NCBI RefSeq assembly: GCF_001870675.1
Contig: NZ_MEHT01000001.1
Span: 186,001-250,000, forward strand
Direction of reading: 5' to 3'
Origin: Roseinatronobacter thiooxidans
GTDB lineage: Bacteria > Pseudomonadota > Alphaproteobacteria > Rhodobacterales > Rhodobacteraceae
Length of the DNA stretch: 64,000 nt
The notes beneath the pieces are model-generated. The model searched no databases and was not told the origin of the DNA. It saw only the letters and a program-made list of their open reading frames with translations. Made by a program: the position numbers and the translations under genes. How positions within the stretch are numbered: position 1 is the stretch's first letter; every line of letters starts with the position of its first letter. Below, piece by piece: positions 1 through 64,000 of this stretch.

Positions 1-24
1 CCCCTGCAAACTTTGGCGTAGCAA

Positions 25-51
25 GGCGGCCCCCAAACCTTGGGGGCCGCC
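25..51. terminator. GC-rich hairpin downstream of the TRAP binding-protein gene
   Basis: A near-perfect inverted repeat: positions 25-36 pair with 40-51 (12 bp, three-base loop). It lies 18 bases past the stop codon of the minus-strand dctP-like gene. There is no long T-run on the minus strand, so it may be a terminator or an mRNA-stabilising hairpin separating the binding protein from membrane subunits that would lie off the left edge. Confidence 0.45.
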
Positions 52-69
52 CCATGCCTGCCTGCCAGA

Positions 70-1119
70 TTAGTTTGCGGCCTCGTATTCGGCCATCAAT
101 TCGCGCGCACGGTCAATAAGCGCCTGACCATCCTTGCCGCGCCCTTCCATATCCGCGATCCAGCGGTCATAGATGGGTTGTGCCAGCGCTTTCCACTCCT
201 CGGCCTGTTCGGCAGAGATGGTGATGATGTTATTGCCCATCTCCTCGGCCATCTCGCGGCCCGGCGCGTCATAATCCTGCTGCGTGCCGCCCGCAAAGAT
301 CGAGAATTCCAGCCCCGACGCATTGTCGATCACCGCTTTCAGGTCATCTGGCAGCGCGTCATAGGTGGGCTGGTGCATGGCCAGCACGAATGTCACAGTA
401 TACAGCATCTCGCCTTCAAACTCGGTGTGGTTTTGCACCAGTTCAGGAATGCGCAGCGATGGGGTGACTTCCCATGGCATGACTGCCCCGTTGATCACCC
501 CGCGCGACAGCGATTCGGGGGTTTGCGCAATCGGCATGCCCACCGGCGTTGCGCCCAGCGCTTCCAGCAATTGCACGGTCAGGCGCGAAGGGCCGCGCAA
601 CTGCATGCCGCGCAGGTCTGATGGCTGCGTCACAGGGTCTTCGGTGTGAATAACACCCGGCCCATGCACCCATGTGGCAATCATTTTGACATCGGAAAAT
701 TCATCCTGCATCGCTTCTTCATACATGGTCCAATAGGCATGCGACGCGGCGCGGGCATCGGTCACCATAAAGGGCAACTCGAACACCTCTGTGCTGGGGA
801 AGCGCCCCGGCGTCAGGCCCACCACTGTCCAGATCACATCGGCGCTGCCGGATACGGCCTGATCATACAATTCGCCCGGCGTGCCGCCCAGTTGCATCGA
901 GGGGAAGCGGTCCACCTTGATGCGGCCTTCGCTGTCCGCCTCGACGCGGTCGGCCCAGACATCCAGAATATGGGTTGGCACATTGGCTTGCGCTGCCAGA
1001 AAATGGTGTAGCTTAAGCGTAACCTCTTGGGCCAGCGCCGCGCTGCTGCTTAGTCCAAGGCCAAGGACACCCAATGCGGCACCCCCCATAAGCCCCAAAA
1101 GCGGTCTGCGTTTCATCAT
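70..1119 (-). CDS. TRAP transporter substrate-binding protein, DctP family
   Basis: Periplasmic solute receptor of a TRAP transporter, which feeds an organic acid to DctQM-type membrane subunits. The product is 349 residues, normal for the DctP family. It opens with a basic N-terminus and hydrophobic core, and a likely signal-peptidase site after SSSAALA. The central PSDLRGMQLRGPS and the later NGAVMPWE segments look like the ligand-binding region of the family. Two ATGs follow each other at 1119 and 1116. GGGAGGAG lies 5 or 8 bases upstream, so either could be used. It is divergent from paaX across 272 bases, which suggests (inference only) an aromatic or related acid as ligand. DctQ and DctM would lie beyond position 1 or elsewhere. 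Confidence 0.87.
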   Translation of the reverse strand: MMKRRPLLGLMGGAALGVLGLGLSSSAALAQEVTLKLHHFLAAQANVPTHILDVWADRVEADSEGRIKVDRFPSMQLGGTPGELYDQAVSGSADVIWTVVGLTPGRFPSTEVFELPFMVTDARAASHAYWTMYEEAMQDEFSDVKMIATWVHGPGVIHTEDPVTQPSDLRGMQLRGPSRLTVQLLEALGATPVGMPIAQTPESLSRGVINGAVMPWEVTPSLRIPELVQNHTEFEGEMLYTVTFVLAMHQPTYDALPDDLKAVIDNASGLEFSIFAGGTQQDYDAPGREMAEEMGNNIITISAEQAEEWKALAQPIYDRWIADMEGRGKDGQALIDRARELMAEYEAAN

Positions 1120-1391
1120 AATCTCCTCCCGTAAGATAATGTTGCATCCGCAACGATCTATGTGAAAGCACAAGAATCCTTATCATGCTACTGTTTTCTC
1201 GACCGAGCGGTTGATTTTGTTTGTTTTGCACGCCGGACCCTCTGCCCGGTCGCGCTAACACAGGCTCCCATAGGCCAAGATTGGACTGGCTTGGCCCGAA
1301 AAAGCAAGGTTTGATTCGCCTTGGCGGTTGCGCCCCAAACCGGCTGCGGGCAATGTAGCGCTTGTTTTCATGTGCTGGCGCAAGGAATGAC

Positions 1392-2246
1392 ATGGGCGCT
1401 GCAACATTATCTGACCTGATGCTGGCACAGCCCATGCGCGCGGGCAGTTTCATTGTCACTGTGTTTGGCGATGTCATCGCCCCGCGCGGCGGCGAGGTCT
1501 GGATCGGCAATCTGATCGAGTTTTGCGCCCCCTTCGGCATTAGCGAAACACTGATCCGCACCGCCGTATCGCGCCTTGTCAGCGCCGAGCAGCTTGCGGG
1601 CCACCGCAAGGGGCGGCGCAGCTTCTACCGCCTGACCAATGCCGCGCGGCTGGAATACCGGCAGGCGGCAGATATCATCTACGGGCAGTCCGAAAACCTG
1701 CCTTGGCGCGTGCTGTTCTTTGCCAAAGGGGCCGCATCTGCACAGATCGAAGGGGCGGGCCTGCATGGATATGTGGCCCTGAATGACACCTGCGCCTTTG
1801 GCCCTGCGCGCGGGCCGGTGCCAGACGGGGCGCTTGCCCTGACAGCCCCCCTTGTCGGGGCGCAGCACCAGATACGCGATTTGGGCGCGGCGCTATGGGG
1901 TCTGGATGCGCTGGCGCAAGAATATCAGGGCTTTCTGGCGCTGGCCGCGCAGATTGAACAGATGGGCCAGCTTCCCCCGCCCGACGCGCTGCAAGCGCGG
2001 GTTCTGCTGGTGCATGCTTTCCGCCAGATCATCTTGCGCGACCCGCGCTTGCCGCATGCGGCCCTTCCCCCCGACTGGGCGGGCCAGCGCGCCCGCACGC
2101 GGTTTGCGCAACTGTATCTGGGCCTGAGCGACGCCGCTGATTCGCATGTCGCAGCCAGTTTTCAAGGCTCTGACGGGCTATTGGCAGCACTGAACCCCGA
2201 TGGGATTGCCCGCTACGATTTGCTGCGCAATAGCCTTAGCGCCTGA
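1392..2246 (+). CDS. paaX: PaaX-family transcriptional repressor of phenylacetate catabolism
   Basis: A 284-residue PaaX-type regulator. In the family it represses the paa operon until phenylacetyl-CoA binds. The N-terminal winged-helix region (about residues 5-85) contains PMRAGSFIVTVFGD and PRGGEVWIG, followed by SETLIRTAVSRLV as recognition helix, then the PaaX middle and C-terminal domains. Length fits the family (about 280-310). The ATG at 1392 is preferred over the in-frame TTG at 1362 because AAGGA lies six bases upstream. The adjacent paaJ-paaABCDE-paaZ operon in the same orientation supports the role. Confidence 0.88.
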   Translation: MGAATLSDLMLAQPMRAGSFIVTVFGDVIAPRGGEVWIGNLIEFCAPFGISETLIRTAVSRLVSAEQLAGHRKGRRSFYRLTNAARLEYRQAADIIYGQSENLPWRVLFFAKGAASAQIEGAGLHGYVALNDTCAFGPARGPVPDGALALTAPLVGAQHQIRDLGAALWGLDALAQEYQGFLALAAQIEQMGQLPPPDALQARVLLVHAFRQIILRDPRLPHAALPPDWAGQRARTRFAQLYLGLSDAADSHVAASFQGSDGLLAALNPDGIARYDLLRNSLSA

Positions 2247-2337
2247 AATTAATACATTTTCTTCCGCTCACCCTCTAAAGCGTCACAAAATTATGAAAAT
2301 TTAGCTTTGAGATGTGACATATCATGCGTATTGTCTG

Positions 2338-2352
2338 ACCATTCGGTCGGTT
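2338..2352 (+). promoter_or_regulatory. Inverted repeat upstream of the paa operon, possible operator
   Basis: In the 136-base gap between paaX and paaJ there is an inverted repeat, GACC-ATTC-GGTC, continuing as GGTCGGTT. It sits about 30 bases before the TTG start of paaJ, where a repressor could block transcription. It does not resemble the TGTGA-type PaaX box of Escherichia coli. It is closer in look to TetR-type operators. Assignment to PaaX or another regulator is speculative. Confidence 0.3.
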
Positions 2353-2382
2353 ATTCTCGGCCATGCTTTGGGAGGGGCAGGT

Positions 2383-3588
2383 TTGCAGCACGCTTTCATC
2401 TGTGACGCACAGCGCACGCCAGTCGGGCGCTATGGCGGGGCGCTCTCATCCATCCGCGCGGATGATCTGGCAGCCATTCCGCTGCGCGCGCTTGTGGCAC
2501 GCAACCCCGCGCTGGATTGGGCCGCGGTCGAAGATGTGATCTATGGTTGCGCCAATCAGGCGGGCGAAGACAACCGCAATGTTGCGCGCATGGCCGCCCT
2601 TCTGGCGGGCCTGCCGGTCGATGTGCCGGGGATCACCGTGAACCGCCTGTGTGCCTCCGGGCTGGATGCCGTGGGCATGGCAGCACGCGCCATTCGCGCG
2701 GGCGATTGCGCGCTGATGCTGGCAGGCGGCGTCGAAAGCATGAGCCGCGCGCCCTTTGTCATGCCCAAGGCGGACTCTGCCTTTTCGCGCAGCAGCGCAA
2801 TTTATGACACAACCATCGGCTGGCGGTTTGTGAACCCCAGGATGCAGGCGCAATATGGCGTCGACTCCATGCCCCAGACGGCAGACAATGTCGCCGCCGA
2901 TTGGGGCGTGTCGCGCGCCGATCAGGATGCGTTCGCGCATCGCTCGCAATCGCGCTGGGCACAGGCGCAGGCACAGGGGCGCTTCGCATCCGAGATTTGC
3001 GCCGTTGACGTGCCGCAACGCAAACGCGACCCGCTGGTGATCGACACTGACGAACACCCCCGCCCTGACACCACGCTGGACACACTGACAAAATTGCGCG
3101 GCATCAACGGGCCAGAGTTAAGCGTGACGGCAGGCAATGCCAGCGGCGTGAATGATGGCGCGGCAGCCCTGCTGCTGGCCTCGGAAAGCATGGCGCAGGC
3201 ACAGGGCCTGACACCGCGCGCCCGTGTCGTGGCCATGGCCGCCGCCGGTGTTGCGCCGCGCGTTATGGGCATTGGCCCTGTGCCTGCGGTGCGCAAGGCA
3301 CTGGCGCTGGCGGGGCTAGGCATTGCCGATATGGACCTGATCGAATTGAACGAAGCTTTCGCTGCGCAAGCCCTTGCTGTGCTGCGCGACCTTGGCCTGC
3401 CCGATGATGCCCCCCATGTTAACCCCAATGGCGGCGCGATAGCGATGGGCCACCCGCTGGGTGCCTCTGGCGCGCGGATGGTCACCGCCGCCATATGGGA
3501 ATTGCACCGCAGCGGCGGGCGCTATGCACTATGCACCATGTGCGTGGGCGTAGGCCAGGGCGTGGCGCTGATACTGGAACGAGTCTGA
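2383..3588 (+). CDS. paaJ: 3-oxoadipyl-CoA thiolase (acetyl-CoA C-acyltransferase)
   Basis: Thiolase of the PaaJ/PcaF type. It cleaves 3-oxoadipyl-CoA to succinyl-CoA and acetyl-CoA, the last step of phenylacetate breakdown. The 401-residue protein has the nucleophilic Cys at residue 90 (NRLCASG), [23 protein letters not shown] with the active-site His, and CVGVGQG with the second catalytic Cys. The start is a TTG at 2383: GGGAGGGG lies just upstream, and the protein then begins [16 protein letters not shown], matching the family. A start at 2314 would add 23 unrelated residues. First gene of the operon. PcaF of the protocatechuate route has the same activity, so the symbol is set by context. 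Confidence 0.87.
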
Positions 3589-3604
3589 ACACAGGAGTCC
3601 TGTC

Positions 3605-4582
3605 ATGTATGCACAGATGGTAAAATCCGAAGCGAGTAATGACGACCCCGCCCTGCTGGCCGCCTTTCAGGCGCGCATTGACGCGGGCGAAAAGATCGAG
3701 CCGAAAGAATGGATGCCCGAGGGCTACCGCAAAACCCTGATCCGCCAGATCGGCCAGCACGCCCATTCCGAAATTGTGGGCCAACTGCCCGAAGGCAACT
3801 GGATCACCCGCGCCCCCACGCTGGAACGAAAAGCCATTCTGCTGGCCAAGGTCCAGGATGAGGCAGGCCATGGCCTGTATCTGTATTGCGCCGCTGAAAC
3901 ACTGGGCGTGTCGCGGGATGAACTGACCGAGGCGCTGTTGTCGGGCAAGATGAAATATTCATCCATCTTCAACTACCCGACCCTGACATGGGCCGATATG
4001 GGCGCAGTCGGCTGGCTGGTCGATGGCGCGGCGATCATGAATCAGGTGCCCTTGCAACGCACCAGCTTTGGCCCCTATGCCCGCGCGATGGTGCGCATCT
4101 GCAAGGAAGAAAGTTTCCACCAGCGTCAGGGCTATGACATCATGATGAAACTGGCCCAAGGCACGCCCGAGCAAAAGGCGATGGCCCAAGATGCGCTGAA
4201 CCGCTTTTGGTATCCAAGCCTGATGATGTTCGGCCCCTCGGACAAGGATTCGGTGCATTCCGCGCAAAGCATGGCGTGGAAGATCAAGATGAACACCAAT
4301 GACGAGCTGCGCCAGAAATTCGTCGACCAGACCGTGCCACAGGCCGAATATCTGGGCCTGACCGTGCCCGACCCTGCCGTGAAATGGAATGAAGAAAAGG
4401 GCGGCTATGACTTCTCGGAACCCGACTGGGCCGAATTCTTCGAGGTGATCAAGGGCAATGGCCCCTGCAACGCCGAGCGGATCGAGGCGCGGCAAAAGGC
4501 ATGGGATGATGGCGCATGGTTCCGCGACGGGCTGATGGCACATGCCGCGAAGCAGCGCACAGCCAAGGTCGCGGCAGAGTAA
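3605..4582 (+). CDS. paaA: 1,2-phenylacetyl-CoA epoxidase, catalytic subunit A
   Basis: Di-iron subunit of the PaaABCE monooxygenase, which adds oxygen to the ring of phenylacetyl-CoA. 325 residues, typical for PaaA. The four-helix core carries carboxylate/histidine ligand motifs: DEAGHG near residue 85 and [11 protein letters not shown] near residue 170. [13 protein letters not shown] and [11 protein letters not shown] are characteristic of the family. The ATG follows AGGAG at a good distance. It begins the paaABCDE order seen in other proteobacteria. A 60-bp repeat element separates it from paaB. Confidence 0.95.
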
Positions 4583-4593
4583 TCCTGCGGATC

Positions 4594-4653
4594 AGGGGGC
4601 TTCGCCCCCTACGGCCTGCGGCCTACCCCGAGAGTATTTAGAGCAAGAAAATG
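4594..4653 (+). repeat. Composite intergenic repeat, copy 1 (hairpins plus GAGTATTT tail)
   Basis: Hairpin 4594-4610 (AGGGGGC-TTC-GCCCCCT), a short second inverted repeat at 4613-4623 (GGCC-TGC-GGCC), then CCCCGA and the conserved tail GAGTATTT-AGA-GCAAGAAAATG at 4632-4653. It sits inside the paa operon between paaA and paaB. The tail ends about 12 bases before the paaB start, so the element overlaps the paaB ribosome-binding region. Confidence 0.8.
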
Positions 4654-4664
4654 AGGATATGGAT

Positions 4665-4949
4665 ATGTCCAGTGAATGGCCTTTGTGGGAAATCTTCATT
4701 CGCGGCCAGCATGGGTTGAACCACCGCCATGTGGGCAGCCTGCACGCGCCCGATGCCGAGATGGCCGTGAAACATGCGCGCGATGTGTATACGCGGCGCA
4801 ATGAAGGTGTCAGCATCTGGGTGGTGCCGTCGAATGCGATCACGGCCTCCAGCCCGTCGGACAAGGGACCGTTATTCGAGCCGTCAAATGCCAAAGTCTA
4901 CCGGCATCCGACATTTTTCGACATTCCCGAAGACGTGGGGAAAATGTGA
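4665..4949 (+). CDS. paaB: 1,2-phenylacetyl-CoA epoxidase subunit B
   Basis: Small subunit of the PaaABCE complex. It bridges the catalytic PaaA-PaaC pairs and has no catalytic residues itself. 94 residues, the usual size. WPLWEIFIRGQHGLNHRHVG at the N-terminus and the C-terminal KVYRHPTFFDIP are family hallmarks. ATGs occur at 4659 and 4665. The second is chosen because GAGG lies eight bases before it, whereas the first has no spacing. The stop codon shares one base with the paaC start (TGATG), so the two are probably translationally coupled. Confidence 0.94.
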   Translation: MSSEWPLWEIFIRGQHGLNHRHVGSLHAPDAEMAVKHARDVYTRRNEGVSIWVVPSNAITASSPSDKGPLFEPSNAKVYRHPTFFDIPEDVGKM

Positions 4950-5719
4950 TGGCTGTAGCGCTGGATCTGGATGTGGCCCTGTTTGAAGGGCTGTGCCGCT
5001 TGGGCGACAGCACGCTTGTGCTGGGCCACAGGGTGTCGGAATGGTGCGGCCATGCGCCTGTGCTGGAAGAAGATATCGCATTGGCCAATGTCGCGCTGGA
5101 CCTGATCGGGCAGACGCAACTGTGGCTGGGGCTGGCTGCGGAGGTTGAGGGCCGCGGGCGCGACGCAGACAGGCTGGCGTTTCGCCGCGATGTCTGGGAT
5201 TTTCGCAACCTGCTGCTGGTCGAGCGCCCGAATGGCGATTTCGGCCACACCTTGATGCGCCAGTTCCTGTTTGACGCATGGCACCAGCCGATGTTGAAGG
5301 CGCTGGAAGACTCCCACGACCCGCGCATTGCCGCGATTGCCGCCAAGGCGGGCAAGGAAGTGGCCTATCATCTGGAACGTTCGGCCGATCTGGTGATCCG
5401 GCTGGGCGATGGCACCGCTGAAAGCCATGGGCGCATGCAGACCGCACTTGACCGGCTGTGGCCCTATACCGGCGAGATGATGATGAGCGACGACACCGAC
5501 CGCGCCCTGGCCGAAGCCGGGATCATACCCGCACCCGACAGCATCCGCCCGCAATGGGACGCAGTGGTGGCCGAGGTGCTGGCCGAAGCAACGCTGAAAG
5601 CCCCCGATCAGGCCTATATGCACAAGGGCGGCAAACAGGGCACGCATTCCGAGCATCTGGGCCATATGCTGGCGACAATGCAATGGCTGCAACGCGCCTA
5701 TCCGGACTCGACATGGTAG
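4949..5719 (+). CDS. paaC: 1,2-phenylacetyl-CoA epoxidase, structural subunit C
   Basis: PaaC pairs with PaaA in the epoxidase. It shares the ferritin-like fold but lacks the di-iron centre, and it stabilises PaaA. 256 residues. LGDSTLVLGHRVSEWCGHAP, EEDIALANVALDLIGQ and the end HTEH-like stretch HSEHLGHMLATMQWLQRAYP are typical. The ATG at 4949 overlaps the paaB stop. GGGGA lies upstream. The 3' end overlaps paaD by seven bases. Confidence 0.94.
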   Translation: MAVALDLDVALFEGLCRLGDSTLVLGHRVSEWCGHAPVLEEDIALANVALDLIGQTQLWLGLAAEVEGRGRDADRLAFRRDVWDFRNLLLVERPNGDFGHTLMRQFLFDAWHQPMLKALEDSHDPRIAAIAAKAGKEVAYHLERSADLVIRLGDGTAESHGRMQTALDRLWPYTGEMMMSDDTDRALAEAGIIPAPDSIRPQWDAVVAEVLAEATLKAPDQAYMHKGGKQGTHSEHLGHMLATMQWLQRAYPDSTW

Positions 5720-6219
5720 CGCTGGCGCAGGTCTGGGACTGGCTGGCAAAGGTGCCGGACCCTGAAATCCCCGTCATCTCGGTCACCGATCTGGGGATCG
5801 TGCGCGATGTGGCCTATGACGGCGACACTTTGGTGGTGACAGTGACGCCCACCTATTCGGGCTGCCCTGCCACTGCCGTGATCAATTTCGAGATCGAGAA
5901 AGCCCTGCGCGCCCAAGGCGTGGACAAGCTGCGGCTGGAGCGCCGCCTTGACCCGCCATGGAGCACCGACTGGTTGACGCCAGCAGCACGCGACAAACTG
6001 CGCGCCTATGGCATTGCCCCCCCTATCGACGGGACAGGCGCGCAAGGCGTGGTTGCAGGCCGGATCAACCGGCTGACAGGGGCGGCACTTGTGGTGCCCT
6101 GCCCGCGCTGCGGGTCAGAACAGACGCAAAAGATCAGCCAGTTCGGGTCTACCCCCTGCAAAGCGGCCTATCAGTGCCGCGATTGTCTGGAACCGTTCGA
6201 TTATTTCAAATGTATCTGA
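5713..6219 (+). CDS. paaD: PaaD, MIP18-family assembly factor for the phenylacetyl-CoA epoxidase
   Basis: PaaD is thought to help mature the iron-sulfur or iron centres of the epoxidase system. 168 residues. Residues 5-85 form a MIP18/DUF59 domain: VPDPEIPVISVTDLGIVRDV and TYSGCPATAVI. The C-terminus has a zinc-ribbon-like pair, CPRCGS and CRDCLEPFDYFKC. The ATG at 5713 overlaps the paaC end by seven bases. Confidence 0.92.
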   Translation: MVALAQVWDWLAKVPDPEIPVISVTDLGIVRDVAYDGDTLVVTVTPTYSGCPATAVINFEIEKALRAQGVDKLRLERRLDPPWSTDWLTPAARDKLRAYGIAPPIDGTGAQGVVAGRINRLTGAALVVPCPRCGSEQTQKISQFGSTPCKAAYQCRDCLEPFDYFKCI

Positions 6220-6229
6220 GGGCCGAGAG

Positions 6230-7300
6230 ATGAGCCGTTTTCACCCGTTGCAAGTAACCGAAGTGCGCCACGACACGCGCGATTCCGTGATCGTCACCTT
6301 GCAGCCCAAGGATAGCGAGGCGTTTCGTTTTGTTCAGGGTCAATACCTGACCTTCCGCCGCGAATTTGACGGGCAGGAAATCCGGCGGTCCTATTCCATC
6401 TGTTCGGGGCTGGATGATGGCAGCTTGCGCGTGGGCATTAAGCGGGTCGAAGGGGGTGCGTTTTCCACTTGGGCCAATGAAAACCTTGCCCCCGGCGCGG
6501 TGTTGGAGGCCATGCCGCCCGCCGGCAATTTCCATGTGCCGCTAACGCCCGAGCAGGGGCGGCATTACCTTGGCTTTGCAGGCGGGTCCGGCATTACGCC
6601 AGTGCTGTCGATCATCCGCACTGTTCTAGCGAGAGAGCCGAAGGCGCGCTTCACGCTGGTCTATGCCAACCGGCAAATCAGCTCGATCATGTTCCGCGAA
6701 GAGTTGGAAGACCTGAAAAACCTGCATCTGGGGCGGCTGACCGTGCTGCATGTGCTGGAACAGGACGCGCAGGAAATCGAGCTGTTCACAGGCCGCATTG
6801 ATGCCGACAAGATGGCCGCGCTGTTCACCCATTGGATTGACCCTGCATCGGTGGATTTGGCGTTCATTTGCGGGCCAGAGCCGATGATGCTGACGATTGC
6901 GGGCGCCTTGCGCGATCACGGGCTGGAGGAAGGGCAGATCAAGTTCGAGCTGTTCGCCTCGAACCAGCAGGGGCGGCTGAAACGCAGCGCGCAGGCAACT
7001 GCGCAGGCGGCAACGGGCAAGACCTGCGCGCTGACCGTCACACTGGATGGCACAACCCGCAACCTTAGCCTGCCGCTGGATGGCACCTCGGTTCTGGATG
7101 CCGCCCTTGGGGCCAGTCTGGACGCGCCCTTTGCCTGCAAGGCGGGTGTCTGTTCGACCTGCCGCGCCAAGGTGTTGGAGGGCGAGGCGGAAATGGCCGT
7201 AAACCACGCGCTGGAAGATTACGAAGTGCGCCAAGGCTATGTGCTGACCTGCCAATGCCTGCCGCTGAGTGACCGGCTGGTTATCAGCTATGACGAATAG
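6230..7300 (+). CDS. paaE: 1,2-phenylacetyl-CoA epoxidase reductase subunit E
   Basis: Reductase that passes electrons from NADPH through flavin and a 2Fe-2S cluster to PaaA. 356 residues. FAD domain with RRSYSICSG (about residue 52), NAD(P) domain with FAGGSGITPVLSII and FICGPEPMM, and a C-terminal plant-type ferredoxin domain with CKAGVCSTCRAKV and the fourth Cys in LTCQC. The ATG at 6230 follows a GAG-rich leader ten bases after the paaD stop. Earlier in-frame starts lie inside paaD. Confidence 0.94.
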   Translation: MSRFHPLQVTEVRHDTRDSVIVTLQPKDSEAFRFVQGQYLTFRREFDGQEIRRSYSICSGLDDGSLRVGIKRVEGGAFSTWANENLAPGAVLEAMPPAGNFHVPLTPEQGRHYLGFAGGSGITPVLSIIRTVLAREPKARFTLVYANRQISSIMFREELEDLKNLHLGRLTVLHVLEQDAQEIELFTGRIDADKMAALFTHWIDPASVDLAFICGPEPMMLTIAGALRDHGLEEGQIKFELFASNQQGRLKRSAQATAQAATGKTCALTVTLDGTTRNLSLPLDGTSVLDAALGASLDAPFACKAGVCSTCRAKVLEGEAEMAVNHALEDYEVRQGYVLTCQCLPLSDRLVISYDE

Positions 7301-7312
7301 GGGGGTGCGGCC

Positions 7313-8065
7313 ATGAGCGAGATGCCAGTTGAAGACTATCTGGCCCAAGGCGGGCGGCTGACATCGCCCGGCAATGTGCCGCCGCGTTATCGGGGCGAGG
7401 TGCTGCGCCTGATGGCGGCCTTTGTCGATAGCGAATTGGCGGCCTCTGCGGGCTTTGCAGATGTCATTAATGATGCGCCCGGCATCACCTCGCGCATTGC
7501 CAGCGCGCGGATCGTGCTGGAGAAAGCCGATCATGCAGGGCGCGTGCTGAAGGTGATGGCCGAGTTCGGGGCCGACACCTCGCGCTATGTGGGCACGCAC
7601 CCTTGGGCCGCACGGCTGGCGCGCGATGCCGATATTGGGGCCGCACGGCAGGGCGGCGATATGCGGCTGGCGGTGTTTCACTACCCGTTCACCGGCTGGG
7701 CCGATGCGGTGGTCATGAATGTCTTGCAAGGGGCGGCAGCGGTCATTCAGGTGCAGGAATTCGCGCGCATCTCCTACCAGCCACTGGCAGAGGTGTTTCG
7801 CGCGATCCTGCCCGTTGAGATGCGCCATGCGGAACTGGGGCGCGAAGGCTTGGCCCAGATCATGGCGGATGACGCGCAGCGCGTGCGCGCCTCGGTCGCC
7901 TATTGGCACCCGCGCGTGGGCTTGGGCTTTGGCGCGAAGGATTCGCAGCGGTTCGCGTTGCACCAGCGCCTTGGGCTACGGCACCGGCCCAATGCCGAAT
8001 TGCTGGCGGAATGGCAGGCGACAGTTGCGGCGCAACTGGCGGAACATGGAATAAAGGTTGACTGA
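7313..8065 (+). CDS. Additional PaaA/PaaC-family ferritin-like protein of the paa operon
   Basis: A 250-residue protein of the phenylacetic-acid-catabolism fold (PaaA_PaaC-like). TGWADAVVMNVLQGAAAVIQ and PVEMRHAELGREGL align with the core helices of PaaA. The last ligand motif E-x2-H is kept (EMRH), but where PaaA has DEAGH this protein has EKADH, so a metal-ligand Glu appears replaced by Lys. It may therefore be a PaaC-like structural subunit, a regulator of the epoxidase, or an oxygenase with altered metal binding. It lies 12 bases after paaE and its TGA overlaps the paaZ ATG, so it belongs to the operon. No accepted gene symbol is known to me. Confidence 0.72.
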   Translation: MSEMPVEDYLAQGGRLTSPGNVPPRYRGEVLRLMAAFVDSELAASAGFADVINDAPGITSRIASARIVLEKADHAGRVLKVMAEFGADTSRYVGTHPWAARLARDADIGAARQGGDMRLAVFHYPFTGWADAVVMNVLQGAAAVIQVQEFARISYQPLAEVFRAILPVEMRHAELGREGLAQIMADDAQRVRASVAYWHPRVGLGFGAKDSQRFALHQRLGLRHRPNAELLAEWQATVAAQLAEHGIKVD

Positions 8066-10116
8066 TGCTTGATATGAAACACCCCCTGCGGCTGGAAAGC
8101 TATGTCTGCGGCGCGTGGCGCGCGGGGACGGGCAGCCCCAAGCCCTTGCGCGATGCCGCCACAGGCGCGGTGGTGGCCGAGATCGACTCGACCGGCTTGG
8201 ATTTCGCCGAAACATTGGCTTACGGGCGCGCGGCAGGGGCACAGTTGCGCGCGATGAAACTGCATGACCGCGCGCTGATGCTCAAAGCGCTGGGTCTGCG
8301 GCTGATGGAGCAGAAAGACGCGTTTCATGCGCTCTCGCTCGCCACAGGGGCCACACCAAAAGACGGGCAGATAGATATTGAAGGCGGCATTGGCACGCTT
8401 TTGAACTATGCCTCCAAGGCGCGGCGCGAATTGCCCAATACCCGCATGCTGACAGATGGGGTGGTCGAACCGCTGTCGAAAGATGCCAGCTTTTCCGCGC
8501 AACATATCCTGTCGCCCCTGCGCGGGGTGGCGGTGCATATTAACGCGTTCAACTTTCCCATCTGGGGGATGCTGGAAAAACTGGCCCCCAATCTGCTGGC
8601 GGGCATGCCCGCGATTGTGAAACCGGCCAGCCAAACCGCCTATCTGACCGAATTGATGGTGCGCCGCATTATCGAGACGGGGCTTCTGCCCGAAGGCAGC
8701 CTGCAACTGGTCTGCGGCGGTGTCGGTGATCTGCTGGACCATGTGACAGGGCAGGATGTTGTCACCTTTACAGGGTCGGCCAGAACCGGGCAGATGTTGC
8801 GCGCCCATCCTGCGATCATCGGCAATTCCACCCGCTTCACCATGGAAGCCGACAGCCTGAATGCCTGCATTCTTGGCCCCGATGCAACATCGGACAGCCC
8901 CGAATTTGATCTGTTCATCCGCGAAGTCGTGCGCGAGGTGACTGCGAAAGCAGGGCAGAAATGCACCGCCATTCGCCGCGTCATCATCCCGCGCGCGCAG
9001 GCAGACGCGGTGCGCGCTGCGCTGGACGCCAAGCTGGGCGCAATTTCCGTGGGCCTGCCCAATGACCCCACAACCCGCATGGGCGCGCTGGCCAGTCTGG
9101 ACCAGCGCGAAGATGTGCGCCGCGCGATTGCCGCACTTGCCAGTGAGGCCGAGATCATCTTCGGCAACCCCCAGTCCGTGCAAGTTACCACAGGCGACCC
9201 AGAAGCAGGCGCCTTCCTCAACCCCGTGCTGCTTTATGCCGACCAGCCCATGCGCGCGCAGGCCATCCATGATGTCGAAGCCTTCGGCCCTGTCGCCACA
9301 CTCATGCCCTATGACGATCTAGGGCAGGCGGCGGAACTGGCCGCACTGGGCAAAGGCTCTCTCGTGTCGTCGCTGTTCACCAATGCGCCCGATGTGGCCG
9401 AGGATGTCGTGCTTGGGCTTGCCCCCTTTCATGGCCGCGTGATGATCGGCAACCGCGACAGCGCCAAATCGTCAACCGGCCACGGCTCTCCTTTGCCGAT
9501 GCTGGTGCATGGCGGGCCGGGGCGCGCAGGCGGGGGCGAGGAATTGGGCGGCATGCGCGGCATGCACCATTACATGCAACGCACAGCCATACAGGGCGCA
9601 CCGCGCCTGCTGGCCGCTGTCACAGGGCGCTGGCTGGACGGGGCAGAGGCCCGCGCCGACACTCACCCCTTCCGCAAATCACTGGCAAAGCTGCGCATCG
9701 GCGACCAGCTGATCACCGAAAAACGCGAAATCACGCTGGAAGATATCGAACATTTCGCAGGCTTCACCGGCGACACATTCTACGCCCATATGAACGAAGA
9801 CGCCGCCCGCGCGAACCCGTTTTTCGAGGGGCGCGTGGCGCATGGCTATCTGATCGTGTCTTTTGCCGCTGGGCTGTTTGTGCAACCCGATCCGGGGCCG
9901 GTGCTGGCCAATTACGGCATCGACAACTTGCGTTTCCTGACGCCGGTTTACCCCGGCGACAGGCTTGGCGTGCAACTGACCTGCAAAGACATAAACCCCC
10001 GCGCCGAAGGCGACTATGGCGAAGTGCGCTGGGATTGTCAGGTCAGCAAAGCCGATGGCGAGGTTGTCGCCCTCTATGACGTGCTGACGATGGTTGCGAA
10101 AACATGGCCTGCCTGA
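8065..10116 (+). CDS. paaZ: PaaZ: oxepin-CoA hydrolase / 3-oxo-5,6-dehydrosuberyl-CoA semialdehyde dehydrogenase
   Basis: Bifunctional ring-opening enzyme. The C-terminal hydratase opens oxepin-CoA and the N-terminal aldehyde dehydrogenase oxidises the resulting semialdehyde. 683 residues, almost the length of the E. coli enzyme. Residues about 10-530 form the dehydrogenase, with [17 protein letters not shown], the general-base Glu in MEADSLN, and the catalytic Cys in GQKCTAIRR. Residues about 540-680 form a MaoC-like hot-dog domain with [16 protein letters not shown]. The start overlaps the previous stop (TGATG). Last gene of the operon, followed by a strong hairpin. Confidence 0.95.
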
Positions 10117-10128
10117 TTGGGCAGGCCA
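10105..10128. terminator. Hairpin between paaZ and the convergent transglycosylase gene
   Basis: TGGCCTGCC at 10105-10113 pairs perfectly with GGCAGGCCA at 10120-10128 across a six-base loop. The left arm contains the last paaZ codons. It lies between convergent genes and probably ends both transcripts, although no T-run follows on the plus strand. Confidence 0.5.
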
Positions 10129-10132
10129 CCCG

Positions 10133-10723
10133 TTACCGCCGCCCGCAGGCCCGCAATTGCTGGTCATACATCGCCGCGCGCGACGCCACACGATCGGCCA
10201 CGCCAATCAACCACGGCTTGGAGTTGTAAGACCCGCGCCGGAACCCTGTATGCCCCTCATGATAGGCCAGATACTGGTTGCGGGCATCATTCAGCGGCAC
10301 GCCGTTGCGTTCGCGCGTTTTGTTGGCATACCAGCCCACAAAATCGGTGGCATCGCGGATATTGGTACGCGACGACCGGCGGTTGCCCACCTCGCGGACA
10401 TATTCTTCCCATGTGCCATCCAGCGCCTGCGAATAGCCCAGCGCGGAAGATTGCCGCCCCATCGGGATCACACCCAAAGTATAGCGCACAGGCGTGCGCG
10501 CATCGCCAATAAAGCGGCTTTCTGCGTGAATAATCGCCATCTGAACCGGCAGGGGCAGGCCCCAGCGCCGCTCTGTTGCGCGCATGGCCGCGAAATATTG
10601 CGGGCGCTCGCGTTCCATCAGGCAGGCATTTTCAAGATTTCGGGGGGCTGAAAACTGGGCGTCGCGCCTGCCGCATGCGGCAAACGTGGCAACCACCATT
10701 ATTAAAAGGATCACTCTGCTCAT
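10133..10723 (-). CDS. Lipoprotein lytic transglycosylase (SLT domain)
   Basis: Cell-wall hydrolase that cleaves the glycan strand of peptidoglycan, predicted to be anchored in the outer membrane. 196 residues. A short lipoprotein signal with lipobox TFAAC puts the lipidated Cys near residue 17. An SLT-type domain follows, with the likely catalytic Glu in IIHAESRF, then ALGYSQALDGTWEEY and LAYHEGHTGF, typical of this fold. It is divergent from motB across 195 bases. A role in opening the wall for the flagellar rod is possible but unproven; general wall turnover is equally likely. Confidence 0.82.
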   Translation of the reverse strand: MSRVILLIMVVATFAACGRRDAQFSAPRNLENACLMERERPQYFAAMRATERRWGLPLPVQMAIIHAESRFIGDARTPVRYTLGVIPMGRQSSALGYSQALDGTWEEYVREVGNRRSSRTNIRDATDFVGWYANKTRERNGVPLNDARNQYLAYHEGHTGFRRGSYNSKPWLIGVADRVASRAAMYDQQLRACGRR

Positions 10724-10918
10724 TTTGACCTCAATTTTTCAGGCACAATAGCGAAATGCACCAATTTTGTAACCCCTGTCTGGCATGTGCAGGCGTCGAA
10801 TTCCGCGTTCTGTGCTGTTCTGATGTGAATGTGAACTGCCGCCGCAGGTCTGCGCCCGTTAACCCCCTGTTCAGCCCTTGGTGGTACTCTGGTCTTGGGT
10901 GTTGAAATAGGTGGGATC

Positions 10919-11707
10919 ATGCAAAAAGCTGACAATGTCAGGCCAATAATCATTAAACGCAAAAAGGTGGTCGCCGGTGGCGGGCATCATGGCGGGGCGT
11001 GGAAAGTCGCCTATGCCGATTTCGTCACGGCCATGATGGCCTTTTTCCTTATGCTCTGGCTGCTTGGCTCGGTGACCGAAGACAAGCGCAAGGGCATTGC
11101 CGATTACTTCTCTGAAACGCGCGCCATCCGCAGCGATTCCGCAGGCGGCAGCGATCTGTTCGATGGCATCTCCCTCTCGATCGAGCATTCGATCACCGAC
11201 ACAATCGCCACGCAGGAAAAATACCAGTCCGAAACCTTCGCGCTGGATCATATCATGGACCTGCTGGAAGGGTTCGCAATGCAGGACGCGGAATTTGCAG
11301 ACGCCTTCAGACATGTTGCCATCCGCATAAGTGACGAGGGCCTGATCCTTGAATTATTCGATCTGGAGGATCGAAGCCTGTTTGAAGACGGCACCAATAC
11401 CCCCCATCCCGTGCTGGAGTTTTTGGTCACAGCCATTGCAGATGCGTTTCGCACAGTTGTGAACCCTATCGCAGTTGGGGCACATTCGCGCAGCTTCCCT
11501 TCGGTTTTTCTGGAAAATCCGGTCTGGCCTGCGTCGCTTGAACGGGCGAAAAAAGTGCATGCCATGATGGAAGGTGCCGGCCTTGCCCCGCTGCGGTTTC
11601 ACCGTGTCACAGGGCATGCAGACCGCAAACTCGCAGATCCGGTGCCAACCGCCGCACGCAACAACCGGATCGAACTTATCCTGCTGCGGCAATATGGTCC
11701 GGTCTAG
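10919..11707 (+). CDS. motB: Flagellar motor stator protein MotB
   Basis: Stator subunit anchoring the proton channel to peptidoglycan. 262 residues. The single transmembrane segment follows WKVAYADFVTAMMAFFLML and contains the conserved channel Asp (ADFVTAMM). The C-terminal half is OmpA-like: PVLEFLVTAIADAF, TGHADRKL and ARNNRIELILLRQ. The ATG at 10919 has AGGTGGGA a few bases upstream; a start at 10895 would add eight residues with no such site. motA is not adjacent. flgE follows 69 bases downstream. Confidence 0.9.
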   Translation: MQKADNVRPIIIKRKKVVAGGGHHGGAWKVAYADFVTAMMAFFLMLWLLGSVTEDKRKGIADYFSETRAIRSDSAGGSDLFDGISLSIEHSITDTIATQEKYQSETFALDHIMDLLEGFAMQDAEFADAFRHVAIRISDEGLILELFDLEDRSLFEDGTNTPHPVLEFLVTAIADAFRTVVNPIAVGAHSRSFPSVFLENPVWPASLERAKKVHAMMEGAGLAPLRFHRVTGHADRKLADPVPTAARNNRIELILLRQYGPV

Positions 11708-11776
11708 GCTGTTAGGGGGAAATTAAGCCTCGGGCGACATACTGTTCCAAAGAATCAGTTCTGGAATGGAGTCGAC

Positions 11777-13087
11777 ATGAGCATTTCATCATCAATGAAC
11801 GCAGGTGTTGCAGGGTTGCGGGCAAATGCGACGCGGCTTGCAACCATCTCCGACAATATCGCCAATTCGGCAACACACGGGTATCGCCGCGCGCAAACCT
11901 CGTTCCATTCCATGGTTGTCGGGAACGGCATGGCAGGACAGGGCAGTTTTGCTGCGGGCGGCGTGCGCACCACAACCCTGCGGCAGGTCGATCAGGGCGG
12001 GTCACTTCTTGGCACCCAGAACGCGACCGACATTGCCTTGTCGGGCAGGGGCTTTTTGCCGGTCACAACCGAACTGGGCGCACAGCTACAAGACGGGTCC
12101 GCGCCCCTGCTGCTGGCAACAACCGGATCATTCCGCCAGGATGCAAATGGCTTTATGCGCGATTCATCGGGCAATACATTGCTGGGATGGCCCGCAAATC
12201 TGGACGGCACAATCCCCGCACATGCGCGCGACAGCACTGCCACCCTGCGACCCATCCGGATAGAGGTTAACCAACAGGCTTTCTCGGAAACCACGCGGGT
12301 CAATTTCGGCGTCAACCTGCCCGCATCGGCAACCCAGGCAACCGCATCGGGCGAACCCCTGCGCATGTCGGTAGAATTTTTCAATTCACTCGGCCTTGCC
12401 GAAATGATCGATGTCGAACTCAGGCCCAATATCGGGCCACCCGAAAACACTTGGCGCATGAATCTGGAACATGTCCCGACAGGGGCGACGCTGGGCAACT
12501 ATGATCTGGTTTTCGACGACACACCCGGACAGGGCGGCACATTGGCCGCGGTGACAGATGCGCTGGGGGGCGGTGTCGGCAATTACGACCCCGATGCCGG
12601 CACAATCCGGCTGGATGTCGGCGCCCAGCAAATAGATTTCTTCATCGGGCGCTACGCCGAAACGGGCGGTTTGGCACAGAAAGGAACATCTTTCTCGCCC
12701 GCGGGCATTGAACAGAACGGGTCTGGCGCAGGCAACCTTGTCGGGCTGATGATCGATGCAAAGGGCAATCTTGATGCTGTGTATGATCAGGGCTTCCGCC
12801 AGACATTATATCGCATCCCGATTGTTGATGTGCCCAATCCAAACGGCCTGACGGCCCTGAATTCCCAAACCTTTCAGGTCTCGCGCGACAGCGGGTCATT
12901 CTTTCTATGGGATGCGGGCGATGGTCCGGTGGGGGAATTTGTCGGCTTCTCCTTGCAGGAATCCGCGACCGATGTGGCCGCTGAACTGACCGGCCTTATC
13001 CAGACGCAGCGCGCGTATTCATCCAATGCAAAAGTCATCCAGACAGTTGACGAGATTTTTCAGGAAACCACCAATATCAAACGCTGA
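11777..13087 (+). CDS. flgE: Flagellar hook protein FlgE
   Basis: Structural protein of the flagellar hook, exported by the type III flagellar apparatus. 436 residues. The N-terminal rod-type motif is clear (ISDNIANSATHGYRRAQTSF), as is the C-terminal helix (LTGLIQTQRAYSSNAKVIQT). The middle holds the FlgE D1/D2 regions (TRVNFGVNLPA, VEFFNSLG). The ATG follows GGAG at a normal distance. It heads the run flgE-flgK-flgL-flgI. Confidence 0.94.
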   Translation: MSISSSMNAGVAGLRANATRLATISDNIANSATHGYRRAQTSFHSMVVGNGMAGQGSFAAGGVRTTTLRQVDQGGSLLGTQNATDIALSGRGFLPVTTELGAQLQDGSAPLLLATTGSFRQDANGFMRDSSGNTLLGWPANLDGTIPAHARDSTATLRPIRIEVNQQAFSETTRVNFGVNLPASATQATASGEPLRMSVEFFNSLGLAEMIDVELRPNIGPPENTWRMNLEHVPTGATLGNYDLVFDDTPGQGGTLAAVTDALGGGVGNYDPDAGTIRLDVGAQQIDFFIGRYAETGGLAQKGTSFSPAGIEQNGSGAGNLVGLMIDAKGNLDAVYDQGFRQTLYRIPIVDVPNPNGLTALNSQTFQVSRDSGSFFLWDAGDGPVGEFVGFSLQESATDVAAELTGLIQTQRAYSSNAKVIQTVDEIFQETTNIKR

Positions 13088-13112
13088 CCCCAGCCCAGCA
13101 TAAGGCCGCATC

Positions 13113-14567
13113 ATGTCTTTATCACTCGCTCTGTCTTCTGCGCTCAGCGGCCTCAATGTGACGGCACGCGGCACGCAGCTTGTCTCGGACAATATCGCCA
13201 ATGCCCAGACCGAAGGCTACGGGGTCCGCGCGCTGTCGCTGGCCGCGCGCAGCACGGGCGCGCAAGGCAGCGGCGTCATGGCCACAGGTATCTTGCGCGA
13301 TGTGGACCCCGCGTTGCTGGCCGATCTGCGGCACGCCAAATCCGCGCAGTCCCGCGATCAGGTCATGTCAGGGTTCTGGGCACGGGTCGAAGGCGGCTTC
13401 GGAATGCCGGACGAACCGGACGGGCTGACATATCTGCTCGACGCGCTGCAAGTGTCGCTTCAGAATGCCGCCACCGAACCGGAGTCTGACATCCGTCTGC
13501 GCCAGATCACGCAGGCCGCAACCGACATCACGCGGCGCTTCGGCGCGGTAGATGACATGCTACAGGCCCAACGCGATGTTGCCGATGCAGCGCTGGCAAA
13601 AGATGTGGAATTCCTGAACCACGCCCTTGCCACTGTTGCAGATCTGAACACCAGAATACAGAAACAAACCCTTCTTGGCGGCGCGCCACAAAGTCTGGTC
13701 GATGCACGCCAAAAGCTTATTAGTGATATTTCACAAACCATCGCCATTCAGGAAATCCCGCGCGCAGACGGGCGGATCATGCTGATGGGCCAGGGCGGCC
13801 ATATCCTTGTTGACAGAACCGCCGCACAATTCGGCTTTACCAGAACACCGGGGCCAGCGGCCCGCGACAGTGTCGAGGCCGGCAGCCTGTCGCGCGTCAC
13901 GCTGAATGATCGGCCCTTGGCGCTAGACAACGCGCTGTTCTCCACAGGGCGGATGGGCGCTTTCCTTGAAATCCGCGACATATCCGCGCCCGCTGCCCAA
14001 CTCCGGCTGGATTCTCTCGCCCATGACCTTGTGTCGCGCTTCGCGCAGCCCACCCTCGATCCCAGCCTCGGTGCGGCAGAATTCGGGCTGTTTTCCCTTG
14101 CCGGACTACACACAATGCCGCCAGACAAAACCGGAATTTCCGGCAAGATCGCCCTCAATCCCTTGGCTGACCCAGACAAGGGGGGCGCGCTATGGCGCTT
14201 GCGCCATGGTATGGGGCTGGCCAGCCTGCCCGCTGGAATGGCCTCTGACAATGCGCTCCTCTCCAACAAGCTGCACATGCTGGGCGCCCCGCGTACGCTG
14301 GCGGGCGGGTCCGGCCTGGCCAAACCTGCCGCACTGCATGCCGCCGACACGCTGTCCTTCCTCGCATCTGAACGGCTGGCACAGGACCAGCGCGGCGCGG
14401 CAAACACCGCCCGCGCTGCGGCATTGGAAGATGCATTCACGGCCCGCGGCGTGGATACCGACGCAGAATTAAGCAAGCTTCTGACTTTGGAACAGGCCTA
14501 TGCCGCGAATGCAAAGGTCATCGCAACTGTCGACGCCATGTGGCGGACACTGCTGGAGAATGTGTAA
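13113..14567 (+). CDS. flgK: Flagellar hook-associated protein 1, FlgK
   Basis: Junction protein between hook and filament. 484 residues. The N-terminus has the axial-protein signature SDNIANAQTEGYGVR, and the C-terminus has LLTLEQAYAANAKVIAT. It is followed without a gap by flgL (TAATG, one-base overlap). The ATG at 13113 comes 25 bases after the flgE stop. Confidence 0.93.
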   Translation: MSLSLALSSALSGLNVTARGTQLVSDNIANAQTEGYGVRALSLAARSTGAQGSGVMATGILRDVDPALLADLRHAKSAQSRDQVMSGFWARVEGGFGMPDEPDGLTYLLDALQVSLQNAATEPESDIRLRQITQAATDITRRFGAVDDMLQAQRDVADAALAKDVEFLNHALATVADLNTRIQKQTLLGGAPQSLVDARQKLISDISQTIAIQEIPRADGRIMLMGQGGHILVDRTAAQFGFTRTPGPAARDSVEAGSLSRVTLNDRPLALDNALFSTGRMGAFLEIRDISAPAAQLRLDSLAHDLVSRFAQPTLDPSLGAAEFGLFSLAGLHTMPPDKTGISGKIALNPLADPDKGGALWRLRHGMGLASLPAGMASDNALLSNKLHMLGAPRTLAGGSGLAKPAALHAADTLSFLASERLAQDQRGAANTARAAALEDAFTARGVDTDAELSKLLTLEQAYAANAKVIATVDAMWRTLLENV

Positions 14568-15586
14568 TGATGGCATCTGGTTTGGGCGACATGTCACACC
14601 GCCTTGCGCTGCAACGACAGGGCGCGGGTTTGAAACGCTCTATCGCCACCTTATCGCAAGATATGACAACAGGGTTGGTCAAGGACAAATCCGACAGGGT
14701 TAAGGGCGACTTTGCGACGCTTGCCACCATCAACAACGCCTTGCATATGGCAACCGCACGCAAGGACACCGCGCGATCGGCCGGAATGGTTTTTGCCGCC
14801 CAGCAAGCCATCCTTGACGATCTGGGTGCGCAGGCGCAATCCGGCTTTCTGGAGGAATTCAAGCGCGGTGCCGCCCCGTCCCAATCCGCGCTTGCATGGG
14901 GCACCCGCCTGATGGAAGACGGCTTTCGCCATGCGGTGGCACAGCTGAACACCAGCCTTGGCGGGCGCGCACTTTTTGCCGGAACCGCCACAGATGGCGC
15001 GGCCGTCATGGCCGCAGATGACATGCTTGATGCGATATTCCAAGACATGATGGCCGCCTATCCGGCAGGGCCTGATGCAGATACCGCGCATGAGTTTATT
15101 GCCGCATGGTTCGCAGTTGGCGGGCCGTTCGACATATCGGGCTATCTTGGCGGCCCCCAAATTCCGGCAAAGCTGGATCTTGGCCATGGCATAACAGTGG
15201 GGTTCGAGATGACCGCACAAGACCCCGCTTTCAGACAGGTTCTTGGCGCTTTTGCAACAGGGGCGATCCTGTCCAAAGGGGTGTTTGCGGCCGACCAAGC
15301 CGCGCAGCAAGCCCTGCTTGCACATGCCTCGCACGGGCTTGGGGCGGCGCATCACAGCCTGATCGGCCTCTCGGCCAGATTGGGCGCGGCAGAAGCGCGC
15401 GCCTCTGCCGGGCTTGCACGGGCAGAGGCGGAACACACCGCCATGTCCATTGCGCGCGTCGAAATTCTGGCAGCAGACCCTTATGAAACAGCCATGCAGC
15501 TGGAACAGGCCATGACACAGCTTGATCTGATTTATAACCTTACAGCGCGGCTGTCGCGGCTGTCTTTGGCGAATTATCTGCGATGA
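14567..15586 (+). CDS. flgL: Flagellar hook-associated protein 3, FlgL (flagellin-like)
   Basis: Second hook-filament junction protein, related to flagellin. 339 residues. The N-terminal helix contains LQRQGAGLKRSIATLSQDMTT and the C-terminus ends in a flagellin-like helix (AMQLEQAMTQLDLIYNLTARLS). ATGs at 14567 and 14570 both follow GGAGA. The first overlaps the flgK stop and is the likelier start. The end overlaps flgI by four bases. Confidence 0.87.
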   Translation: MMASGLGDMSHRLALQRQGAGLKRSIATLSQDMTTGLVKDKSDRVKGDFATLATINNALHMATARKDTARSAGMVFAAQQAILDDLGAQAQSGFLEEFKRGAAPSQSALAWGTRLMEDGFRHAVAQLNTSLGGRALFAGTATDGAAVMAADDMLDAIFQDMMAAYPAGPDADTAHEFIAAWFAVGGPFDISGYLGGPQIPAKLDLGHGITVGFEMTAQDPAFRQVLGAFATGAILSKGVFAADQAAQQALLAHASHGLGAAHHSLIGLSARLGAAEARASAGLARAEAEHTAMSIARVEILAADPYETAMQLEQAMTQLDLIYNLTARLSRLSLANYLR

Positions 15587-16695
15587 GCTGCGCTTTCATC
15601 AGATCGGTTTTTCTGGCCTTCCTGCTGGCCATGCTTGCCCATGCGGCCGACGCCTCTGTCCGGCTGAAAGACCTTGTCGAATTCGACGGTGTGCGCGGCA
15701 ACGACCTGTTGGGCTACGGTCTGGTCGTGGGGCTGGATGGCACGGGCGATGGCATGCGCAACGCCCCGTTCACCGAGGATATTCTCTCAAATATCCTTGA
15801 GCGGCTTGGGGTGAATGTCACGGGTGAACAATTCCGGCCCAGAAATGTTGCTGCGGTCATCGTGACAGCCAGCCTGCCGCCCTTTGCCCGTGCGGGCGGG
15901 CGCGTGGATGTAACGGTCTCGGCAATCGGCGACGCGCGCAGCTTGTTGGGCGGCACCTTGGTCATGACCCCCCTCAACGGGGCCGATGGTGCAATTTACG
16001 CGGTCGCACAGGGCACGATTATCGCAGGCGGTGCCGCCGCAGAGGGGCAGGGCGCGCGCGAAGTGCGCGGCGTGCCCACCTCGGGGTCTATCCCGCTGGG
16101 CGCGCGGGTGGAACGAGAGGTGGATTTCGACTTCACCAGCCTGGAGCGGGTCCGGCTGGCGCTGCGCGTGCCCGATCTGACAACCGCCTTGCGCATTGAA
16201 ACCGGCATTAACCGCGAATTCAACCGGCAGGTCGCCATGATGACAGACCCGGGCACCGTTGTTCTGGACCTGCGGCAAGTCAATGCGCCTTCGGCTGCGC
16301 ATGCGCTGGCCCGGATCGAGAACCTGCGCATCACCCCCCAGATCCGCGCCCGCGTTGTGGTAGACCAACGCTCTGGCACGATCGTCATCGGCGAGGATGT
16401 CAGGATCAGCCGCGTCGCGGTTGCACAAGGCGGCTTGACCCTGCGCGTGGAAGAAACGCCGCTTGTGGTGCAACCAAACCCCTTTGCCGAAGGGGAAACG
16501 ATTGTCGTTCCCCGCACACAGGCACAGATTCAAGACGCGCCGCCCATCGCCCTGGCCGAACTGCGCGAGGGCACCACGCTTTCCAACATTGTCGCAGGGT
16601 TGAACGCCTTGGGGGTGGCGCCGCGCGACATGATTGACATTCTCAACAGCATCAACGCGGCGGGGGCTTTGCATGCAGAACTGATCGTGCAGTGA
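15583..16695 (+). CDS. flgI: Flagellar P-ring protein FlgI
   Basis: Builds the periplasmic P-ring around the flagellar rod. 370 residues with a Sec signal peptide (about 25 residues, ending HAADA). RLKDLVEFDGVRGNDLLGYG, VVGLDGTGDG and the C-terminal LNALGVAPRDMIDILNSI are family signatures. Its start overlaps the flgL stop (ATGA). FlgH (L-ring) and FlgA are not in the window. Confidence 0.95.
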   Translation: MSCAFIRSVFLAFLLAMLAHAADASVRLKDLVEFDGVRGNDLLGYGLVVGLDGTGDGMRNAPFTEDILSNILERLGVNVTGEQFRPRNVAAVIVTASLPPFARAGGRVDVTVSAIGDARSLLGGTLVMTPLNGADGAIYAVAQGTIIAGGAAAEGQGAREVRGVPTSGSIPLGARVEREVDFDFTSLERVRLALRVPDLTTALRIETGINREFNRQVAMMTDPGTVVLDLRQVNAPSAAHALARIENLRITPQIRARVVVDQRSGTIVIGEDVRISRVAVAQGGLTLRVEETPLVVQPNPFAEGETIVVPRTQAQIQDAPPIALAELREGTTLSNIVAGLNALGVAPRDMIDILNSINAAGALHAELIVQ

Positions 16696-16753
16696 CGTGC
16701 CAACCTGTCAGCAGGGCGCAACCCCAAAGGGGCCTGCCTGCCCGAAGCAGTTT

Positions 16754-16780
16754 CCGCAAAAAACCGACCTGCATTTGCGG
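16754..16780. terminator. Weak hairpin between convergent flgI and ftsK
   Basis: CCGCAAA at 16754-16760 is inverted as TTTGCGG at 16774-16780. It lies in the 148-base gap between two convergent genes, where a bidirectional stop would be expected. Seven base pairs with a 13-base loop is weak evidence. Confidence 0.25.
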
Positions 16781-16843
16781 TTCGGAATTGCGACAAATCA
16801 AAACGCCAAAGCATCTGGGTGTGTCAACAAACCCCGATACGCT

Positions 16844-19800
16844 TCAGCCCTGTTCCGGCACCAGAATTTCGCGTTTGCCCACATGATTGGCCGCTGTGAC
16901 AAGCCCCTCATCCTCCATCTGCTCGACAAGACGCGCGGCTTTGTTATAGCCGATGCCCAGTTTGCGCTGGATATAGCTGGTCGAACATTTGCGGTCCTGA
17001 ATAACCACCTGCACCGCCTGATCATACAGCGCATCTTCGCCCGTGGTGTTGCCACCCAGCCCCAAGACCGCGTCAATATCGGCTTCCTTGTCGGATTCAG
17101 GGCCGTCAACCACGCCGGATTTGTAATCGGGCGGGCCGAAGGATTTCAGGTGGTTCACAACCTCTTCCACCTCTTCGTCGCTGACGAAAGGCCCGTGCAC
17201 GCGCACAATCCGCGACCCGCCCGCCATATACAGCATGTCCCCCATGCCCAAAAGCTGCTCGGCGCCCTGTTCGCCCAGAATGGTGCGCGAGTCGATCTTG
17301 CTGGTCACCTGAAACGAAATCCGCGTGGGGAAGTTCGCCTTGATCGTGCCGGTAATCACATCGACCGAGGGGCGCTGCGTGGCCATGATCAGGTGAATGC
17401 CCGAGGCCCGCGCCATCTGCGCAAGACGCTGGATGCAAGCCTCGATTTCCTTGCCTGCCACCATCATCAGATCGGCCATCTCATCGACTACGACAACGAT
17501 AAAGGGCAAAAGCTGCGGCGCGAATTCTTCCGTCTCGAACACCGGATCGCCGGTTTCATCGTCGAATCCGGTCTGGATGGTGCGCTTGAACATCTCGCCC
17601 TTGTCCAGCGCCTCGCGCACGCGGCCATTATAGCCGTCAATATTGCGCACGCCCATTTTCGACATTTTGCGATAGCGCTCTTCCATCTCGCCCACGACCC
17701 ATTTCAGGGCCACAACGGCCTTTTTCGGGTCGGTCACCACGGGTGACAGCAGATGCGGAATGCCGTCATAGACCGACAGTTCCAGCATCTTGGGGTCGAT
17801 CATGATCATCCGGCATTCATCGGGCGTCAGGCGATACAGCAGCGACAGGATCATGGTGTTGATCGCCACCGACTTGCCCGAACCTGTTGTCCCTGCAATC
17901 AGCAAATGCGGCATCTTGGCCAGATTGGCCACCACCGATTCACCATCAATGGATTTGCCCAGCGCCAGCGGCAGGCGCATCTGGGTATCGCCAAAATCGC
18001 GCGCCGACAGGATTTCGCGCAAAACCACTTTTTCGCGCTGCACATTGGGCAACTCGATCCCGATGATCGACCGGCCCGGCACAGTGGACACACGCGCCGA
18101 CAGCGCCGACATGGACCGCGCAATGTCATCGGCCAGACCAATGACGCGGCTGGCCTTCAGCCCCGGTGCGGGTTCCAGTTCATATTGCGTCACAACAGGG
18201 CCGGGGCGGACGCTGACAATCTCGCCGCGCACGCCGTAATCATCCAGCACATTTTCCAGCATCCGCGCGTTTTCTTCCAACGCTTCATCGCTGAGCGTGT
18301 AGCGCTGCACCTCGCTTGGGTGTTCCAGAAGCGACAGGGGCGGCAGTTCAAACGCGGGCGCTGCGGGTTCGAATGCAAAGGCCGGTTCTGCCTCGGCCTG
18401 CGCCTGACGCGAGGGTTGCGGGCGGGCCTGCGGGGTGGCGACAACGCGGCGCTGCAAGACATGGCCTTTGCGCGGCGGGTCTTGTTCAAACAAGGGTTCT
18501 GCATGCAGCACCGGGGCCACAGGGGCAGGCGCAACCGGCGCGGAAGCAGGCGCAGGCGCGGCTGCGTGGGTTGGCTGCGCGGCAAGCATCCAGTCGGGCA
18601 TGGGCACCGCGCCAAAGGGGGCAGCGGGCAAGCTGGCGCTAAGGCTGGCTGTGGCAACAGGCGGCACATCCTGTGGCGGCACGGGCTGGTGCAGCACAGG
18701 TTCTGCGGCGGCATGCGGCACGGGTTGCGGGGCAGGCGCGCGCAAGGGCGGTTCCGATACAGGGTGGCGCGTGCGGTCGAACTGAAACACCGGCTTGGCC
18801 CCCTTGCGGTGGCGAATTGCATCGGCAATGCGCGTCTTGATCCGCGCGTCGCCCGAGGGGCGCGCGTCGATCGCAGCCGCCGTCAGGCTGGGTTCCACCA
18901 ACTCGCCCCGCAGGGGCATTGCAGCCTCTGGTTCGGGGGAAATGGCACCGTTTGGGCGGTTGCTCAGGGATTTCAGGCGCGCCAGCAAGCCGGATGGTGT
19001 CTCGTTCGGGTCCTCATGCTGAAACTGCGGGGCAGGGCGCGGGGGTGCAGGGTAATAGGCGTCCTCATCTTCCAGCAGCGGGTAATCGTGGTCATCCTCG
19101 CTGTGCAAGGCAAAGTCTTGTGGCGGATGGGCCGCCGCGCGGATCACGGGCGGCGCGCGGCGCGGCTGCCCGCCGTCCAGTCTGGGTTCTGCCCGCGACA
19201 AGGTGGGTTCCTGCGGGGCCGCGCCATATGCGGGGCGGGCATTCGGGGCAGGGTGGTGCCGCGCATCGGGCACCGGATGATAGGCCATCGCATCCTCTCG
19301 CGTTTGCGCACGCGAGATGCGGGTGTCGTGCAACTTGCGCGCCACGGCCCCGCCTGCCGCCCGAACGCCCAGCGCGCCACCTGCGGCACCACCGCGCAAC
19401 AGCGCAAGCAAGGCGGCATAGCACAGAACTGTGCCTGCCAAAACAAACCCCAAAAAGCGCAATGCCTCATGCCGGTGAACGCCCAGGGTGAAAGCCCAGA
19501 TCGCCACAGTCGCGCCCAGCATCACCAGCCCCATCAGCTTGACCCCGGCAGAGGCGCTCATGGGAAGGGCGTTTATCACCGCCCCCAGAACAGTGTCGCC
19601 AAACACCCCGCCCATACCATACAGCGTGTCCCAGCCGGCACTCGGCACCAGTGACGCACACCAAACCGAACTAAGCGCCAGCGCGATCGGCAGAAAAATG
19701 CCCCGCGCTAAAACCTGATCATGGCCAAACCCTGCAACCAGCCGCGCGCCCCAACCGACAAAGAACAGCACCAGACCCCAAGACGCCATGCCGATGATAA

Positions 19801-20035
19801 TCATCATCGGCGATGCGATCATCGCACCCATGCGCCCAAGCGAGTTCTGGACCGGCACATCGGAAGAGCTAAGCCAGCTTGGGTCCGCCGGTGAATACGA
19901 CCCCAGCATCAACGCGACCATGGCGCCCAGAACAATCAGCCCCAGCCCCAGCAATTCGCGGCCGCGCTTTTGCAACATTGCTTGCAGATTGCTGTCAAGC
20001 AAAGGGTCGCTCGAACGGGTGTTATAGGATGCCAT
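16844..20035 (-). CDS. ftsK: DNA translocase FtsK
   Basis: Septum-located translocase that pumps chromosome ends and helps resolve dimers at division. 1063 residues. Order: four N-terminal membrane segments (about 25-220), a long Pro/Ala-rich linker (about 230-580), the motor with Walker [14 protein letters not shown] and Walker [13 protein letters not shown], and the C-terminal gamma winged helix ([20 protein letters not shown]) that reads KOPS sites. The ATG has GAGG eight bases upstream. It lies 14 bases after the aminotransferase gene on the same strand, so the two are probably cotranscribed. Confidence 0.95.
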
Positions 20036-20049
20036 CTGTTAAAGCCTCG

Positions 20050-21228
20050 TTACGGGTAAAGACAATTACGCAAGCGCCGAAGCGCCTCTTCCAGTTCGTC
20101 AATCGGGGCCACCATCGCCACGCGGATGAAATTCTTGCCGGGGTTCACACCTGCGATGTCGCGCGACAAATACGCCCCCGGCAAGACGCGAATGCCGGTT
20201 TTCTGCCACAGATGCAGGGCGGCGGCTTCGCCATCCTCTACAGGCAACCACAGGAAAAACCCTGCTTCCGGCCCCTGATAGCCGTCAACCGATGCAAATA
20301 TGCGGTCGGCCAGCGCGTATTTCTGCTGATACAGCGCCCGAGAGCGGTTTACATGCGCTTCATCATTCCACGCGGCGGCGGCGACATGCTGCAAGGGTTC
20401 GGGCAAGGGCGCGCCCGCATAGGCCCGCAACTGGCGGATACGCCGGATCGACTCGACCCCGCCTGCAACAAAGCCAGACCGAATTCCCGGCAGGTTGGAC
20501 CGTTTGGACAAGGAATGAAAAGACAACACGCGTTCGGGGTCCGCGCCCATGTCGCGCGCGGTTTGCAGCAGGCCGGGGGGGGGCGTGTCGCGGTAAATCT
20601 CGGAATAGCATTCATCGGCGAAAATGCGGAAATCGTGTTTTTCGGCCAAATCGATCAGATTGCGCAGATAGGCCGTGTCCGCAACAGACCCCTGCGGGTT
20701 CGCGGGTGAACAGATATAGACAATCGCGGCACGGTCCAGCACATCGGCGGGCAGGTTCGCGTAATCGGGCAAATGGCCGCTATCCTTGGTGGCGGGCACA
20801 AAGATCGCCTCGGCCCCCAGAACCAGCGCGGCCACAGCATATGCCTGATAAAACGGGTTCGGCGTCAGGATAACCGGCTGCTGGCCATTTTTGTGTTCAG
20901 GGCAAAGCGCAAGGGCCGCGTTGAACAACCCTTCGCGCGTGCCGTTCAGAACCATCAGGTTTTCATGGCCCAGCGTGGTCGCATAGCGGCGCGAAAACCA
21001 CCCCTGAAGGGCATCCAGCAAGGGCGGGATACCTTCATTGACGGGGTATTTTGCAAATCCGTCCAGATGGGCATTCAGCACATCCGACAAAAAAGGCGGC
21101 ATCTCGTGGCGCGGCTCGCCAATTGTCATGGCAATGGGCGCACCACCGGGTTGGTGGTGGTCCAACAGCGCACGCAGGCGCGGGAATGCGTATTCAGGCA
21201 GGTTCGAAAACCGCTCTGGAAATGCCAT
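20050..21228 (-). CDS. Class I/II pyridoxal-phosphate aminotransferase, possibly DapC-like
   Basis: PLP-dependent aminotransferase of 392 residues. Visible signatures: SPANPQGSVAD, ADECYSEIY and the PLP-binding Lys in SLSKRSNLPGIRSG, followed by the Arg that binds substrate carboxylate near the end (NFIRVAM). The sequence resembles N-succinyldiaminopimelate aminotransferases, but the substrate cannot be read from motifs. The start has AGAGG at a good distance. It is upstream of ftsK, and an amidase gene precedes it on the same strand. Confidence 0.82.
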   Translation of the reverse strand: MAFPERFSNLPEYAFPRLRALLDHHQPGGAPIAMTIGEPRHEMPPFLSDVLNAHLDGFAKYPVNEGIPPLLDALQGWFSRRYATTLGHENLMVLNGTREGLFNAALALCPEHKNGQQPVILTPNPFYQAYAVAALVLGAEAIFVPATKDSGHLPDYANLPADVLDRAAIVYICSPANPQGSVADTAYLRNLIDLAEKHDFRIFADECYSEIYRDTPPPGLLQTARDMGADPERVLSFHSLSKRSNLPGIRSGFVAGGVESIRRIRQLRAYAGAPLPEPLQHVAAAAWNDEAHVNRSRALYQQKYALADRIFASVDGYQGPEAGFFLWLPVEDGEAAALHLWQKTGIRVLPGAYLSRDIAGVNPGKNFIRVAMVAPIDELEEALRRLRNCLYP

Positions 21229-21416
21229 GGACTGCCTCTAATTCATGGGGTCTTTTGCCCCTATTGACTGGAAGCATACCCTGACAGATCGCGCTGGTCC
21301 AGAAAAAGGCTTGAAGAAACCACATTAACCCCGCGAATTTGTGGCATTTTCGCAGAACACACAAGATGTCGTGTGTCCTGCGTCCCTTTTCCCTAGCGCT
21401 AGCGCACGCCCTGACC

Positions 21417-22751
21417 TTAGTGCACCAGCTTTTCTGCCCCCGCCCCCAGACGCAGCAGGTTATCCTCGCGCATCGGGGGGGCCATCAGGCTGATCCCGAC
21501 AGAGGGGGTTTGCGTGGGCAGGGTCAGCGCGCACAGGCCCAACAAGTTGCCAATCCGCGTGTTACGCAATGTCAGCAGGTTCTCGGTGGTGAAATAGGCG
21601 TGGTCATTCATCAACCGTTCGGCATCGGGGGGCATGTTGGGCGCAGTGGGCAGCAATACAGCGTCATACCCCGCAGTCTGCGCCAGATATGCCTGCCGAT
21701 GCGCGCGCAACGCATCCCATGCTGCCAGATAATCCGTCGCCAGATGGTCGCGGCCAGAGCGGAACCGCTCCAGAATAGGTGCGAAGACGGCCTCTGGCCG
21801 CGTCTCGATCAACTCTCGCCACTGCGCATAGCATTCGGGTGTGTAGATAATGGCAGAAAGCGCCAGCGCCTCCTCGACCGGGGCAAGGGTGGCGCGGTCA
21901 ATCTGCGCGCCTGCCGCTTCCAGTTGCGCCACCGCGCGCTCGAACCCCTGCGCGGGTTCATCGCGGATACCCTCGAACGGGGCACCCTCCAGCACCAGAA
22001 AGCGCCGCCCTGCCACTGTTGCGCCGCGCAGATCGGGGGCGGGGCGGTTTTCCATAATGGCCAGCACATGCGCGCAATCCTCGACACTGCGGGCCAACGG
22101 CCCGACAGAATCGAACTTCGGTGCCAAGGGCACCACCCCTTCCAACGACAACCGCCCCGATGTGGTTTTCAGCCCCACAAGGTCATTCCACGCGGCCGGA
22201 ATGCGCACAGACCCGCCTGTATCCGACCCGATGGCAACAGGGGCCAGCCCGAAGGCCACCGATGCCGCCGACCCCGAAGACGACCCCCCCGGCACAGCCT
22301 GCGGGTTGTTAATGCAGGGCGGCGTTTCTGTCACAGGGTTCAGCCCCAAGCCCGAATAGGCGAATTCCGTCATATGTGTTTTGCCAAGGCAAACAGTGCC
22401 GGCTTGCGTCATGGCGCACAACATTGCCCCATCGGACGTGGGAACACGCCCGCGCAACAGCGCGGTGCCAGACTCGGTTGCAACACCTGCGGTGTCGAAC
22501 AGGTCTTTCCATGACACCGGCACACCATCCAGCACCCCGCGCCGCAAGCCTGCCCGCGCACGGCCCCGCGCGGCCATAGCCTCGTCCAGCGCGCGTTCGG
22601 GCGTCAGCCGCGCATAAATGCGGGTGCCGACAGGGTGCGCGCGGATCGCGTCCAGAAAGGACTCTGTCAGTTCGACAGGGCAAATCGTGCCCGCCCCGAT
22701 CTCGCGGCCCAGTTCACATGCCGATAGTTTGGCCCAGTTTTTATCCGTCAT
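21417..22751 (-). CDS. Amidase (amidase-signature family)
   Basis: Hydrolase of the amidase-signature family, 444 residues. The Ser-cisSer-Lys triad is visible: Lys in GVPVSWKDLFDTAG, and the Ser-rich loop GGSSSGSAASVAFG followed by GSDTGGSVRIPA. The substrate is unknown. GatA-type function is unlikely because no gatB or gatC is adjacent. The ATG at 22751 is chosen because GAGGGG lies just upstream; the longer frame to 22892 adds a Cys-rich tail with no family match. Confidence 0.88.
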   Translation of the reverse strand: MTDKNWAKLSACELGREIGAGTICPVELTESFLDAIRAHPVGTRIYARLTPERALDEAMAARGRARAGLRRGVLDGVPVSWKDLFDTAGVATESGTALLRGRVPTSDGAMLCAMTQAGTVCLGKTHMTEFAYSGLGLNPVTETPPCINNPQAVPGGSSSGSAASVAFGLAPVAIGSDTGGSVRIPAAWNDLVGLKTTSGRLSLEGVVPLAPKFDSVGPLARSVEDCAHVLAIMENRPAPDLRGATVAGRRFLVLEGAPFEGIRDEPAQGFERAVAQLEAAGAQIDRATLAPVEEALALSAIIYTPECYAQWRELIETRPEAVFAPILERFRSGRDHLATDYLAAWDALRAHRQAYLAQTAGYDAVLLPTAPNMPPDAERLMNDHAYFTTENLLTLRNTRIGNLLGLCALTLPTQTPSVGISLMAPPMREDNLLRLGAGAEKLVH

Positions 22752-22901
22752 TTGCCCCTCGCGCTGCTGGCTTGTTTTGCAGGAAGGGACTATTTGCAGA
22801 TAACAAATGTCAAGCCCAATAGGCATGGCAGGGCATGAAAAGGCATGGGTTTGGTGCTTTTGCCGCATGGACTTTGTGCATCTGGATGTCATAGTTGCAC
22901 C

Positions 22902-24128
22902 ATGACATATGACACCGATATCCTGATCGTGGGCGGCGGGCTGAATGGCCCGTCACTGGCACTGGCGCTGGCGCAAGGGGGCTTGCGCGTAACCGTGGTA
23001 GATGCGCTGCCGCGCGACACGCGCGCCGACCCCGAATTCGATGGCCGCTCCTATGCGATGGCAATCGCCTCGACCCGCGTTTTGGCGGGGTTGGGGGTGT
23101 GGGCCGATGTCGCGGACAAAACACAGCCCATCTTGCAGATCAAAGCCAGCGATGGCCGCCCCGCCGAAGGGGCCGCGCCGTTTTTCCTGCATTTCGACCA
23201 TGCCGAGATTGAAGAAGGCCCGATGGGCCATATGCTGGAAGACCGCGTCTTGCGCCCTGCCCTTCTGGCGGCAATGGACCGCGAAGACCGTATCACACAG
23301 CTTTCGGGTGAACGTGTCGTCGCGCAGCAGATCGACGCACATGGCGCGACCGCCACCCTTGAAAGCGGCAAGACCCTGCGCGCGCGCCTGCTTATCGGCT
23401 GCGACGGGCGCGACAGCCCGACCGCCCAGCGCGCAGGCATCAAGCGCACCGGCTGGGATTACGGCCAGACAGGGCTGGTCTGCGCTGTGGCGCATGAACT
23501 GCCCCATAACGGCTGCGCGCATCAGTTTTTCATGCCTGCGGGACCATTGGCGATTTTGCCCTTGCCCGGCAACCGATCGTCCATTGTCTGGAGCGAACGC
23601 ACAGACACCGCCGCCGCCATTCACGCGTTGGAGGATGACGCCTATCTGGACGCCCTGCGCCCCCGCTTTGGCGAATTTCTGGGCGATATTTCACTGGCAG
23701 GCAAGCGCTTTGCCTATCCGCTGAAACTGACCATCGCCAACAGCTTCATCGGCCCGCGTCTGGCGCTGGTGGGCGATGCGGCGCATGGGTTGCACCCGAT
23801 TGCTGGGCAGGGTTTCAATTTCGGTCTGCGCGATGTGGCCGCACTGGCCGAGGTGCTGATCGAGGCGCAGCGGCGCGGCGAAGATATTGCAAGCCCGCTG
23901 GTGCTGGAACGCTACCAGCAATGGCGCCGCTTTGACACAATGGTTATGGCCGTTGGCACCGACAGCGTGAACCGCCTGTTTTCCAATGACAACCCGCTGT
24001 TGCGCGGGTTGCGCGATCTGGGCATGGGGGCCATTTCCGCCGTGCCCGCCCTGCGCCGGACCTTCATCCGGCAAGCCGCAGGGCTGACAGGCGACCTGCC
24101 CCGCCTGATGCGGGGCCTGCCGATCTGA
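22902..24128 (+). CDS. UbiH/UbiF-type FAD-dependent hydroxylase (ubiquinone biosynthesis)
   Basis: Flavin monooxygenase of the UbiH/Coq6 family, which hydroxylates the ubiquinone ring precursor. 408 residues. It has the dinucleotide fold ILIVGGGLNGPSLALAL, the DG motif (GCDGRDSPTAQ), and the GD motif ALVGDAAHGLHPIAGQGFNF. Which ring position it acts on cannot be told. The ATG at 22902 gives the normal N-terminus directly before the FAD fold. No good ribosome site is seen upstream, which is unusual among these genes. Confidence 0.9.
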   Translation: MTYDTDILIVGGGLNGPSLALALAQGGLRVTVVDALPRDTRADPEFDGRSYAMAIASTRVLAGLGVWADVADKTQPILQIKASDGRPAEGAAPFFLHFDHAEIEEGPMGHMLEDRVLRPALLAAMDREDRITQLSGERVVAQQIDAHGATATLESGKTLRARLLIGCDGRDSPTAQRAGIKRTGWDYGQTGLVCAVAHELPHNGCAHQFFMPAGPLAILPLPGNRSSIVWSERTDTAAAIHALEDDAYLDALRPRFGEFLGDISLAGKRFAYPLKLTIANSFIGPRLALVGDAAHGLHPIAGQGFNFGLRDVAALAEVLIEAQRRGEDIASPLVLERYQQWRRFDTMVMAVGTDSVNRLFSNDNPLLRGLRDLGMGAISAVPALRRTFIRQAAGLTGDLPRLMRGLPI

Positions 24129-24131
24129 AAG

Positions 24132-24175
24132 TGGCCCTGCCCAACTAGCGGGGCCCAATTAACGGGGCAGGGCCA
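24132..24175. terminator. Bidirectional hairpin between convergent ubiH-like and rnd genes
   Basis: TGGCCCTGCCC at 24132-24142 pairs with GGGCAGGGCCA at 24165-24175 (11 bp). The loop also holds a smaller GGGCCC palindrome. The arms run into the stop region of rnd. Confidence 0.55.
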
Positions 24176-25331
24176 TCACCTCAACCCGCTCGCCCCGCAC
24201 GGCAAGGCCGACTTCGCCGTTGCACAGGCTTAACGCGTCATCGCCAAACACCACCGCGCGCCAGCCCGACAGCGCGGGCACATCGCGCGCGCCTGCGGCC
24301 AAAGCATCCAGATCCGCCGCCGAGGCGATAAGTTTTGCCGCCACGCCAGTTGCATCGGATTTGGCCTTCAGCAGCACACGCAGCAAATCCGCCAATGCCG
24401 GATTGACCTGCAAATTCTCGCGGCCATTCTCTGGCTTTGGAAAATTCTCTGGTGCGCAATCCAGCCCACGGGCCACGGCATCCAGAATCCCTTGGGCAAT
24501 CTCGCCCTTGCGGGCTTCGCGCAACAACAGGCGCGTGCGGCCCAGATCATCTGTGGTTTTGGGCTTGAGCGCGACCAGCTCCAACAGCGCATCATCCTTG
24601 AACACCCGAGAGCGCGGCACATCATTGGACTGCGCATGGGTTTCACGAAACTGCGCCAATTCGCGCATGATCGCCAGAAACCGACCGGAATCATTGCGCG
24701 TCTTGACACGCTTCCATGCCTCTTCGGGGCGGGTGATATAGGTTTCGGGATCGTCCAGCGTGGCAAGTTCTTCCGAAACCCAACTTGCGCGCCCCGTCTC
24801 TTCCAGCTTTGCCGCCAGTTTTTCATAGATCACGCGCAGATGGGTGACATCTGCCAGCGCATAGCCCAGTTGCGCATCGCTCAAGGGCCTGCGCGACCAG
24901 TCAGTGAAGCGGGAACTTTTATCAACACTGCCGCGCGTCAGTTTGCGCACAAGGGTTTCATACCCGATCTGGTCACCAAACCCGCAAACCATGGCGGCAA
25001 TCTGGGTGTCAAACAGCGGCGTGGGCAGGGTGCGCCCCTCGATCAGGAAAATCTCCAGATCCTGCCGCGCGGCATGCAGCACCTTGACTGTGCTTGTATC
25101 GCGCAAAAGGGTATAAAACGGCTCTAGCGACAGGCCCTTGGCCAGCGGGTCAACCAGCACCGCAGGGCCGGTTTCCGGCCCGGCAGGGCCGGGCAAAGCC
25201 ATCTGCAACAAACACAGCTTGGCATAATATGTCCGCTCGCGCAGAAACTCGGTGTCGATCGTCACATAGGGGGCTGCGTGCGCCTGCGCACAAAACCGCG
25301 CCAGTTCGTCGGTCGTGGTGATCAGATCCAT
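24159..25331 (-). CDS. rnd: Ribonuclease D
   Basis: 3'-5' exoribonuclease acting on tRNA precursors and other RNAs. 390 residues. DEDD-type exonuclease domain: the DxE motif in TIDTEFLRERTYY, HAARQDLEIF with the second Asp, and the last acidic site in LGYALADVTHLRVIY. An HRDC domain follows (FLAIMRELAQFRETHAQ, SRVFKDDALLELVALKP). The ATG at 25331 gives the standard start just before the exonuclease fold; the upstream extension to 25442 shows no homology. Confidence 0.92.
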   Translation of the reverse strand: MDLITTTDELARFCAQAHAAPYVTIDTEFLRERTYYAKLCLLQMALPGPAGPETGPAVLVDPLAKGLSLEPFYTLLRDTSTVKVLHAARQDLEIFLIEGRTLPTPLFDTQIAAMVCGFGDQIGYETLVRKLTRGSVDKSSRFTDWSRRPLSDAQLGYALADVTHLRVIYEKLAAKLEETGRASWVSEELATLDDPETYITRPEEAWKRVKTRNDSGRFLAIMRELAQFRETHAQSNDVPRSRVFKDDALLELVALKPKTTDDLGRTRLLLREARKGEIAQGILDAVARGLDCAPENFPKPENGRENLQVNPALADLLRVLLKAKSDATGVAAKLIASAADLDALAAGARDVPALSGWRAVVFGDDALSLCNGEVGLAVRGERVEVMALPR

Positions 25332-25448
25332 TGAAATTGCCTGACTGCTTGTCCTGTAGCAAATGCATAGGCAAAATGCGCGACCTTGGAAAGCCCTACA
25401 ACCAAGGACTTTCACCCGCGATACGCAGCGCGCGGGTGCCATACCCTG

Positions 25449-26210
25449 TTACAGCCCAAGCACTGTAATCTTGAACAGCATCCACAGGGCCATTGCGATC
25501 ATCATCAGGTTTTCAGTCAGCGATACAAAGCCCAAAGGAACATTGCTGTCCCCGCCCACACAGGCGCATTTCAACTCTCGCTTGTCGATATAGACCGCCT
25601 TGAACACCGACACCGCGCCGATTGTGCCAATAAACAGCGCAACAGGTATCGAAAGCCACATCAGCGCGCCTGCAACCATCAAAATACCGGCCAGCCCTTC
25701 GGCAAACGGATAGACATATCCGTAGCGCACCCAGCGCTGTGCCAGCAGGTCATAATTCAGAAACATGGTCGAGAAACTCTCGATATCCTTCAGTTTCTGC
25801 AATGCCAGCAGGCACATGGCAAAGGCAATGAACCATTCGGCAGCCGTGATCGTCACCACCTGGCCAAAGGCCCCCCAACTGGCGGCCAAAGCCATCGCCG
25901 CCGCCATCGCAAACAGCGCAATGACAGGGGTATAGGTGGTTTCATCCTTATCCGGCACATCCTTGCCAAAATACGCCAGCAACTCTTCATACCCGCCAAT
26001 CCTTTCGCCGCCGATAAACGCCTGCGGCGTGGTCGAGACACCATAGCGCGCGCGCACCTCATCTGTCTGCGCGCGGGTGGTCAGCGGGTGGTCTTCAACC
26101 TCAAAGCCCTGACGTTTCAGCAAATCAAGCGATTTCAGGCCATAGGGACATGTATGCTCTGTCATGACCATCCGGTAAAGCGTGGCGGTTTTCTGCGCCG
26201 TGGCTGGCAT
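25449..26210 (-). CDS. Glutaredoxin-like / MauE-DoxX-type membrane redox fusion protein
   Basis: A 253-residue fusion. Residues about 10-85 are glutaredoxin-like with a single-Cys site CPYGLKSLDLLKRQGFEV and the cis-Pro region STTPQAFIGGERIGGYEEL. The rest has about four membrane helices of the MauE/DoxX type, with the Cys-rich loop CACVGGDSNVPLGFVSLTEN between the last two. A redox pathway through the membrane is plausible: the cytoplasmic glutaredoxin arm would serve the Cys pair in the loop. The real partner is unknown. The ATG at 26210 has AGGTG upstream. ATGs at residues 14 and 16 are alternatives. Confidence 0.75.
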   Translation of the reverse strand: MPATAQKTATLYRMVMTEHTCPYGLKSLDLLKRQGFEVEDHPLTTRAQTDEVRARYGVSTTPQAFIGGERIGGYEELLAYFGKDVPDKDETTYTPVIALFAMAAAMALAASWGAFGQVVTITAAEWFIAFAMCLLALQKLKDIESFSTMFLNYDLLAQRWVRYGYVYPFAEGLAGILMVAGALMWLSIPVALFIGTIGAVSVFKAVYIDKRELKCACVGGDSNVPLGFVSLTENLMMIAMALWMLFKITVLGL

Positions 26211-26283
26211 ATGGCACCTTCTGCTTTCGGTTGGACCCTGCATCGCGGCAAACACGCACGCCGCAGCGGTCCGTGGGGGGGGT

Positions 26284-26315
26284 GCCCGCCCCGATGGCAC
26301 TGCATCAGGGCGGGC
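26284..26315. terminator. Hairpin downstream of the DUF892 gene
   Basis: GCCCGCCC at 26284-26291 pairs with GGGCGGGC at 26308-26315. An inner GATG/CATC pair gives 12 bp with one mismatch. It lies between the minus-strand DUF892 gene and the next minus-strand gene and probably separates their transcripts. There is no T-run. Confidence 0.45.
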
Positions 26316-26334
26316 GCGGCCTTGTGGCCTGCAC

Positions 26335-26823
26335 TTAGGCGGCGTGCTGGTTTATGTTTTCTTCGGCAATCTGTGACATGGTCTTGTCGCCCGAATAGGC
26401 CGCATCCAGCATGGCGCGCAACACATCCACATCTTCGGTCAGGCCCAACTGGCTGGCAAAAGCGGCGGCACAGCCATAGCCCGCAATCGCATAATGCGCC
26501 ATGCGCTGGTATTGCGTAATGATCACGGCATCGCGCACGGCATCCACAGCGAAATCTTCCCGCAGCGCATGGCTGCGCGCCTCTCGGACAAGTCCTTCCA
26601 TGCCTTTGCACTGCGCCCCACCCACAGCGGCGGCATGGGGCTGAAGCAGTTTTTCAAGTTTGGCCGCGCCATCCTCTATGCCTGCGACGCCCCGCTCCAG
26701 CGCGTGGGTAAGCGGGTCTGCAGTGGCGGCGTCTGCCAGTTCGCGCGTGGCTTTCACGGCCTGCCGGTTGGCACTCAGCAAATCTTGCAACTGGTGGATA
26801 TAGACATCTTTCAAGCTTTCCAT
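26335..26823 (-). CDS. Ferritin-like DUF892 protein (YciE/YciF family)
   Basis: A 162-residue helical protein of the YciE/YciF family. In other bacteria the family is linked to stress responses and carries a ferritin-like metal site. ESLKDVYIHQLQDLLSANRQAV and HYAIAGYGCAAAFASQLG are typical. Acidic and His residues for a di-metal site are present (YIHQLQDLL, QYQRMAHY). It is divergent from fadE across 216 bases. Function in this organism is not known. Confidence 0.85.
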   Translation of the reverse strand: MESLKDVYIHQLQDLLSANRQAVKATRELADAATADPLTHALERGVAGIEDGAAKLEKLLQPHAAAVGGAQCKGMEGLVREARSHALREDFAVDAVRDAVIITQYQRMAHYAIAGYGCAAAFASQLGLTEDVDVLRAMLDAAYSGDKTMSQIAEENINQHAA

Positions 26824-27039
26824 GGTGAACTCCTTTCACATCGGGTTTCACATCCGGCCCACGACAGGGCCTTCTCACTCTCAACGCATGGGCAGGCGGG
26901 ATGGTTGCGTTGAGCGGGTGATTTCTGCGCATTGCAGCACCCGCGCCCCACCCCCAGCCAGACAGCCGCAAACACCCGCTTTGCACAGCAATCATGGAAC
27001 GTTTTTCCAGCCCGCGCGTTAAACTGTCTGGAGGAATTC

Positions 27040-29304
27040 ATGTCATCATTGCGCAAAAAGCACCTGACGAAACCGATATTTCACTGGGCCAAAGGGGCCA
27101 TGCCCAGCCTGTCACAGACAGAGCGCGAAGCGCTGGAGGCTGGCGAAACATGGTGGGATGCCGAATTGATGTCGGGCAACCCCGATTGGAAAAAGCTGCT
27201 TGCCACACCCGCCCCCGCATTGACCGAGGCAGAGCAGGCCTTTCTCGATGGCCCCTGTGTAAAGCTATGCACCATGCTGGATGACTGGGCGATCAACCGC
27301 ACCGATGGCGACCTGCCCGCCCCCGTCTGGGAATTCATGCGCGAAAACAGGTTTTTCGGCCTGATCATCGCGCGCGATTATGGGGGCCTTGGCTTTTCCG
27401 CTTTTGCCCATTCCGAAGTGGTGCGCCGCGTGTCGATGGCCTCGATCCCTGCTGCGGTGACAGTCATGGTGCCCAATTCCCTTGGCCCCGGTGAATTGCT
27501 GCACCTGTTCGGCACAGATGCGCAGAAAGATCACTGGTTGCCACGGCTGGCAGACGGGCGCGAATTGCCCGCCTTTGGCCTGACCAGCGACGAGGCAGGC
27601 TCGGACGCCTCTGCCATGGTTGACACGGGTGTTGTCTGTCGCGGGCAGTGGCAGGGCAAAGAGGTGCTGGGCATACGGCTGAACTGGTCCAAGCGCTACA
27701 TCACCCTAGCCCCTGTCTGCACCATCCTTGGCCTTGCTTTCAAACTGCAAGACCCCGACGGGCTGCTGGGCGACACCCCGGACCCCGGCATCACCTGCGC
27801 GCTGGTCCCCACCGACCTGCCCGGTGTGGAAACCGGACGCAGGCATATCCCTTCCGGCACCATGTTCCAGAACGGGCCAACCACGGGCAAGGATGTGTTC
27901 ATTCCCGTGGACAATATCATCGGCGGGCCAGAGCAGGCAGGCAAGGGCTGGCTGATGCTGATGAGTGCTTTGGCGGCAGGGCGCGGTGTATCGCTGCCCT
28001 CGCTGGCCTGCGCGGGCACCACATTGGCAGCCCATTCCAGCGGGGCCTATGCGCGGGTGCGCGAACAGTTCAACCTGCCCATTGCAAAATTCGGCGGCAT
28101 ACAGGAACCGCTGGCGCGGCTTGCGGCCAATGCCTATGCGGTAAACGCCGCCCGCCACCTGACCTGCGCAGGGCTGGATGAAGGGCGCGCGCTGTCGGTC
28201 ATCTCGGCGCTGATGAAATACTCCGCCACCGACCGCATGCGCGCATCCATTGACGACGCGATGGATATTCACGCGGGCAAAGCCGTGATTGACGGGCCGA
28301 TGAATTACCTCTCGGCCAATTACCGCGCCGTGCCCATCGGCATTACGGTTGAAGGGGCCAATATCGTCACCCGCTCGCTTATGGTGTTCGGGCAAGGGGC
28401 CATTCGCGCGCATCCGCATCTGCTGGATGAAATTCTGGCGCTGGAAAACGGGCAGGAAGATGCAGGGCTGGCGGCCTTCGACACCCATTTCTGGCGCCAT
28501 GTCGGCCATTCCATCCGCACGGTGGGCCGCAGCTTTGGCCGCGCGCTGACAGGCGCGCGCTTTGCCCCCGCCCCCCCAAAAGCCACCGAGGCGCGCGATG
28601 CGCCGCTTTACCGTGAACTGGCGCGCTGGTCGGCGGCCTATGCCATCACCGCAGATATGGCCTTTCTGACCATCGGCGGCGGGCTAAAGCGGATGGAAAT
28701 GCTCTCGGGGCGCATGGCCGATATTCTAAGCGAGTTATACATCACCTCTGCCGTGCTGAAACACTGGCAAGATCAAGGCAGGCAGGCCGAAGATTTCGAC
28801 CTTGTCGCCTATTGCGCGCAAAGCTCTTTCGCGCGCATCAGCGCCTTGCTGGATGACACGATCGCCAATTTCCCCGCGCGCGGCGCGGCATTGCTGCTGC
28901 GCGTCATCACCCGCCCGCGCGCTGTGGGGCGCGCGCCCTCCGATGCGCTGACCGCGCGCTGCGCCGCCCTTATCAGCGAAGACGGGCCAACCCGCGACAG
29001 GCTGGGCCGCGAGCTGACAGGGCCGGGGCAGACTGCGGGCATTGTCGCGCTGAATGACGCCTATCGCAAAACCATCGCCGCAGAGGGCCTGCGCAAACGC
29101 CTGCGCGAACTGGGCATGACCCCGACAGATGCCTTCAAGGCAGGGTTATTGACGCAGGCCGAGAAAACCCAGCTCGATGATCTGGCGCATGCCGTGGCCA
29201 AGGTGGTCGCGGTCGATGATTTCTCGCCCGAGGACTTCGCCGCCATGCTGCCCACACCCGAACACGCGCACCGCACCCACCCGAAACCCGAGGCCGCCGA
29301 ATGA
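27040..29304 (+). CDS. fadE: Acyl-CoA dehydrogenase, FadE type (DUF1974 C-terminus)
   Basis: First step of fatty acid beta-oxidation: FAD-dependent desaturation of acyl-CoA. 754 residues, slightly shorter than E. coli FadE. The N-terminal dehydrogenase core has LPAFGLTSDEAGSDASAM and the middle HAGKAVIDGPMNYLSANY. The C-terminal third is the FadE-specific DUF1974 region. A GGAGGA site is six bases before the ATG at 27040. It is followed by fadI with an ATGA overlap. Confidence 0.93.
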   Translation: MSSLRKKHLTKPIFHWAKGAMPSLSQTEREALEAGETWWDAELMSGNPDWKKLLATPAPALTEAEQAFLDGPCVKLCTMLDDWAINRTDGDLPAPVWEFMRENRFFGLIIARDYGGLGFSAFAHSEVVRRVSMASIPAAVTVMVPNSLGPGELLHLFGTDAQKDHWLPRLADGRELPAFGLTSDEAGSDASAMVDTGVVCRGQWQGKEVLGIRLNWSKRYITLAPVCTILGLAFKLQDPDGLLGDTPDPGITCALVPTDLPGVETGRRHIPSGTMFQNGPTTGKDVFIPVDNIIGGPEQAGKGWLMLMSALAAGRGVSLPSLACAGTTLAAHSSGAYARVREQFNLPIAKFGGIQEPLARLAANAYAVNAARHLTCAGLDEGRALSVISALMKYSATDRMRASIDDAMDIHAGKAVIDGPMNYLSANYRAVPIGITVEGANIVTRSLMVFGQGAIRAHPHLLDEILALENGQEDAGLAAFDTHFWRHVGHSIRTVGRSFGRALTGARFAPAPPKATEARDAPLYRELARWSAAYAITADMAFLTIGGGLKRMEMLSGRMADILSELYITSAVLKHWQDQGRQAEDFDLVAYCAQSSFARISALLDDTIANFPARGAALLLRVITRPRAVGRAPSDALTARCAALISEDGPTRDRLGRELTGPGQTAGIVALNDAYRKTIAAEGLRKRLRELGMTPTDAFKAGLLTQAEKTQLDDLAHAVAKVVAVDDFSPEDFAAMLPTPEHAHRTHPKPEAAE

Positions 29305-30590
29305 CCGCGCCGAGAGAGGTTTTTCTTGTCGATGGCACGCGCACGCCTTTCTTGAAAGTGCGCGGCAAGCGCGGGCCATTCACCCCTGTGGATCTGGCGG
29401 TGCAATGCGGCCGCCCGCTGCTGGCGCGCCAGCCCTTTGCCCCCGATGCCTTCGACATGGTCATTCTGGGCTGCGTCAATGTCATCGCGGATGAAATGAA
29501 CCCCGCCCGCGTGGCCGCCCTGCGGCTGGGCATGGGCGATCAGATGGTGGCCTTTACTGTCCAGATCAATTGCGGATCAGGCATGCAATCCATCGACACC
29601 GCCTTTCGCACCATCCGCGAAGGCTCTGCCGAGATGATCCTTGCAGGCGGGGCAGAGGCATTGAGCCATGCACCCCTGATGCTGCGCGATGCCGCGGTGG
29701 ACTGGCTGGCAGGGGTGCAAACCGCCTCTGGCCCGTTCGCCACCGCGCAAAACGCGCTCAAGATCAAGCCCAAGCACCTCAAACCCGTGATCGGGCTGGA
29801 ACGCGGCCTGACAGACCCGATTACCGACCTTAGCATGGGCCAGACAGCAGAAGTGCTGGCGCATCATTTCGGAATCACCCGCATGATGGCCGACACCTAT
29901 GCGGTGGAAAGCCACGCCCGCTTGGCCGCAGCGCAACAGGACGGCACCCTGACGGACGAGGTTATGCCCGCCTTTGGCCCCGATGGCACAGTTTACCGCG
30001 CAGATGACGGCGTGCGCGAAGGCAGCACAGTGGCAAAGCTGGGCGGGCTGAAGCCTGTGTTTGAAAAACCCTATGGGCAGGTGACAGCGGGCAATGCCTC
30101 GCAGGTCACTGACGGGGCATCATGGTGCATTCTGGCCTCTGGGCAGGCTGTCGCAGAACATGGGCTAGTGCCTATCGCGCGGCTGGTCGATAGCGCATGG
30201 GCCGCGCTTGACCCGTCGCTTATGGGGCTGGGGCCGGTCATGTCGGCAACACCCCTGCTGACGCGCCACGGCTGGGGCCGCGAAGATATAGACCTGTGGG
30301 AAATAAACGAAGCCTTTGCCGCGCAGGTTCTGGCCTGCCTTGCCGCATGGCAAGACCCGCGCTTTTGCCGCGATGTGCTGGGCCTGAAAGACAGTTTCGG
30401 CGCAATCCCCCGCGACAGGCTGAACATTCACGGCGGCGCGATTGCACTGGGCCACCCAGTTGGCACCAGCGGCAACCGCATTGTGCTGCATCTGGCAAAT
30501 GCCCTGAAAGCCGCAGGCGGGGGGCGCGGTGTGGCGACAGAATGCATTGGCGGCGGACAAGGCGGCGCGATGGTATTGGAGGCAGTCTGA
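29301..30590 (+). CDS. fadI: 3-ketoacyl-CoA thiolase, FadI/FadA type
   Basis: Thiolase completing beta-oxidation by releasing acetyl-CoA. 429 residues, the length of FadI-type enzymes. The nucleophile Cys lies in QINCGSGMQSID. NEAFAAQVLACL, GGAIALGHPVGTSGNR and ECIGGGQGGA complete the active site. Start and stop overlaps with fadE (ATGA) and fadJ (TGATG) indicate one coupled operon. Confidence 0.92.
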   Translation: MTAPREVFLVDGTRTPFLKVRGKRGPFTPVDLAVQCGRPLLARQPFAPDAFDMVILGCVNVIADEMNPARVAALRLGMGDQMVAFTVQINCGSGMQSIDTAFRTIREGSAEMILAGGAEALSHAPLMLRDAAVDWLAGVQTASGPFATAQNALKIKPKHLKPVIGLERGLTDPITDLSMGQTAEVLAHHFGITRMMADTYAVESHARLAAAQQDGTLTDEVMPAFGPDGTVYRADDGVREGSTVAKLGGLKPVFEKPYGQVTAGNASQVTDGASWCILASGQAVAEHGLVPIARLVDSAWAALDPSLMGLGPVMSATPLLTRHGWGREDIDLWEINEAFAAQVLACLAAWQDPRFCRDVLGLKDSFGAIPRDRLNIHGGAIALGHPVGTSGNRIVLHLANALKAAGGGRGVATECIGGGQGGAMVLEAV

Positions 30591-32665
30591 TGAACAAGCC
30601 ATTTCAAGACTACCTGGCCCCCTCGATGCTGGAACTGGGCGGCGCAGATATGCCGGGCGATGGGGATTGGCGCTATGGCCAGGATACAGACCAGATCGGC
30701 TGGCTGGTGCTGGACCGCAAGGATGCGTCGGTCAACACCATCTCGGACAGTGTTTTGCGCGAACTTGACACCCACCTTGACCGGATCGAGGCCGCACCCC
30801 CCCGCGCGCTGGTGCTGCGCTCTGGCAAATCCGCAGGGTTTGCCGCAGGGGCCGATATTCACGCCCTCGCCAAAATGGATGCAGAACAAACCGCAAAACT
30901 GCTGAGCGAAGCGCATGCGGTGTTGCACCGGCTGGAAGGGCTGTCTTGCCCCACCATTGCAGTTGTACATGGCGCAGCCCTTGGCGCGGGGTTTGAAATG
31001 GCGCTGGCCTGTGACTACCGCATCGCCATTGAAGGGGCCTCTTTCGGGTTGCCCGAAGTGCAACTTGGCCTGCATCCGGGGCTGGGCGGCACCGTGCGCC
31101 TGCCCGCACTGATCGACCCGCTACAGGCCATGCAGATGATGCTGACAGGCAAGACCGCGCATACCAGACGCGCGCAAGATCTGGGCATCGCAGATATCGT
31201 GACCGAAGAACGCCATGTGCGCGCCGCAACGCTGGCCGTGGCACGCGGCGAGGTGGACCAGCACAAACGCGGCCTGATGGGGCACGCCTTCAGCCTGTCT
31301 GCCGCGCGCATTCTGGCCGCCGACAGAATGCGGCGCGAAGTGCAGAAGAAAGCCCCCAAACACCACTACCCCGCCCCCTATGCCCTGATCGAGATTTGGG
31401 CCGAACATGGCAACGACCCAAACGCCATGCAAAAGGCCGAAATCGCGTCATTCGCAAAGCTTTTGCAAACCGAGACCAGCAAGAACCTGATCCGCGCCTT
31501 CATGCTGCGCCAAACCCTGAAATCGGGCGCGAAAGGCGAATGCGACATCGCGCGTGTCCATGTGGTTGGCGCGGGCGTCATGGGGGCCGAAATTGCGGCA
31601 TGGGGTGCCATGCAGGGCAAACAGGTCACTGTCACCGACCCGGATGAGGCCGCACTTGGCAAAACCATCCAGCAGGCCGCGCAAATCTGCAAACAGGCGC
31701 ATAAAGACAGGCACGCCACCCGCGACACGCTGGACAGGCTTATGCCAGACCCGCGCGGCTATGGCGCGCGCCATGCCGATCTGGTGATCGAGGCAGGACC
31801 GGAAAACCCCGAGGTGAAAGCCAAAATCTTTGCCGAACTGGCAAAACGCATCAAGACAGGGGCCATTCTGGCCACCAACACCTCTAGCCTGCATATCGGC
31901 GCATTGACAAAACATGTGCCCGATACCGCGCGCTTTGCAGGCCTGCATTTCTTCAACCCCGTCAACAAGGTGCCGCTGGTCGAAGTGGTCAGCCATGACG
32001 CCACCAGCCCCGACACACGCGCGCGCCTGATGGCGTTTTGCACCTCCATCAACCGCCTGCCGGTTGCCGTGACAGACGCGCCGGGGTTCTTGGTAAACCG
32101 CGCGCTGATGCCCTATTTGCTGGAAGCGCTTTTGCTGATCGACGAAGGCACCCCGAAAGAGCGTATCGACCGCGCCGCGCTGGATTTCGGCATGCCGATG
32201 GGGCCAGTCACTTTGGCCGATCAGGTGGGGCTGGATATTTGCCTTGATGTCGCGCAAAGCCTACAAAAATCGCTCGATGGTAAAATCGCCTATGTCCCCG
32301 CATTGCTGCGCGACAAGGTCGAGGCGGGCGATCTGGGCCGCAAAACAGGGCGCGGCTTTTACGACTGGTCAAACGGCACGCCCACGCCCGCCACTAACGC
32401 CACCGCCAGCGAAGACCTGACAGACCGCCTGATCCTGCCCATGCTGGATGCCTGCGCCGAATGCCTGCGCAAAGGTGTCGTCGCCAACCGCGACGATCTG
32501 GATGCCGCGATGATCTTTGCCACAGGCTTTGCACCCTTCCGCGGCGGCCCCATGCACTATGCGGCCACCCGCGGCTTTGGCACCATTCACACGCGGCTGG
32601 AAGCGCTTGAAAAAGAATTCGGCGCGCGTTTCCAGCCCGACCCTTACTGGGCCACGCATGCCTGA
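30590..32665 (+). CDS. fadJ: Fatty acid oxidation complex alpha subunit (enoyl-CoA hydratase / 3-hydroxyacyl-CoA dehydrogenase)
   Basis: Two-domain multifunctional enzyme of beta-oxidation, 691 residues. The N-terminal crotonase fold has SGKSAGFAAGADIHAL and HGAALGAGFEMALACDYRIA. The C-terminal dehydrogenase starts near residue 320 with VVGAGVMGAEIA, then HFFNPVNKVPLVEVV with the catalytic His. GGAGG is eight bases before the ATG. It partners with FadI in a trifunctional complex. FadB and FadJ cannot be told apart from motifs alone. Confidence 0.92.
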   Translation: MNKPFQDYLAPSMLELGGADMPGDGDWRYGQDTDQIGWLVLDRKDASVNTISDSVLRELDTHLDRIEAAPPRALVLRSGKSAGFAAGADIHALAKMDAEQTAKLLSEAHAVLHRLEGLSCPTIAVVHGAALGAGFEMALACDYRIAIEGASFGLPEVQLGLHPGLGGTVRLPALIDPLQAMQMMLTGKTAHTRRAQDLGIADIVTEERHVRAATLAVARGEVDQHKRGLMGHAFSLSAARILAADRMRREVQKKAPKHHYPAPYALIEIWAEHGNDPNAMQKAEIASFAKLLQTETSKNLIRAFMLRQTLKSGAKGECDIARVHVVGAGVMGAEIAAWGAMQGKQVTVTDPDEAALGKTIQQAAQICKQAHKDRHATRDTLDRLMPDPRGYGARHADLVIEAGPENPEVKAKIFAELAKRIKTGAILATNTSSLHIGALTKHVPDTARFAGLHFFNPVNKVPLVEVVSHDATSPDTRARLMAFCTSINRLPVAVTDAPGFLVNRALMPYLLEALLLIDEGTPKERIDRAALDFGMPMGPVTLADQVGLDICLDVAQSLQKSLDGKIAYVPALLRDKVEAGDLGRKTGRGFYDWSNGTPTPATNATASEDLTDRLILPMLDACAECLRKGVVANRDDLDAAMIFATGFAPFRGGPMHYAATRGFGTIHTRLEALEKEFGARFQPDPYWATHA

Positions 32666-34502
32666 ACCCACGGCGCATTTCACCGATGAGGAGCCGGTCA
32701 TTGACTGGATTCTCGCAACACTCGGGCATGATCTGCGCGTGGCCCTGCCGCTGGGGCTGGGCAAGCCGGTCACACTCATCAATGCGCTGGTGCGCCGTGC
32801 CTGCAATGACCCCTCGATACGCTTGCAGATTTTCACAGCCCTGACGCTAGAGCGGCCCACCCCCGCTTCCGATACCGAGCGCCGCTTTCTTGAACCCGCG
32901 CTGGACCGGCTGTTTGGTGCCTATCCGCAGATCGAATATGCCGCATTGTTGCGCGCGGGCAAACTGCCGCAAAATATCGAAGTTACCGAATTTTTCCTGC
33001 AAGCGCCAAACTGGGTGAAAGTGCCGCAAGCGCAGCAAAATTACGTTTCCGCCAATTATACCCACGCGCCTGATGTGCTGCTGGGGCAAGACCCAAACCT
33101 TGTCTTGCAACTGCTGGCCAGCGATGGCGCGCGCCTAAGCCTGTCTTGCAACACCGACATTACCAGCGACCTGTTGCGCCTGCGCCAGCAGGGCAAGGCC
33201 AGTTTCGCCTTTGTCGGGCAGGTGCATGCGGGCCTGCCCTTCATGGCAGGGCCTGCGGAACTGGCGGCTGCCGAATGCGGCGCGCTGCTTACCCCGGACA
33301 CCCCGCCGCATGACCTGTTTTCGGTCGTCAAGCAACCTGTCGGGCTGCAAGATCACGCCATCGCGCTGCATGCCTCGCGGCTGGTGCGCGACGGGGGCAC
33401 ACTACAAATCGGCATTGGCCAGATCGGAGATGCGATTGCCCACGCCCTGACGCTTCGCCATGACGCGGAAATCGCACCGCTATGGGAAAACTGCCCCTTC
33501 CCGCGCGCGCCCCGCTTCGATGAAACCGGCCCGTTCCGGACCGGTCTGTATGGCGTAACAGAAATGCTGGTCGATGGGCTGCTCGCACTGTTTGAACGCG
33601 GCATCATCCGCCGAGAGGTGGATGGCGTGGCCATCCATGCAGGGTTTTTTCTGGACAGTCGGCAGTTCTACGCCCGCCTGCATGCCCTGCCCCCGCAGGA
33701 CCGCGCGCGCATTGCCATGATGCCCGTGTCCTTTACCAATTCGCTTTTGGGGGACGAGCCTGCCAAACGCGCCGCGCGCCAGCACGCGCGCTTCATCAAC
33801 TCTGCCATGATGGTCACCTTGCTGGGCGCGGTTGTGTCCGATGGCACCGAAAACGGGCAGGTTGTCAGCGGCGTGGGCGGGCAGTTCAATTTCGTGACCC
33901 AAGCCTTTGCGCTGGAACAGGCCCGCGCGGTCATCACCCTGCCCGCCACGCGCAAAGGCAGGCTGGGGCTGAAATCCAACATCCGGTTTTCCTATGGCCA
34001 TGTCACCATTCCGCGCCATCTGCGCGATATTGTGGTCACCGAATACGGCATTGCCGATCTGCGCGGCAAAAGCGATGCCGATACCATTGCGGCCCTGCTG
34101 GAAATCGCCGACAGCCGCTTTCAGCCAGAACTGGAGGCAAAGGCCAAAGCTGCGGAGAAATTGCCAAAAAGCTACCGCTTGCCTGCATCCGCGCGCAACA
34201 ATACCCCAAAAGCGCTGAACGCATGGTTGCGCCCGCATCAGCCCGCGCGCCTGCCCCGCTTCCCCTTCGGCACCGACTTCACCGAGATCGAGCAAATTCT
34301 GCTGCCCGCGCTGGCCGATCTGCGCGACGCCAGCACACGCTGGCCCGATCTGCTGGGGCTGATGGTTCGCGGCCTGCGCGGGCAACCGGCCCCGCGCGAA
34401 GAAAATGCACTGGCGCGCATGGCACTGCACCGGCCCGACACGCTCAAGACTCGGTTAACAGCTTTGGCCCTGCGCGGCGCATTGCGCCAGCAAACGCACT
34501 AA
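32658..34502 (+). CDS. Acetyl-CoA hydrolase/transferase family protein
   Basis: A 614-residue member of the acetyl-CoA hydrolase / CoA-transferase family. GGTLQIGIGQIGDA in the middle and the C-terminal RHLRDIVVTEYGIADLRG are family signatures. It is clearly longer than typical 4-hydroxybutyrate CoA-transferases (about 430 residues), with an N-terminal extension and a C-terminal tail. The start overlaps fadJ by eight bases, so it is the fourth gene of the beta-oxidation operon. A role in regenerating free CoA or moving CoA between acids is a reasonable inference. Confidence 0.8.
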   Translation: MPEPTAHFTDEEPVIDWILATLGHDLRVALPLGLGKPVTLINALVRRACNDPSIRLQIFTALTLERPTPASDTERRFLEPALDRLFGAYPQIEYAALLRAGKLPQNIEVTEFFLQAPNWVKVPQAQQNYVSANYTHAPDVLLGQDPNLVLQLLASDGARLSLSCNTDITSDLLRLRQQGKASFAFVGQVHAGLPFMAGPAELAAAECGALLTPDTPPHDLFSVVKQPVGLQDHAIALHASRLVRDGGTLQIGIGQIGDAIAHALTLRHDAEIAPLWENCPFPRAPRFDETGPFRTGLYGVTEMLVDGLLALFERGIIRREVDGVAIHAGFFLDSRQFYARLHALPPQDRARIAMMPVSFTNSLLGDEPAKRAARQHARFINSAMMVTLLGAVVSDGTENGQVVSGVGGQFNFVTQAFALEQARAVITLPATRKGRLGLKSNIRFSYGHVTIPRHLRDIVVTEYGIADLRGKSDADTIAALLEIADSRFQPELEAKAKAAEKLPKSYRLPASARNNTPKALNAWLRPHQPARLPRFPFGTDFTEIEQILLPALADLRDASTRWPDLLGLMVRGLRGQPAPREENALARMALHRPDTLKTRLTALALRGALRQQTH

Positions 34503-34607
34503 ACGCGCCAAATATGCGCGCCCTGTCACCCGAATGTGACCACAAAAACAAACCCAACTGCCAGTCTGTCGCGTAATGTAGGGCAGATCATATTGGAGAG
34601 ATGCGCG

Positions 34608-35234
34608 ATGTTCAGAGTTTTTGCAGTCTTACTGCTGGCACTTCTGGGACTGCCAGCCGCCGCCCAGCAAACCGAAACCGCCCTTGTTGCAGGCGGCTGT
34701 TTCTGGTGTGTCGAATCCGATTTCCGGCGGGTCGAGGGGGTGACAGATGTGCGCGTAGGCTTTGCCGGCGGCACCACACCGGACCCCAGCTATGATGACG
34801 TGGTGCGCGGGCGCACCACACATCTGGAATCCGCGCTGATCACCTTCGACCCTGCGCAAATCAGCTATGACCAGATCCTGCATATGTTCCTGCGCTCAGT
34901 CGATGTGCTGGATGATGGCGGGCAATTCTGCGACCGTGGCGCGCATTACACCACGGCAATCTTTGCCACCCCTGACCAGATGGCGCAGGCACAGGCTGCT
35001 ATTTCCGCCGCCGAAGCGGAACTTGGCCAAAGCATCGTCACCCCCGTGCGCGCAGCCACCCCGTTCTATGAGGCGGAAGAGTATCACCAGAATTACGCCA
35101 AATCCACAGAACGCACCCTGACCCGCTTTGGCTGGGTGGAACGGCAGGCAGCCTATAAAAACTACCGCGAAGGCTGCGGCCGTGACCGGCGCGTGAACCA
35201 GCTTTGGGGCATGTCAGCCCCGTTCGTGAATTAA
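34608..35234 (+). CDS. msrA: Peptide-methionine (S)-S-oxide reductase, exported
   Basis: Repairs oxidised methionine (S-sulfoxide). 208 residues. The catalytic Cys is in GGCFWCVESDF and the family signature FCDRGAHYTTAIF is intact. A 20-residue signal peptide (FRVFAVLLLALLGLPAAA) predicts export to the periplasm, unlike the usual cytosolic MsrA. The ATG at 34608 follows GGAGAG. The last 21 bases overlap the convergent ribokinase-like gene. Confidence 0.93.
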   Translation: MFRVFAVLLLALLGLPAAAQQTETALVAGGCFWCVESDFRRVEGVTDVRVGFAGGTTPDPSYDDVVRGRTTHLESALITFDPAQISYDQILHMFLRSVDVLDDGGQFCDRGAHYTTAIFATPDQMAQAQAAISAAEAELGQSIVTPVRAATPFYEAEEYHQNYAKSTERTLTRFGWVERQAAYKNYREGCGRDRRVNQLWGMSAPFVN

Positions 35235-36092
35235 CGCCTCTATCTCGGCGCGCGTCGGCATGGCAGCGGCCGTGCCGTGCCGCGACACCTGAATGGCAGC
35301 GGCAGCAGCGGCAAATTGCATGGCATCTTCGGGCAAAGCCCCCATCGACAAGGCCGCCGCCAAAGCCCCTGTAAAGCAATCCCCTGCCCCTGTTGTATCC
35401 ACCACCTGCGTGGGCAGGGCGGGCACAACAATATCGGGCGTGCCGCGCGCATGCCAGCTTGCCCCCTCGGCCCCGCGCGTGATGACAACAGTTTCCACCG
35501 GCAAATCTTCAAACGGCGTATCAAGCGCCGCGCGCAGCTGCGCTGCCTCGACCGCGTTCATGACCAGCGTGTTCACATAGGGCAGAACCGCGCGCACCGC
35601 CGCAATCTCGAACGGGGCGGCGGAATAGATCACTTCCATCCCCCGCCCCATCGCGGCTTCGGCAATTTCGGGCTGAAACGCGGTTTCATTCTGCAATAGC
35701 AAAATATCGTCCAGTTCCGCCTGTTCCAGCGCCGCAAGAACCGGCGCCAGCGCCATGGCCCGATTGGCCCCCGGTTCGATGATGATGGAATTCTCGCCCT
35801 GATGGTCCAGCAAGATCACCGCATGGCCTGTCGGCCCCTCAACCTGCTGGATGCCGTCACACACCACCCCGTCTGCCGCAAGCGCGGCCAGCGCGCGCGC
35901 GCCATCTGCCCCGACAGCACCCAGATGGCGCACCGGCGCGCCCGCGCGCGCCGCCGCAACAGATTGGTTGGCCCCCTTGCCCCCGAACTCTGTCCGATAG
36001 GCAGAGGCGGCAAGCGTCTCACCCGGTGCGGGCAAATGCGCCAGCCAGTAGAAATGGTCGATATTGATCGACCCGAAACACCAGACAGTCAC
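35214..36092 (-). CDS. rbsK: Ribokinase-family sugar kinase (PfkB)
   Basis: ATP-dependent sugar kinase, 292 residues. Both PfkB signatures are present: FGGKGANQSVAAARAG near residue 38 and DTTGAGDCFTGALAAAL near residue 235, with the catalytic Asp. Best match is ribokinase, but the sugar is not certain. It starts 11 bases after maeB on the same strand and could be cotranscribed with it. The tail overlaps msrA by 21 bases. Confidence 0.82.
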   Translation of the reverse strand: MTVWCFGSINIDHFYWLAHLPAPGETLAASAYRTEFGGKGANQSVAAARAGAPVRHLGAVGADGARALAALAADGVVCDGIQQVEGPTGHAVILLDHQGENSIIIEPGANRAMALAPVLAALEQAELDDILLLQNETAFQPEIAEAAMGRGMEVIYSAAPFEIAAVRAVLPYVNTLVMNAVEAAQLRAALDTPFEDLPVETVVITRGAEGASWHARGTPDIVVPALPTQVVDTTGAGDCFTGALAAALSMGALPEDAMQFAAAAAAIQVSRHGTAAAMPTRAEIEALIHERG

Positions 36093-36103
36093 GCCAATCC
36101 CTT

Positions 36104-38359
36104 TCAGACAATCTCGCAGGCGGCCATAACCGCCATATTGACAATGTCATTCACAGTAGACCCTGTCGAGCAGATCTGGATAGGCTGCGGCACACCGGCC
36201 AGAATTGGCCCGATCACCGTGGCCCCCGCCATTTCCTGCATCAGCTTCACCGAAATGGACGCCGAATGCCGCGCGGGCACAACCAGAATATTCGCAGGCC
36301 CTGTCAGGCGCGAGAACGGGTAATGCGCCGCCGCCGCAGGGTTCAATGCCACATCCACGGTCATCTCGCCCTCATATTCAAAATCCACCCCGCGCGCGTC
36401 CAGAATATCGGGGGCAAGATGCATCTTCTCGGCACGCTCGGACACCGGATAACCAAAGGTCGAGAAGCTGACAAAAGCCACGCGCGGCTCCAGCCCCAGA
36501 TGCCGCGCGACCGATGCCGCACGCGTGGCAATATCGGCAAGGTCGGTATCGCTGGGCCATTCATGCACCAGCGTATCGGCAATCAGCACGATCCGCCCGT
36601 TATGCAACAGCGCGGTCACACCGGCCACCCCGTCCTTGGCGCGCGCATCGAACACATGGTTAATCAGCCCCAGCACATGCGCCGATTTGCGCGTGGCCCC
36701 GGTGACCAGCGCATCCCCATGCCCATGCGCCAGCATCAGCGCCGCAAACACATGCCGGTTGCGCGCCGCCAGACGGTGCACATCCTTCATGTCATGGCCC
36801 TGACGCTGCAACCGCTCATAGAGAAATGCCTTATATGTCTCCAGATGGCGGGTATTGCTGGCATTCACCACTGACAATTCGCGCACCGCATCGCCCAGCC
36901 CTGCCGCCTCCAGCTTGGCGCGCACATCCTCTTCGCGCCCGACAACCAGCGCTTGCCCGTAGCCGCCGCGCTGGTAGCTGACCGCCGCGCGCAAAACCCG
37001 CTCGTCATCACCCTCGGCAAAGATCATGCGCGATTGCTTCTGTTTGGCCCGCGCATGGATCGATTGCAAAATGCTGGCCGTCGGGTCCATCCGCGCCTTC
37101 AGCGCCTGAGTGTAGCCTTCCATGTCCAGAATGGGGCGGCGCGCAACGCCTGTGTCCATGCCCGCCTTGGCGACCGCAGGCGGAATGGTATGGATCAGAC
37201 GCGGGTCAAACGGTGTCGGAATAATATAGTCGCGCCCGAAGGTCAGCTTGCGCCCATAGGCCATGGCCACCTCATCGGGCACATCCTCGCGCGCCAGTTC
37301 GGCCAGGGCCCGCGCACAGGCGATCTTCATCTCGTCATTGATCGCGCGCGCGTTAATATCCAGCGCCCCCCGAAACAGATAGGGAAAGCCCAGAACATTG
37401 TTCACCTGATTGGGGTAATCACTGCGCCCCGTGGCCACAATCGCATCGGCGCGCACCGATTGCGCTTCCTCTGGTGTGATCTCGGGGTCGGGGTTCGCCA
37501 TGGCAAAGATCACCGGATTATCGCCCATGCTGGCAACCATCGCAGGCGTGACAGCGCCTTTCGCCGACACACCAAGAAACACATCCGCGCCCACCATCGC
37601 CTGTTCCAGCGTGCGCGCATCCGTGCGCGCGGCATGGGCAGATTTCCACTGGTTCATGCCTTCGGTCCGGCCCTGATAGATCACGCCCTTGGTGTCGCAC
37701 ATGATGCAATTGTCTTGCAGCGCGCCCATCGACTTGATCAGCTCCAGACAGGCAATGCCCGCCGCCCCCGCCCCGTTCAGAACGATCTTGCAATCCTCGA
37801 TCCGCTTGCCTGACAATTCCAGCGCATTGATCAGCCCTGCCGCGCAAATCACCGCTGTGCCGTGCTGGTCGTCATGGAATACCGGAATATCCATGATCTC
37901 TTTCAACCGGCTTTCAATAATGAAACACTCGGGCGCCTTGATATCTTCCAGATTGATCCCGCCAAAGGTCGGCCCCATCAGCTTGACGGCCTGAATAATC
38001 TCGTCAGGGTCTTCGGTATCCAGCAAAATATCAATCGCGTTCACATCGGCAAACCGCTTGAACAGCACCGCCTTGCCTTCCATCACCGGCTTCGAGGCCA
38101 GCGCCCCCAGATTGCCCATGCCCAGAATGGCCGTGCCATTCGACACCACAGCCACCATATTGCCCTTGGTGGTGTAGTCATAGGCGGCCTGCGGGTCATC
38201 TGCGATGGCCTGCACCGGCACCGCCACTCCGGGGCTATAGGCCAGCGACAGATCCGCCTGCGTCGCCATCGGCTTCGAGGCGGAAATCGCATATTTGCCG
38301 GGTGTTGGCAGAAAATGATAGGCAAGCGCCTCTTCAGTGGTAAATTTGTTGCGCGACAT
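36104..38359 (-). CDS. maeB: NADP-dependent malic enzyme with phosphotransacetylase-like domain
   Basis: Converts malate to pyruvate, supplying NADPH and gluconeogenic carbon when acetyl-CoA or acids are the food source. 751 residues, standard for MaeB. Malic-enzyme part (1-430): [30 protein letters not shown], and the NADP fold [13 protein letters not shown]. The C-terminal third is a PTA-like regulatory domain ([29 protein letters not shown]). An AGGAGGAGG site lies eight bases before the ATG. Confidence 0.95.
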
Positions 38360-38449
38360 GGGCAGGCCTCCTCCTGATTGGCGGTGTCATATCGGCTCCT
38401 GCCCCGCTCCACAACAAAGCGCAGCGCCTGTTATCGCTAACGCCCGCCC

Positions 38450-38521
38450 CATTTTCTTGCTTTAAATACTCTCAGGGGGTGAATTGAGGCGAAGCCGAAA
38501 GAGGGGGCGCGAGCGCCCCCT
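38450..38521 (-). repeat. Composite intergenic repeat, copy 2
   Basis: On the minus strand: hairpin AGGGGGC-GCTCGC-GCCCCCT (38521-38502), a spacer ending CACCCCCT, then the conserved tail GAGTATTT-AAA-GCAAGAAAATG (38471-38450). It lies in the divergent gap between maeB and mutS. Confidence 0.8.
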
Positions 38522-38582
38522 TTCCCCCGCCCGTCCCATTCGTTACCTATCAGCTCAAAGCCCAAGCCAAAGGACACACGCG

Positions 38583-41210
38583 GTGAACACTGTCACCCCC
38601 ATGATGGCCCAGTATCTTCAGGTCAAAGCGCAACACCCGGATGCGCTGCTGTTCTACCGCATGGGCGATTTCTACGAACTGTTCTTTGACGATGCCGTGG
38701 CCGCCTCTGCGGCCCTCGACATTGCGCTGACCAAACGCGGCAAGCATCTGGATGAAGACATCGCCATGTGCGGCGTGCCCCACCATGCCGCCGAAGGGTA
38801 TTTGCTGACACTCATCCGCAAGGGCTTTCGCGTCGCCATCGCCGAGCAGATGGAAACCCCCGAACAGGCCAAGAAACGCGGGCATAAATCGGTGGTCAAC
38901 CGCGATGTGGTGCGCCTTGTTACCCCCGGCACGCTGACCGAAGACTCGCTTCTTGATGCGCGCCGCCACAACTTTCTTGCCGCTTTTGCCGAATTGCGCG
39001 ACGAAGGCGCGCTGGCTTGGGCCGATATTTCCACAGGGCAGGTGCGCGTCATGCCCTGCACCCGCACCCGCCTTGGGCCGGAACTGGCCCGCTTGGCCCC
39101 GCGCGAATTGCTGGTCAGCGATGCCCGCGCCGAAGGCATCCGCCCCATTGCCGAGGATATGGGCGCAGCCCTCACCGGCCTTGCCCCTGCCAGCTTCGAC
39201 AGTCAGGCCGCGGATGCGCGGCTTTGCGCGCTTTACAAGGTGCAATCCCTCGACGGGTTCGGGCAGTTCACACGGGCCGAGCGCGCGGCCTTGGGCGCGC
39301 TGGTCGATTATCTGGACCTGACCCAGCGCGGCAAACTGCCCTTGCTGCAACCCCCCGCCCGCGACACGGCAGAAGAGTTGGTCCAGATCGATGCCTCCAC
39401 ACGGCGCAATCTGGAACTGACGCAATCGCTGTCGGGCACCCGCGAGGGTGCGCTGCTGCATGCGATTGACCGCACAGTGACAGCCGCAGGCGCGCGGCTT
39501 TTGGAACGCCGCCTTGCCTCGCCCTCGCGCAGGCTGGATACGATCATGGAACGGCAACAGGCCGTCACCTTTCTGCATGGCACCGCCCGCCTGCGCGGCG
39601 ATCTGCGCGCCGCCCTGAAGGAGGTACCCGATCTGGACCGCGCGCTCTCGCGCCTGTCACTGGACCGCGCAGGCCCGCGCGATCTGGGCGCGATCCGCAA
39701 CGCCATTGCACAGGCCGAAGAAATCGCAGCCCTGCTGGCCCAGCAAGACGCCCCACCCCTGCTGGCAGATGCCGCCACAGCCCTGCAAGGCCATGACGCC
39801 CTGCTGGATTTGCTGGATGCCGCCCTCATCGCCGCGCCCCCCTTGCTGGCGCGCGATGGCGGCTTTATCGCGCCCGGCCATGACCCCGATCTGGACGAGG
39901 CGCGCCAACTGCGCGACGAAGGCCGCAGCGTCATTGCCGCAATGCAGGCCGATTATGCAAGCGACACCGGCATCCCCTCGCTGAAAATCAAGCACAACAA
40001 TGTGCTGGGTTATTTCATCGAAGTCACCGCCACCCATGCCGAGCGGATGCTGTCAGAACCGCTGTCATCGCGCTACATCCACCGCCAGACCACCGCCAAT
40101 CAGGTGCGCTTTACCACTGTGGCCCTGTCGGAAATGGAAACCCGCATCCTGAATGCCGGCGCGCGCGCATTGGAGATTGAAAAGCGCCTGTTTGCCGCGT
40201 TGCGCGATGCCATTCTGGCGCGCGCGCCCGCCCTTGCCCAAACCGCGCGCGCCTTGGCCGAGATCGACCTTGCCGCAGGCTTGGCAGATATCGCGCAATC
40301 GGCTGGCTGGTGCGCGCCAAAGCTGGACCAATCGCGCATCTTCCAGATCACCGGCGGGCGGCACCCTGTTGTGGAAGCCGCACTAGAACGCTCGGGCCAG
40401 CCCTTTATTGCCAATGACTGCGACCTGAGCGCCGAGAAGACCGCCGCCATCTGGCTGCTGACAGGCCCGAACATGGCGGGCAAATCCACCTTTCTGCGGC
40501 AGAATGCCGTGATTGCCATTCTGGCGCAGATGGGCGCATGGGTGCCTGCGACATCGGCGCAGATCGGGCTGGTCAGTCAGGTGTTCAGCCGCGTGGGCGC
40601 CAGTGATGATCTGGCGCGCGGGCGGTCCACCTTCATGGTGGAAATGGTCGAAACCGCCGCCATCCTCAATCAGGCCGATGACCGCGCGCTGGTGATCCTT
40701 GATGAGATCGGGCGCGGCACGGCCACCTATGACGGGCTGTCGATTGCATGGGCCACGCTAGAGCATTTGCACGACGTGAACCGCGCCCGCGCCCTGTTTG
40801 CCACCCATTACCATGAAATGAGCGCGCTGGCAGGCCGGCTGGACGGCGTGGAAAACGCCACTGTCACTGTCAAGGAATGGGAAGGCGAGGTGATCTTCCT
40901 GCACGAGGTGAAACGCGGCGCGGCAGATCGCAGCTATGGGGTGCAGGTCGCGCGGCTGGCAGGGCTGCCCGACAGGGTTATTGCACGCGCGCGCGAGGTT
41001 CTCAGCGCGCTGGAACAGGGCGAGGCAGGCACCAAACCCAAAGCGCTGATCGACGATCTGCCGCTCTTCTCTGCCGCGCGCGCGCCCGCGCCGCAAAAAC
41101 CGCCCACCTCGCCCGCAATGGAAAAGCTGGCGCAGATCAACCCGGATGAATTGACCCCGAGAGAGGCGCTTGATCTGATGTATGAATTGCGCGCGCTGGC
41201 CAAACCCTAG
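38583..41210 (+). CDS. mutS: DNA mismatch repair protein MutS
   Basis: Mismatch recognition ATPase, 875 residues. N-terminal mismatch-binding site [21 protein letters not shown] with the Phe-x-Glu element, and the C-terminal ATPase with Walker [14 protein letters not shown], Walker [21 protein letters not shown] and THYHEM. The start is taken as GTG at 38583 (AAGGA about ten bases upstream), giving the usual VTPMMAQYL opening. ATGs at 38601 and 38604 would trim a few residues. MutL is not nearby. Confidence 0.94.
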
Positions 41211-41465
41211 CGGTGCTGCCAGACTGATGCCCCCCGATGGCGATATGGGGACCATTGAAGCGTTGCCCCAAGCCGCGCAGCGTCGGGCCGCGGTGCGGCG
41301 ATCCTCACGCCCTGCTACAGCGCTTTATGCTGGCCAAATCCGCGTAAGATCAAGGCTTTGCGCAGTGCCAAGCCAAATCGCCGTGCCGTGGGTGCGGCCC
41401 GGCGATGCGCGGCGGGCCTGCGGCCCTTGATTCCGCGCTTGGGGCTGCTCTCTGACACACACAAC
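41211..41465. other. Noncoding stretch between mutS and grpE
   Basis: About 255 bases after mutS with no convincing gene. Open frames here have no recognisable features. A perfect GGGCC-TGC-GGCCC hairpin lies in the second half. Base composition is like the rest of the chromosome. Together with the terminator up to 41494 it forms the longest gap outside the origin. It could be a decayed gene or repeat remnant. Confidence 0.4.
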
Positions 41466-41494
41466 AAAAAAGAGGGGCCACGCGCCCCCCTTCC
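41466..41494 (-). terminator. Rho-independent terminator of hrcA-grpE
   Basis: Read on the minus strand: AGGGG, a short GC-rich loop, CCCCT, then CTTTTTTG. The T-run corresponds to A residues at 41466-41471. It lies 27 bases past the grpE stop. Confidence 0.7.
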
Positions 41495-41520
41495 CTGTCT
41501 CATAACACTGTCCGCCGCGC

Positions 41521-42105
41521 CTAGTTTGCAGGCGTAGATGACACGCCCACATGCGCAGGGCGCAAAAGCTGGTCATGCAGCATGAACCCTTCGGCCATGA
41601 CCTGAATGATCTGCCCCGCCTTGAAATCCGGCACTGGCGCTTCAAACATGGCCTGATGCGAATGCGGGTCAAACATCTCGCCCACTTCGGGGCTGATGCG
41701 CTGAACACCGTGCTTGGTCAGAATATTCGTCAGCTCGCGCAAGGTCAGCTCGACCCCTTCGACCAGACCGGCAGCGGCAGCGCGGGTTTCCTCGGTCGCG
41801 GCATTCAATGCGCGGGTCAGGTTGTCATAGACCGGCAGCATATCGCGCGCGATTTTCGAGCCGCCATAAAGCTGCGCATCGCGGCGGTCTTTCTCGGCGC
41901 GTTTGCGGCTGTTTTCAGCATCGGCCAGCGCGCGGATCATGCGGTCGCGCATCTCATCGCGCTGCGCGATCAGCATGTCGATCTCGGCCTCCAGCGCGCT
42001 GACAGGGTCTTGCTGCGCCTCTTCCGCCTCTGGGGCATCAAGGCTTGCGTCATCCTCATGCATAAGGGGGTCGTCTTCGGGGCTTGGCTTTGCGTCGGCC
42101 ATCAT
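41521..42105 (-). CDS. grpE: Nucleotide exchange factor GrpE
   Basis: Releases ADP from the chaperone DnaK. 194 residues: an acidic unstructured N-terminus, a long coiled coil (about 35-95, ALEAEIDMLIAQRDEMRDR), and the beta domain with GVQRISPEVGEMFDPHSHQA and the C-terminal GFMLHDQLLRPAHV. Two ATGs follow each other at 42105 and 42102. An AAGG site suits either. It lies 16 bases after hrcA, forming a heat-shock pair. Confidence 0.95.
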   Translation of the reverse strand: MMADAKPSPEDDPLMHEDDASLDAPEAEEAQQDPVSALEAEIDMLIAQRDEMRDRMIRALADAENSRKRAEKDRRDAQLYGGSKIARDMLPVYDNLTRALNAATEETRAAAAGLVEGVELTLRELTNILTKHGVQRISPEVGEMFDPHSHQAMFEAPVPDFKAGQIIQVMAEGFMLHDQLLRPAHVGVSSTPAN

Positions 42106-42121
42106 CTTGCCTTTTCCTTCG

Positions 42122-43201
42122 TTACTCTGTGCGCCGGTTTGTCAGCATCCGGCCAACAAGCTGCGCGGTATAATCCACAATCGGCACGATGCGCCCGTAA
42201 TTCAACCGTGTCGGGCCAATCACACCAACCGCACCGATGATCTTGCGTTCTGCGTTCATATAAGGGGAAACAACCAAAGTTGAACCCGTCAGCGAAAAAA
42301 GACGGTTCTCGGCCCCGATAAAGATGCGAACCCCCTCGCCCTGTTCTGTCAGTTCCAGAAATTCCGTGATGTCGCGCTTTCGCTCCAGATCGTCAAACAG
42401 GGTTCGGATGCGCTCGATATCTTCAGCGGGCGCGCCTTCGTCAAGCAAATTCGCGCGGCCCCGCACAATCAACCGCTCTTGCAGCTCGCCCTCGCTTTCC
42501 CACACGGCCAGCCCCTGTTCAACCAAAGTGGCGGCCAGCGCGTCAATCTCGCGCCGGTTGCGGGCAATCTCGGAACGGAACCGTTCCAGCAAGGACGAAA
42601 CCGTTGCGCCATCTATCATCGAATTCAGATAATTCGCAGCCTCGCGCATGGCAGACGGGGTCATGCCCTTGGGCGGGGTGAACAGGCGGTTTTCAACATG
42701 CCCATCTGCAAAGACCAGCACCACCAAGGCACGGTCCGGCCCAAGCGAGACAAATTCGATATGCCGGATCGCGGCTTCATGCTTGGGTGACAGCACAAGC
42801 GAGGCCCCTTGCGTGATCCCGCTAAGGGCACCGCCCACCTGTTCCAGCAAGCCCGCAACATCGCGTTCATTGCTGCCAAGGGTCGAGTCCAGCTTCTCGC
42901 GGTCATGCTGGTCAAGCGGCGAGACTTCCAGCAGCGAATCCACAAATAACCGCAAACCCAGATTGGTGGGAATCCGACCGGCAGAAATATGCGGGCTGTC
43001 CAGCAGGCCCAAATATTCCAGATCTTGCATAACATTGCGAATGGTGGCGGCTGAAACCTTCTCGCTCATGTCGCGGGTCAGGGTGCGTGACCCGACAGGA
43101 TGACCGGAATGCAGATAGCCTTCGACCACGCGGCGAAACACCTCGCGCGAGCGGGTGTTCATTTCCTCCAGCAGATGCTGTGCATCAGGTGTGGTCCGCA
43201 T
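42122..43201 (-). CDS. hrcA: Heat-inducible transcription repressor HrcA
   Basis: Repressor of chaperone genes in many bacteria, normally acting at CIRCE sites. 359 residues. N-terminal winged helix with [14 protein letters not shown] and [19 protein letters not shown], followed by [20 protein letters not shown], all family marks. It is transcribed with grpE. No CIRCE element (TTAGCACTC inverted repeat) was seen in its upstream gap. A different inverted repeat is present there at 43244-43267. Confidence 0.95.
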
Positions 43202-43243
43202 TCAAAACTCCAACGGCGGGGGCATGCGCCTGTGTCAAATGCA

Positions 43244-43267
43244 CTTGAAAACGTCACCAATTTCAAG
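43244..43267 (-). promoter_or_regulatory. Perfect inverted repeat upstream of hrcA and rph
   Basis: CTTGAAA at 43244-43250 and TTTCAAG at 43261-43267 form a perfect 7-bp inverted repeat with a ten-base spacer, in the divergent hrcA-rph gap. Read toward hrcA, CTTGAA matches the -35 of alphaproteobacterial heat-shock (RpoH) promoters, but the best -10 candidate is 18-19 bases away and weak. It could be an operator, an RpoH promoter, or both. Confidence 0.4.
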
Positions 43268-43336
43268 GGCAATCAGGCTTGCATCCGCCCTGTCCGGCCC
43301 TGTAACGATGCAAAGAACCCAAACAAGGATGAATTC

Positions 43337-44050
43337 ATGCGCCCGTCAGGTAGAGATTTAGACACGATCCGCACAATTTCAATCGAACCCCATGTGACAA
43401 AGCATGCCGAAGGGTCTTGCATGATCTCGATGGGTGACACCAAGGTTCTGTGTACAGCCTCTCTCGAAGATCGCACACCCCCATTCTTGCGCAATACAGG
43501 GCTGGGCTGGGTCACGGCCGAATATGGCATGCTGCCACGGTCCACCAACACGCGCATGCGGCGCGAGGCGGCGTCGGGCAAACAACAGGGGCGCACAGTC
43601 GAGATTCAGCGCCTGATCGGGCGCGCGCTGCGGGCCTGTGTGGACCGCTCGGCCCTTGGGGAACGCCAGATCACGATTGACTGCGATGTGATTCAGGCCG
43701 ATGGCGGCACGCGCTGCGCCGCGATTACAGGCGGTTGGGTGGCGCTGCGTCTGGCGGTGAACAAGCTGCTGAAAGCAGGCGATGTGGTGTCAGACCCGAT
43801 TACAGACCATCTGGCGGCGGTGTCTTGCGGCATCTATGCGGGCCAGCCTGTGCTGGATCTGGACTATGCCGAAGACAGCACCGCAGGGGTGGATGGCAAT
43901 TTCATCCTGCTTGGCTCTGGCCGGTTGGTCGAGGTGCAGATGAGCGCGGAAGGCGCCACCTTCTCGCGCATGGAAATGGACCAGCTTCTGAACCTTGCCG
44001 AAAAAGGCGTGGGCGAACTGGTCGCAGCGCAGAAAGCAGCAGTTGCATGA
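43337..44050 (+). CDS. rph: Ribonuclease PH
   Basis: Phosphorolytic 3' exonuclease that trims tRNA precursors. 237 residues. [18 protein letters not shown] at the start, [17 protein letters not shown] and [19 protein letters not shown] are strong family signatures. The ATG at 43337 has AAGGAT seven bases upstream. The stop overlaps the rdgB start (ATGA). Confidence 0.96.
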
Positions 44051-44655
44051 GGCGCTTTGACGGCAAGACCCTGCTGGTTGCCACGCATAACGCGGGCAAG
44101 CTGGAAGAATTCCAGCAGATCATGACCCCCAAGGGGATCACGGTCACCTCTGCCGCCGAACATGGGCTGCCAGAACCTGCCGAGACGGAAACCACCTTTA
44201 TCGGCAATGCGCGCATCAAGGCACATGCGGCGGCCAAGGCGACCGGCTTGCCTGCACTGGCCGATGATTCCGGGCTGGAGGTTGCAGCCCTTGGCGGCGC
44301 GCCCGGTGTCTATACCGCCGACTGGGCGGAAACCCCGCAAGGGCGCGATTTCAAAATGGCGATGGAGAAAACCCACGCCAAACTGATTGCGGCTCAAGCC
44401 CCCCAACCGTGGCACGCGCGGTTTTGCTGCACGCTGGTTCTGGCTTGGCCAGACGGGCATGACGAGGTGTTTGAAGGCCATGCCAACGGGCAGCTTGTCT
44501 GGCCCTTGCGCGGGCTGGACGGGCATGGCTATGACCCTATGTTCCAACCCGCCACCAAGACCCGCACCTTTGCGGAAATGACGACTGACGAAAAAAACGC
44601 CCTCTCCCACCGTGGCGCCGCGATCAAGGCGCTTTTGCAAGGATGTTTCACATGA
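44047..44655 (+). CDS. rdgB: RdgB/HAM1 XTP/dITP pyrophosphatase
   Basis: Removes non-canonical purine nucleotides (dITP, XTP) from the pool. 202 residues. [15 protein letters not shown] at the N-terminus, [20 protein letters not shown] and the terminal [10 protein letters not shown] are signatures. It is coupled to rph by ATGA and its last bases overlap the ridA start the same way. Confidence 0.94.
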
Positions 44656-44659
44656 AACG
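44644..44659. other. parS-like palindrome at the ridA start (2 mismatches)
   Basis: TGTTTCACATGAAACG differs from the canonical 16-bp parS at two positions; the inner GTTTCAC-x-TGAAAC frame is kept. It spans the rdgB stop and ridA start, about 3.8 kb from the nearest perfect site and about 1.5 kb from the 3' end of parB. ParB binding is uncertain. Confidence 0.4.
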
Positions 44660-45026
44660 CATCTCGACCGGGTCACCCTTTGAAAAGACCCTTGGCTATA
44701 GCCGCGCCATTGTCAAAGGCGGCTGGTGCTTTGTTTCCGGCGTAACAGGCTATGACTACGCCACCATGACCATGCCCGAAAGCGTGGCAGACCAAGCGCG
44801 CAACTGCTTTGCGACGATTGAAAAGGTGCTGGTTGAAGGGGGCTTCACGCTGGAAGATATCGTGCGCGTGCAATACACGCTGACCGATGCCGCCCTGATG
44901 GAAGAGGTCACACCGGCACTGGGCGCGGCCATGGGCGAGGTGCGGCCCGCCGCGACTATCGTGATTGCGGGGCTGATAAAGCCCGAAATGCTGATCGAGG
45001 TCGAGGTTACGGCCTTTAAGGGGTAA
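44652..45026 (+). CDS. RidA-family protein
   Basis: Small protein of the RidA/YjgF family; members remove reactive enamine/imine intermediates made by PLP enzymes. 124 residues. SRAIVKGGWCFVSGVTGYDY and EVRPAATIVIAGL (with the conserved Arg) fit the fold. The ATG at 44652 has AAGG nine bases upstream; the one at 44643 has no spacing. It lies between rdgB and hemW with overlap or a two-base gap, so one operon. Confidence 0.82.
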   Translation: MKRISTGSPFEKTLGYSRAIVKGGWCFVSGVTGYDYATMTMPESVADQARNCFATIEKVLVEGGFTLEDIVRVQYTLTDAALMEEVTPALGAAMGEVRPAATIVIAGLIKPEMLIEVEVTAFKG

Positions 45027-45028
45027 AG

Positions 45029-46183
45029 ATGGACGACTGGCAGAATGGCGGCTTTGGCCTGTATCTTCATTGGCCGTTTTGCCAGTCGAAATGCCCCTAT
45101 TGCGATTTCAACAGCCATGTCAGCGCGCAGATCGACCAGCAGGCATGGGCGCGCGCCTATCTGGCCGAGATTGACCGCGTGGCCGAAGAAACCAAGGGGC
45201 GGCTGCTGAACACGGTGTTTTTCGGCGGCGGCACACCATCACTGATGGAGCCAGACCTTGTCGCCGCCCTGCTGGAACGGATCAAGTCCCGCTGGACCTG
45301 CGCCAATGATTTTGAAGTCACGCTGGAAGCAAACCCCGGATCGGTGGAGGCCGCCCGCTTTCGCGGCTTTGCCGATGCGGGGGTGAACCGCATCTCGATG
45401 GGGATTCAGGCGCTGAATGACGAGGATCTGCGCCGCCTGGGGCGGTTGCACAGCGTGTCAGAGGCAAGAGCGGCGTTTGACATCGCGCGCGCACAGTTCG
45501 ACCGCGTCAGCTTCGATCTGATCTATGCGCGCCAGTTCCAAAGCTTGCAGGCATGGGAGGCAGAGTTGCAAGCCGCCCTTGCACTGGCGGTTGACCACCT
45601 GTCACTCTATCAACTGACGGTCGAGCCGGGCACGGCTTTCGGGGCGCGCCATGCGAAAGGCGGGCTGAAAGGGCTGCCAGATGACGATGTTTCGGCAGAT
45701 ATGTACCTGTTAACACAAGATATTTGCGCCGCACACGGAATGCCCGCCTATGAGGTGTCCAACCACGCCCGCCCTGACGCACAATCGCGCCATAACCTGA
45801 TTTACTGGCGCTATGGCGATTATGCGGGCATCGGGCCAGGGGCGCATGGGCGGCTGACGCAAAACGGCAACAGGGTCGCCACCCACACCCCCCTGACCCC
45901 GCAAACATGGCTGGAGCAGGTCGCACAGGCAGGCCATGGCGAGCACCCGCGCGAGGGGATCCCCGCGCAGGAACAAGCCATGGAATACCTGATGATGAGC
46001 TTGCGTTTGTCCGAAGGCACCGATTTGGCGCGCTACAACACCATGGCGGGCGCGGCATTGCCCCAAGCCCAAATTGAAGATTTGGTTGACCAAGGCTTAC
46101 TGGCCCGACACGGCACCCGCATCATGGCCACGCAAACAGGCAGGCCCGTTCTGAACGGCCTGCTGCGTGCGCTTATGTCCTGA
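45029..46183 (+). CDS. hemW: HemW, radical-SAM heme chaperone
   Basis: Related to oxygen-independent coproporphyrinogen oxidase but thought to insert heme into target proteins. 384 residues. The radical-SAM cluster motif CQSKCPYC lies near residue 18, with LYLHWPFC before it, FFGGGTPSLM and GVNRISMGIQALNDEDLRRL after. It lacks the N-terminal extension of true HemN. Its last 11 bases overlap the convergent parB. Confidence 0.92.
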   Translation: MDDWQNGGFGLYLHWPFCQSKCPYCDFNSHVSAQIDQQAWARAYLAEIDRVAEETKGRLLNTVFFGGGTPSLMEPDLVAALLERIKSRWTCANDFEVTLEANPGSVEAARFRGFADAGVNRISMGIQALNDEDLRRLGRLHSVSEARAAFDIARAQFDRVSFDLIYARQFQSLQAWEAELQAALALAVDHLSLYQLTVEPGTAFGARHAKGGLKGLPDDDVSADMYLLTQDICAAHGMPAYEVSNHARPDAQSRHNLIYWRYGDYAGIGPGAHGRLTQNGNRVATHTPLTPQTWLEQVAQAGHGEHPREGIPAQEQAMEYLMMSLRLSEGTDLARYNTMAGAALPQAQIEDLVDQGLLARHGTRIMATQTGRPVLNGLLRALMS

Positions 46184-47057
46184 CGGGGGTTCCCAGAATA
46201 CCGCACAGGCGGTCAAGCTGTTCCATTGTCTTGAAACTGATGGTCAGGGTGCCTTTGCCCCCGCCCGCATAATCCAGATCAATCGCCATGCCCAAGGTTG
46301 CGGACAGGTCAGCTTCCAACGCGCGGGTATCGGCATCTTTGCCATAAGATTTTGATTTGGCTTTCTTATTCGGCGCAGGTGCGGTTTTCAGCAGGCTTTC
46401 TGTCTGGCGCACAGACAGCCCTTCCAACACCACTTTGCGCGCCAGCATGGCGGGGTCTTCTGCGGTGATCAGCGCGCGGGCATGGCCCGCTGTCAGCTTG
46501 CCTTCGCGCAGCATGGTCTGCACCTCGGCGGGCAGTGTCAGCAGACGCATGAGATTGGCAATGTGAGAGCGGCTTTTGCCCATCGCTTGCGACAGATGTT
46601 CTTGCGTATGGCCAAAGCGGTCGATCAGGGCGCGGTAGCCCATCGCCTCTTCCACCGGGTTCAGGTCGGCGCGCTGGATATTCTCGATTATACCGACTTC
46701 CAACACCTCGGTATCGGTGAAATCCCGAATGATAACAGGCACTTCATGCACCTGCGCCCGCTGCGCGGCGCGCCAGCGGCGCTCGCCCGCAACAATTTCG
46801 AACATATCGCCCTTGGGGCGCACGATCAGCGGCTGAATAACACCCTTTTCGCGGATCGACATGGACAATTCGGCAAGGGCCGTGTCATCGAAATGGCGGC
46901 GCGGCTGGTCCGGATTGGCGACCAGCTTTTCCACGGGCAGGCTTTGTTCGCGCGGGCGGTCTGCGCCAGATGCTTCGGGCGATGCGACAGAGACTTCGGC
47001 CATCAGCGCAGACAAGCCCCGCCCCAGCCCGCGACGTTCGTTTTTACGGTCTGTCAT
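46173..47057 (-). CDS. parB: Chromosome partitioning protein ParB
   Basis: CTP-dependent clamp that loads at parS and spreads, linking the origin to the segregation machinery. 294 residues. N-terminal RRGLGRGLSALMAE, CTP-binding box GERRWRAAQRA near residue 92, ENIQRADLNPVEEAMGY, helix-turn-helix SQAMGKSRSHIANLMRLL, and a C-terminal dimer domain. Its start overlaps the parA stop (ATGA). Two perfect parS sites lie 1.4 and 3.3 kb upstream. Confidence 0.97.
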   Translation of the reverse strand: MTDRKNERRGLGRGLSALMAEVSVASPEASGADRPREQSLPVEKLVANPDQPRRHFDDTALAELSMSIREKGVIQPLIVRPKGDMFEIVAGERRWRAAQRAQVHEVPVIIRDFTDTEVLEVGIIENIQRADLNPVEEAMGYRALIDRFGHTQEHLSQAMGKSRSHIANLMRLLTLPAEVQTMLREGKLTAGHARALITAEDPAMLARKVVLEGLSVRQTESLLKTAPAPNKKAKSKSYGKDADTRALEADLSATLGMAIDLDYAGGGKGTLTISFKTMEQLDRLCGILGTPVRT

Positions 47058-47869
47058 TGTGCTGCCCCCTCGGGAAGTCGTTTATTGTGCTTTTGCAGCA
47101 GTTCGACTGCAAGCTCTCGATAGGCCACGGCCCCTTTTGACGAGGGGTCGAAATTCAGCACCGGCAAGGCGAAAGACGGCGCTTCACTCAGGCGGACATT
47201 GCGCGGAATCATGGTTTTCAGAACCAACTCGCCCAGATTTCCGCGTGCATCTGCTTCGACCTGCTGCGCAAGGTTGTTGCGGCGGTCGAACATTGTCAGC
47301 AAAATCCCCTCAATCCGCAGGGCGGTATTTGCCGTTTCGCGCAATTCCCGCACTGTCAGCATCAGTTGCGACAGCCCTTCAAGGGCAAAAAACTCTGCCT
47401 GCAAGGGCACCAACACCGATTGCGCCGCAACCATCGCATTGATCGTCAACAGGTTCAGCGAGGGCGGACAATCGACAAGGACATAATCGAAGTGGGATTC
47501 CTTGATCTCGGGGTGGCGCAAGGCGTCGTGCAACAGGTAGCTGCGCCGCGCGCGCGACATCAACTCAATATCGGCGGATGACAGATCGGTGGTTGCGGGA
47601 ATGACGGACAAATTAGGGTGCTGTGTTTCAATGACAATTTCGGACGGGCTGACATCGGAAAACAGAAAATCATAAGTGGTATACTTCCGGGCCGACACTT
47701 CCAGCCCAAGCCCTGTAGAGGCATTTCCCTGTGGGTCCAGATCGACCAGCAGGGTTTTTTGGCCCCGCTCTGCCAAGGCGGCAGCAAGGTTGATGGCTGT
47801 CGTGGTTTTACCAACCCCGCCCTTCTGGTTCGCAATCGCGATTGTACGGGTAGAGGCCAGATCAGACAC
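47054..47869 (-). CDS. parA: Chromosome partitioning ATPase ParA (Soj)
   Basis: DNA-binding ATPase that moves ParB-parS complexes. 271 residues. Deviant Walker A motif NQKGGVGKTTTAINLA near residue 14, DLDPQGNASTGLG, and Walker B VLVDCPPSLNLLT. It starts with GTG at 47869, eight bases inside the rsmG end; AAGGA lies upstream. Middle gene of rsmG-parA-parB. Confidence 0.97.
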   Translation of the reverse strand: MSDLASTRTIAIANQKGGVGKTTTAINLAAALAERGQKTLLVDLDPQGNASTGLGLEVSARKYTTYDFLFSDVSPSEIVIETQHPNLSVIPATTDLSSADIELMSRARRSYLLHDALRHPEIKESHFDYVLVDCPPSLNLLTINAMVAAQSVLVPLQAEFFALEGLSQLMLTVRELRETANTALRIEGILLTMFDRRNNLAQQVEADARGNLGELVLKTMIPRNVRLSEAPSFALPVLNFDPSSKGAVAYRELAVELLQKHNKRLPEGAAQ

Positions 47870-48479
47870 GGGTTATATCCTTCAAGATGAGCAGTTTCGC
47901 CAGCGGGTCGGTCTGACTGTCAAACAGGGCCAGATCAAAGTGCCACTCTCTCTGCGCCGCTGCAAGCTCTTCAGTGTAGTTTTTTCCCTTTGGCAGCAGG
48001 GCAACACCATCTTTAGCAAGATGCCGCCCAACCCATTCCAGCAACTGCGGCAAAGGGGCCAATGCGCGGGCCGAGACGACATCTGCGGATTGCGGCGGTG
48101 TTGTTTCGGCGCGGGTGGTCAGAACCTTTGCATTCAGGCCAAATTCACGCACTGCGGTGACCAAAAACGCGGCCTTGCGCGCGTCGCTTTCCACCAGTGT
48201 GAACTGGCACTCTGGCAAGTGCTCTTTGGCCAGAATTGCGCAGACCAGCGCAGGCAAACCACCGCCAGACCCGAGATCCACCCAATGGCGGGCATTGGCG
48301 GGGGCGTGGGTGAATAATTGCGCCGAATCGATGATGTGGCGATCCCAGAAATCTGGCAGAGTCGATGCTGCAACAAGGTTTATATGCGCGTTCCATTTCT
48401 GAAGCAGGGCCGCATAAGCATGCAGCCTGTCCAGTGTTTCACGTGAAACATTCACACCACAAATCGGCTGTATCGTCAT
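47862..48479 (-). CDS. rsmG: 16S rRNA (guanine527-N7)-methyltransferase RsmG (GidB)
   Basis: SAM-dependent methylase of 16S rRNA, 205 residues. [19 protein letters not shown], the SAM site [17 protein letters not shown], and [10 protein letters not shown] are visible. A perfect parS palindrome is written into codons 10-15 (residues NVSRET), so this stretch serves both protein and ParB binding. The start overlaps the mnmG stop. Confidence 0.95.
48435..48450. other. parS site 1, perfect 16-bp palindrome
   Basis: TGTTTCACGTGAAACA, identical to the canonical parS and fully palindromic. It lies within the 5' coding part of rsmG, 5.2 kb left of the predicted origin. Confidence 0.93.
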
Positions 48480-50338
48480 GCCGAGGCGCGATCTTTGCGG
48501 CTTTGCAGGCGTGACAGCAGCAGAACCAGGGCCGCCGGCGTCATCCCATCAATCCGCGCGGCCTGCGACAGGCTTTCGGGCCGTACGCGCGACAATTTAC
48601 CCGCCAACTCATTAGAAAGCCCGCTTATTCCTGTAAAATCAAACCCTTCGGGAAAACGCCTGTCTTCATCTGCCTGTAGCGCCGCGATCTGCGATTGCTG
48701 GCGTTCCAGATAGGAGTCATACACCATTTCTTTCTCGATCTGGCACTTGCTGGCGGCATCGATCCCTTCCAGCGCGGGCGCAAGCGCTTCCAACACAGTG
48801 AAGTCAAACCCCGGCAGCCCCAGCAATGTCAGCGCATTGCGGCGCGTGCCATCTTCAGACACTTTATACCCCGCCTTGTTCAACTGCCCCGGTGTAAAAG
48901 TGAAACTGCGCAGCTGGTCTTTCGCGCGTTCCAACCGGCCGATCTTGTCTTCAAACATCGCGCGGCGCGTGTCGGAAACAAGGCCCAGCGAAATGCCCAA
49001 AGGTGTTAACCTTTGGTCAGCATTATCGGCGCGCAATGACAGGCGATATTCAGCGCGCGAGGTGAACATGCGGTACGGCTCTGACACGCCGCGCAGGGTC
49101 AGGTCGTCGATCATCACCCCGATATAGGACGACGCACGGCTAAGCGTGACCTGCTCTAACCCCAAGGCAAAGCGCGCGGCGTTTATACCGGCGACCAAAC
49201 CTTGCGCTGCGGCTTCTTCATATCCGGTGGTGCCATTGATCTGCCCTGCCAGATAGAACCCCTGCACATCTTTCAGGCGCAGCGACAATGTCAGCGCGCG
49301 GGGGTCCAGATAGTCATATTCGATCGCGTAACCGGGCTGCAAAATGCGCACAGATTCCAGCCCACGAATGCTGCGGACATAGGCGTCTTGCACTTCGGCA
49401 GGCAGCGATGTTGAAATGCCGTTGGGATAGACAGTGTCATCGTCCAGTCCTTCGGGTTCCAGAAACACCTGATGAGAAGTTTTCTCGGCAAAGCGCGTCA
49501 CCTTATCTTCAATCGAGGGGCAATACCGTGGCCCGACCCCTTCGATCTGCCCGCCATACATGGCAGAACGTGACAGGTTTTCGCGCACAATATCATGCGT
49601 TTGTTCGTTCGTGTGGGTTATGGCGCAGGCGACTTGCCGCGCTGTGAGCTGATTCGTGCTGAATGACAGGAATTCGGGGGTCTCATCGCCCTGCTGCTGT
49701 TCCAGCGCCGCCCAGTCGATGGTTTTTCCATCCAGCCGCGGGGGTGTGCCGGTTTTCAGCCGCCCCATGGGCAAGCCCAGACCGCGCAACTGGTCTGCCA
49801 GAATATTCGATGCGGCATTGCCCATGCGGCCTGCGGGAAAGCTTTTGTCGCCGATAAACACCCGCCCGCCCAGGAATGTGCCGGTTGTCAGCACAACTGC
49901 GCGCGCAAGGATTTCTGTGTCGCCATTGACTTGCAGGCCGGTGACTGTGCCGCCTTGCTGCAAAAGAGCTGTCACTTCAGCCTCGATCACATCCAGATTG
50001 GGCGCGGCAAGCACCACGCGCGCGGCGATTTCACGGTAGCGCTTGCGGTCGGCCTGCACACGCGGGCCTTGCACCGCTGGCCCTTTGGAGCGGTTCAGCA
50101 ACCGATACTGAATCGCAGCATAATCGCCCGCGCGGCCTATTAACCCGTCGAGCGCATCAATCTCGCGGACAAGATGGCCCTTGCCCAAGCCACCAATCGC
50201 CGGATTGCAGGACATGACACCCAGATCGGCTGTCTTGAAAGTGACCAAGGCTGTGGTTGCACCCATGCGCGATGCAGCCAAGGCCGCTTCGACCCCTGCA
50301 TGCCCGCCGCCAACAATGATCACATCATAATGTTTCAC
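48476..50338 (-). CDS. mnmG: tRNA uridine-5-carboxymethylaminomethyl modification enzyme MnmG (GidA)
   Basis: FAD enzyme that, with MnmE, modifies the wobble uridine of several tRNAs. About 620 residues. FAD site [20 protein letters not shown], signature [20 protein letters not shown], and [14 protein letters not shown] are clear. Start: GTG at 50338 has AGGAG eight bases upstream, ideal spacing, with parS site 2 in between. The GTG at 50347 (adding Phe-His-Val) abuts the AGGAG and is less likely. It follows mnmE by 11 bases. Confidence 0.95.
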
Positions 50339-50346
50339 GTGAAACA
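50331..50346. other. parS site 2, perfect 16-bp palindrome over the mnmG start
   Basis: TGTTTCACGTGAAACA, identical to site 1. It contains the GTG start of mnmG and lies between that codon and its ribosome-binding site, so ParB spreading or clamping here could affect mnmG expression. It lies 3.3 kb left of the predicted origin. Confidence 0.93.
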
Positions 50347-50349
50347 CTC

Positions 50350-51636
50350 CTACTTGCCAATACAGAAAGAGGCAAAGATATCCCCCAGCAGGTCTTCTAC
50401 ATCTATCCTGCCGATCAAACTATCCAATGCCGTCATTGCCTGCCGAATATCTGCGGCTACCAGTTCGGGGATATACGCCTGATCTTCAAGTTTTTCAATC
50501 GCGCTTTCCAATGCGGCCGCTGCGCCTGTCATTGCCTGTTGGTGCCTGCGCCGCACACTTAGCCCGTCTTGCGCTGTCATCGCGGACAGGCGCTGCATAA
50601 TTTGCTGTAACAGATCATCCAGCCCCGCGCCCGTTGCCCCTGACAGCCCGCCGCTATGGCCAGGATACATGTCAGATTTGCTAAATGTCACAATATCGGC
50701 GGGGTTTGGAACCACCAATGGTGGGCTGTCAGGCCCGTCGCACAAGATGATGCGAAAATCGGCGGCGGCGGCGCGTTTCTGGCCGCGTGCAATGCCGATG
50801 CTTTCAATCTCTTCCTGCGTGTCGCGCAGGCCTGCTGTATCCAGCAAGGTCACGGCATAGCCGCCAATATCCATGCGCAATTCGATCACATCGCGCGTTG
50901 TTCCCGCAATGTCAGAGGTGATCGCGGCATCTCTGCCGGCCAGCGCATTCAGCAAGGTGGATTTACCCGCATTCACCGACCCCACCAGCGCAATCTCGAA
51001 CCCGCTTTGCACCCGTTCGCGCGCCGCCTGCCCTGCCAGTTCTGCCACCAGTTGCGATTGCACATTGCGAAGTTCTGCCAGAATCAGATCATCGAAGTTT
51101 CCGACATCTTCCTCGACAAAATCTATCGATGTCTCGACCAAGGCCGCAGCTTTCAGCAAATGTGCGCGCCAGCCGTCAACCAGCCTGCCCAGTGCCCCAT
51201 CCAGCACACGCATGGCCTGCCGGCGCTGGCTTTCGGTTTCGGCCTCTAGCAGGTCGCTCAGCGCTTCTACCTGTGTCAGGTCCAGAACGCCGTTTTCCAG
51301 CGCGCGGCGGGTAAATTCGCCCGGTTCCGCCATGCGCAAGCCATGATCTTGCGCCAGACAGGTTTCCAGCGCCGCGATGGTTGCGATGCTGCCATGGGTC
51401 ATCACCTCGGCCACCTGTTCGCCGGTAAAGCTGGCGCCCTGGTCGAATAGGACGACCAAGGCCGTGTCCAGCAACGCGCCGTCCATGCGGCGCAGTTTGC
51501 GCAGCGCGGTATGGCGCGGCGGGGGCAGTTTGCCTGCCAGTTTTTCCAGAACAGAATGCGCCTGTGGCCCTGACAGACGAATAACCGCAACACCCGATTT
51601 CCCACGGGCCGAGGCCAGTGCAAAAATCGTGTCCAT
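50350..51636 (-). CDS. mnmE: tRNA modification GTPase MnmE (TrmE)
   Basis: GTPase partner of MnmG in wobble-uridine modification. 428 residues. N-terminal [19 protein letters not shown], the tetrahydrofolate-binding domain, a G domain with [20 protein letters not shown] and DTAGLRD, and the C-terminal CIGK motif with the functional Cys. It starts one base after rho ends, so it is probably coupled to rho. Confidence 0.95.
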
Positions 51637-51637
51637 A

Positions 51638-52939
51638 TCAGGAATTCATCGAGTCGAAGAAATCGCTGTTGGTTTTGGTCTGTTTCAGCTTCGAGATCAG
51701 GAATTCGATCGCATCTGTCGTGCCCATCGGGTTCAGAATGCGGCGCAGGACGAAGGTTTTTTGCAAATCGTTCTTCTCGATCAGCAAATCTTCTTTCCGC
51801 GTGCCGGATTTCAGAATGTCCATCGCAGGGAACACGCGCTTGTCGGCCACCTTGCGGTCCAGCACAATCTCGCTGTTGCCGGTGCCTTTGAATTCTTCAA
51901 AGATCACTTCATCCATGCGCGAGCCTGTATCGATCAGCGCGGTGGCGATAATGCTTAGCGAGCCACCCTCTTCGATGTTGCGCGCAGCCCCGAAGAAGCG
52001 CTTGGGCCGTTGCAGGGCGTTTGCATCCACACCGCCTGTCAGCACCTTGCCAGAGCTTGGCACAACTGTGTTGAACGCGCGGCCCAGACGGGTGATCGAA
52101 TCCAGCAAAATGACCACATCGCGCTTGTGTTCAACAAGGCGTTTTGCCTTTTCAATGACCATTTCCGCCACAGCAACGTGCCGCGTTGCCGGTTCGTCAA
52201 AGGTCGAGGCGATCACCTCTCCCTTGACCGAGCGCTGCATGTCGGTCACTTCCTCTGGCCGCTCGTCAATCAGCAGTACGATCAGGTAGCACTCGGGGTG
52301 GTTTTTGGCGATGCTATGGGCGATGTTTTGCAGCAACACTGTCTTACCTGTGCGCGGCGGGGCCACGATCAGGGCGCGTTGGCCTTTGCCAAGCGGCGAG
52401 ACGATGTCGATAATCCGCGCGGACCTGTCCTTGGTGGCAGGATCGTCTGTTTCCATCCACAAGCGCTGGTCCGGGTATAGCGGCGTCAGGTTGTCGAAAT
52501 GCACCTTGTGGCGGGCGCGCTCGGGGTCGTCAAAGTTGATGCGTGTGACTTTGGTGATTGCGAAGTAACGCTCATTTTCAGCAGGGGCCTGAATGACACC
52601 TTCAATCGTGTCGCCGGTGCGCAAGGAATACTGGCGGATCACATCGGGCGAGACATAAATATCATCGGGGCCGGGCAGGTAATTTGCCTCTGGCGCGCGC
52701 AGGAAACCGAAACCGTCTTGCAGCACTTCCAGCACGCCTTCGCCAGAGATGGTCCAGCCTTCTTCTGCGCGTTCTTTCAGGATCGAGAACATCATCTCGC
52801 CCTTGCGCATGGAGGGTGCGTTTTCAATCTCCAGCTCTTCGGCCATGGCCAACAGCTCGGCAGGGCTTTTGGCCTTCAATTCTGCCAGATTCAGCGTCTC
52901 GTCGCTTTCTGGACGGTCTTCAATTACCATATCGGACAT
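51638..52939 (-). CDS. rho: Transcription termination factor Rho
   Basis: Hexameric RNA helicase that ends transcription. 433 residues. N-terminal Rho domain ([20 protein letters not shown]), the RNA-binding cold-shock fold ([19 protein letters not shown]), Walker [14 protein letters not shown], Walker [16 protein letters not shown], and the C-terminal [17 protein letters not shown]. The ATG at 52939 gives the normal short N-terminus, with AGGG a few bases upstream. Downstream of hemJ, upstream of mnmE. Confidence 0.96.
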
Positions 52940-52984
52940 AATAACACCCTGCTCGCCCACACCAAGTGCAGGAAATCTTGTCAT

Positions 52985-53000
52985 AGTTTCATGTGGAACA
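52985..53000. other. Degenerate parS-like palindrome upstream of rho (3 mismatches)
   Basis: AGTTTCATGTGGAACA matches 13 of 16 parS positions. It lies in the rho leader, about 0.6 kb from the predicted origin. It may be a decayed or weak site. Confidence 0.3.
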
Positions 53001-53046
53001 CATCCCACCGGACGGCAGGCGTTGGCCCGCAATAGGGAATAATCGC

Positions 53047-53063
53047 GCCAGAGTCAATCTGGC
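53047..53063. terminator. Small hairpin at the end of hemJ
   Basis: GCCAGA at 53047-53052 pairs with TCTGGC at 53058-53063 across five bases, just past the hemJ stop on the minus strand. It is followed by a mildly T-rich stretch. Possible weak terminator or attenuator before rho. Confidence 0.35.
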
Positions 53064-53064
53064 T

Positions 53065-53502
53065 TCAGAATTTCACCACAACCGACAAAACGATCAGCAC
53101 CATCATCACTGTGGGGACTTCGTTCATCATCCGGTAATTGCGCCCTGTCAGGGTATTGCCACCCTCTGTGAAAATACGGCGGCGGCGGGCGCACCACATG
53201 TGAAACCATGTCATGCCGATCAGCCCGATGAACTTGCTCCATGGCCAGATGGAGGACCAAGTGATCAGCCCCGGAATAGACACCATCATCAGCCCTGTGA
53301 CCCATGCCACGATCATGGCGGGATTCATGATCACGCGCAGCAGCTTTTCTTCCATCGTCTGGAACACAGCGCCCATCGCTGCCCCGTCAGAGCGTTCGAC
53401 ATGGTACACAAACAGCCGTGGCAGATAAAACAACCCCGCCATCCAGCTGATGACAGCCATAATGTGCACCGCTTTGATCCAGAGATACAAGTCACTCAGC
53501 AT
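53065..53502 (-). CDS. hemJ: HemJ-type protoporphyrinogen oxidase
   Basis: Membrane enzyme oxidising protoporphyrinogen IX in heme synthesis. 145 residues with about four membrane helices. LWIKAVHIMAVISWMAGLFYLPRLFVYH holds the conserved His residues, and WSKFIGLIGMTWFHMWCARRRR follows, as in HemJ/UPF0093. The ATG at 53502 is chosen because AGAGG lies five to six bases upstream; the open frame to 53688 runs into the AT-rich origin and codes an implausible tail. It borders the predicted oriC. Confidence 0.88.
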   Translation of the reverse strand: MLSDLYLWIKAVHIMAVISWMAGLFYLPRLFVYHVERSDGAAMGAVFQTMEEKLLRVIMNPAMIVAWVTGLMMVSIPGLITWSSIWPWSKFIGLIGMTWFHMWCARRRRIFTEGGNTLTGRNYRMMNEVPTVMMVLIVLSVVVKF

Positions 53503-53522
53503 TTTTGCCTCTTTTGGTTCCC

Positions 53523-53882
53523 GCATCTTCTTAATTAAAAAATAGAGATAAGGGAATGATGTAGTAGTAAGGGCTGTGGATATGGGGATAAGTTTTTGAT
53601 GCACAGAGTTATCCACAGTTTGGGAAAATCTATTCCGGTTTTTTCTTTGGATAAAACATAATAAAAACAACAAGATAAAACAGAACAAACCAAGAATAAC
53701 GGGTTCGTGATGTTTTAGGATTCAGGTTTTGCACAGCGTGGGGGGGTCGGGTTATCCCGTGTGGATAGACGCCCGTGTGGACTTGCAGAGGCAGGCACAA
53801 CATGCCAGCACTTGCTTTGGCGGGGGATATCCTGCCGAATTGCCTTCACTTATTGGCACGCTTGAACACAAGGTTATCCACA
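53523..53882. other. Predicted chromosomal replication origin (oriC)
   Basis: A 379-base gap between divergent hemJ and maf. Perfect DnaA boxes TTATCCACA lie at 53609-53617 and 53874-53882. One-mismatch boxes lie at 53575-53583, 53583-53591, 53646-53654 and 53760-53768. AT-rich stretches: 53531-53560 has 6 G/C in 30, and 53641-53700 has 14 G/C in 60, against a GC-rich chromosome. The last box touches the maf ATG. Genes on both sides point away, and parAB-parS lies within 8 kb. The dnaA gene is not in the window. Confidence 0.87.
53562..53591 (-). other. Basal origin-unwinding element: tandem DnaA boxes plus DnaA-trio
   Basis: On the minus strand, box TTATCCCCA is followed directly by ATATCCACA (sharing one base), then GCCC, then TTA-CTA-CTA, whose complement on the plus strand is TAG-TAG-TAA. 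An AT-rich stretch with TTAATTAA follows toward hemJ. This order (tandem boxes, short GC spacer, trio repeats, AT-rich DNA) is that of the DnaA-trio unwinding system known from Bacillus subtilis. Confidence 0.7.
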
Positions 53883-54475
53883 TGGTGCTTGTCTTGGCCT
53901 CTGGTTCCGAAATCCGGCGGCAAATGTTGGAACAGGCGGGTGTGCAGCCCGAGATTTGCGTGGCGCGGGTTGATGAAACGGCGATCATTGCATCCTTGCT
54001 GGCAGAAGAGGCAAGCCCGCGCGACATTGCCGACACCCTTGCCGAGGCCAAGGCGCGCAAAGTGTCTGGCCGCATGGCGGGCTGTCTGGTTTTGGGCTGT
54101 GATCAGGTTTTGGCGCATAAAGGCGCAATCTTGGAAAAGCCGCCCAGTATAGATGCCGCGCGTGACCAGTTGCGCCTGTTGCGGGGCGGGACGCATCAGC
54201 TTTTGTCGGCGGCGGTGCTGTATGAGGATGGCAAGCCTGTCTGGCGGCATGTGGGTGTGGCGCGGTTGGTGATGCGCAATTTCTCGGACAGGTATATGGA
54301 AGCCTATCTGGCCCGCAACTGGCCCGCGATCGGTACTTCGGTTGGGGGCTATAAGCTGGAGGAAGAGGGCGTGCGGCTGTTTGCGCAGATACAGGGAGAT
54401 TATTTCACCATTCTGGGCCTGCCCTTGTTGGAATTGCTGAATTATCTGGCGCTGCGAGGAGAGATTGAGGGATGA
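53882..54475 (+). CDS. maf: Maf-family nucleotide pyrophosphatase
   Basis: House-cleaning pyrophosphatase hydrolysing modified or canonical nucleoside triphosphates. 197 residues. LASGSEIRRQMLEQAGV, the acidic site VLGCDQVLAHKG and the late WPAIGTSVGGYKLEEEG are family marks. The ATG at 53882 directly follows a perfect DnaA box and gives the normal N-terminus; no strong ribosome site is seen. First gene right of the origin, coupled to aroE by a four-base overlap. Confidence 0.92.
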   Translation: MVLVLASGSEIRRQMLEQAGVQPEICVARVDETAIIASLLAEEASPRDIADTLAEAKARKVSGRMAGCLVLGCDQVLAHKGAILEKPPSIDAARDQLRLLRGGTHQLLSAAVLYEDGKPVWRHVGVARLVMRNFSDRYMEAYLARNWPAIGTSVGGYKLEEEGVRLFAQIQGDYFTILGLPLLELLNYLALRGEIEG

Positions 54476-55296
54476 GCAAGATACCTTTGGCCGGTGTGAT
54501 TGGTTGCCCTGTCGGGCATAGCCGTTCGCCCGTATTGCATGGCACATGGTTGCGCGATTACGGGATTAAGGGCCATTACGTTCCGCTGCATGTGGAAGCC
54601 AAGGATCTGGCGGCGGTTTTGCACACCCTGCCCGCGATGGGCTTTGTTGGTGTGAATGTGACCATTCCGCATAAGGAAGCCGCCTTGGCGCTGGCCGATA
54701 CTGCCACCCCCATGGCGCGCGCGATCGGGGCGGCGAATACGCTGTCATTTGTCGATGGGCACATTCACGCGGACAATACAGATGGCTACGGCTTTATGCA
54801 GAATTTGCGCGATGGCGCCCCCGCATGGCGGGCAGAGGGTATGGCGCTGGTGCTGGGGGCCGGGGGTGCTGCGCGCGCGGTGATTGTGGCGCTGGCAGAT
54901 GCAGGTGTGCCCCGCATAGTGCTGTCCAACCGGACACGCGCGCGCGCAGAGGTCTTGCAGGCCGAGATTGCCGCCCCTGTCAGTGTTGTTGACTGGGCCG
55001 AATGGCCACAGGCGGCGGCAGATGCGGCATTGGTTGTGAATACAACCTCTCTCGGGATGGCGGGCCAGCCCGCGTTGGACATGCCGCCTGCCCTGTTTGA
55101 CCCGCGCACAGTTGTTACTGATCTGGTCTATACACCGCTAGAGACGGATTTGCTGCGCCAAGCGCGCGCGTGCGGCTGTGTGGCTGTCGATGGGTTGGGC
55201 ATGTTGCTGCATCAGGCCGTGCCGGGGTTTGCGCGCTGGTTCGGGCGCAGGCCACAGGTGAGCGATGCGTTGCGCGCTGCGGTGCTGGGGGCATGA
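54472..55296 (+). CDS. aroE: Shikimate dehydrogenase
   Basis: NADPH-dependent reduction of 3-dehydroshikimate in aromatic amino acid synthesis. 274 residues. [14 protein letters not shown] binds shikimate, [11 protein letters not shown] holds the catalytic Lys, NTDGYGF the Asp, and the NADP fold is [19 protein letters not shown] overlaps on both sides (maf and coaE). Confidence 0.96.
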
Positions 55297-55880
55297 CGCG
55301 GCCTTATCTGCTTGGGCTGACCGGCTCTATCGGGATGGGAAAAAGCACCACAGCGGGGTTTTTCCGTGAATTGGGCGTGCCGGTCTGGGATGCGGATGCC
55401 GCTGTTCACAGGCTGTATGCCCAAGGCGGCGCTGCGGTTGGGCCGGTGGGCGCGCTATGCCCCGGGGCGGTTGTGGAGGGGGCGGTTGACCGTGATGCAC
55501 TGAAAGCGTGGATCGCGCGCGACCCTTCGGCGCTGGGGCGGTTGGAAGCGGTTGTTCACCCGCTGGTGGCGCAAGATCGTGCTGCGTTCGTGGCCTGTGT
55601 TCAAGGGCCTTTGGGGGTGTTGGATATACCCCTGTTATTCGAGACAGGCGCAGAGGTGGATGGCGTGCTGGTCGTCACTGCGCCTGAAGATGTGCAGCGC
55701 GCCCGCGTTTTGGCGCGCGTAGGCATGAGTGCGGCGCAGCTGGACGCCATTCTAGCGCGCCAGATGCCCGATGCCGAGAAGCGCGCGCGCGCGGATTTCG
55801 TGATCGAGACAACAGATATGGACAGCGCGCGCGCCGCAGTTCAGAACCTTGTCACAAGACTGGAGGCAGACCATGCGTGA
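55293..55880 (+). CDS. coaE: Dephospho-CoA kinase
   Basis: Last step of coenzyme A synthesis. 195 residues. P-loop [27 protein letters not shown], and [13 protein letters not shown] are clear signatures. The ATG overlaps the aroE stop. The end overlaps dnaQ by eight bases. The coding strand is visibly G-rich, unlike plus-strand genes left of the origin. Confidence 0.95.
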
Positions 55881-56571
55881 ACTGGTGCTGGATACGGAAA
55901 CCACGGGGTTTGAACCCGGTGAAGGCCACCGCATTGTCGAGATCGGCATTGTCGAGCTGGTCAACCTGATGCCCACAGGGCGGACATATCACCAATATAT
56001 CAACCCCAAGCGCCCTATGCCGCCCGAGGCGTTCGAGGTGCATGGGCTGGGAGATGATTTCCTGCGCGACAAGCCGGTGTTTGACCAGATTGTCGATGCG
56101 TTTCTGGAATTTGTGGCCGATGACAGGCTGGTTATTCACAACGCCGCCTTTGACATGAAATTCCTGAATGCCGAACTGGGTTGGGCCGGTCGCCCTGTTC
56201 TGCCGTTCGAGCGGGCATTTGACACGCTGACGCTGGCGCGCAAGAAATTTCCCGGCTCTCCGGCGTCGCTGGATGCGTTGTGCCGGCGGTTTTCCATCGA
56301 CAATTCGTCGCGCACGAAACATGGCGCGCTTCTGGACAGTGAAATTCTGGCCGAGGTGTATCTGGAACTGGCAGGCGGGCAGCAGCCCGATTTCGCGCTG
56401 TCCTCGCGGCCAGCACAGGGCAGCGCGGGTGCCGGACAACGCGCGGCACCTTTGCCGCGCAGGCCCTCGCCCCTGCCCTCGCGCGTGACAGAGGATGAAC
56501 GCGCCGCGCATGCCGCTTTCGTTGCCGCGATGGGAGAGGCGGCGGTCTGGGGCAAATACCGCAAGGTATGA
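55873..56571 (+). CDS. dnaQ: DNA polymerase III subunit epsilon
   Basis: Proofreading 3'-5' exonuclease of the replicase. 232 residues. Exo [21 protein letters not shown], Exo [17 protein letters not shown], Exo III with the His and Asp in [17 protein letters not shown]. The C-terminal tail is Pro/Arg-rich, then a short helix that would bind the polymerase. The ATG at 55873 has GGAGG six bases upstream, inside coaE. Confidence 0.95.
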
Positions 56572-56595
56572 AAAAGGCCCCCGAGAAGGGGGCCT
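56571..56595 (-). terminator. Rho-independent terminator of secB
   Basis: On the minus strand AGGCCCCC, a five-base loop, GGGGGCCT (8 bp) and a run of five T (A at 56571-56575). It lies between convergent dnaQ and secB and may serve both directions. Confidence 0.8.
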
Positions 56596-56620
56596 GAATA
56601 CACAGCATATCTTGCGCGGG

Positions 56621-57145
56621 TCAGTTGGCGACGGGCGCTTCGGTCGGGTTTGTCTGAAGGGCTGCCTGACGCTGCAATTCCTGCTTGTAAAGGGCAAGGA
56701 AATCCACAGTGTCGAGGTTCAGCGGCGGGAAGCCGCCATCGCGGGTGACATCGGAAATGATGCGGCGCGCAAAGGGGAAGATCATCCGCGGGCATTCGAT
56801 CAGCAGGAAAGGGTGCAGCTGTTCTTGTGGCACGCCCTCGATCTGGAAGAGGCCCACATAGTCCAGTTCCACGATAAACAGGGTTTGCGCGTCGGATTTG
56901 TTCTTTGATGTGATCTTGAACTTGGTGCCAACCTCGTACTGGTTGTCTGCCTCGCGCTTGTTGGCGTCCAGACTGACCTGCACCTGAATATCCGGCTGCA
57001 CATTCGAGCCTTGCAGTTTTTTCTGCGCCGCCACATTCTCGAAGGACAGATCACGCATGAATTGCGCAAGAATGCGCATATTGACCTTTGGCGGTGTTGC
57101 GGCTGCTGGCTGGGCGCCATTGCCCTGCGGTTCGGATTCAGACAT
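56621..57145 (-). CDS. secB: Protein-export chaperone SecB
   Basis: Cytoplasmic tetrameric chaperone that keeps exported proteins unfolded and hands them to SecA. 174 residues. MRILAQFMRDLSFENVAAQK, YEVGTKFKITSK, and HPFLLIECPRMIFPFARRII are family signatures. The terminator sits right after it. Upstream, minus-strand fxsA precedes it. Confidence 0.95.
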   Translation of the reverse strand: MSESEPQGNGAQPAAATPPKVNMRILAQFMRDLSFENVAAQKKLQGSNVQPDIQVQVSLDANKREADNQYEVGTKFKITSKNKSDAQTLFIVELDYVGLFQIEGVPQEQLHPFLLIECPRMIFPFARRIISDVTRDGGFPPLNLDTVDFLALYKQELQRQAALQTNPTEAPVAN

Positions 57146-57216
57146 CTAATAGCTCCTCATATTTTTCCGGGTAATTCGGTATCTGGCGCAGCTTGTATCA
57201 GCGCACCTGTTCTGGC

Positions 57217-57669
57217 TCAATCCCGCTTTTCCCTGTCATTCAGGCGTGGTGGCGGGGGGGTGTCGGGGTCCGGGCGGTGTTCATATTCGCCTTCAATGAT
57301 GACGGCTTCGCTGCGGGTATGCGCGCGGCGAAGGTTTTTCAGCAGCCGGACCAGCAGCACCATCCGCACAGGGGGCAGCAGCAAAAGCCCCAGCATGTCG
57401 GTGAAAAAGCCCGGCAGCACCAGCAGGACTGCGCCAATCATGCGCAGGGCGGAATGCGCCATCGGGCTGGCGGGGCTTGCATCGCGGTCGAGGGCCGCGC
57501 GCACGTCATGTGCGTTGCGATGCGGTTCCAGCCGCAGCAGCACCAAACCGATGGCCGCTGTGGCAAAAACCTCTGCCAATGTGCCGATCACACCAAATTG
57601 TGCCCCGATTTGCACAAACAATGCAATTTCAAGGATAGGAACAGCCAGAAAAACCAGTAAAATCCACAT
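57217..57669 (-). CDS. fxsA: FxsA-family membrane protein
   Basis: Small inner-membrane protein of the FxsA family, named after suppression of F-plasmid exclusion of phage T7; cell role unclear. 150 residues with about three to four membrane helices. PILEIALFVQIGAQFGVIGT and LLVLPGFFTDMLGLLLLPPVR are typical. The ATG at 57669 has AAGGA eight bases upstream. Divergent from tim44. Confidence 0.9.
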   Translation of the reverse strand: MWILLVFLAVPILEIALFVQIGAQFGVIGTLAEVFATAAIGLVLLRLEPHRNAHDVRAALDRDASPASPMAHSALRMIGAVLLVLPGFFTDMLGLLLLPPVRMVLLVRLLKNLRRAHTRSEAVIIEGEYEHRPDPDTPPPPRLNDREKRD

Positions 57670-57776
57670 TACTTTGTCCTTCTCGCAAGTGACATGGTCG
57701 CATGTGGTGGACTTGACCCGCAACCCACCTTACATAGGCAACAGACCCGCCATACCAACCCTTGGCCGAGGAAACA

Positions 57777-58445
57777 ATGGAACCTGCCGTGATCCAGCTT
57801 CTTATTCTTGCCGGAATAGCTGTCTTTCTGATTTTGCGTTTGCGATCTGTATTGGGGACGCGCGATGGCTTTGAACAAAAACCGCTTCCCCGTCAGGGGT
57901 CCGGACCCGAGATTGCGGGCAAACCCCGCTTTGAGGTGATCGAGGGGGGGCCGGATACGGATATCACCGATCATGTGCCCGAAGGGTCTGACATGGCCAA
58001 GGCGCTGGGGCGGATGAAAGCCACAGACCCCGATTTCAGTGTCGATGAATTCCTGCAAGGCGCGCGCGGTGCCTATGAGATGATCCTGATGGCGTTTGAA
58101 TCGTCTGATCTGGATTCGATCCTGCCTTTCCTGTCGCGCGATGTGTTCAACAGCTTTGACGAGGTTGTGCAGCTGCGCGAAACAGAAGGGTTGCGCGTGG
58201 ATGCGACCTTTGTCGGCCTGCGGGAGTTGAGCATTGTCGACGCGCTGTTTGACGAGCAGACCAAGGAAGGCGAGATCACGATCAAGTTTGTGGGCGAGTT
58301 GACTTCGGTTGTGCGCAAGGCGGATAGCGGCGAAGTGATCGAAGGTGACCCCAACGAGATCAAGCGGCAGAAAGATGTGTGGACTTTCGCGCGCGATATG
58401 AGTTCGGACAGCCCCAACTGGAAGTTGGTGGCGACGGGCGAATGA
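57777..58445 (+). CDS. Tim44/TimA-like domain protein
   Basis: Membrane-anchored protein with a C-terminal Tim44-like domain. In alphaproteobacteria these are relatives of the mitochondrial import motor subunit; the bacterial function is not settled. 222 residues. One N-terminal helix (VIQLLILAGIAVFLILRL), then about residues 80-222 form the domain with FLQGARGAYEMILMAFESSD and DVWTFARDMSSDSPNWKLV. The ATG at 57777 follows GAGGAA. The stop overlaps the smr start. Confidence 0.88.
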   Translation: MEPAVIQLLILAGIAVFLILRLRSVLGTRDGFEQKPLPRQGSGPEIAGKPRFEVIEGGPDTDITDHVPEGSDMAKALGRMKATDPDFSVDEFLQGARGAYEMILMAFESSDLDSILPFLSRDVFNSFDEVVQLRETEGLRVDATFVGLRELSIVDALFDEQTKEGEITIKFVGELTSVVRKADSGEVIEGDPNEIKRQKDVWTFARDMSSDSPNWKLVATGE

Positions 58446-59041
58446 CCCGCAGGCGGCGCGGTCTCTCGCCGGAGGATCAGGAACTTTGGGGCCGCGTGGT
58501 GCAGACTGCGCGGCCTTTGAAATCTGACCCCAAGCCTGTCTTCATGCCAGACCCCGCGCCGGTGCCCGAGGCAAAGCCCCGGTTTCGCCCCACCCCCGAG
58601 ACAGCACGCGGCAGCTACCGCCCCACCCCTTCGCGCCCCCCGCCCGGACATGATCTGGCGCACCCCTTGTCCGAAGCGCTGGCGCAGGTGCCGGTGCGCA
58701 TGGACAAGCGGAAATTCCAGCGCCTAAGCCGTGGCAAGCTGGACCCGGAGGCGCGCATCGACCTGCATGGCATGACATTGGCGCAGGCACATGGAGTGCT
58801 GAACGGGTTTATTTTGCGCGCACAGGCGCAGGGATTGCGGTTGGTGCTGGTGATCACCGGCAAGGGCAAGACAGTGGGCGATGATGGCCCGATCCCGCGC
58901 AGGCAGGGCGCGCTGAAGCATGATGTGCCGCAATGGTTGCGCATGGCGCCGCTGCATGGGGTGGTGCTGGAAATCCGTGAAGCGCATGCCCGCCATGGCG
59001 GCAGTGGCGCCTATTATGTCTATCTGCGCCGATCGCGGTGA
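58442..59041 (+). CDS. Smr-domain protein (MutS2-type nuclease domain)
   Basis: A 199-residue protein with a Pro-rich N-terminal half and a C-terminal Smr domain, which in other proteins nicks or binds branched nucleic acid. IDLHGMTLAQAHGVLNGFI (about residue 105), VITGKGK and HGGSGAYYVYLRR mark the domain. Start overlaps the tim44 stop (ATGA). A 17-bp hairpin follows. Confidence 0.9.
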   Translation: MTRRRRGLSPEDQELWGRVVQTARPLKSDPKPVFMPDPAPVPEAKPRFRPTPETARGSYRPTPSRPPPGHDLAHPLSEALAQVPVRMDKRKFQRLSRGKLDPEARIDLHGMTLAQAHGVLNGFILRAQAQGLRLVLVITGKGKTVGDDGPIPRRQGALKHDVPQWLRMAPLHGVVLEIREAHARHGGSGAYYVYLRRSR

Positions 59042-59046
59042 CACGG

Positions 59047-59149
59047 GCTTTGCGCGCGGGGGCGTCGCCCACCCACCCACCCGCTTGCCCCCGCGCGCAA
59101 AGCGCCGTTTGGCCAAGCGCGGGATTTGAGTATTTTTGGCAAGAAAATG
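59047..59149 (+). repeat. Composite intergenic repeat, copy 3, with 17-bp hairpin
   Basis: Positions 59047-59063 pair perfectly with 59087-59103 (17 bp; loop of 23 bases holding ACCC repeats). A GC-rich spacer and the conserved tail GAGTATTT-TTG-GCAAGAAAATG (59128-59149) follow. It lies between smr and tgt. The hairpin could end smr transcription. Confidence 0.8.
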
Positions 59150-59212
59150 GGCAGTGCTTGGCAAGGCCAAGCTTTTGCGCCAAAGGAACGGGGCAGATAA
59201 AGGGCAATGCTT

Positions 59213-60337
59213 ATGGGTTTCAGCTTCGATATATCGGCCCGGGACGGGCGCGCGCGCACAGGTGTGATTTCCACCCCGAGGGGCGAGATACGCACACCTG
59301 CCTTCATGCCCGTGGGCACGGCGGCCACTGTCAAGGCCATGATGCCGGAGTCGGTGCGCGAGACGGGCGCGGATATTTTGCTGGGCAATACCTACCATCT
59401 GATGCTGCGCCCTACGGCCGAGCGGATTGCGGACTTAGGGGGCTTGCACAGGTTCATGAACTGGGACCGGCCCATTCTGACGGATTCGGGCGGGTTTCAG
59501 GTGATGTCGCTGGCGTCTTTGCGCAAGCTGACGGAAGAAGGTGTGCAGTTTTCCAGCCATATTGACGGGTCGCGCCATATGCTGACGCCCGAGCGGTCGA
59601 TGGAGATACAGCGCCTGCTGGGGTCTGACATTGTGATGGCCTTTGACGAATGTCCGGCGCTGCCTGCGGATCGTGCGGCGATCGACGCCTCTATGCAGTT
59701 GTCGATGCGTTGGGCGCAGCGCTCGCGCGATGCGTTCGGGGACCGGCCGGGCCATGCGCTGTTTGGTATCCAGCAGGGCGGGCTGGAGCCTGATTTGCGC
59801 GCGCGCTCGGCAGAGGCGCTGCGCGCCATCGGTTTTGACGGCTATGCCATTGGCGGGCTGGCCGTGGGCGAGGGGCAGGAGGCCATGTTCGGTGTGCTGG
59901 AATATGCGCCCGGCCAGCTGCCCGAAGACAAGCCGCGCTATCTGATGGGGGTGGGCAAGCCCGATGACATTGTGGGCGCGGTCCAGCGCGGGGTGGATAT
60001 GTTTGACTGCGTGCTTCCGTCACGCTCTGGCCGCACGGGGCAGGGCTGGACGGCGCGCGGGCCTGTCAACCTGCGCAATGCGCGCCACCGCGATGACCCG
60101 CGCCCGCTGGAAGAGGGGTGCCCCTGCCCCGCCTGCCGCAACTATAGCCGCGCCTATCTGCATCATGTGATCAAAAGCGACGAGATCATTGGCGCGATGT
60201 TGTTGACCTGGCATAACCTGGCCTATTACCAGCGCCTGATGCAAGGGTTGCGGGACGCGATTTCTGCGGGCAGGCTTGAGCTATTCGCCGCGCGTTTTCA
60301 CGAAGACCGGGCGCAGGGCGATATCGGTCTGATTTAA
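59213..60337 (+). CDS. tgt: tRNA-guanine transglycosylase (Tgt)
   Basis: Exchanges guanine-34 for a queuine precursor in four tRNAs, tRNA-Asp among them. 374 residues. [28 protein letters not shown] with catalytic Asp, [10 protein letters not shown], and the zinc site [19 protein letters not shown] at 59213 has AAAGGG eight bases upstream and is preferred over the ATG at 59207. Its substrate gene tRNA-Asp lies 1.5 kb downstream. Confidence 0.95.
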
Positions 60338-60355
60338 CCTAGTGAAGGAAGCCAT

Positions 60356-61054
60356 ATGGCCGCTGACATGCTTTCAACTGTTGTGAAGCCGATCCACAAG
60401 GAAGGCTATAAATTCATCAGCATCTTTGCCGCGGTCACAGTGCTGCTGTTCCTGATCTGGCAGCCTTTGGGCTGGGTGGGTGTTGGCCTGACAGTCTGGT
60501 GTTACTACTTCTTCCGCGACCCCGAGCGCCAGACGCCTATGCGCGAGGGTTTGCTTGTCAGCCCTGCGGATGGGGTGATTTCACTGATCGAACCTGCCGT
60601 GCCACCTGCCGAGCTGGGCATGGGTGACCACCCCCTGACGCGGGTTTCGGTGTTCATGAATGTGTTTAACTGCCATGTGAACCGCGCGCCGATTGGCGGC
60701 ACGATCACCAGCATTGCCTACCGGCCCGGCAAATTCCTGAATGCCTCGCTGGACAAGGCCAGTGTGGATAACGAGCGTAATTCGCTGGCGATCGAAATGG
60801 CCGATGGCCGCAAGATCGCAGTTGTGCAGATTGCCGGTCTGGTGGCGCGGCGCATCCTGTGTGAGGTCGAAGAGGGGCAAAGCCTTGCCACCGGCGCGCG
60901 CTTTGGCATGATTCGGTTCGGCTCGCGTGTTGATGTGTATTTGCCCGAAGGGGTCGCGCCGCTGGTTGCATTGGGCCAGACCATGATCTCGGCGGAAACA
61001 GTTATTGCAGACCTTGCCAGCACAGAGCCGCGCCGCATGGCACAGGCGCGCTGA
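60356..61054 (+). CDS. psd: Phosphatidylserine decarboxylase proenzyme
   Basis: Makes phosphatidylethanolamine from phosphatidylserine. 232 residues, the short form. An N-terminal membrane stretch ([20 protein letters not shown]), [16 protein letters not shown], and the self-cleavage site within [13 protein letters not shown], where the Ser becomes the pyruvoyl group. Followed two bases later by pssA, so the pair forms one pathway operon. Confidence 0.93.
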
Positions 61055-61056
61055 TC

Positions 61057-61788
61057 ATGCCGCGCGAGCGTTTGCCCCTGTTGCAACTGGTGCCCAATCT
61101 GGTGACGATTCTGGGCATGTGCGCCGGGTTAAGTGCTATTCGCTACACATTCGACGAACGCTTTGAGCTGGCGGCCGCGCTGATCATTTTTGCCGCTGTG
61201 ATGGACGGGTTTGACGGGCTTCTGGCGCGCAAGCTGAATGCGGCCAGCTCCTTCGGGGCGGAACTTGACAGTTTTGCCGATTTTGTCAGCTTCGGGGTTG
61301 CGCCGGGCATTCTGGTGTTCGGCTATGCTTTGGCAGGGCCAATGGCCGGTGTCGGCTGGATTTTCGTGTTGGTCTTCGCGGTTTGCGCCTGTTTGCGGCT
61401 GGCGCGGTTCAATATCTCGCGCGCAACGCCCGATGGGGCTGCACAGCGCCATTTCGTGGGGGTGCCTGCGCCTGCGGGTGCGATGCTTGGCCTGCTGCCG
61501 GTCTATCTGGGCCTGTCCGGATTGCTGGACCCTGCGCGCGCCCCCGTTCTGGTGGCGCTTTATCTGGCGGGTATAGGGCTGTTGATGGTGTCGCGCCTGC
61601 CCACACCGTCGCTCAAGGCGGTGCGGATCGCGCGGGAAAACGCGATCTGGATCATGATCGGGATGAGTGCCTTTGTGGGGCTGCTGTTCTTGCGCACATG
61701 GGTCACGCTGGTGGTGGCGGATCTTGTTTACCTTGCCACTCTGGGCTGGCTGGCCTGGCACCAGAGAGATGCGCGCAGCCAAGTCTGA
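61057..61788 (+). CDS. pssA: CDP-diacylglycerol-serine O-phosphatidyltransferase
   Basis: Makes phosphatidylserine, the substrate of Psd. 243 residues with several membrane helices. CDP-alcohol phosphotransferase motif: MDGFDGLLARKLNAAS followed by FGAELDSFADFVSFG, with the catalytic Asp residues. No strong ribosome site; translation is likely coupled to psd. Confidence 0.94.
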   Translation: MPRERLPLLQLVPNLVTILGMCAGLSAIRYTFDERFELAAALIIFAAVMDGFDGLLARKLNAASSFGAELDSFADFVSFGVAPGILVFGYALAGPMAGVGWIFVLVFAVCACLRLARFNISRATPDGAAQRHFVGVPAPAGAMLGLLPVYLGLSGLLDPARAPVLVALYLAGIGLLMVSRLPTPSLKAVRIARENAIWIMIGMSAFVGLLFLRTWVTLVVADLVYLATLGWLAWHQRDARSQV

Positions 61789-61826
61789 TTTTTGATCCTG
61801 CGCGCAAAATTCCTGCCGCTTTGTGC

Positions 61827-61855
61827 TTGACGGGCGTTTGCAGATTGCCTAAACG
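61827..61855 (+). promoter_or_regulatory. Sigma-70-type promoter of tRNA-Asp
   Basis: TTGACG at 61827-61832, a 17-base spacer and TAAACG at 61850-61855. The -10 ends 11 bases before the first tRNA base, the expected start distance. Confidence 0.6.
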
Positions 61856-61866
61856 GCCCCTATCGC

Positions 61867-61943
61867 GCGGTTGTAGCTCAGTTGGTTAGAGTACCGGCCT
61901 GTCACGCCGGGGGTCGCGGGTTCGAGCCCCGTCAACCGCGCCA
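61867..61943 (+). tRNA. tRNA-Asp (anticodon GTC)
   Basis: 77 bases with encoded CCA. Acceptor GCGGTTG pairs with CAACCGC. D arm GCTC/GAGT, anticodon stem CCGGC/GCCGG around CTGTCAC, variable GGGTC, T arm GCGGG/CCCGT with TTCGAGC, discriminator G. All stems pair (one G-T in the T stem). Confidence 0.97.
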
Positions 61944-61946
61944 CTT

Positions 61947-61983
61947 CAAAAGCCCCTGTCTTCTGGCAGGGGCTTTTGTGTTT
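61947..61983 (+). terminator. Rho-independent terminator of tRNA-Asp
   Basis: CAAAAGCCCCTG at 61947-61958 pairs with CAGGGGCTTTTG at 61967-61978 (12 bp), followed by TGTTT. It starts four bases after the tRNA. Confidence 0.85.
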
Positions 61984-62025
61984 CCGGCAGCGCGACACCC
62001 CCCTTCGGTGCCAAAGCGTCTTACA

Positions 62026-62090
62026 CATTTTCTTGCGAAAAATACTCGCGGGGGAACCCGGCCACAGGCCGGGTGGGGGCGGCAGCCCCC
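62026..62090 (-). repeat. Composite intergenic repeat, copy 4
   Basis: On the minus strand: hairpin GGGGGC-TGCC-GCCCCC (62090-62075), perfect 8-bp hairpin ACCCGGCC-TGT-GGCCGGGT (62074-62056), CCCCCGC, then the tail GAGTATTT-TTC-GCAAGAAAATG (62047-62026). It lies between tRNA-Asp and the ABC1 kinase gene. Confidence 0.8.
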
Positions 62091-62163
62091 TGAAGAAAAA
62101 ACTTGCGCAGCTCAATTGAATTCACTGCTCGACATTGCGCGGCGACACGCCATTTCTACACGC

Positions 62164-63480
62164 ATGGAAAAAGACCAAAATTTTCGCGCGCGGTCCGTCC
62201 CTCAACATGCATTCGCGCGTAATCTGCGGATGGGCGGGGTTGCGGGGGGTATTCTTGGGGCCACGCTGGGGGGTGTGGCCTCGGAGTTGATGCGCGGGCG
62301 CAGGCCCGATCTTGCGCATGCGGCCCTGACGCCTGCCAATGCCGTGCGGTTGGCGGGCGGGCTTGCGCATCTGCGCGGGGCGGCGATGAAGCTGGGGCAA
62401 ATGCTGTCCATGGAAAACGGCTTTGCCCTGCCGCCCGAATTGACGGCCATTCTGGGCCAGTTGCAGGCAAATGCGCCTGCCATGCCGCCAAAGCAGTTGA
62501 AAACTGTGCTGAATGCCGAATGGGGGCCGGATTGGCACAAGGAATTCGCCCGTTTTGACGTGCAGCCGCTTGCTGCTGCCTCCATCGGGCAGGTGCATCG
62601 GGCGCGGTTGCGCGATGGCACTGATCTGGCGATCAAGGTGCAGTTTCCGGGTGTGGCGGGCAGTATTGACAGCGATATTGCAACGCTGGGCAGGCTGATG
62701 CGCATGCCCGGCGTGCTGCCCAAAGGTCTGGACATTGCCCCCCTTCTGGCCGAGGCCCGCGCCCAGCTGCATGAAGAGGCCGATTATACCCGCGAAGCGG
62801 CGGCGCTGGTGGATTTTGGAACAGCCTTGCATGGGGATGCGGTGTTTGCTGTTCCGCGTTTTCATGCGCCGCATAGCACAGCGCGCATTCTGGCGATGGA
62901 TTTCATCGACAGCGCCCCGATCGAGGCTTTGGCCAATGCCCCCCAAGACACCCGCGATGCCCGCGTTGTGCAGCTTATAACGCTGGTCCTGCGCGAGATT
63001 TTTGATCTGGGGTTCATGCAGACGGACCCGAATTTTGCCAATTACCGGCTGGCCCCTGATGGCCGGATCGTCCTGCTGGATTTTGGCGCGACGCGCGCCA
63101 TTGCGCCGGATATCGCAGCGCGCTACCGCGCCTTGCTACGCGCCCTTCTGGCGCAGGATCGCGCCGCGATGTGGCAGCATATGCTGGATCTGGGGTATTT
63201 TGCCGCTGGCCAGCCAGAGGTGCGCCAAGCGTTGATTCTCGATCTGGCCATTCAGGCCAGCGCGCCCTTGCGCCAAGATGCGCCCTATGATTTCGCGCGC
63301 GCGACCCTGATCGAGGATTTGGCCCTTGCAGGCCGTGACTTGGGCGGCGCGAGAGAGTTCTGGCATGTGCCGCCTGCCGATCTGTTGTTCATGCATCGCA
63401 AGATCGGGGGCATGTTTTTGCTGGCCCAACGCTTGCGGGCACATGTGCATTTGCGCCCCTTGCTGGAGCGGTGGGTCTGA
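62164..63480 (+). CDS. ABC1/AarF/UbiB-family atypical kinase
   Basis: Atypical kinase/ATPase of the UbiB (COQ8) family, a group linked to ubiquinone and lipid handling. 438 residues. The family motif AMKLGQMLSMENGFALPPEL lies near residue 75, then AAASIGQVHRARL, EEADYTREAAAL, QTDPNFANYRL and VLLDFGATRAI. It lacks the C-terminal membrane helices of UbiB, so it may be the ADCK1-like form. The ATG at 62164 has no strong ribosome site. Confidence 0.88.
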   Translation: MEKDQNFRARSVPQHAFARNLRMGGVAGGILGATLGGVASELMRGRRPDLAHAALTPANAVRLAGGLAHLRGAAMKLGQMLSMENGFALPPELTAILGQLQANAPAMPPKQLKTVLNAEWGPDWHKEFARFDVQPLAAASIGQVHRARLRDGTDLAIKVQFPGVAGSIDSDIATLGRLMRMPGVLPKGLDIAPLLAEARAQLHEEADYTREAAALVDFGTALHGDAVFAVPRFHAPHSTARILAMDFIDSAPIEALANAPQDTRDARVVQLITLVLREIFDLGFMQTDPNFANYRLAPDGRIVLLDFGATRAIAPDIAARYRALLRALLAQDRAAMWQHMLDLGYFAAGQPEVRQALILDLAIQASAPLRQDAPYDFARATLIEDLALAGRDLGGAREFWHVPPADLLFMHRKIGGMFLLAQRLRAHVHLRPLLERWV

Positions 63481-63488
63481 CAGGAAAC

Positions 63489-63511
63489 CCCCCCGAACAG
63501 GGTTCGGGGGG
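63489..63511. terminator. Bidirectional terminator hairpin
   Basis: CCCCCCGAAC at 63489-63498 pairs with GTTCGGGGGG at 63502-63511 (10 bp, three-base loop). A TTT tract follows on the minus strand. It lies between the convergent ABC1-kinase and RND genes. Confidence 0.7.
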
Positions 63512-63527
63512 TGTGGTGCAAGATGCG

Positions 63528-64000
63528 TTATTCCGCTGCGCGCAAAGGGGCTTCGGGTGGTAGCGGCTCGCCCAGTTGCAGGGGCAGTTGCACTTCTGCG
63601 GGTTCTGGTGGTGTGTCCCAGATCAGTTCTGTTCCGCGTAGGCCGCGCAGTTTCTTTTCCAGCGCATGGTCGCGGCGCGCCGCTGAATCGCGTGGCGAGA
63701 GGACCCGCACCAGCCCGAACACCCCGCGATAGGCCCCTTTTTCCACCCAGACCCGCAATGCCAGCAGCGCGGGCGTCAGCATAAGCGTCAGGACAGTTGC
63801 AACCCCCAGCCCGAACACCACCGCCGTGGCCAGTTGTTTCCACCACAGCGCTGTGGGGTTGTCGATGGAATAGCCGCCATTGGCAAAGTCGATGGACAGG
63901 CCCAGCATCATCGGGGTCAGGCCCGCCATTGTGGTGATGGTTGTCATCAGCACAGGGCGGATGCGCGCCTCGACCGTGCGGATGATCGCCTCGATCCTTG
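63528..64000 (-). CDS. RND-family efflux transporter, C-terminal end (runs off the window)
   Basis: C-terminal part of an inner-membrane RND (AcrB/HAE-type) proton antiporter; the frame is open to the right edge. TTITTMAGLTPMMLGLSID and LATAVVFGLGVATVLTLMLTPALLAL match the last membrane helices of the family. About 157 residues are visible, ending in a charged, Pro/Leu-rich tail of about 70 residues that is longer than usual. The N-terminal part, start and partners lie past 64000. Confidence 0.85.
   Translation of the reverse strand, partial: RIEAIIRTVEARIRPVLMTTITTMAGLTPMMLGLSIDFANGGYSIDNPTALWWKQLATAVVFGLGVATVLTLMLTPALLALRVWVEKGAYRGVFGLVRVLSPRDSAARRDHALEKKLRGLRGTELIWDTPPEPAEVQLPLQLGEPLPPEAPLRAAE

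Follow-up and report, generated by a model that had tools for sequence, protein, structure and literature searches.

Where the chromosome of Roseinatronobacter thiooxidans starts to replicate, and which DNA element is opened there, are the questions raised by a short gap between the divergent genes hemJ and maf. This gap is part of a 64-kb stretch of contig C1 (hereafter the window, i.e., the whole stretch of DNA that was analysed), for which a first-pass annotation had proposed an alphaproteobacterial chromosome origin. Origins have been predicted with Ori-Finder for 101 Rhodobacteraceae strains, using DnaA boxes, the minimum of GC disparity and the proximity of parAB as criteria (PMC6699656); so the origin proposed here is of a known kind. 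The triplet array and the position of the IHF-like site described below go beyond that study, the accessible part of which contains no gap anatomy. While the origin itself is of an ordinary kind, and its position is useful for orienting the chromosomes of the family, the array and a possible change in its DnaA partner are the part worth following.

Anatomy of the hemJ-maf gap

The intergenic gap comprises 379 bp (53503-53881) and is flanked on the left by hemJ (53065..53502, minus strand, start at 53502; TIGR00701, above the cut-off) and on the right by maf (53882..54475, plus strand, with its ATG at 53882; a Maf-family protein scoring just below the TIGR00172 cut-off). The identities of these two genes as well as those of rho, parB, parA, rsmG, mnmG, mnmE, aroE and dnaA were verified. 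The first-pass annotation had described a span without genes (53523..53882) containing two perfect and four one-mismatch DnaA boxes and two very AT-rich stretches, with the genes on both sides pointing away from it. The six boxes were located, both AT-rich stretches were recovered (53523-53572 and 53617-53701) and the gene orientations agree; the gap itself also stands, its limits being corrected to those given above, since the earlier right end falls one base into maf.

The six DnaA boxes with at most one mismatch lie within 308 bp, out of 15 such boxes found across the whole window. They include a tandem pair on the minus strand (ATATCCACA, 53575..53583, and TTATCCCCA, 53583..53591, one mismatch each), a perfect box on the plus strand (TTATCCACA, 53609..53617), two more one-mismatch boxes on the minus strand (TTATCCAAA, 53646..53654, and CTATCCACA, 53760..53768) and a second perfect TTATCCACA on the plus strand (53874..53882), the last base of which is the A of the maf ATG. 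In 1000 dinucleotide shuffles of the gap, extended by 12 bases of maf, such boxes averaged 0.13 and never exceeded 2. A forward box with no more than one mismatch occurs around the maf start in 40 of the 51 gaps of the family set defined below, compared with 0.4% of control 50-mers from the window, and given that it overlaps or abuts the start codon, DnaA bound to the origin could also influence maf expression. By a simple pattern, the box overlaps the maf ATG in 27 of the 51 gaps.

The AT-rich stretch adjoining hemJ (53529..53555, plus strand) is rich in purines, the segment 53523-53572 being 70% AT, and an A/G-rich tract occupies the same position in relatives; this stretch is likely the first segment to unwind (DUE). 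The second AT-rich stretch (53617..53701) is the low point of GC content in the window: the 26 stretches of 50 bp with 24% GC or less all start between 53624 and 53652. Neither a CtrA site (TTAA-N7-TTAA) nor a GATC sequence occurs in the hemJ-maf gap.

An IHF-like site (AAACAACAAGATA, 53665..53677, plus strand) with one mismatch to WATCAN5WTR is located in this second stretch. Within the aligned central AT-rich block, sites with at most one mismatch are present in 35 of the 51 gaps (mononucleotide shuffles: mean 10.7, maximum 19; reverse strand 15) and perfect sites in 11 (mean 0.7, maximum 6; reverse strand 1). Scanning whole gaps for the IHF consensus WATCARNNNNTTR was unconvincing (7 of 29, shuffle mean 1.2, maximum 6; 2 of 21, mean 0.8, maximum 4), the count restricted to the aligned block giving the clearer signal. 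In many relatives the IHF-like site thus keeps its position in the central AT-rich part of the origin.

Next to the hemJ-side AT-rich stretch lies an array of triplets resembling DnaA-trios, ATG ATG TAG TAG TAA (53556..53570, plus strand), which aligns with a conserved element of the family and contains the only TA[GA]x3 run of the window on either strand. It is followed by a GC-rich spacer, GGGC (53571..53574, plus strand), analogous to that of the basal unwinding system (BUS; PMC8287927), and then by the tandem boxes in reverse orientation.

Conservation of the gap within the family and the class

The family set consists of 51 genomes including the own one, 30 of them with hemJ at the gap and 21 without. 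The former come from a HemJ search in which 108 of 120 family genomes matched; the 30 loci among the matches listed correspond to 29 relatives plus the own genome, and all 30 carry maf across the gap from hemJ, with gaps of 362-495 bp. The latter come from a maf search in 28 genomes with no or a weak HemJ match, 26 of which matched; 21 of the 30 loci among the matches listed (L044-L064) contain a maf orthologue and the other nine a distant homologue (28-34% identity). In these 21 genomes hemJ is not beside the origin, while maf and the origin are retained. The upstream frame displayed is Rho in 18 of the 21 loci lacking hemJ and an antisense frame in the remaining three.

DnaA boxes with at most one mismatch abound in both groups. 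The gaps of the 29 relatives contain 93 of them, from 1 to 6 per gap (100 shuffles: mean 3.2, maximum 10), and the 480 bp upstream of the 21 maf orthologues contain 54 (shuffles: mean 2.2, maximum 6), with none upstream of the nine distant maf homologues (one of which has only 395 bp of upstream sequence). Some of the 51 gaps are poor in boxes, having a single one (such as L015 and L024) or none (L049). A profile built from the gaps of the 50 relatives, own sequence excluded, yielded 53492-53885 as its sole significant match in the window (E 5.5e-22).

The conserved triplet element is situated about 50 nt from the hemJ start and might for this reason be a regulatory site of hemJ instead of a part of an origin. 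This is improbable, as the element is kept in genomes without hemJ at the gap, where a strict pattern recovers it in 9 of 21 (shuffles: mean 2.0, maximum 7) and the alignment shows it too, and other families have a related array next to hemE. A second alternative is that the boxes serve DnaA titration or promoter control of hemJ and maf, which share the gap as divergent genes and one of which bears a perfect box on its start codon. Such a function is very hard to reconcile with the 21 genomes where hemJ is elsewhere or absent, boxes being kept in 20 of them, and promoter control leaves unexplained the skew switch, the parS cluster and the matches beside hemE described below; a simple scan for the sigma-70 consensus found no promoter in 53400-54000, which is weak evidence. 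We therefore regard it as extremely unlikely that titration or promoter control is what the boxes are for.

Evidence for a chromosome origin extends to other families of the class. Model R1 comprises 89 positions equivalent to 53535-53622 of the window (the left half of the gap) and was derived from the 50 relatives, the own sequence being excluded. In the own genome it has one strong match (C1:239537-239618, E 2.2e-6; next E 0.08). Across 115 genomes of the class, 25 match at E <=0.01; besides the own genome and another member of its family, these are 23 genomes of other families. Among the best matches of these 23, 13 adjoin hemE, one abuts the 3' end of a maf and nine are beside neither gene. 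In Caulobacter, hemE is likewise a neighbour of the origin identified by experiment, Cori (PMC1914354).

A hemE search directed outside the family matched 84 of 111 genomes (including the own one and one of the same family); 30 loci were among the matches listed, and 28 were left after these two were dropped. In a sample of 20 of the 28, the 9-20 kb extending from hemE towards the origin contained maf in all 20 genomes. The 9-20 kb covered past the origin, towards maf, contained no dnaA in any of 20 genomes of other families.

Several features of the gap are shared with Cori of Caulobacter crescentus, located in the hemE-COG1806 gap: several DnaA boxes, an AT-rich stretch, a candidate IHF site (one mismatch in the window) and a nearby parS. 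R1 recognises hemE-side gaps of other alphaproteobacterial families. The gap differs from Cori in that the left flank is here hemJ (rho in others) and hemE is elsewhere, and in the absence of CtrA sites from the gap, compared with five in Cori (PMC1914354). As stated there, Caulobacter's was the only origin experimentally mapped in the class as of 2007 (PMC1914354).

GC skew, likely terminus and partition sites

The genome is a draft of 50 contigs, and skew was sampled over about 1.06 of its 3.5 Mb. The cumulative GC-skew minimum of the window is at 53530, inside the gap, where an origin had been expected to place it; in these sampled stretches of the draft, the largest negative-to-positive step is the one at the gap, with -0.031 for the part of the window to its left and +0.093 for the part to its right. 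Lesser steps of this kind occur in C46, at the far end of C43 and at the 10-kb bin of C43 starting at 190001. Elsewhere on contig C1 (358 kb), four of five sampled stretches left of the window are negative (the exception being C1:1-20000, +0.022), and those beyond the window to the right are +0.076, +0.003 (C1:290001-310000) and +0.080.

Of 11 other contigs sampled, C43 passes from plus to minus in a terminus-like manner, C34 also passes from plus to minus, and C46 shows the succession minus, plus, minus. The skew of C43 is irregular, with +0.035 in the bin at 190001 and +0.006 at the far end. A search with a dif-like core sequence located a site with one mismatch at C43:119901, the best of 22 matches with at most three mismatches (reversed control: 3). 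Over the surrounding 140 kb the cumulative skew peaks at C43:137403, 17 kb away, and together the two likely mark the terminus.

The parABS genes and sites, claimed by the first-pass annotation to be close by, are indeed so. parB (46173..47057, minus strand; TIGR00180) and parA (47054..47869, minus strand; a ParA-like ATPase below equivalog cut-offs) are 5.6-7.3 kb from the gap. Across the 3.5 Mb of the genome, the parS pattern GTTNCACNTGNAAC has four matches, which all fall in the segment 44645-52999 of the window and 0.5-9 kb from the gap (reversed control: 0). According to the palindrome search, two of them are perfect palindromes, one within rsmG (48435..48450) and one in the first codons of mnmG (50331..50346), and two are parS-like sites with two mismatches, at 44644..44659 (plus strand) and near the rho start (52985..53000, plus strand). 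The peptide motifs NVSRET and MFHVKH accompany the sites in rsmG and mnmG.

That replication starts elsewhere, for instance at dnaA (C1:32367, 207 kb from the gap), and the hemJ-maf gap is a relic, is suggested by the draft state of the genome and the weaker sign changes of skew on other contigs, and is nevertheless a very remote prospect, as the 4.3 kb surrounding dnaA contain no box with at most one mismatch, and there is no cluster of three boxes per 400 bp in the other 0.9 Mb sampled and no pair of perfect boxes less than 300 bp apart, among 16 perfect boxes in the genome, other than the one in the gap.

Taken together, the boxes, the AT-rich stretches, the skew minimum, the proximity of parAB and parS, the conservation in the family and the R1 matches beside hemE indicate that the entire hemJ-maf gap (53503..53881) is the chromosomal replication origin, oriC (probability about 0.96). 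The original reading as an alphaproteobacterial chromosome origin is thus upheld by the skew, the conservation in 51 genomes, the sole parS cluster and the hemE-side matches. Against it count the draft state of the genome, the unclean skew, the lack of a CtrA site in the gap, the location of hemE on another contig (C11) and not beside the gap, the distance to dnaA, the mismatch in the own IHF-like site, the 9 of 23 R1 matches that are beside neither hemE nor maf together with the one at the 3' end of a maf, and the family gaps with a single box or none.

The protein-DNA contacts and the direction of opening that we infer for this origin are as follows. DnaA would bind the six boxes and, starting from the tandem minus-strand boxes (53575/53583), would form a filament across GGGC and onto one strand of the array (53556-53570), opening the purine-rich AT stretch in the direction of hemJ. 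Bending of the central AT-rich stretch by IHF would probably bring the maf-side boxes into the complex. The forks would depart bidirectionally, which would account for the divergent genes and the skew switch, and the new origins would be segregated by ParB bound to the nearby parS cluster.

The triplet array and the DnaA that would read it

In the BUS rule, at least three NAN triplets are found no more than 16 bp from a DnaA box, the GC-rich region averaging 4 bp, and candidate BUS sequences were reported in 85% of 2070 origins (PMC8287927). The hemJ-maf origin resembles the BUS and DnaA-trios of B. subtilis in its triplets, GC-rich spacer and tandem boxes, and in the 3'-GAT-5' triplets adjoining the box (PMC8287927). 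It departs from them in that two of the five triplets in the window are ATG, the middle bases of relatives are mostly not A, and Tyr takes the place of Asn187 in the own DnaA. The orientation of boxes relative to the array is the same as in B. subtilis. The window contains a sequence conforming to the NAN rule (TAGTAGTAA, with spacers of 4 and 12). The rule was discarded as a discriminator: 30 of the 51 gaps including the window pass it somewhere on this strand (box with up to two mismatches), mostly at other positions, this being a raw, uncontrolled count.

On the presumed unwinding side, comparison of relatives brings out an element conserved between alphaproteobacterial families. Alignment of the 50 relatives shows it as roughly four triplets of the form A/T-T-G with TAG after them. 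Over the 12 nt before TAG, G occupies the third position of 130 among 200 triplets (2000 shuffles: mean 60, maximum 80); at the middle position the counts are 147 for T, 34 for G, 15 for A and 4 for C. A search of whole genomes for GATGATG-N5-GTAGG, which matches 77 of 121 genomes, was dropped as too loose because its reversed control matches 25.

Other families were examined with a run test, which demands at least five triplets with a fixed third base adjoining a reverse DnaA box (at most two mismatches, spacer of 20 or less). Runs phased by G occur on the expected strand in 14 of the 28 hemE loci and on the opposite strand in one (40 shuffles: mean 0.4, maximum 2), and the corresponding numbers for A, T and C are 1, 4 and 1. 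The middle base of the 84 triplets in the 14 guanine arrays, one of which (L180) is GC-rich and doubtful, is G in 37, T in 23, A in 21 and C in 3. Inside the family, the same test on 50 gaps was positive in 13 for A, 10 for G, 9 for T and 2 for C (shuffle means 0.4-0.8); as it does not single out guanine there, the guanine phase within the family rests on the aligned columns. In the window's own array no base reaches a run of five.

The own DnaA was aligned to chain 8btg_A, which we take to be the DnaA of B. subtilis. The residues of this chain at 187, 190, 193, 202 and 228 agree with those of PMC10721633, and the own protein has Tyr, Val, Leu, Lys and Glu at these positions. In B. subtilis Asn187 contacts the central adenine, while Arg202 and Glu228 contact guanine; a central thymine or guanine slows opening and cytosine does not (PMC10721633). 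Among the own DnaA and the best 80 of 346 relatives, the adenine-reading Asn187 is absent and Tyr is there instead, Tyr187, Lys202 and Glu228 each being present in 81 of 81. Within the family, Tyr187 together with Lys202 and Glu228 may fit a reading of guanine rather than adenine.

On these grounds we tentatively propose, giving it somewhat less than an even chance, that Alphaproteobacteria open their origin by a divergent DnaA-trio in which guanine is read (3'-GNT-5' versus 3'-GAT-5') and that DnaA has changed along with it, Asn187 being replaced by Tyr and Arg202/Glu228 kept as Lys/Glu. The window's array would then be an intermediate, combining ATG ATG with the canonical TAG TAG TAA in one phase. 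If the proposal is true, the rule of a middle A overlooks the actual site of unwinding in a large part of the class, and the DNA element and the DnaA residue co-vary, which makes the code of origin opening testable from either side. The literature covered, with most subscription papers and supplements outside its scope, contained neither a guanine-phased DnaA-trio in Alphaproteobacteria nor a gap anatomy for Rhodobacteraceae. In further alignments, position 187 is Asn in chain 2z4r and Gln in chain 1l8q, presumably the proteins of T. maritima and A. aeolicus, respectively. The closest relatives of the own DnaA belong to Roseinatronobacter and Natronohydrobacter, the best with 93% identity.
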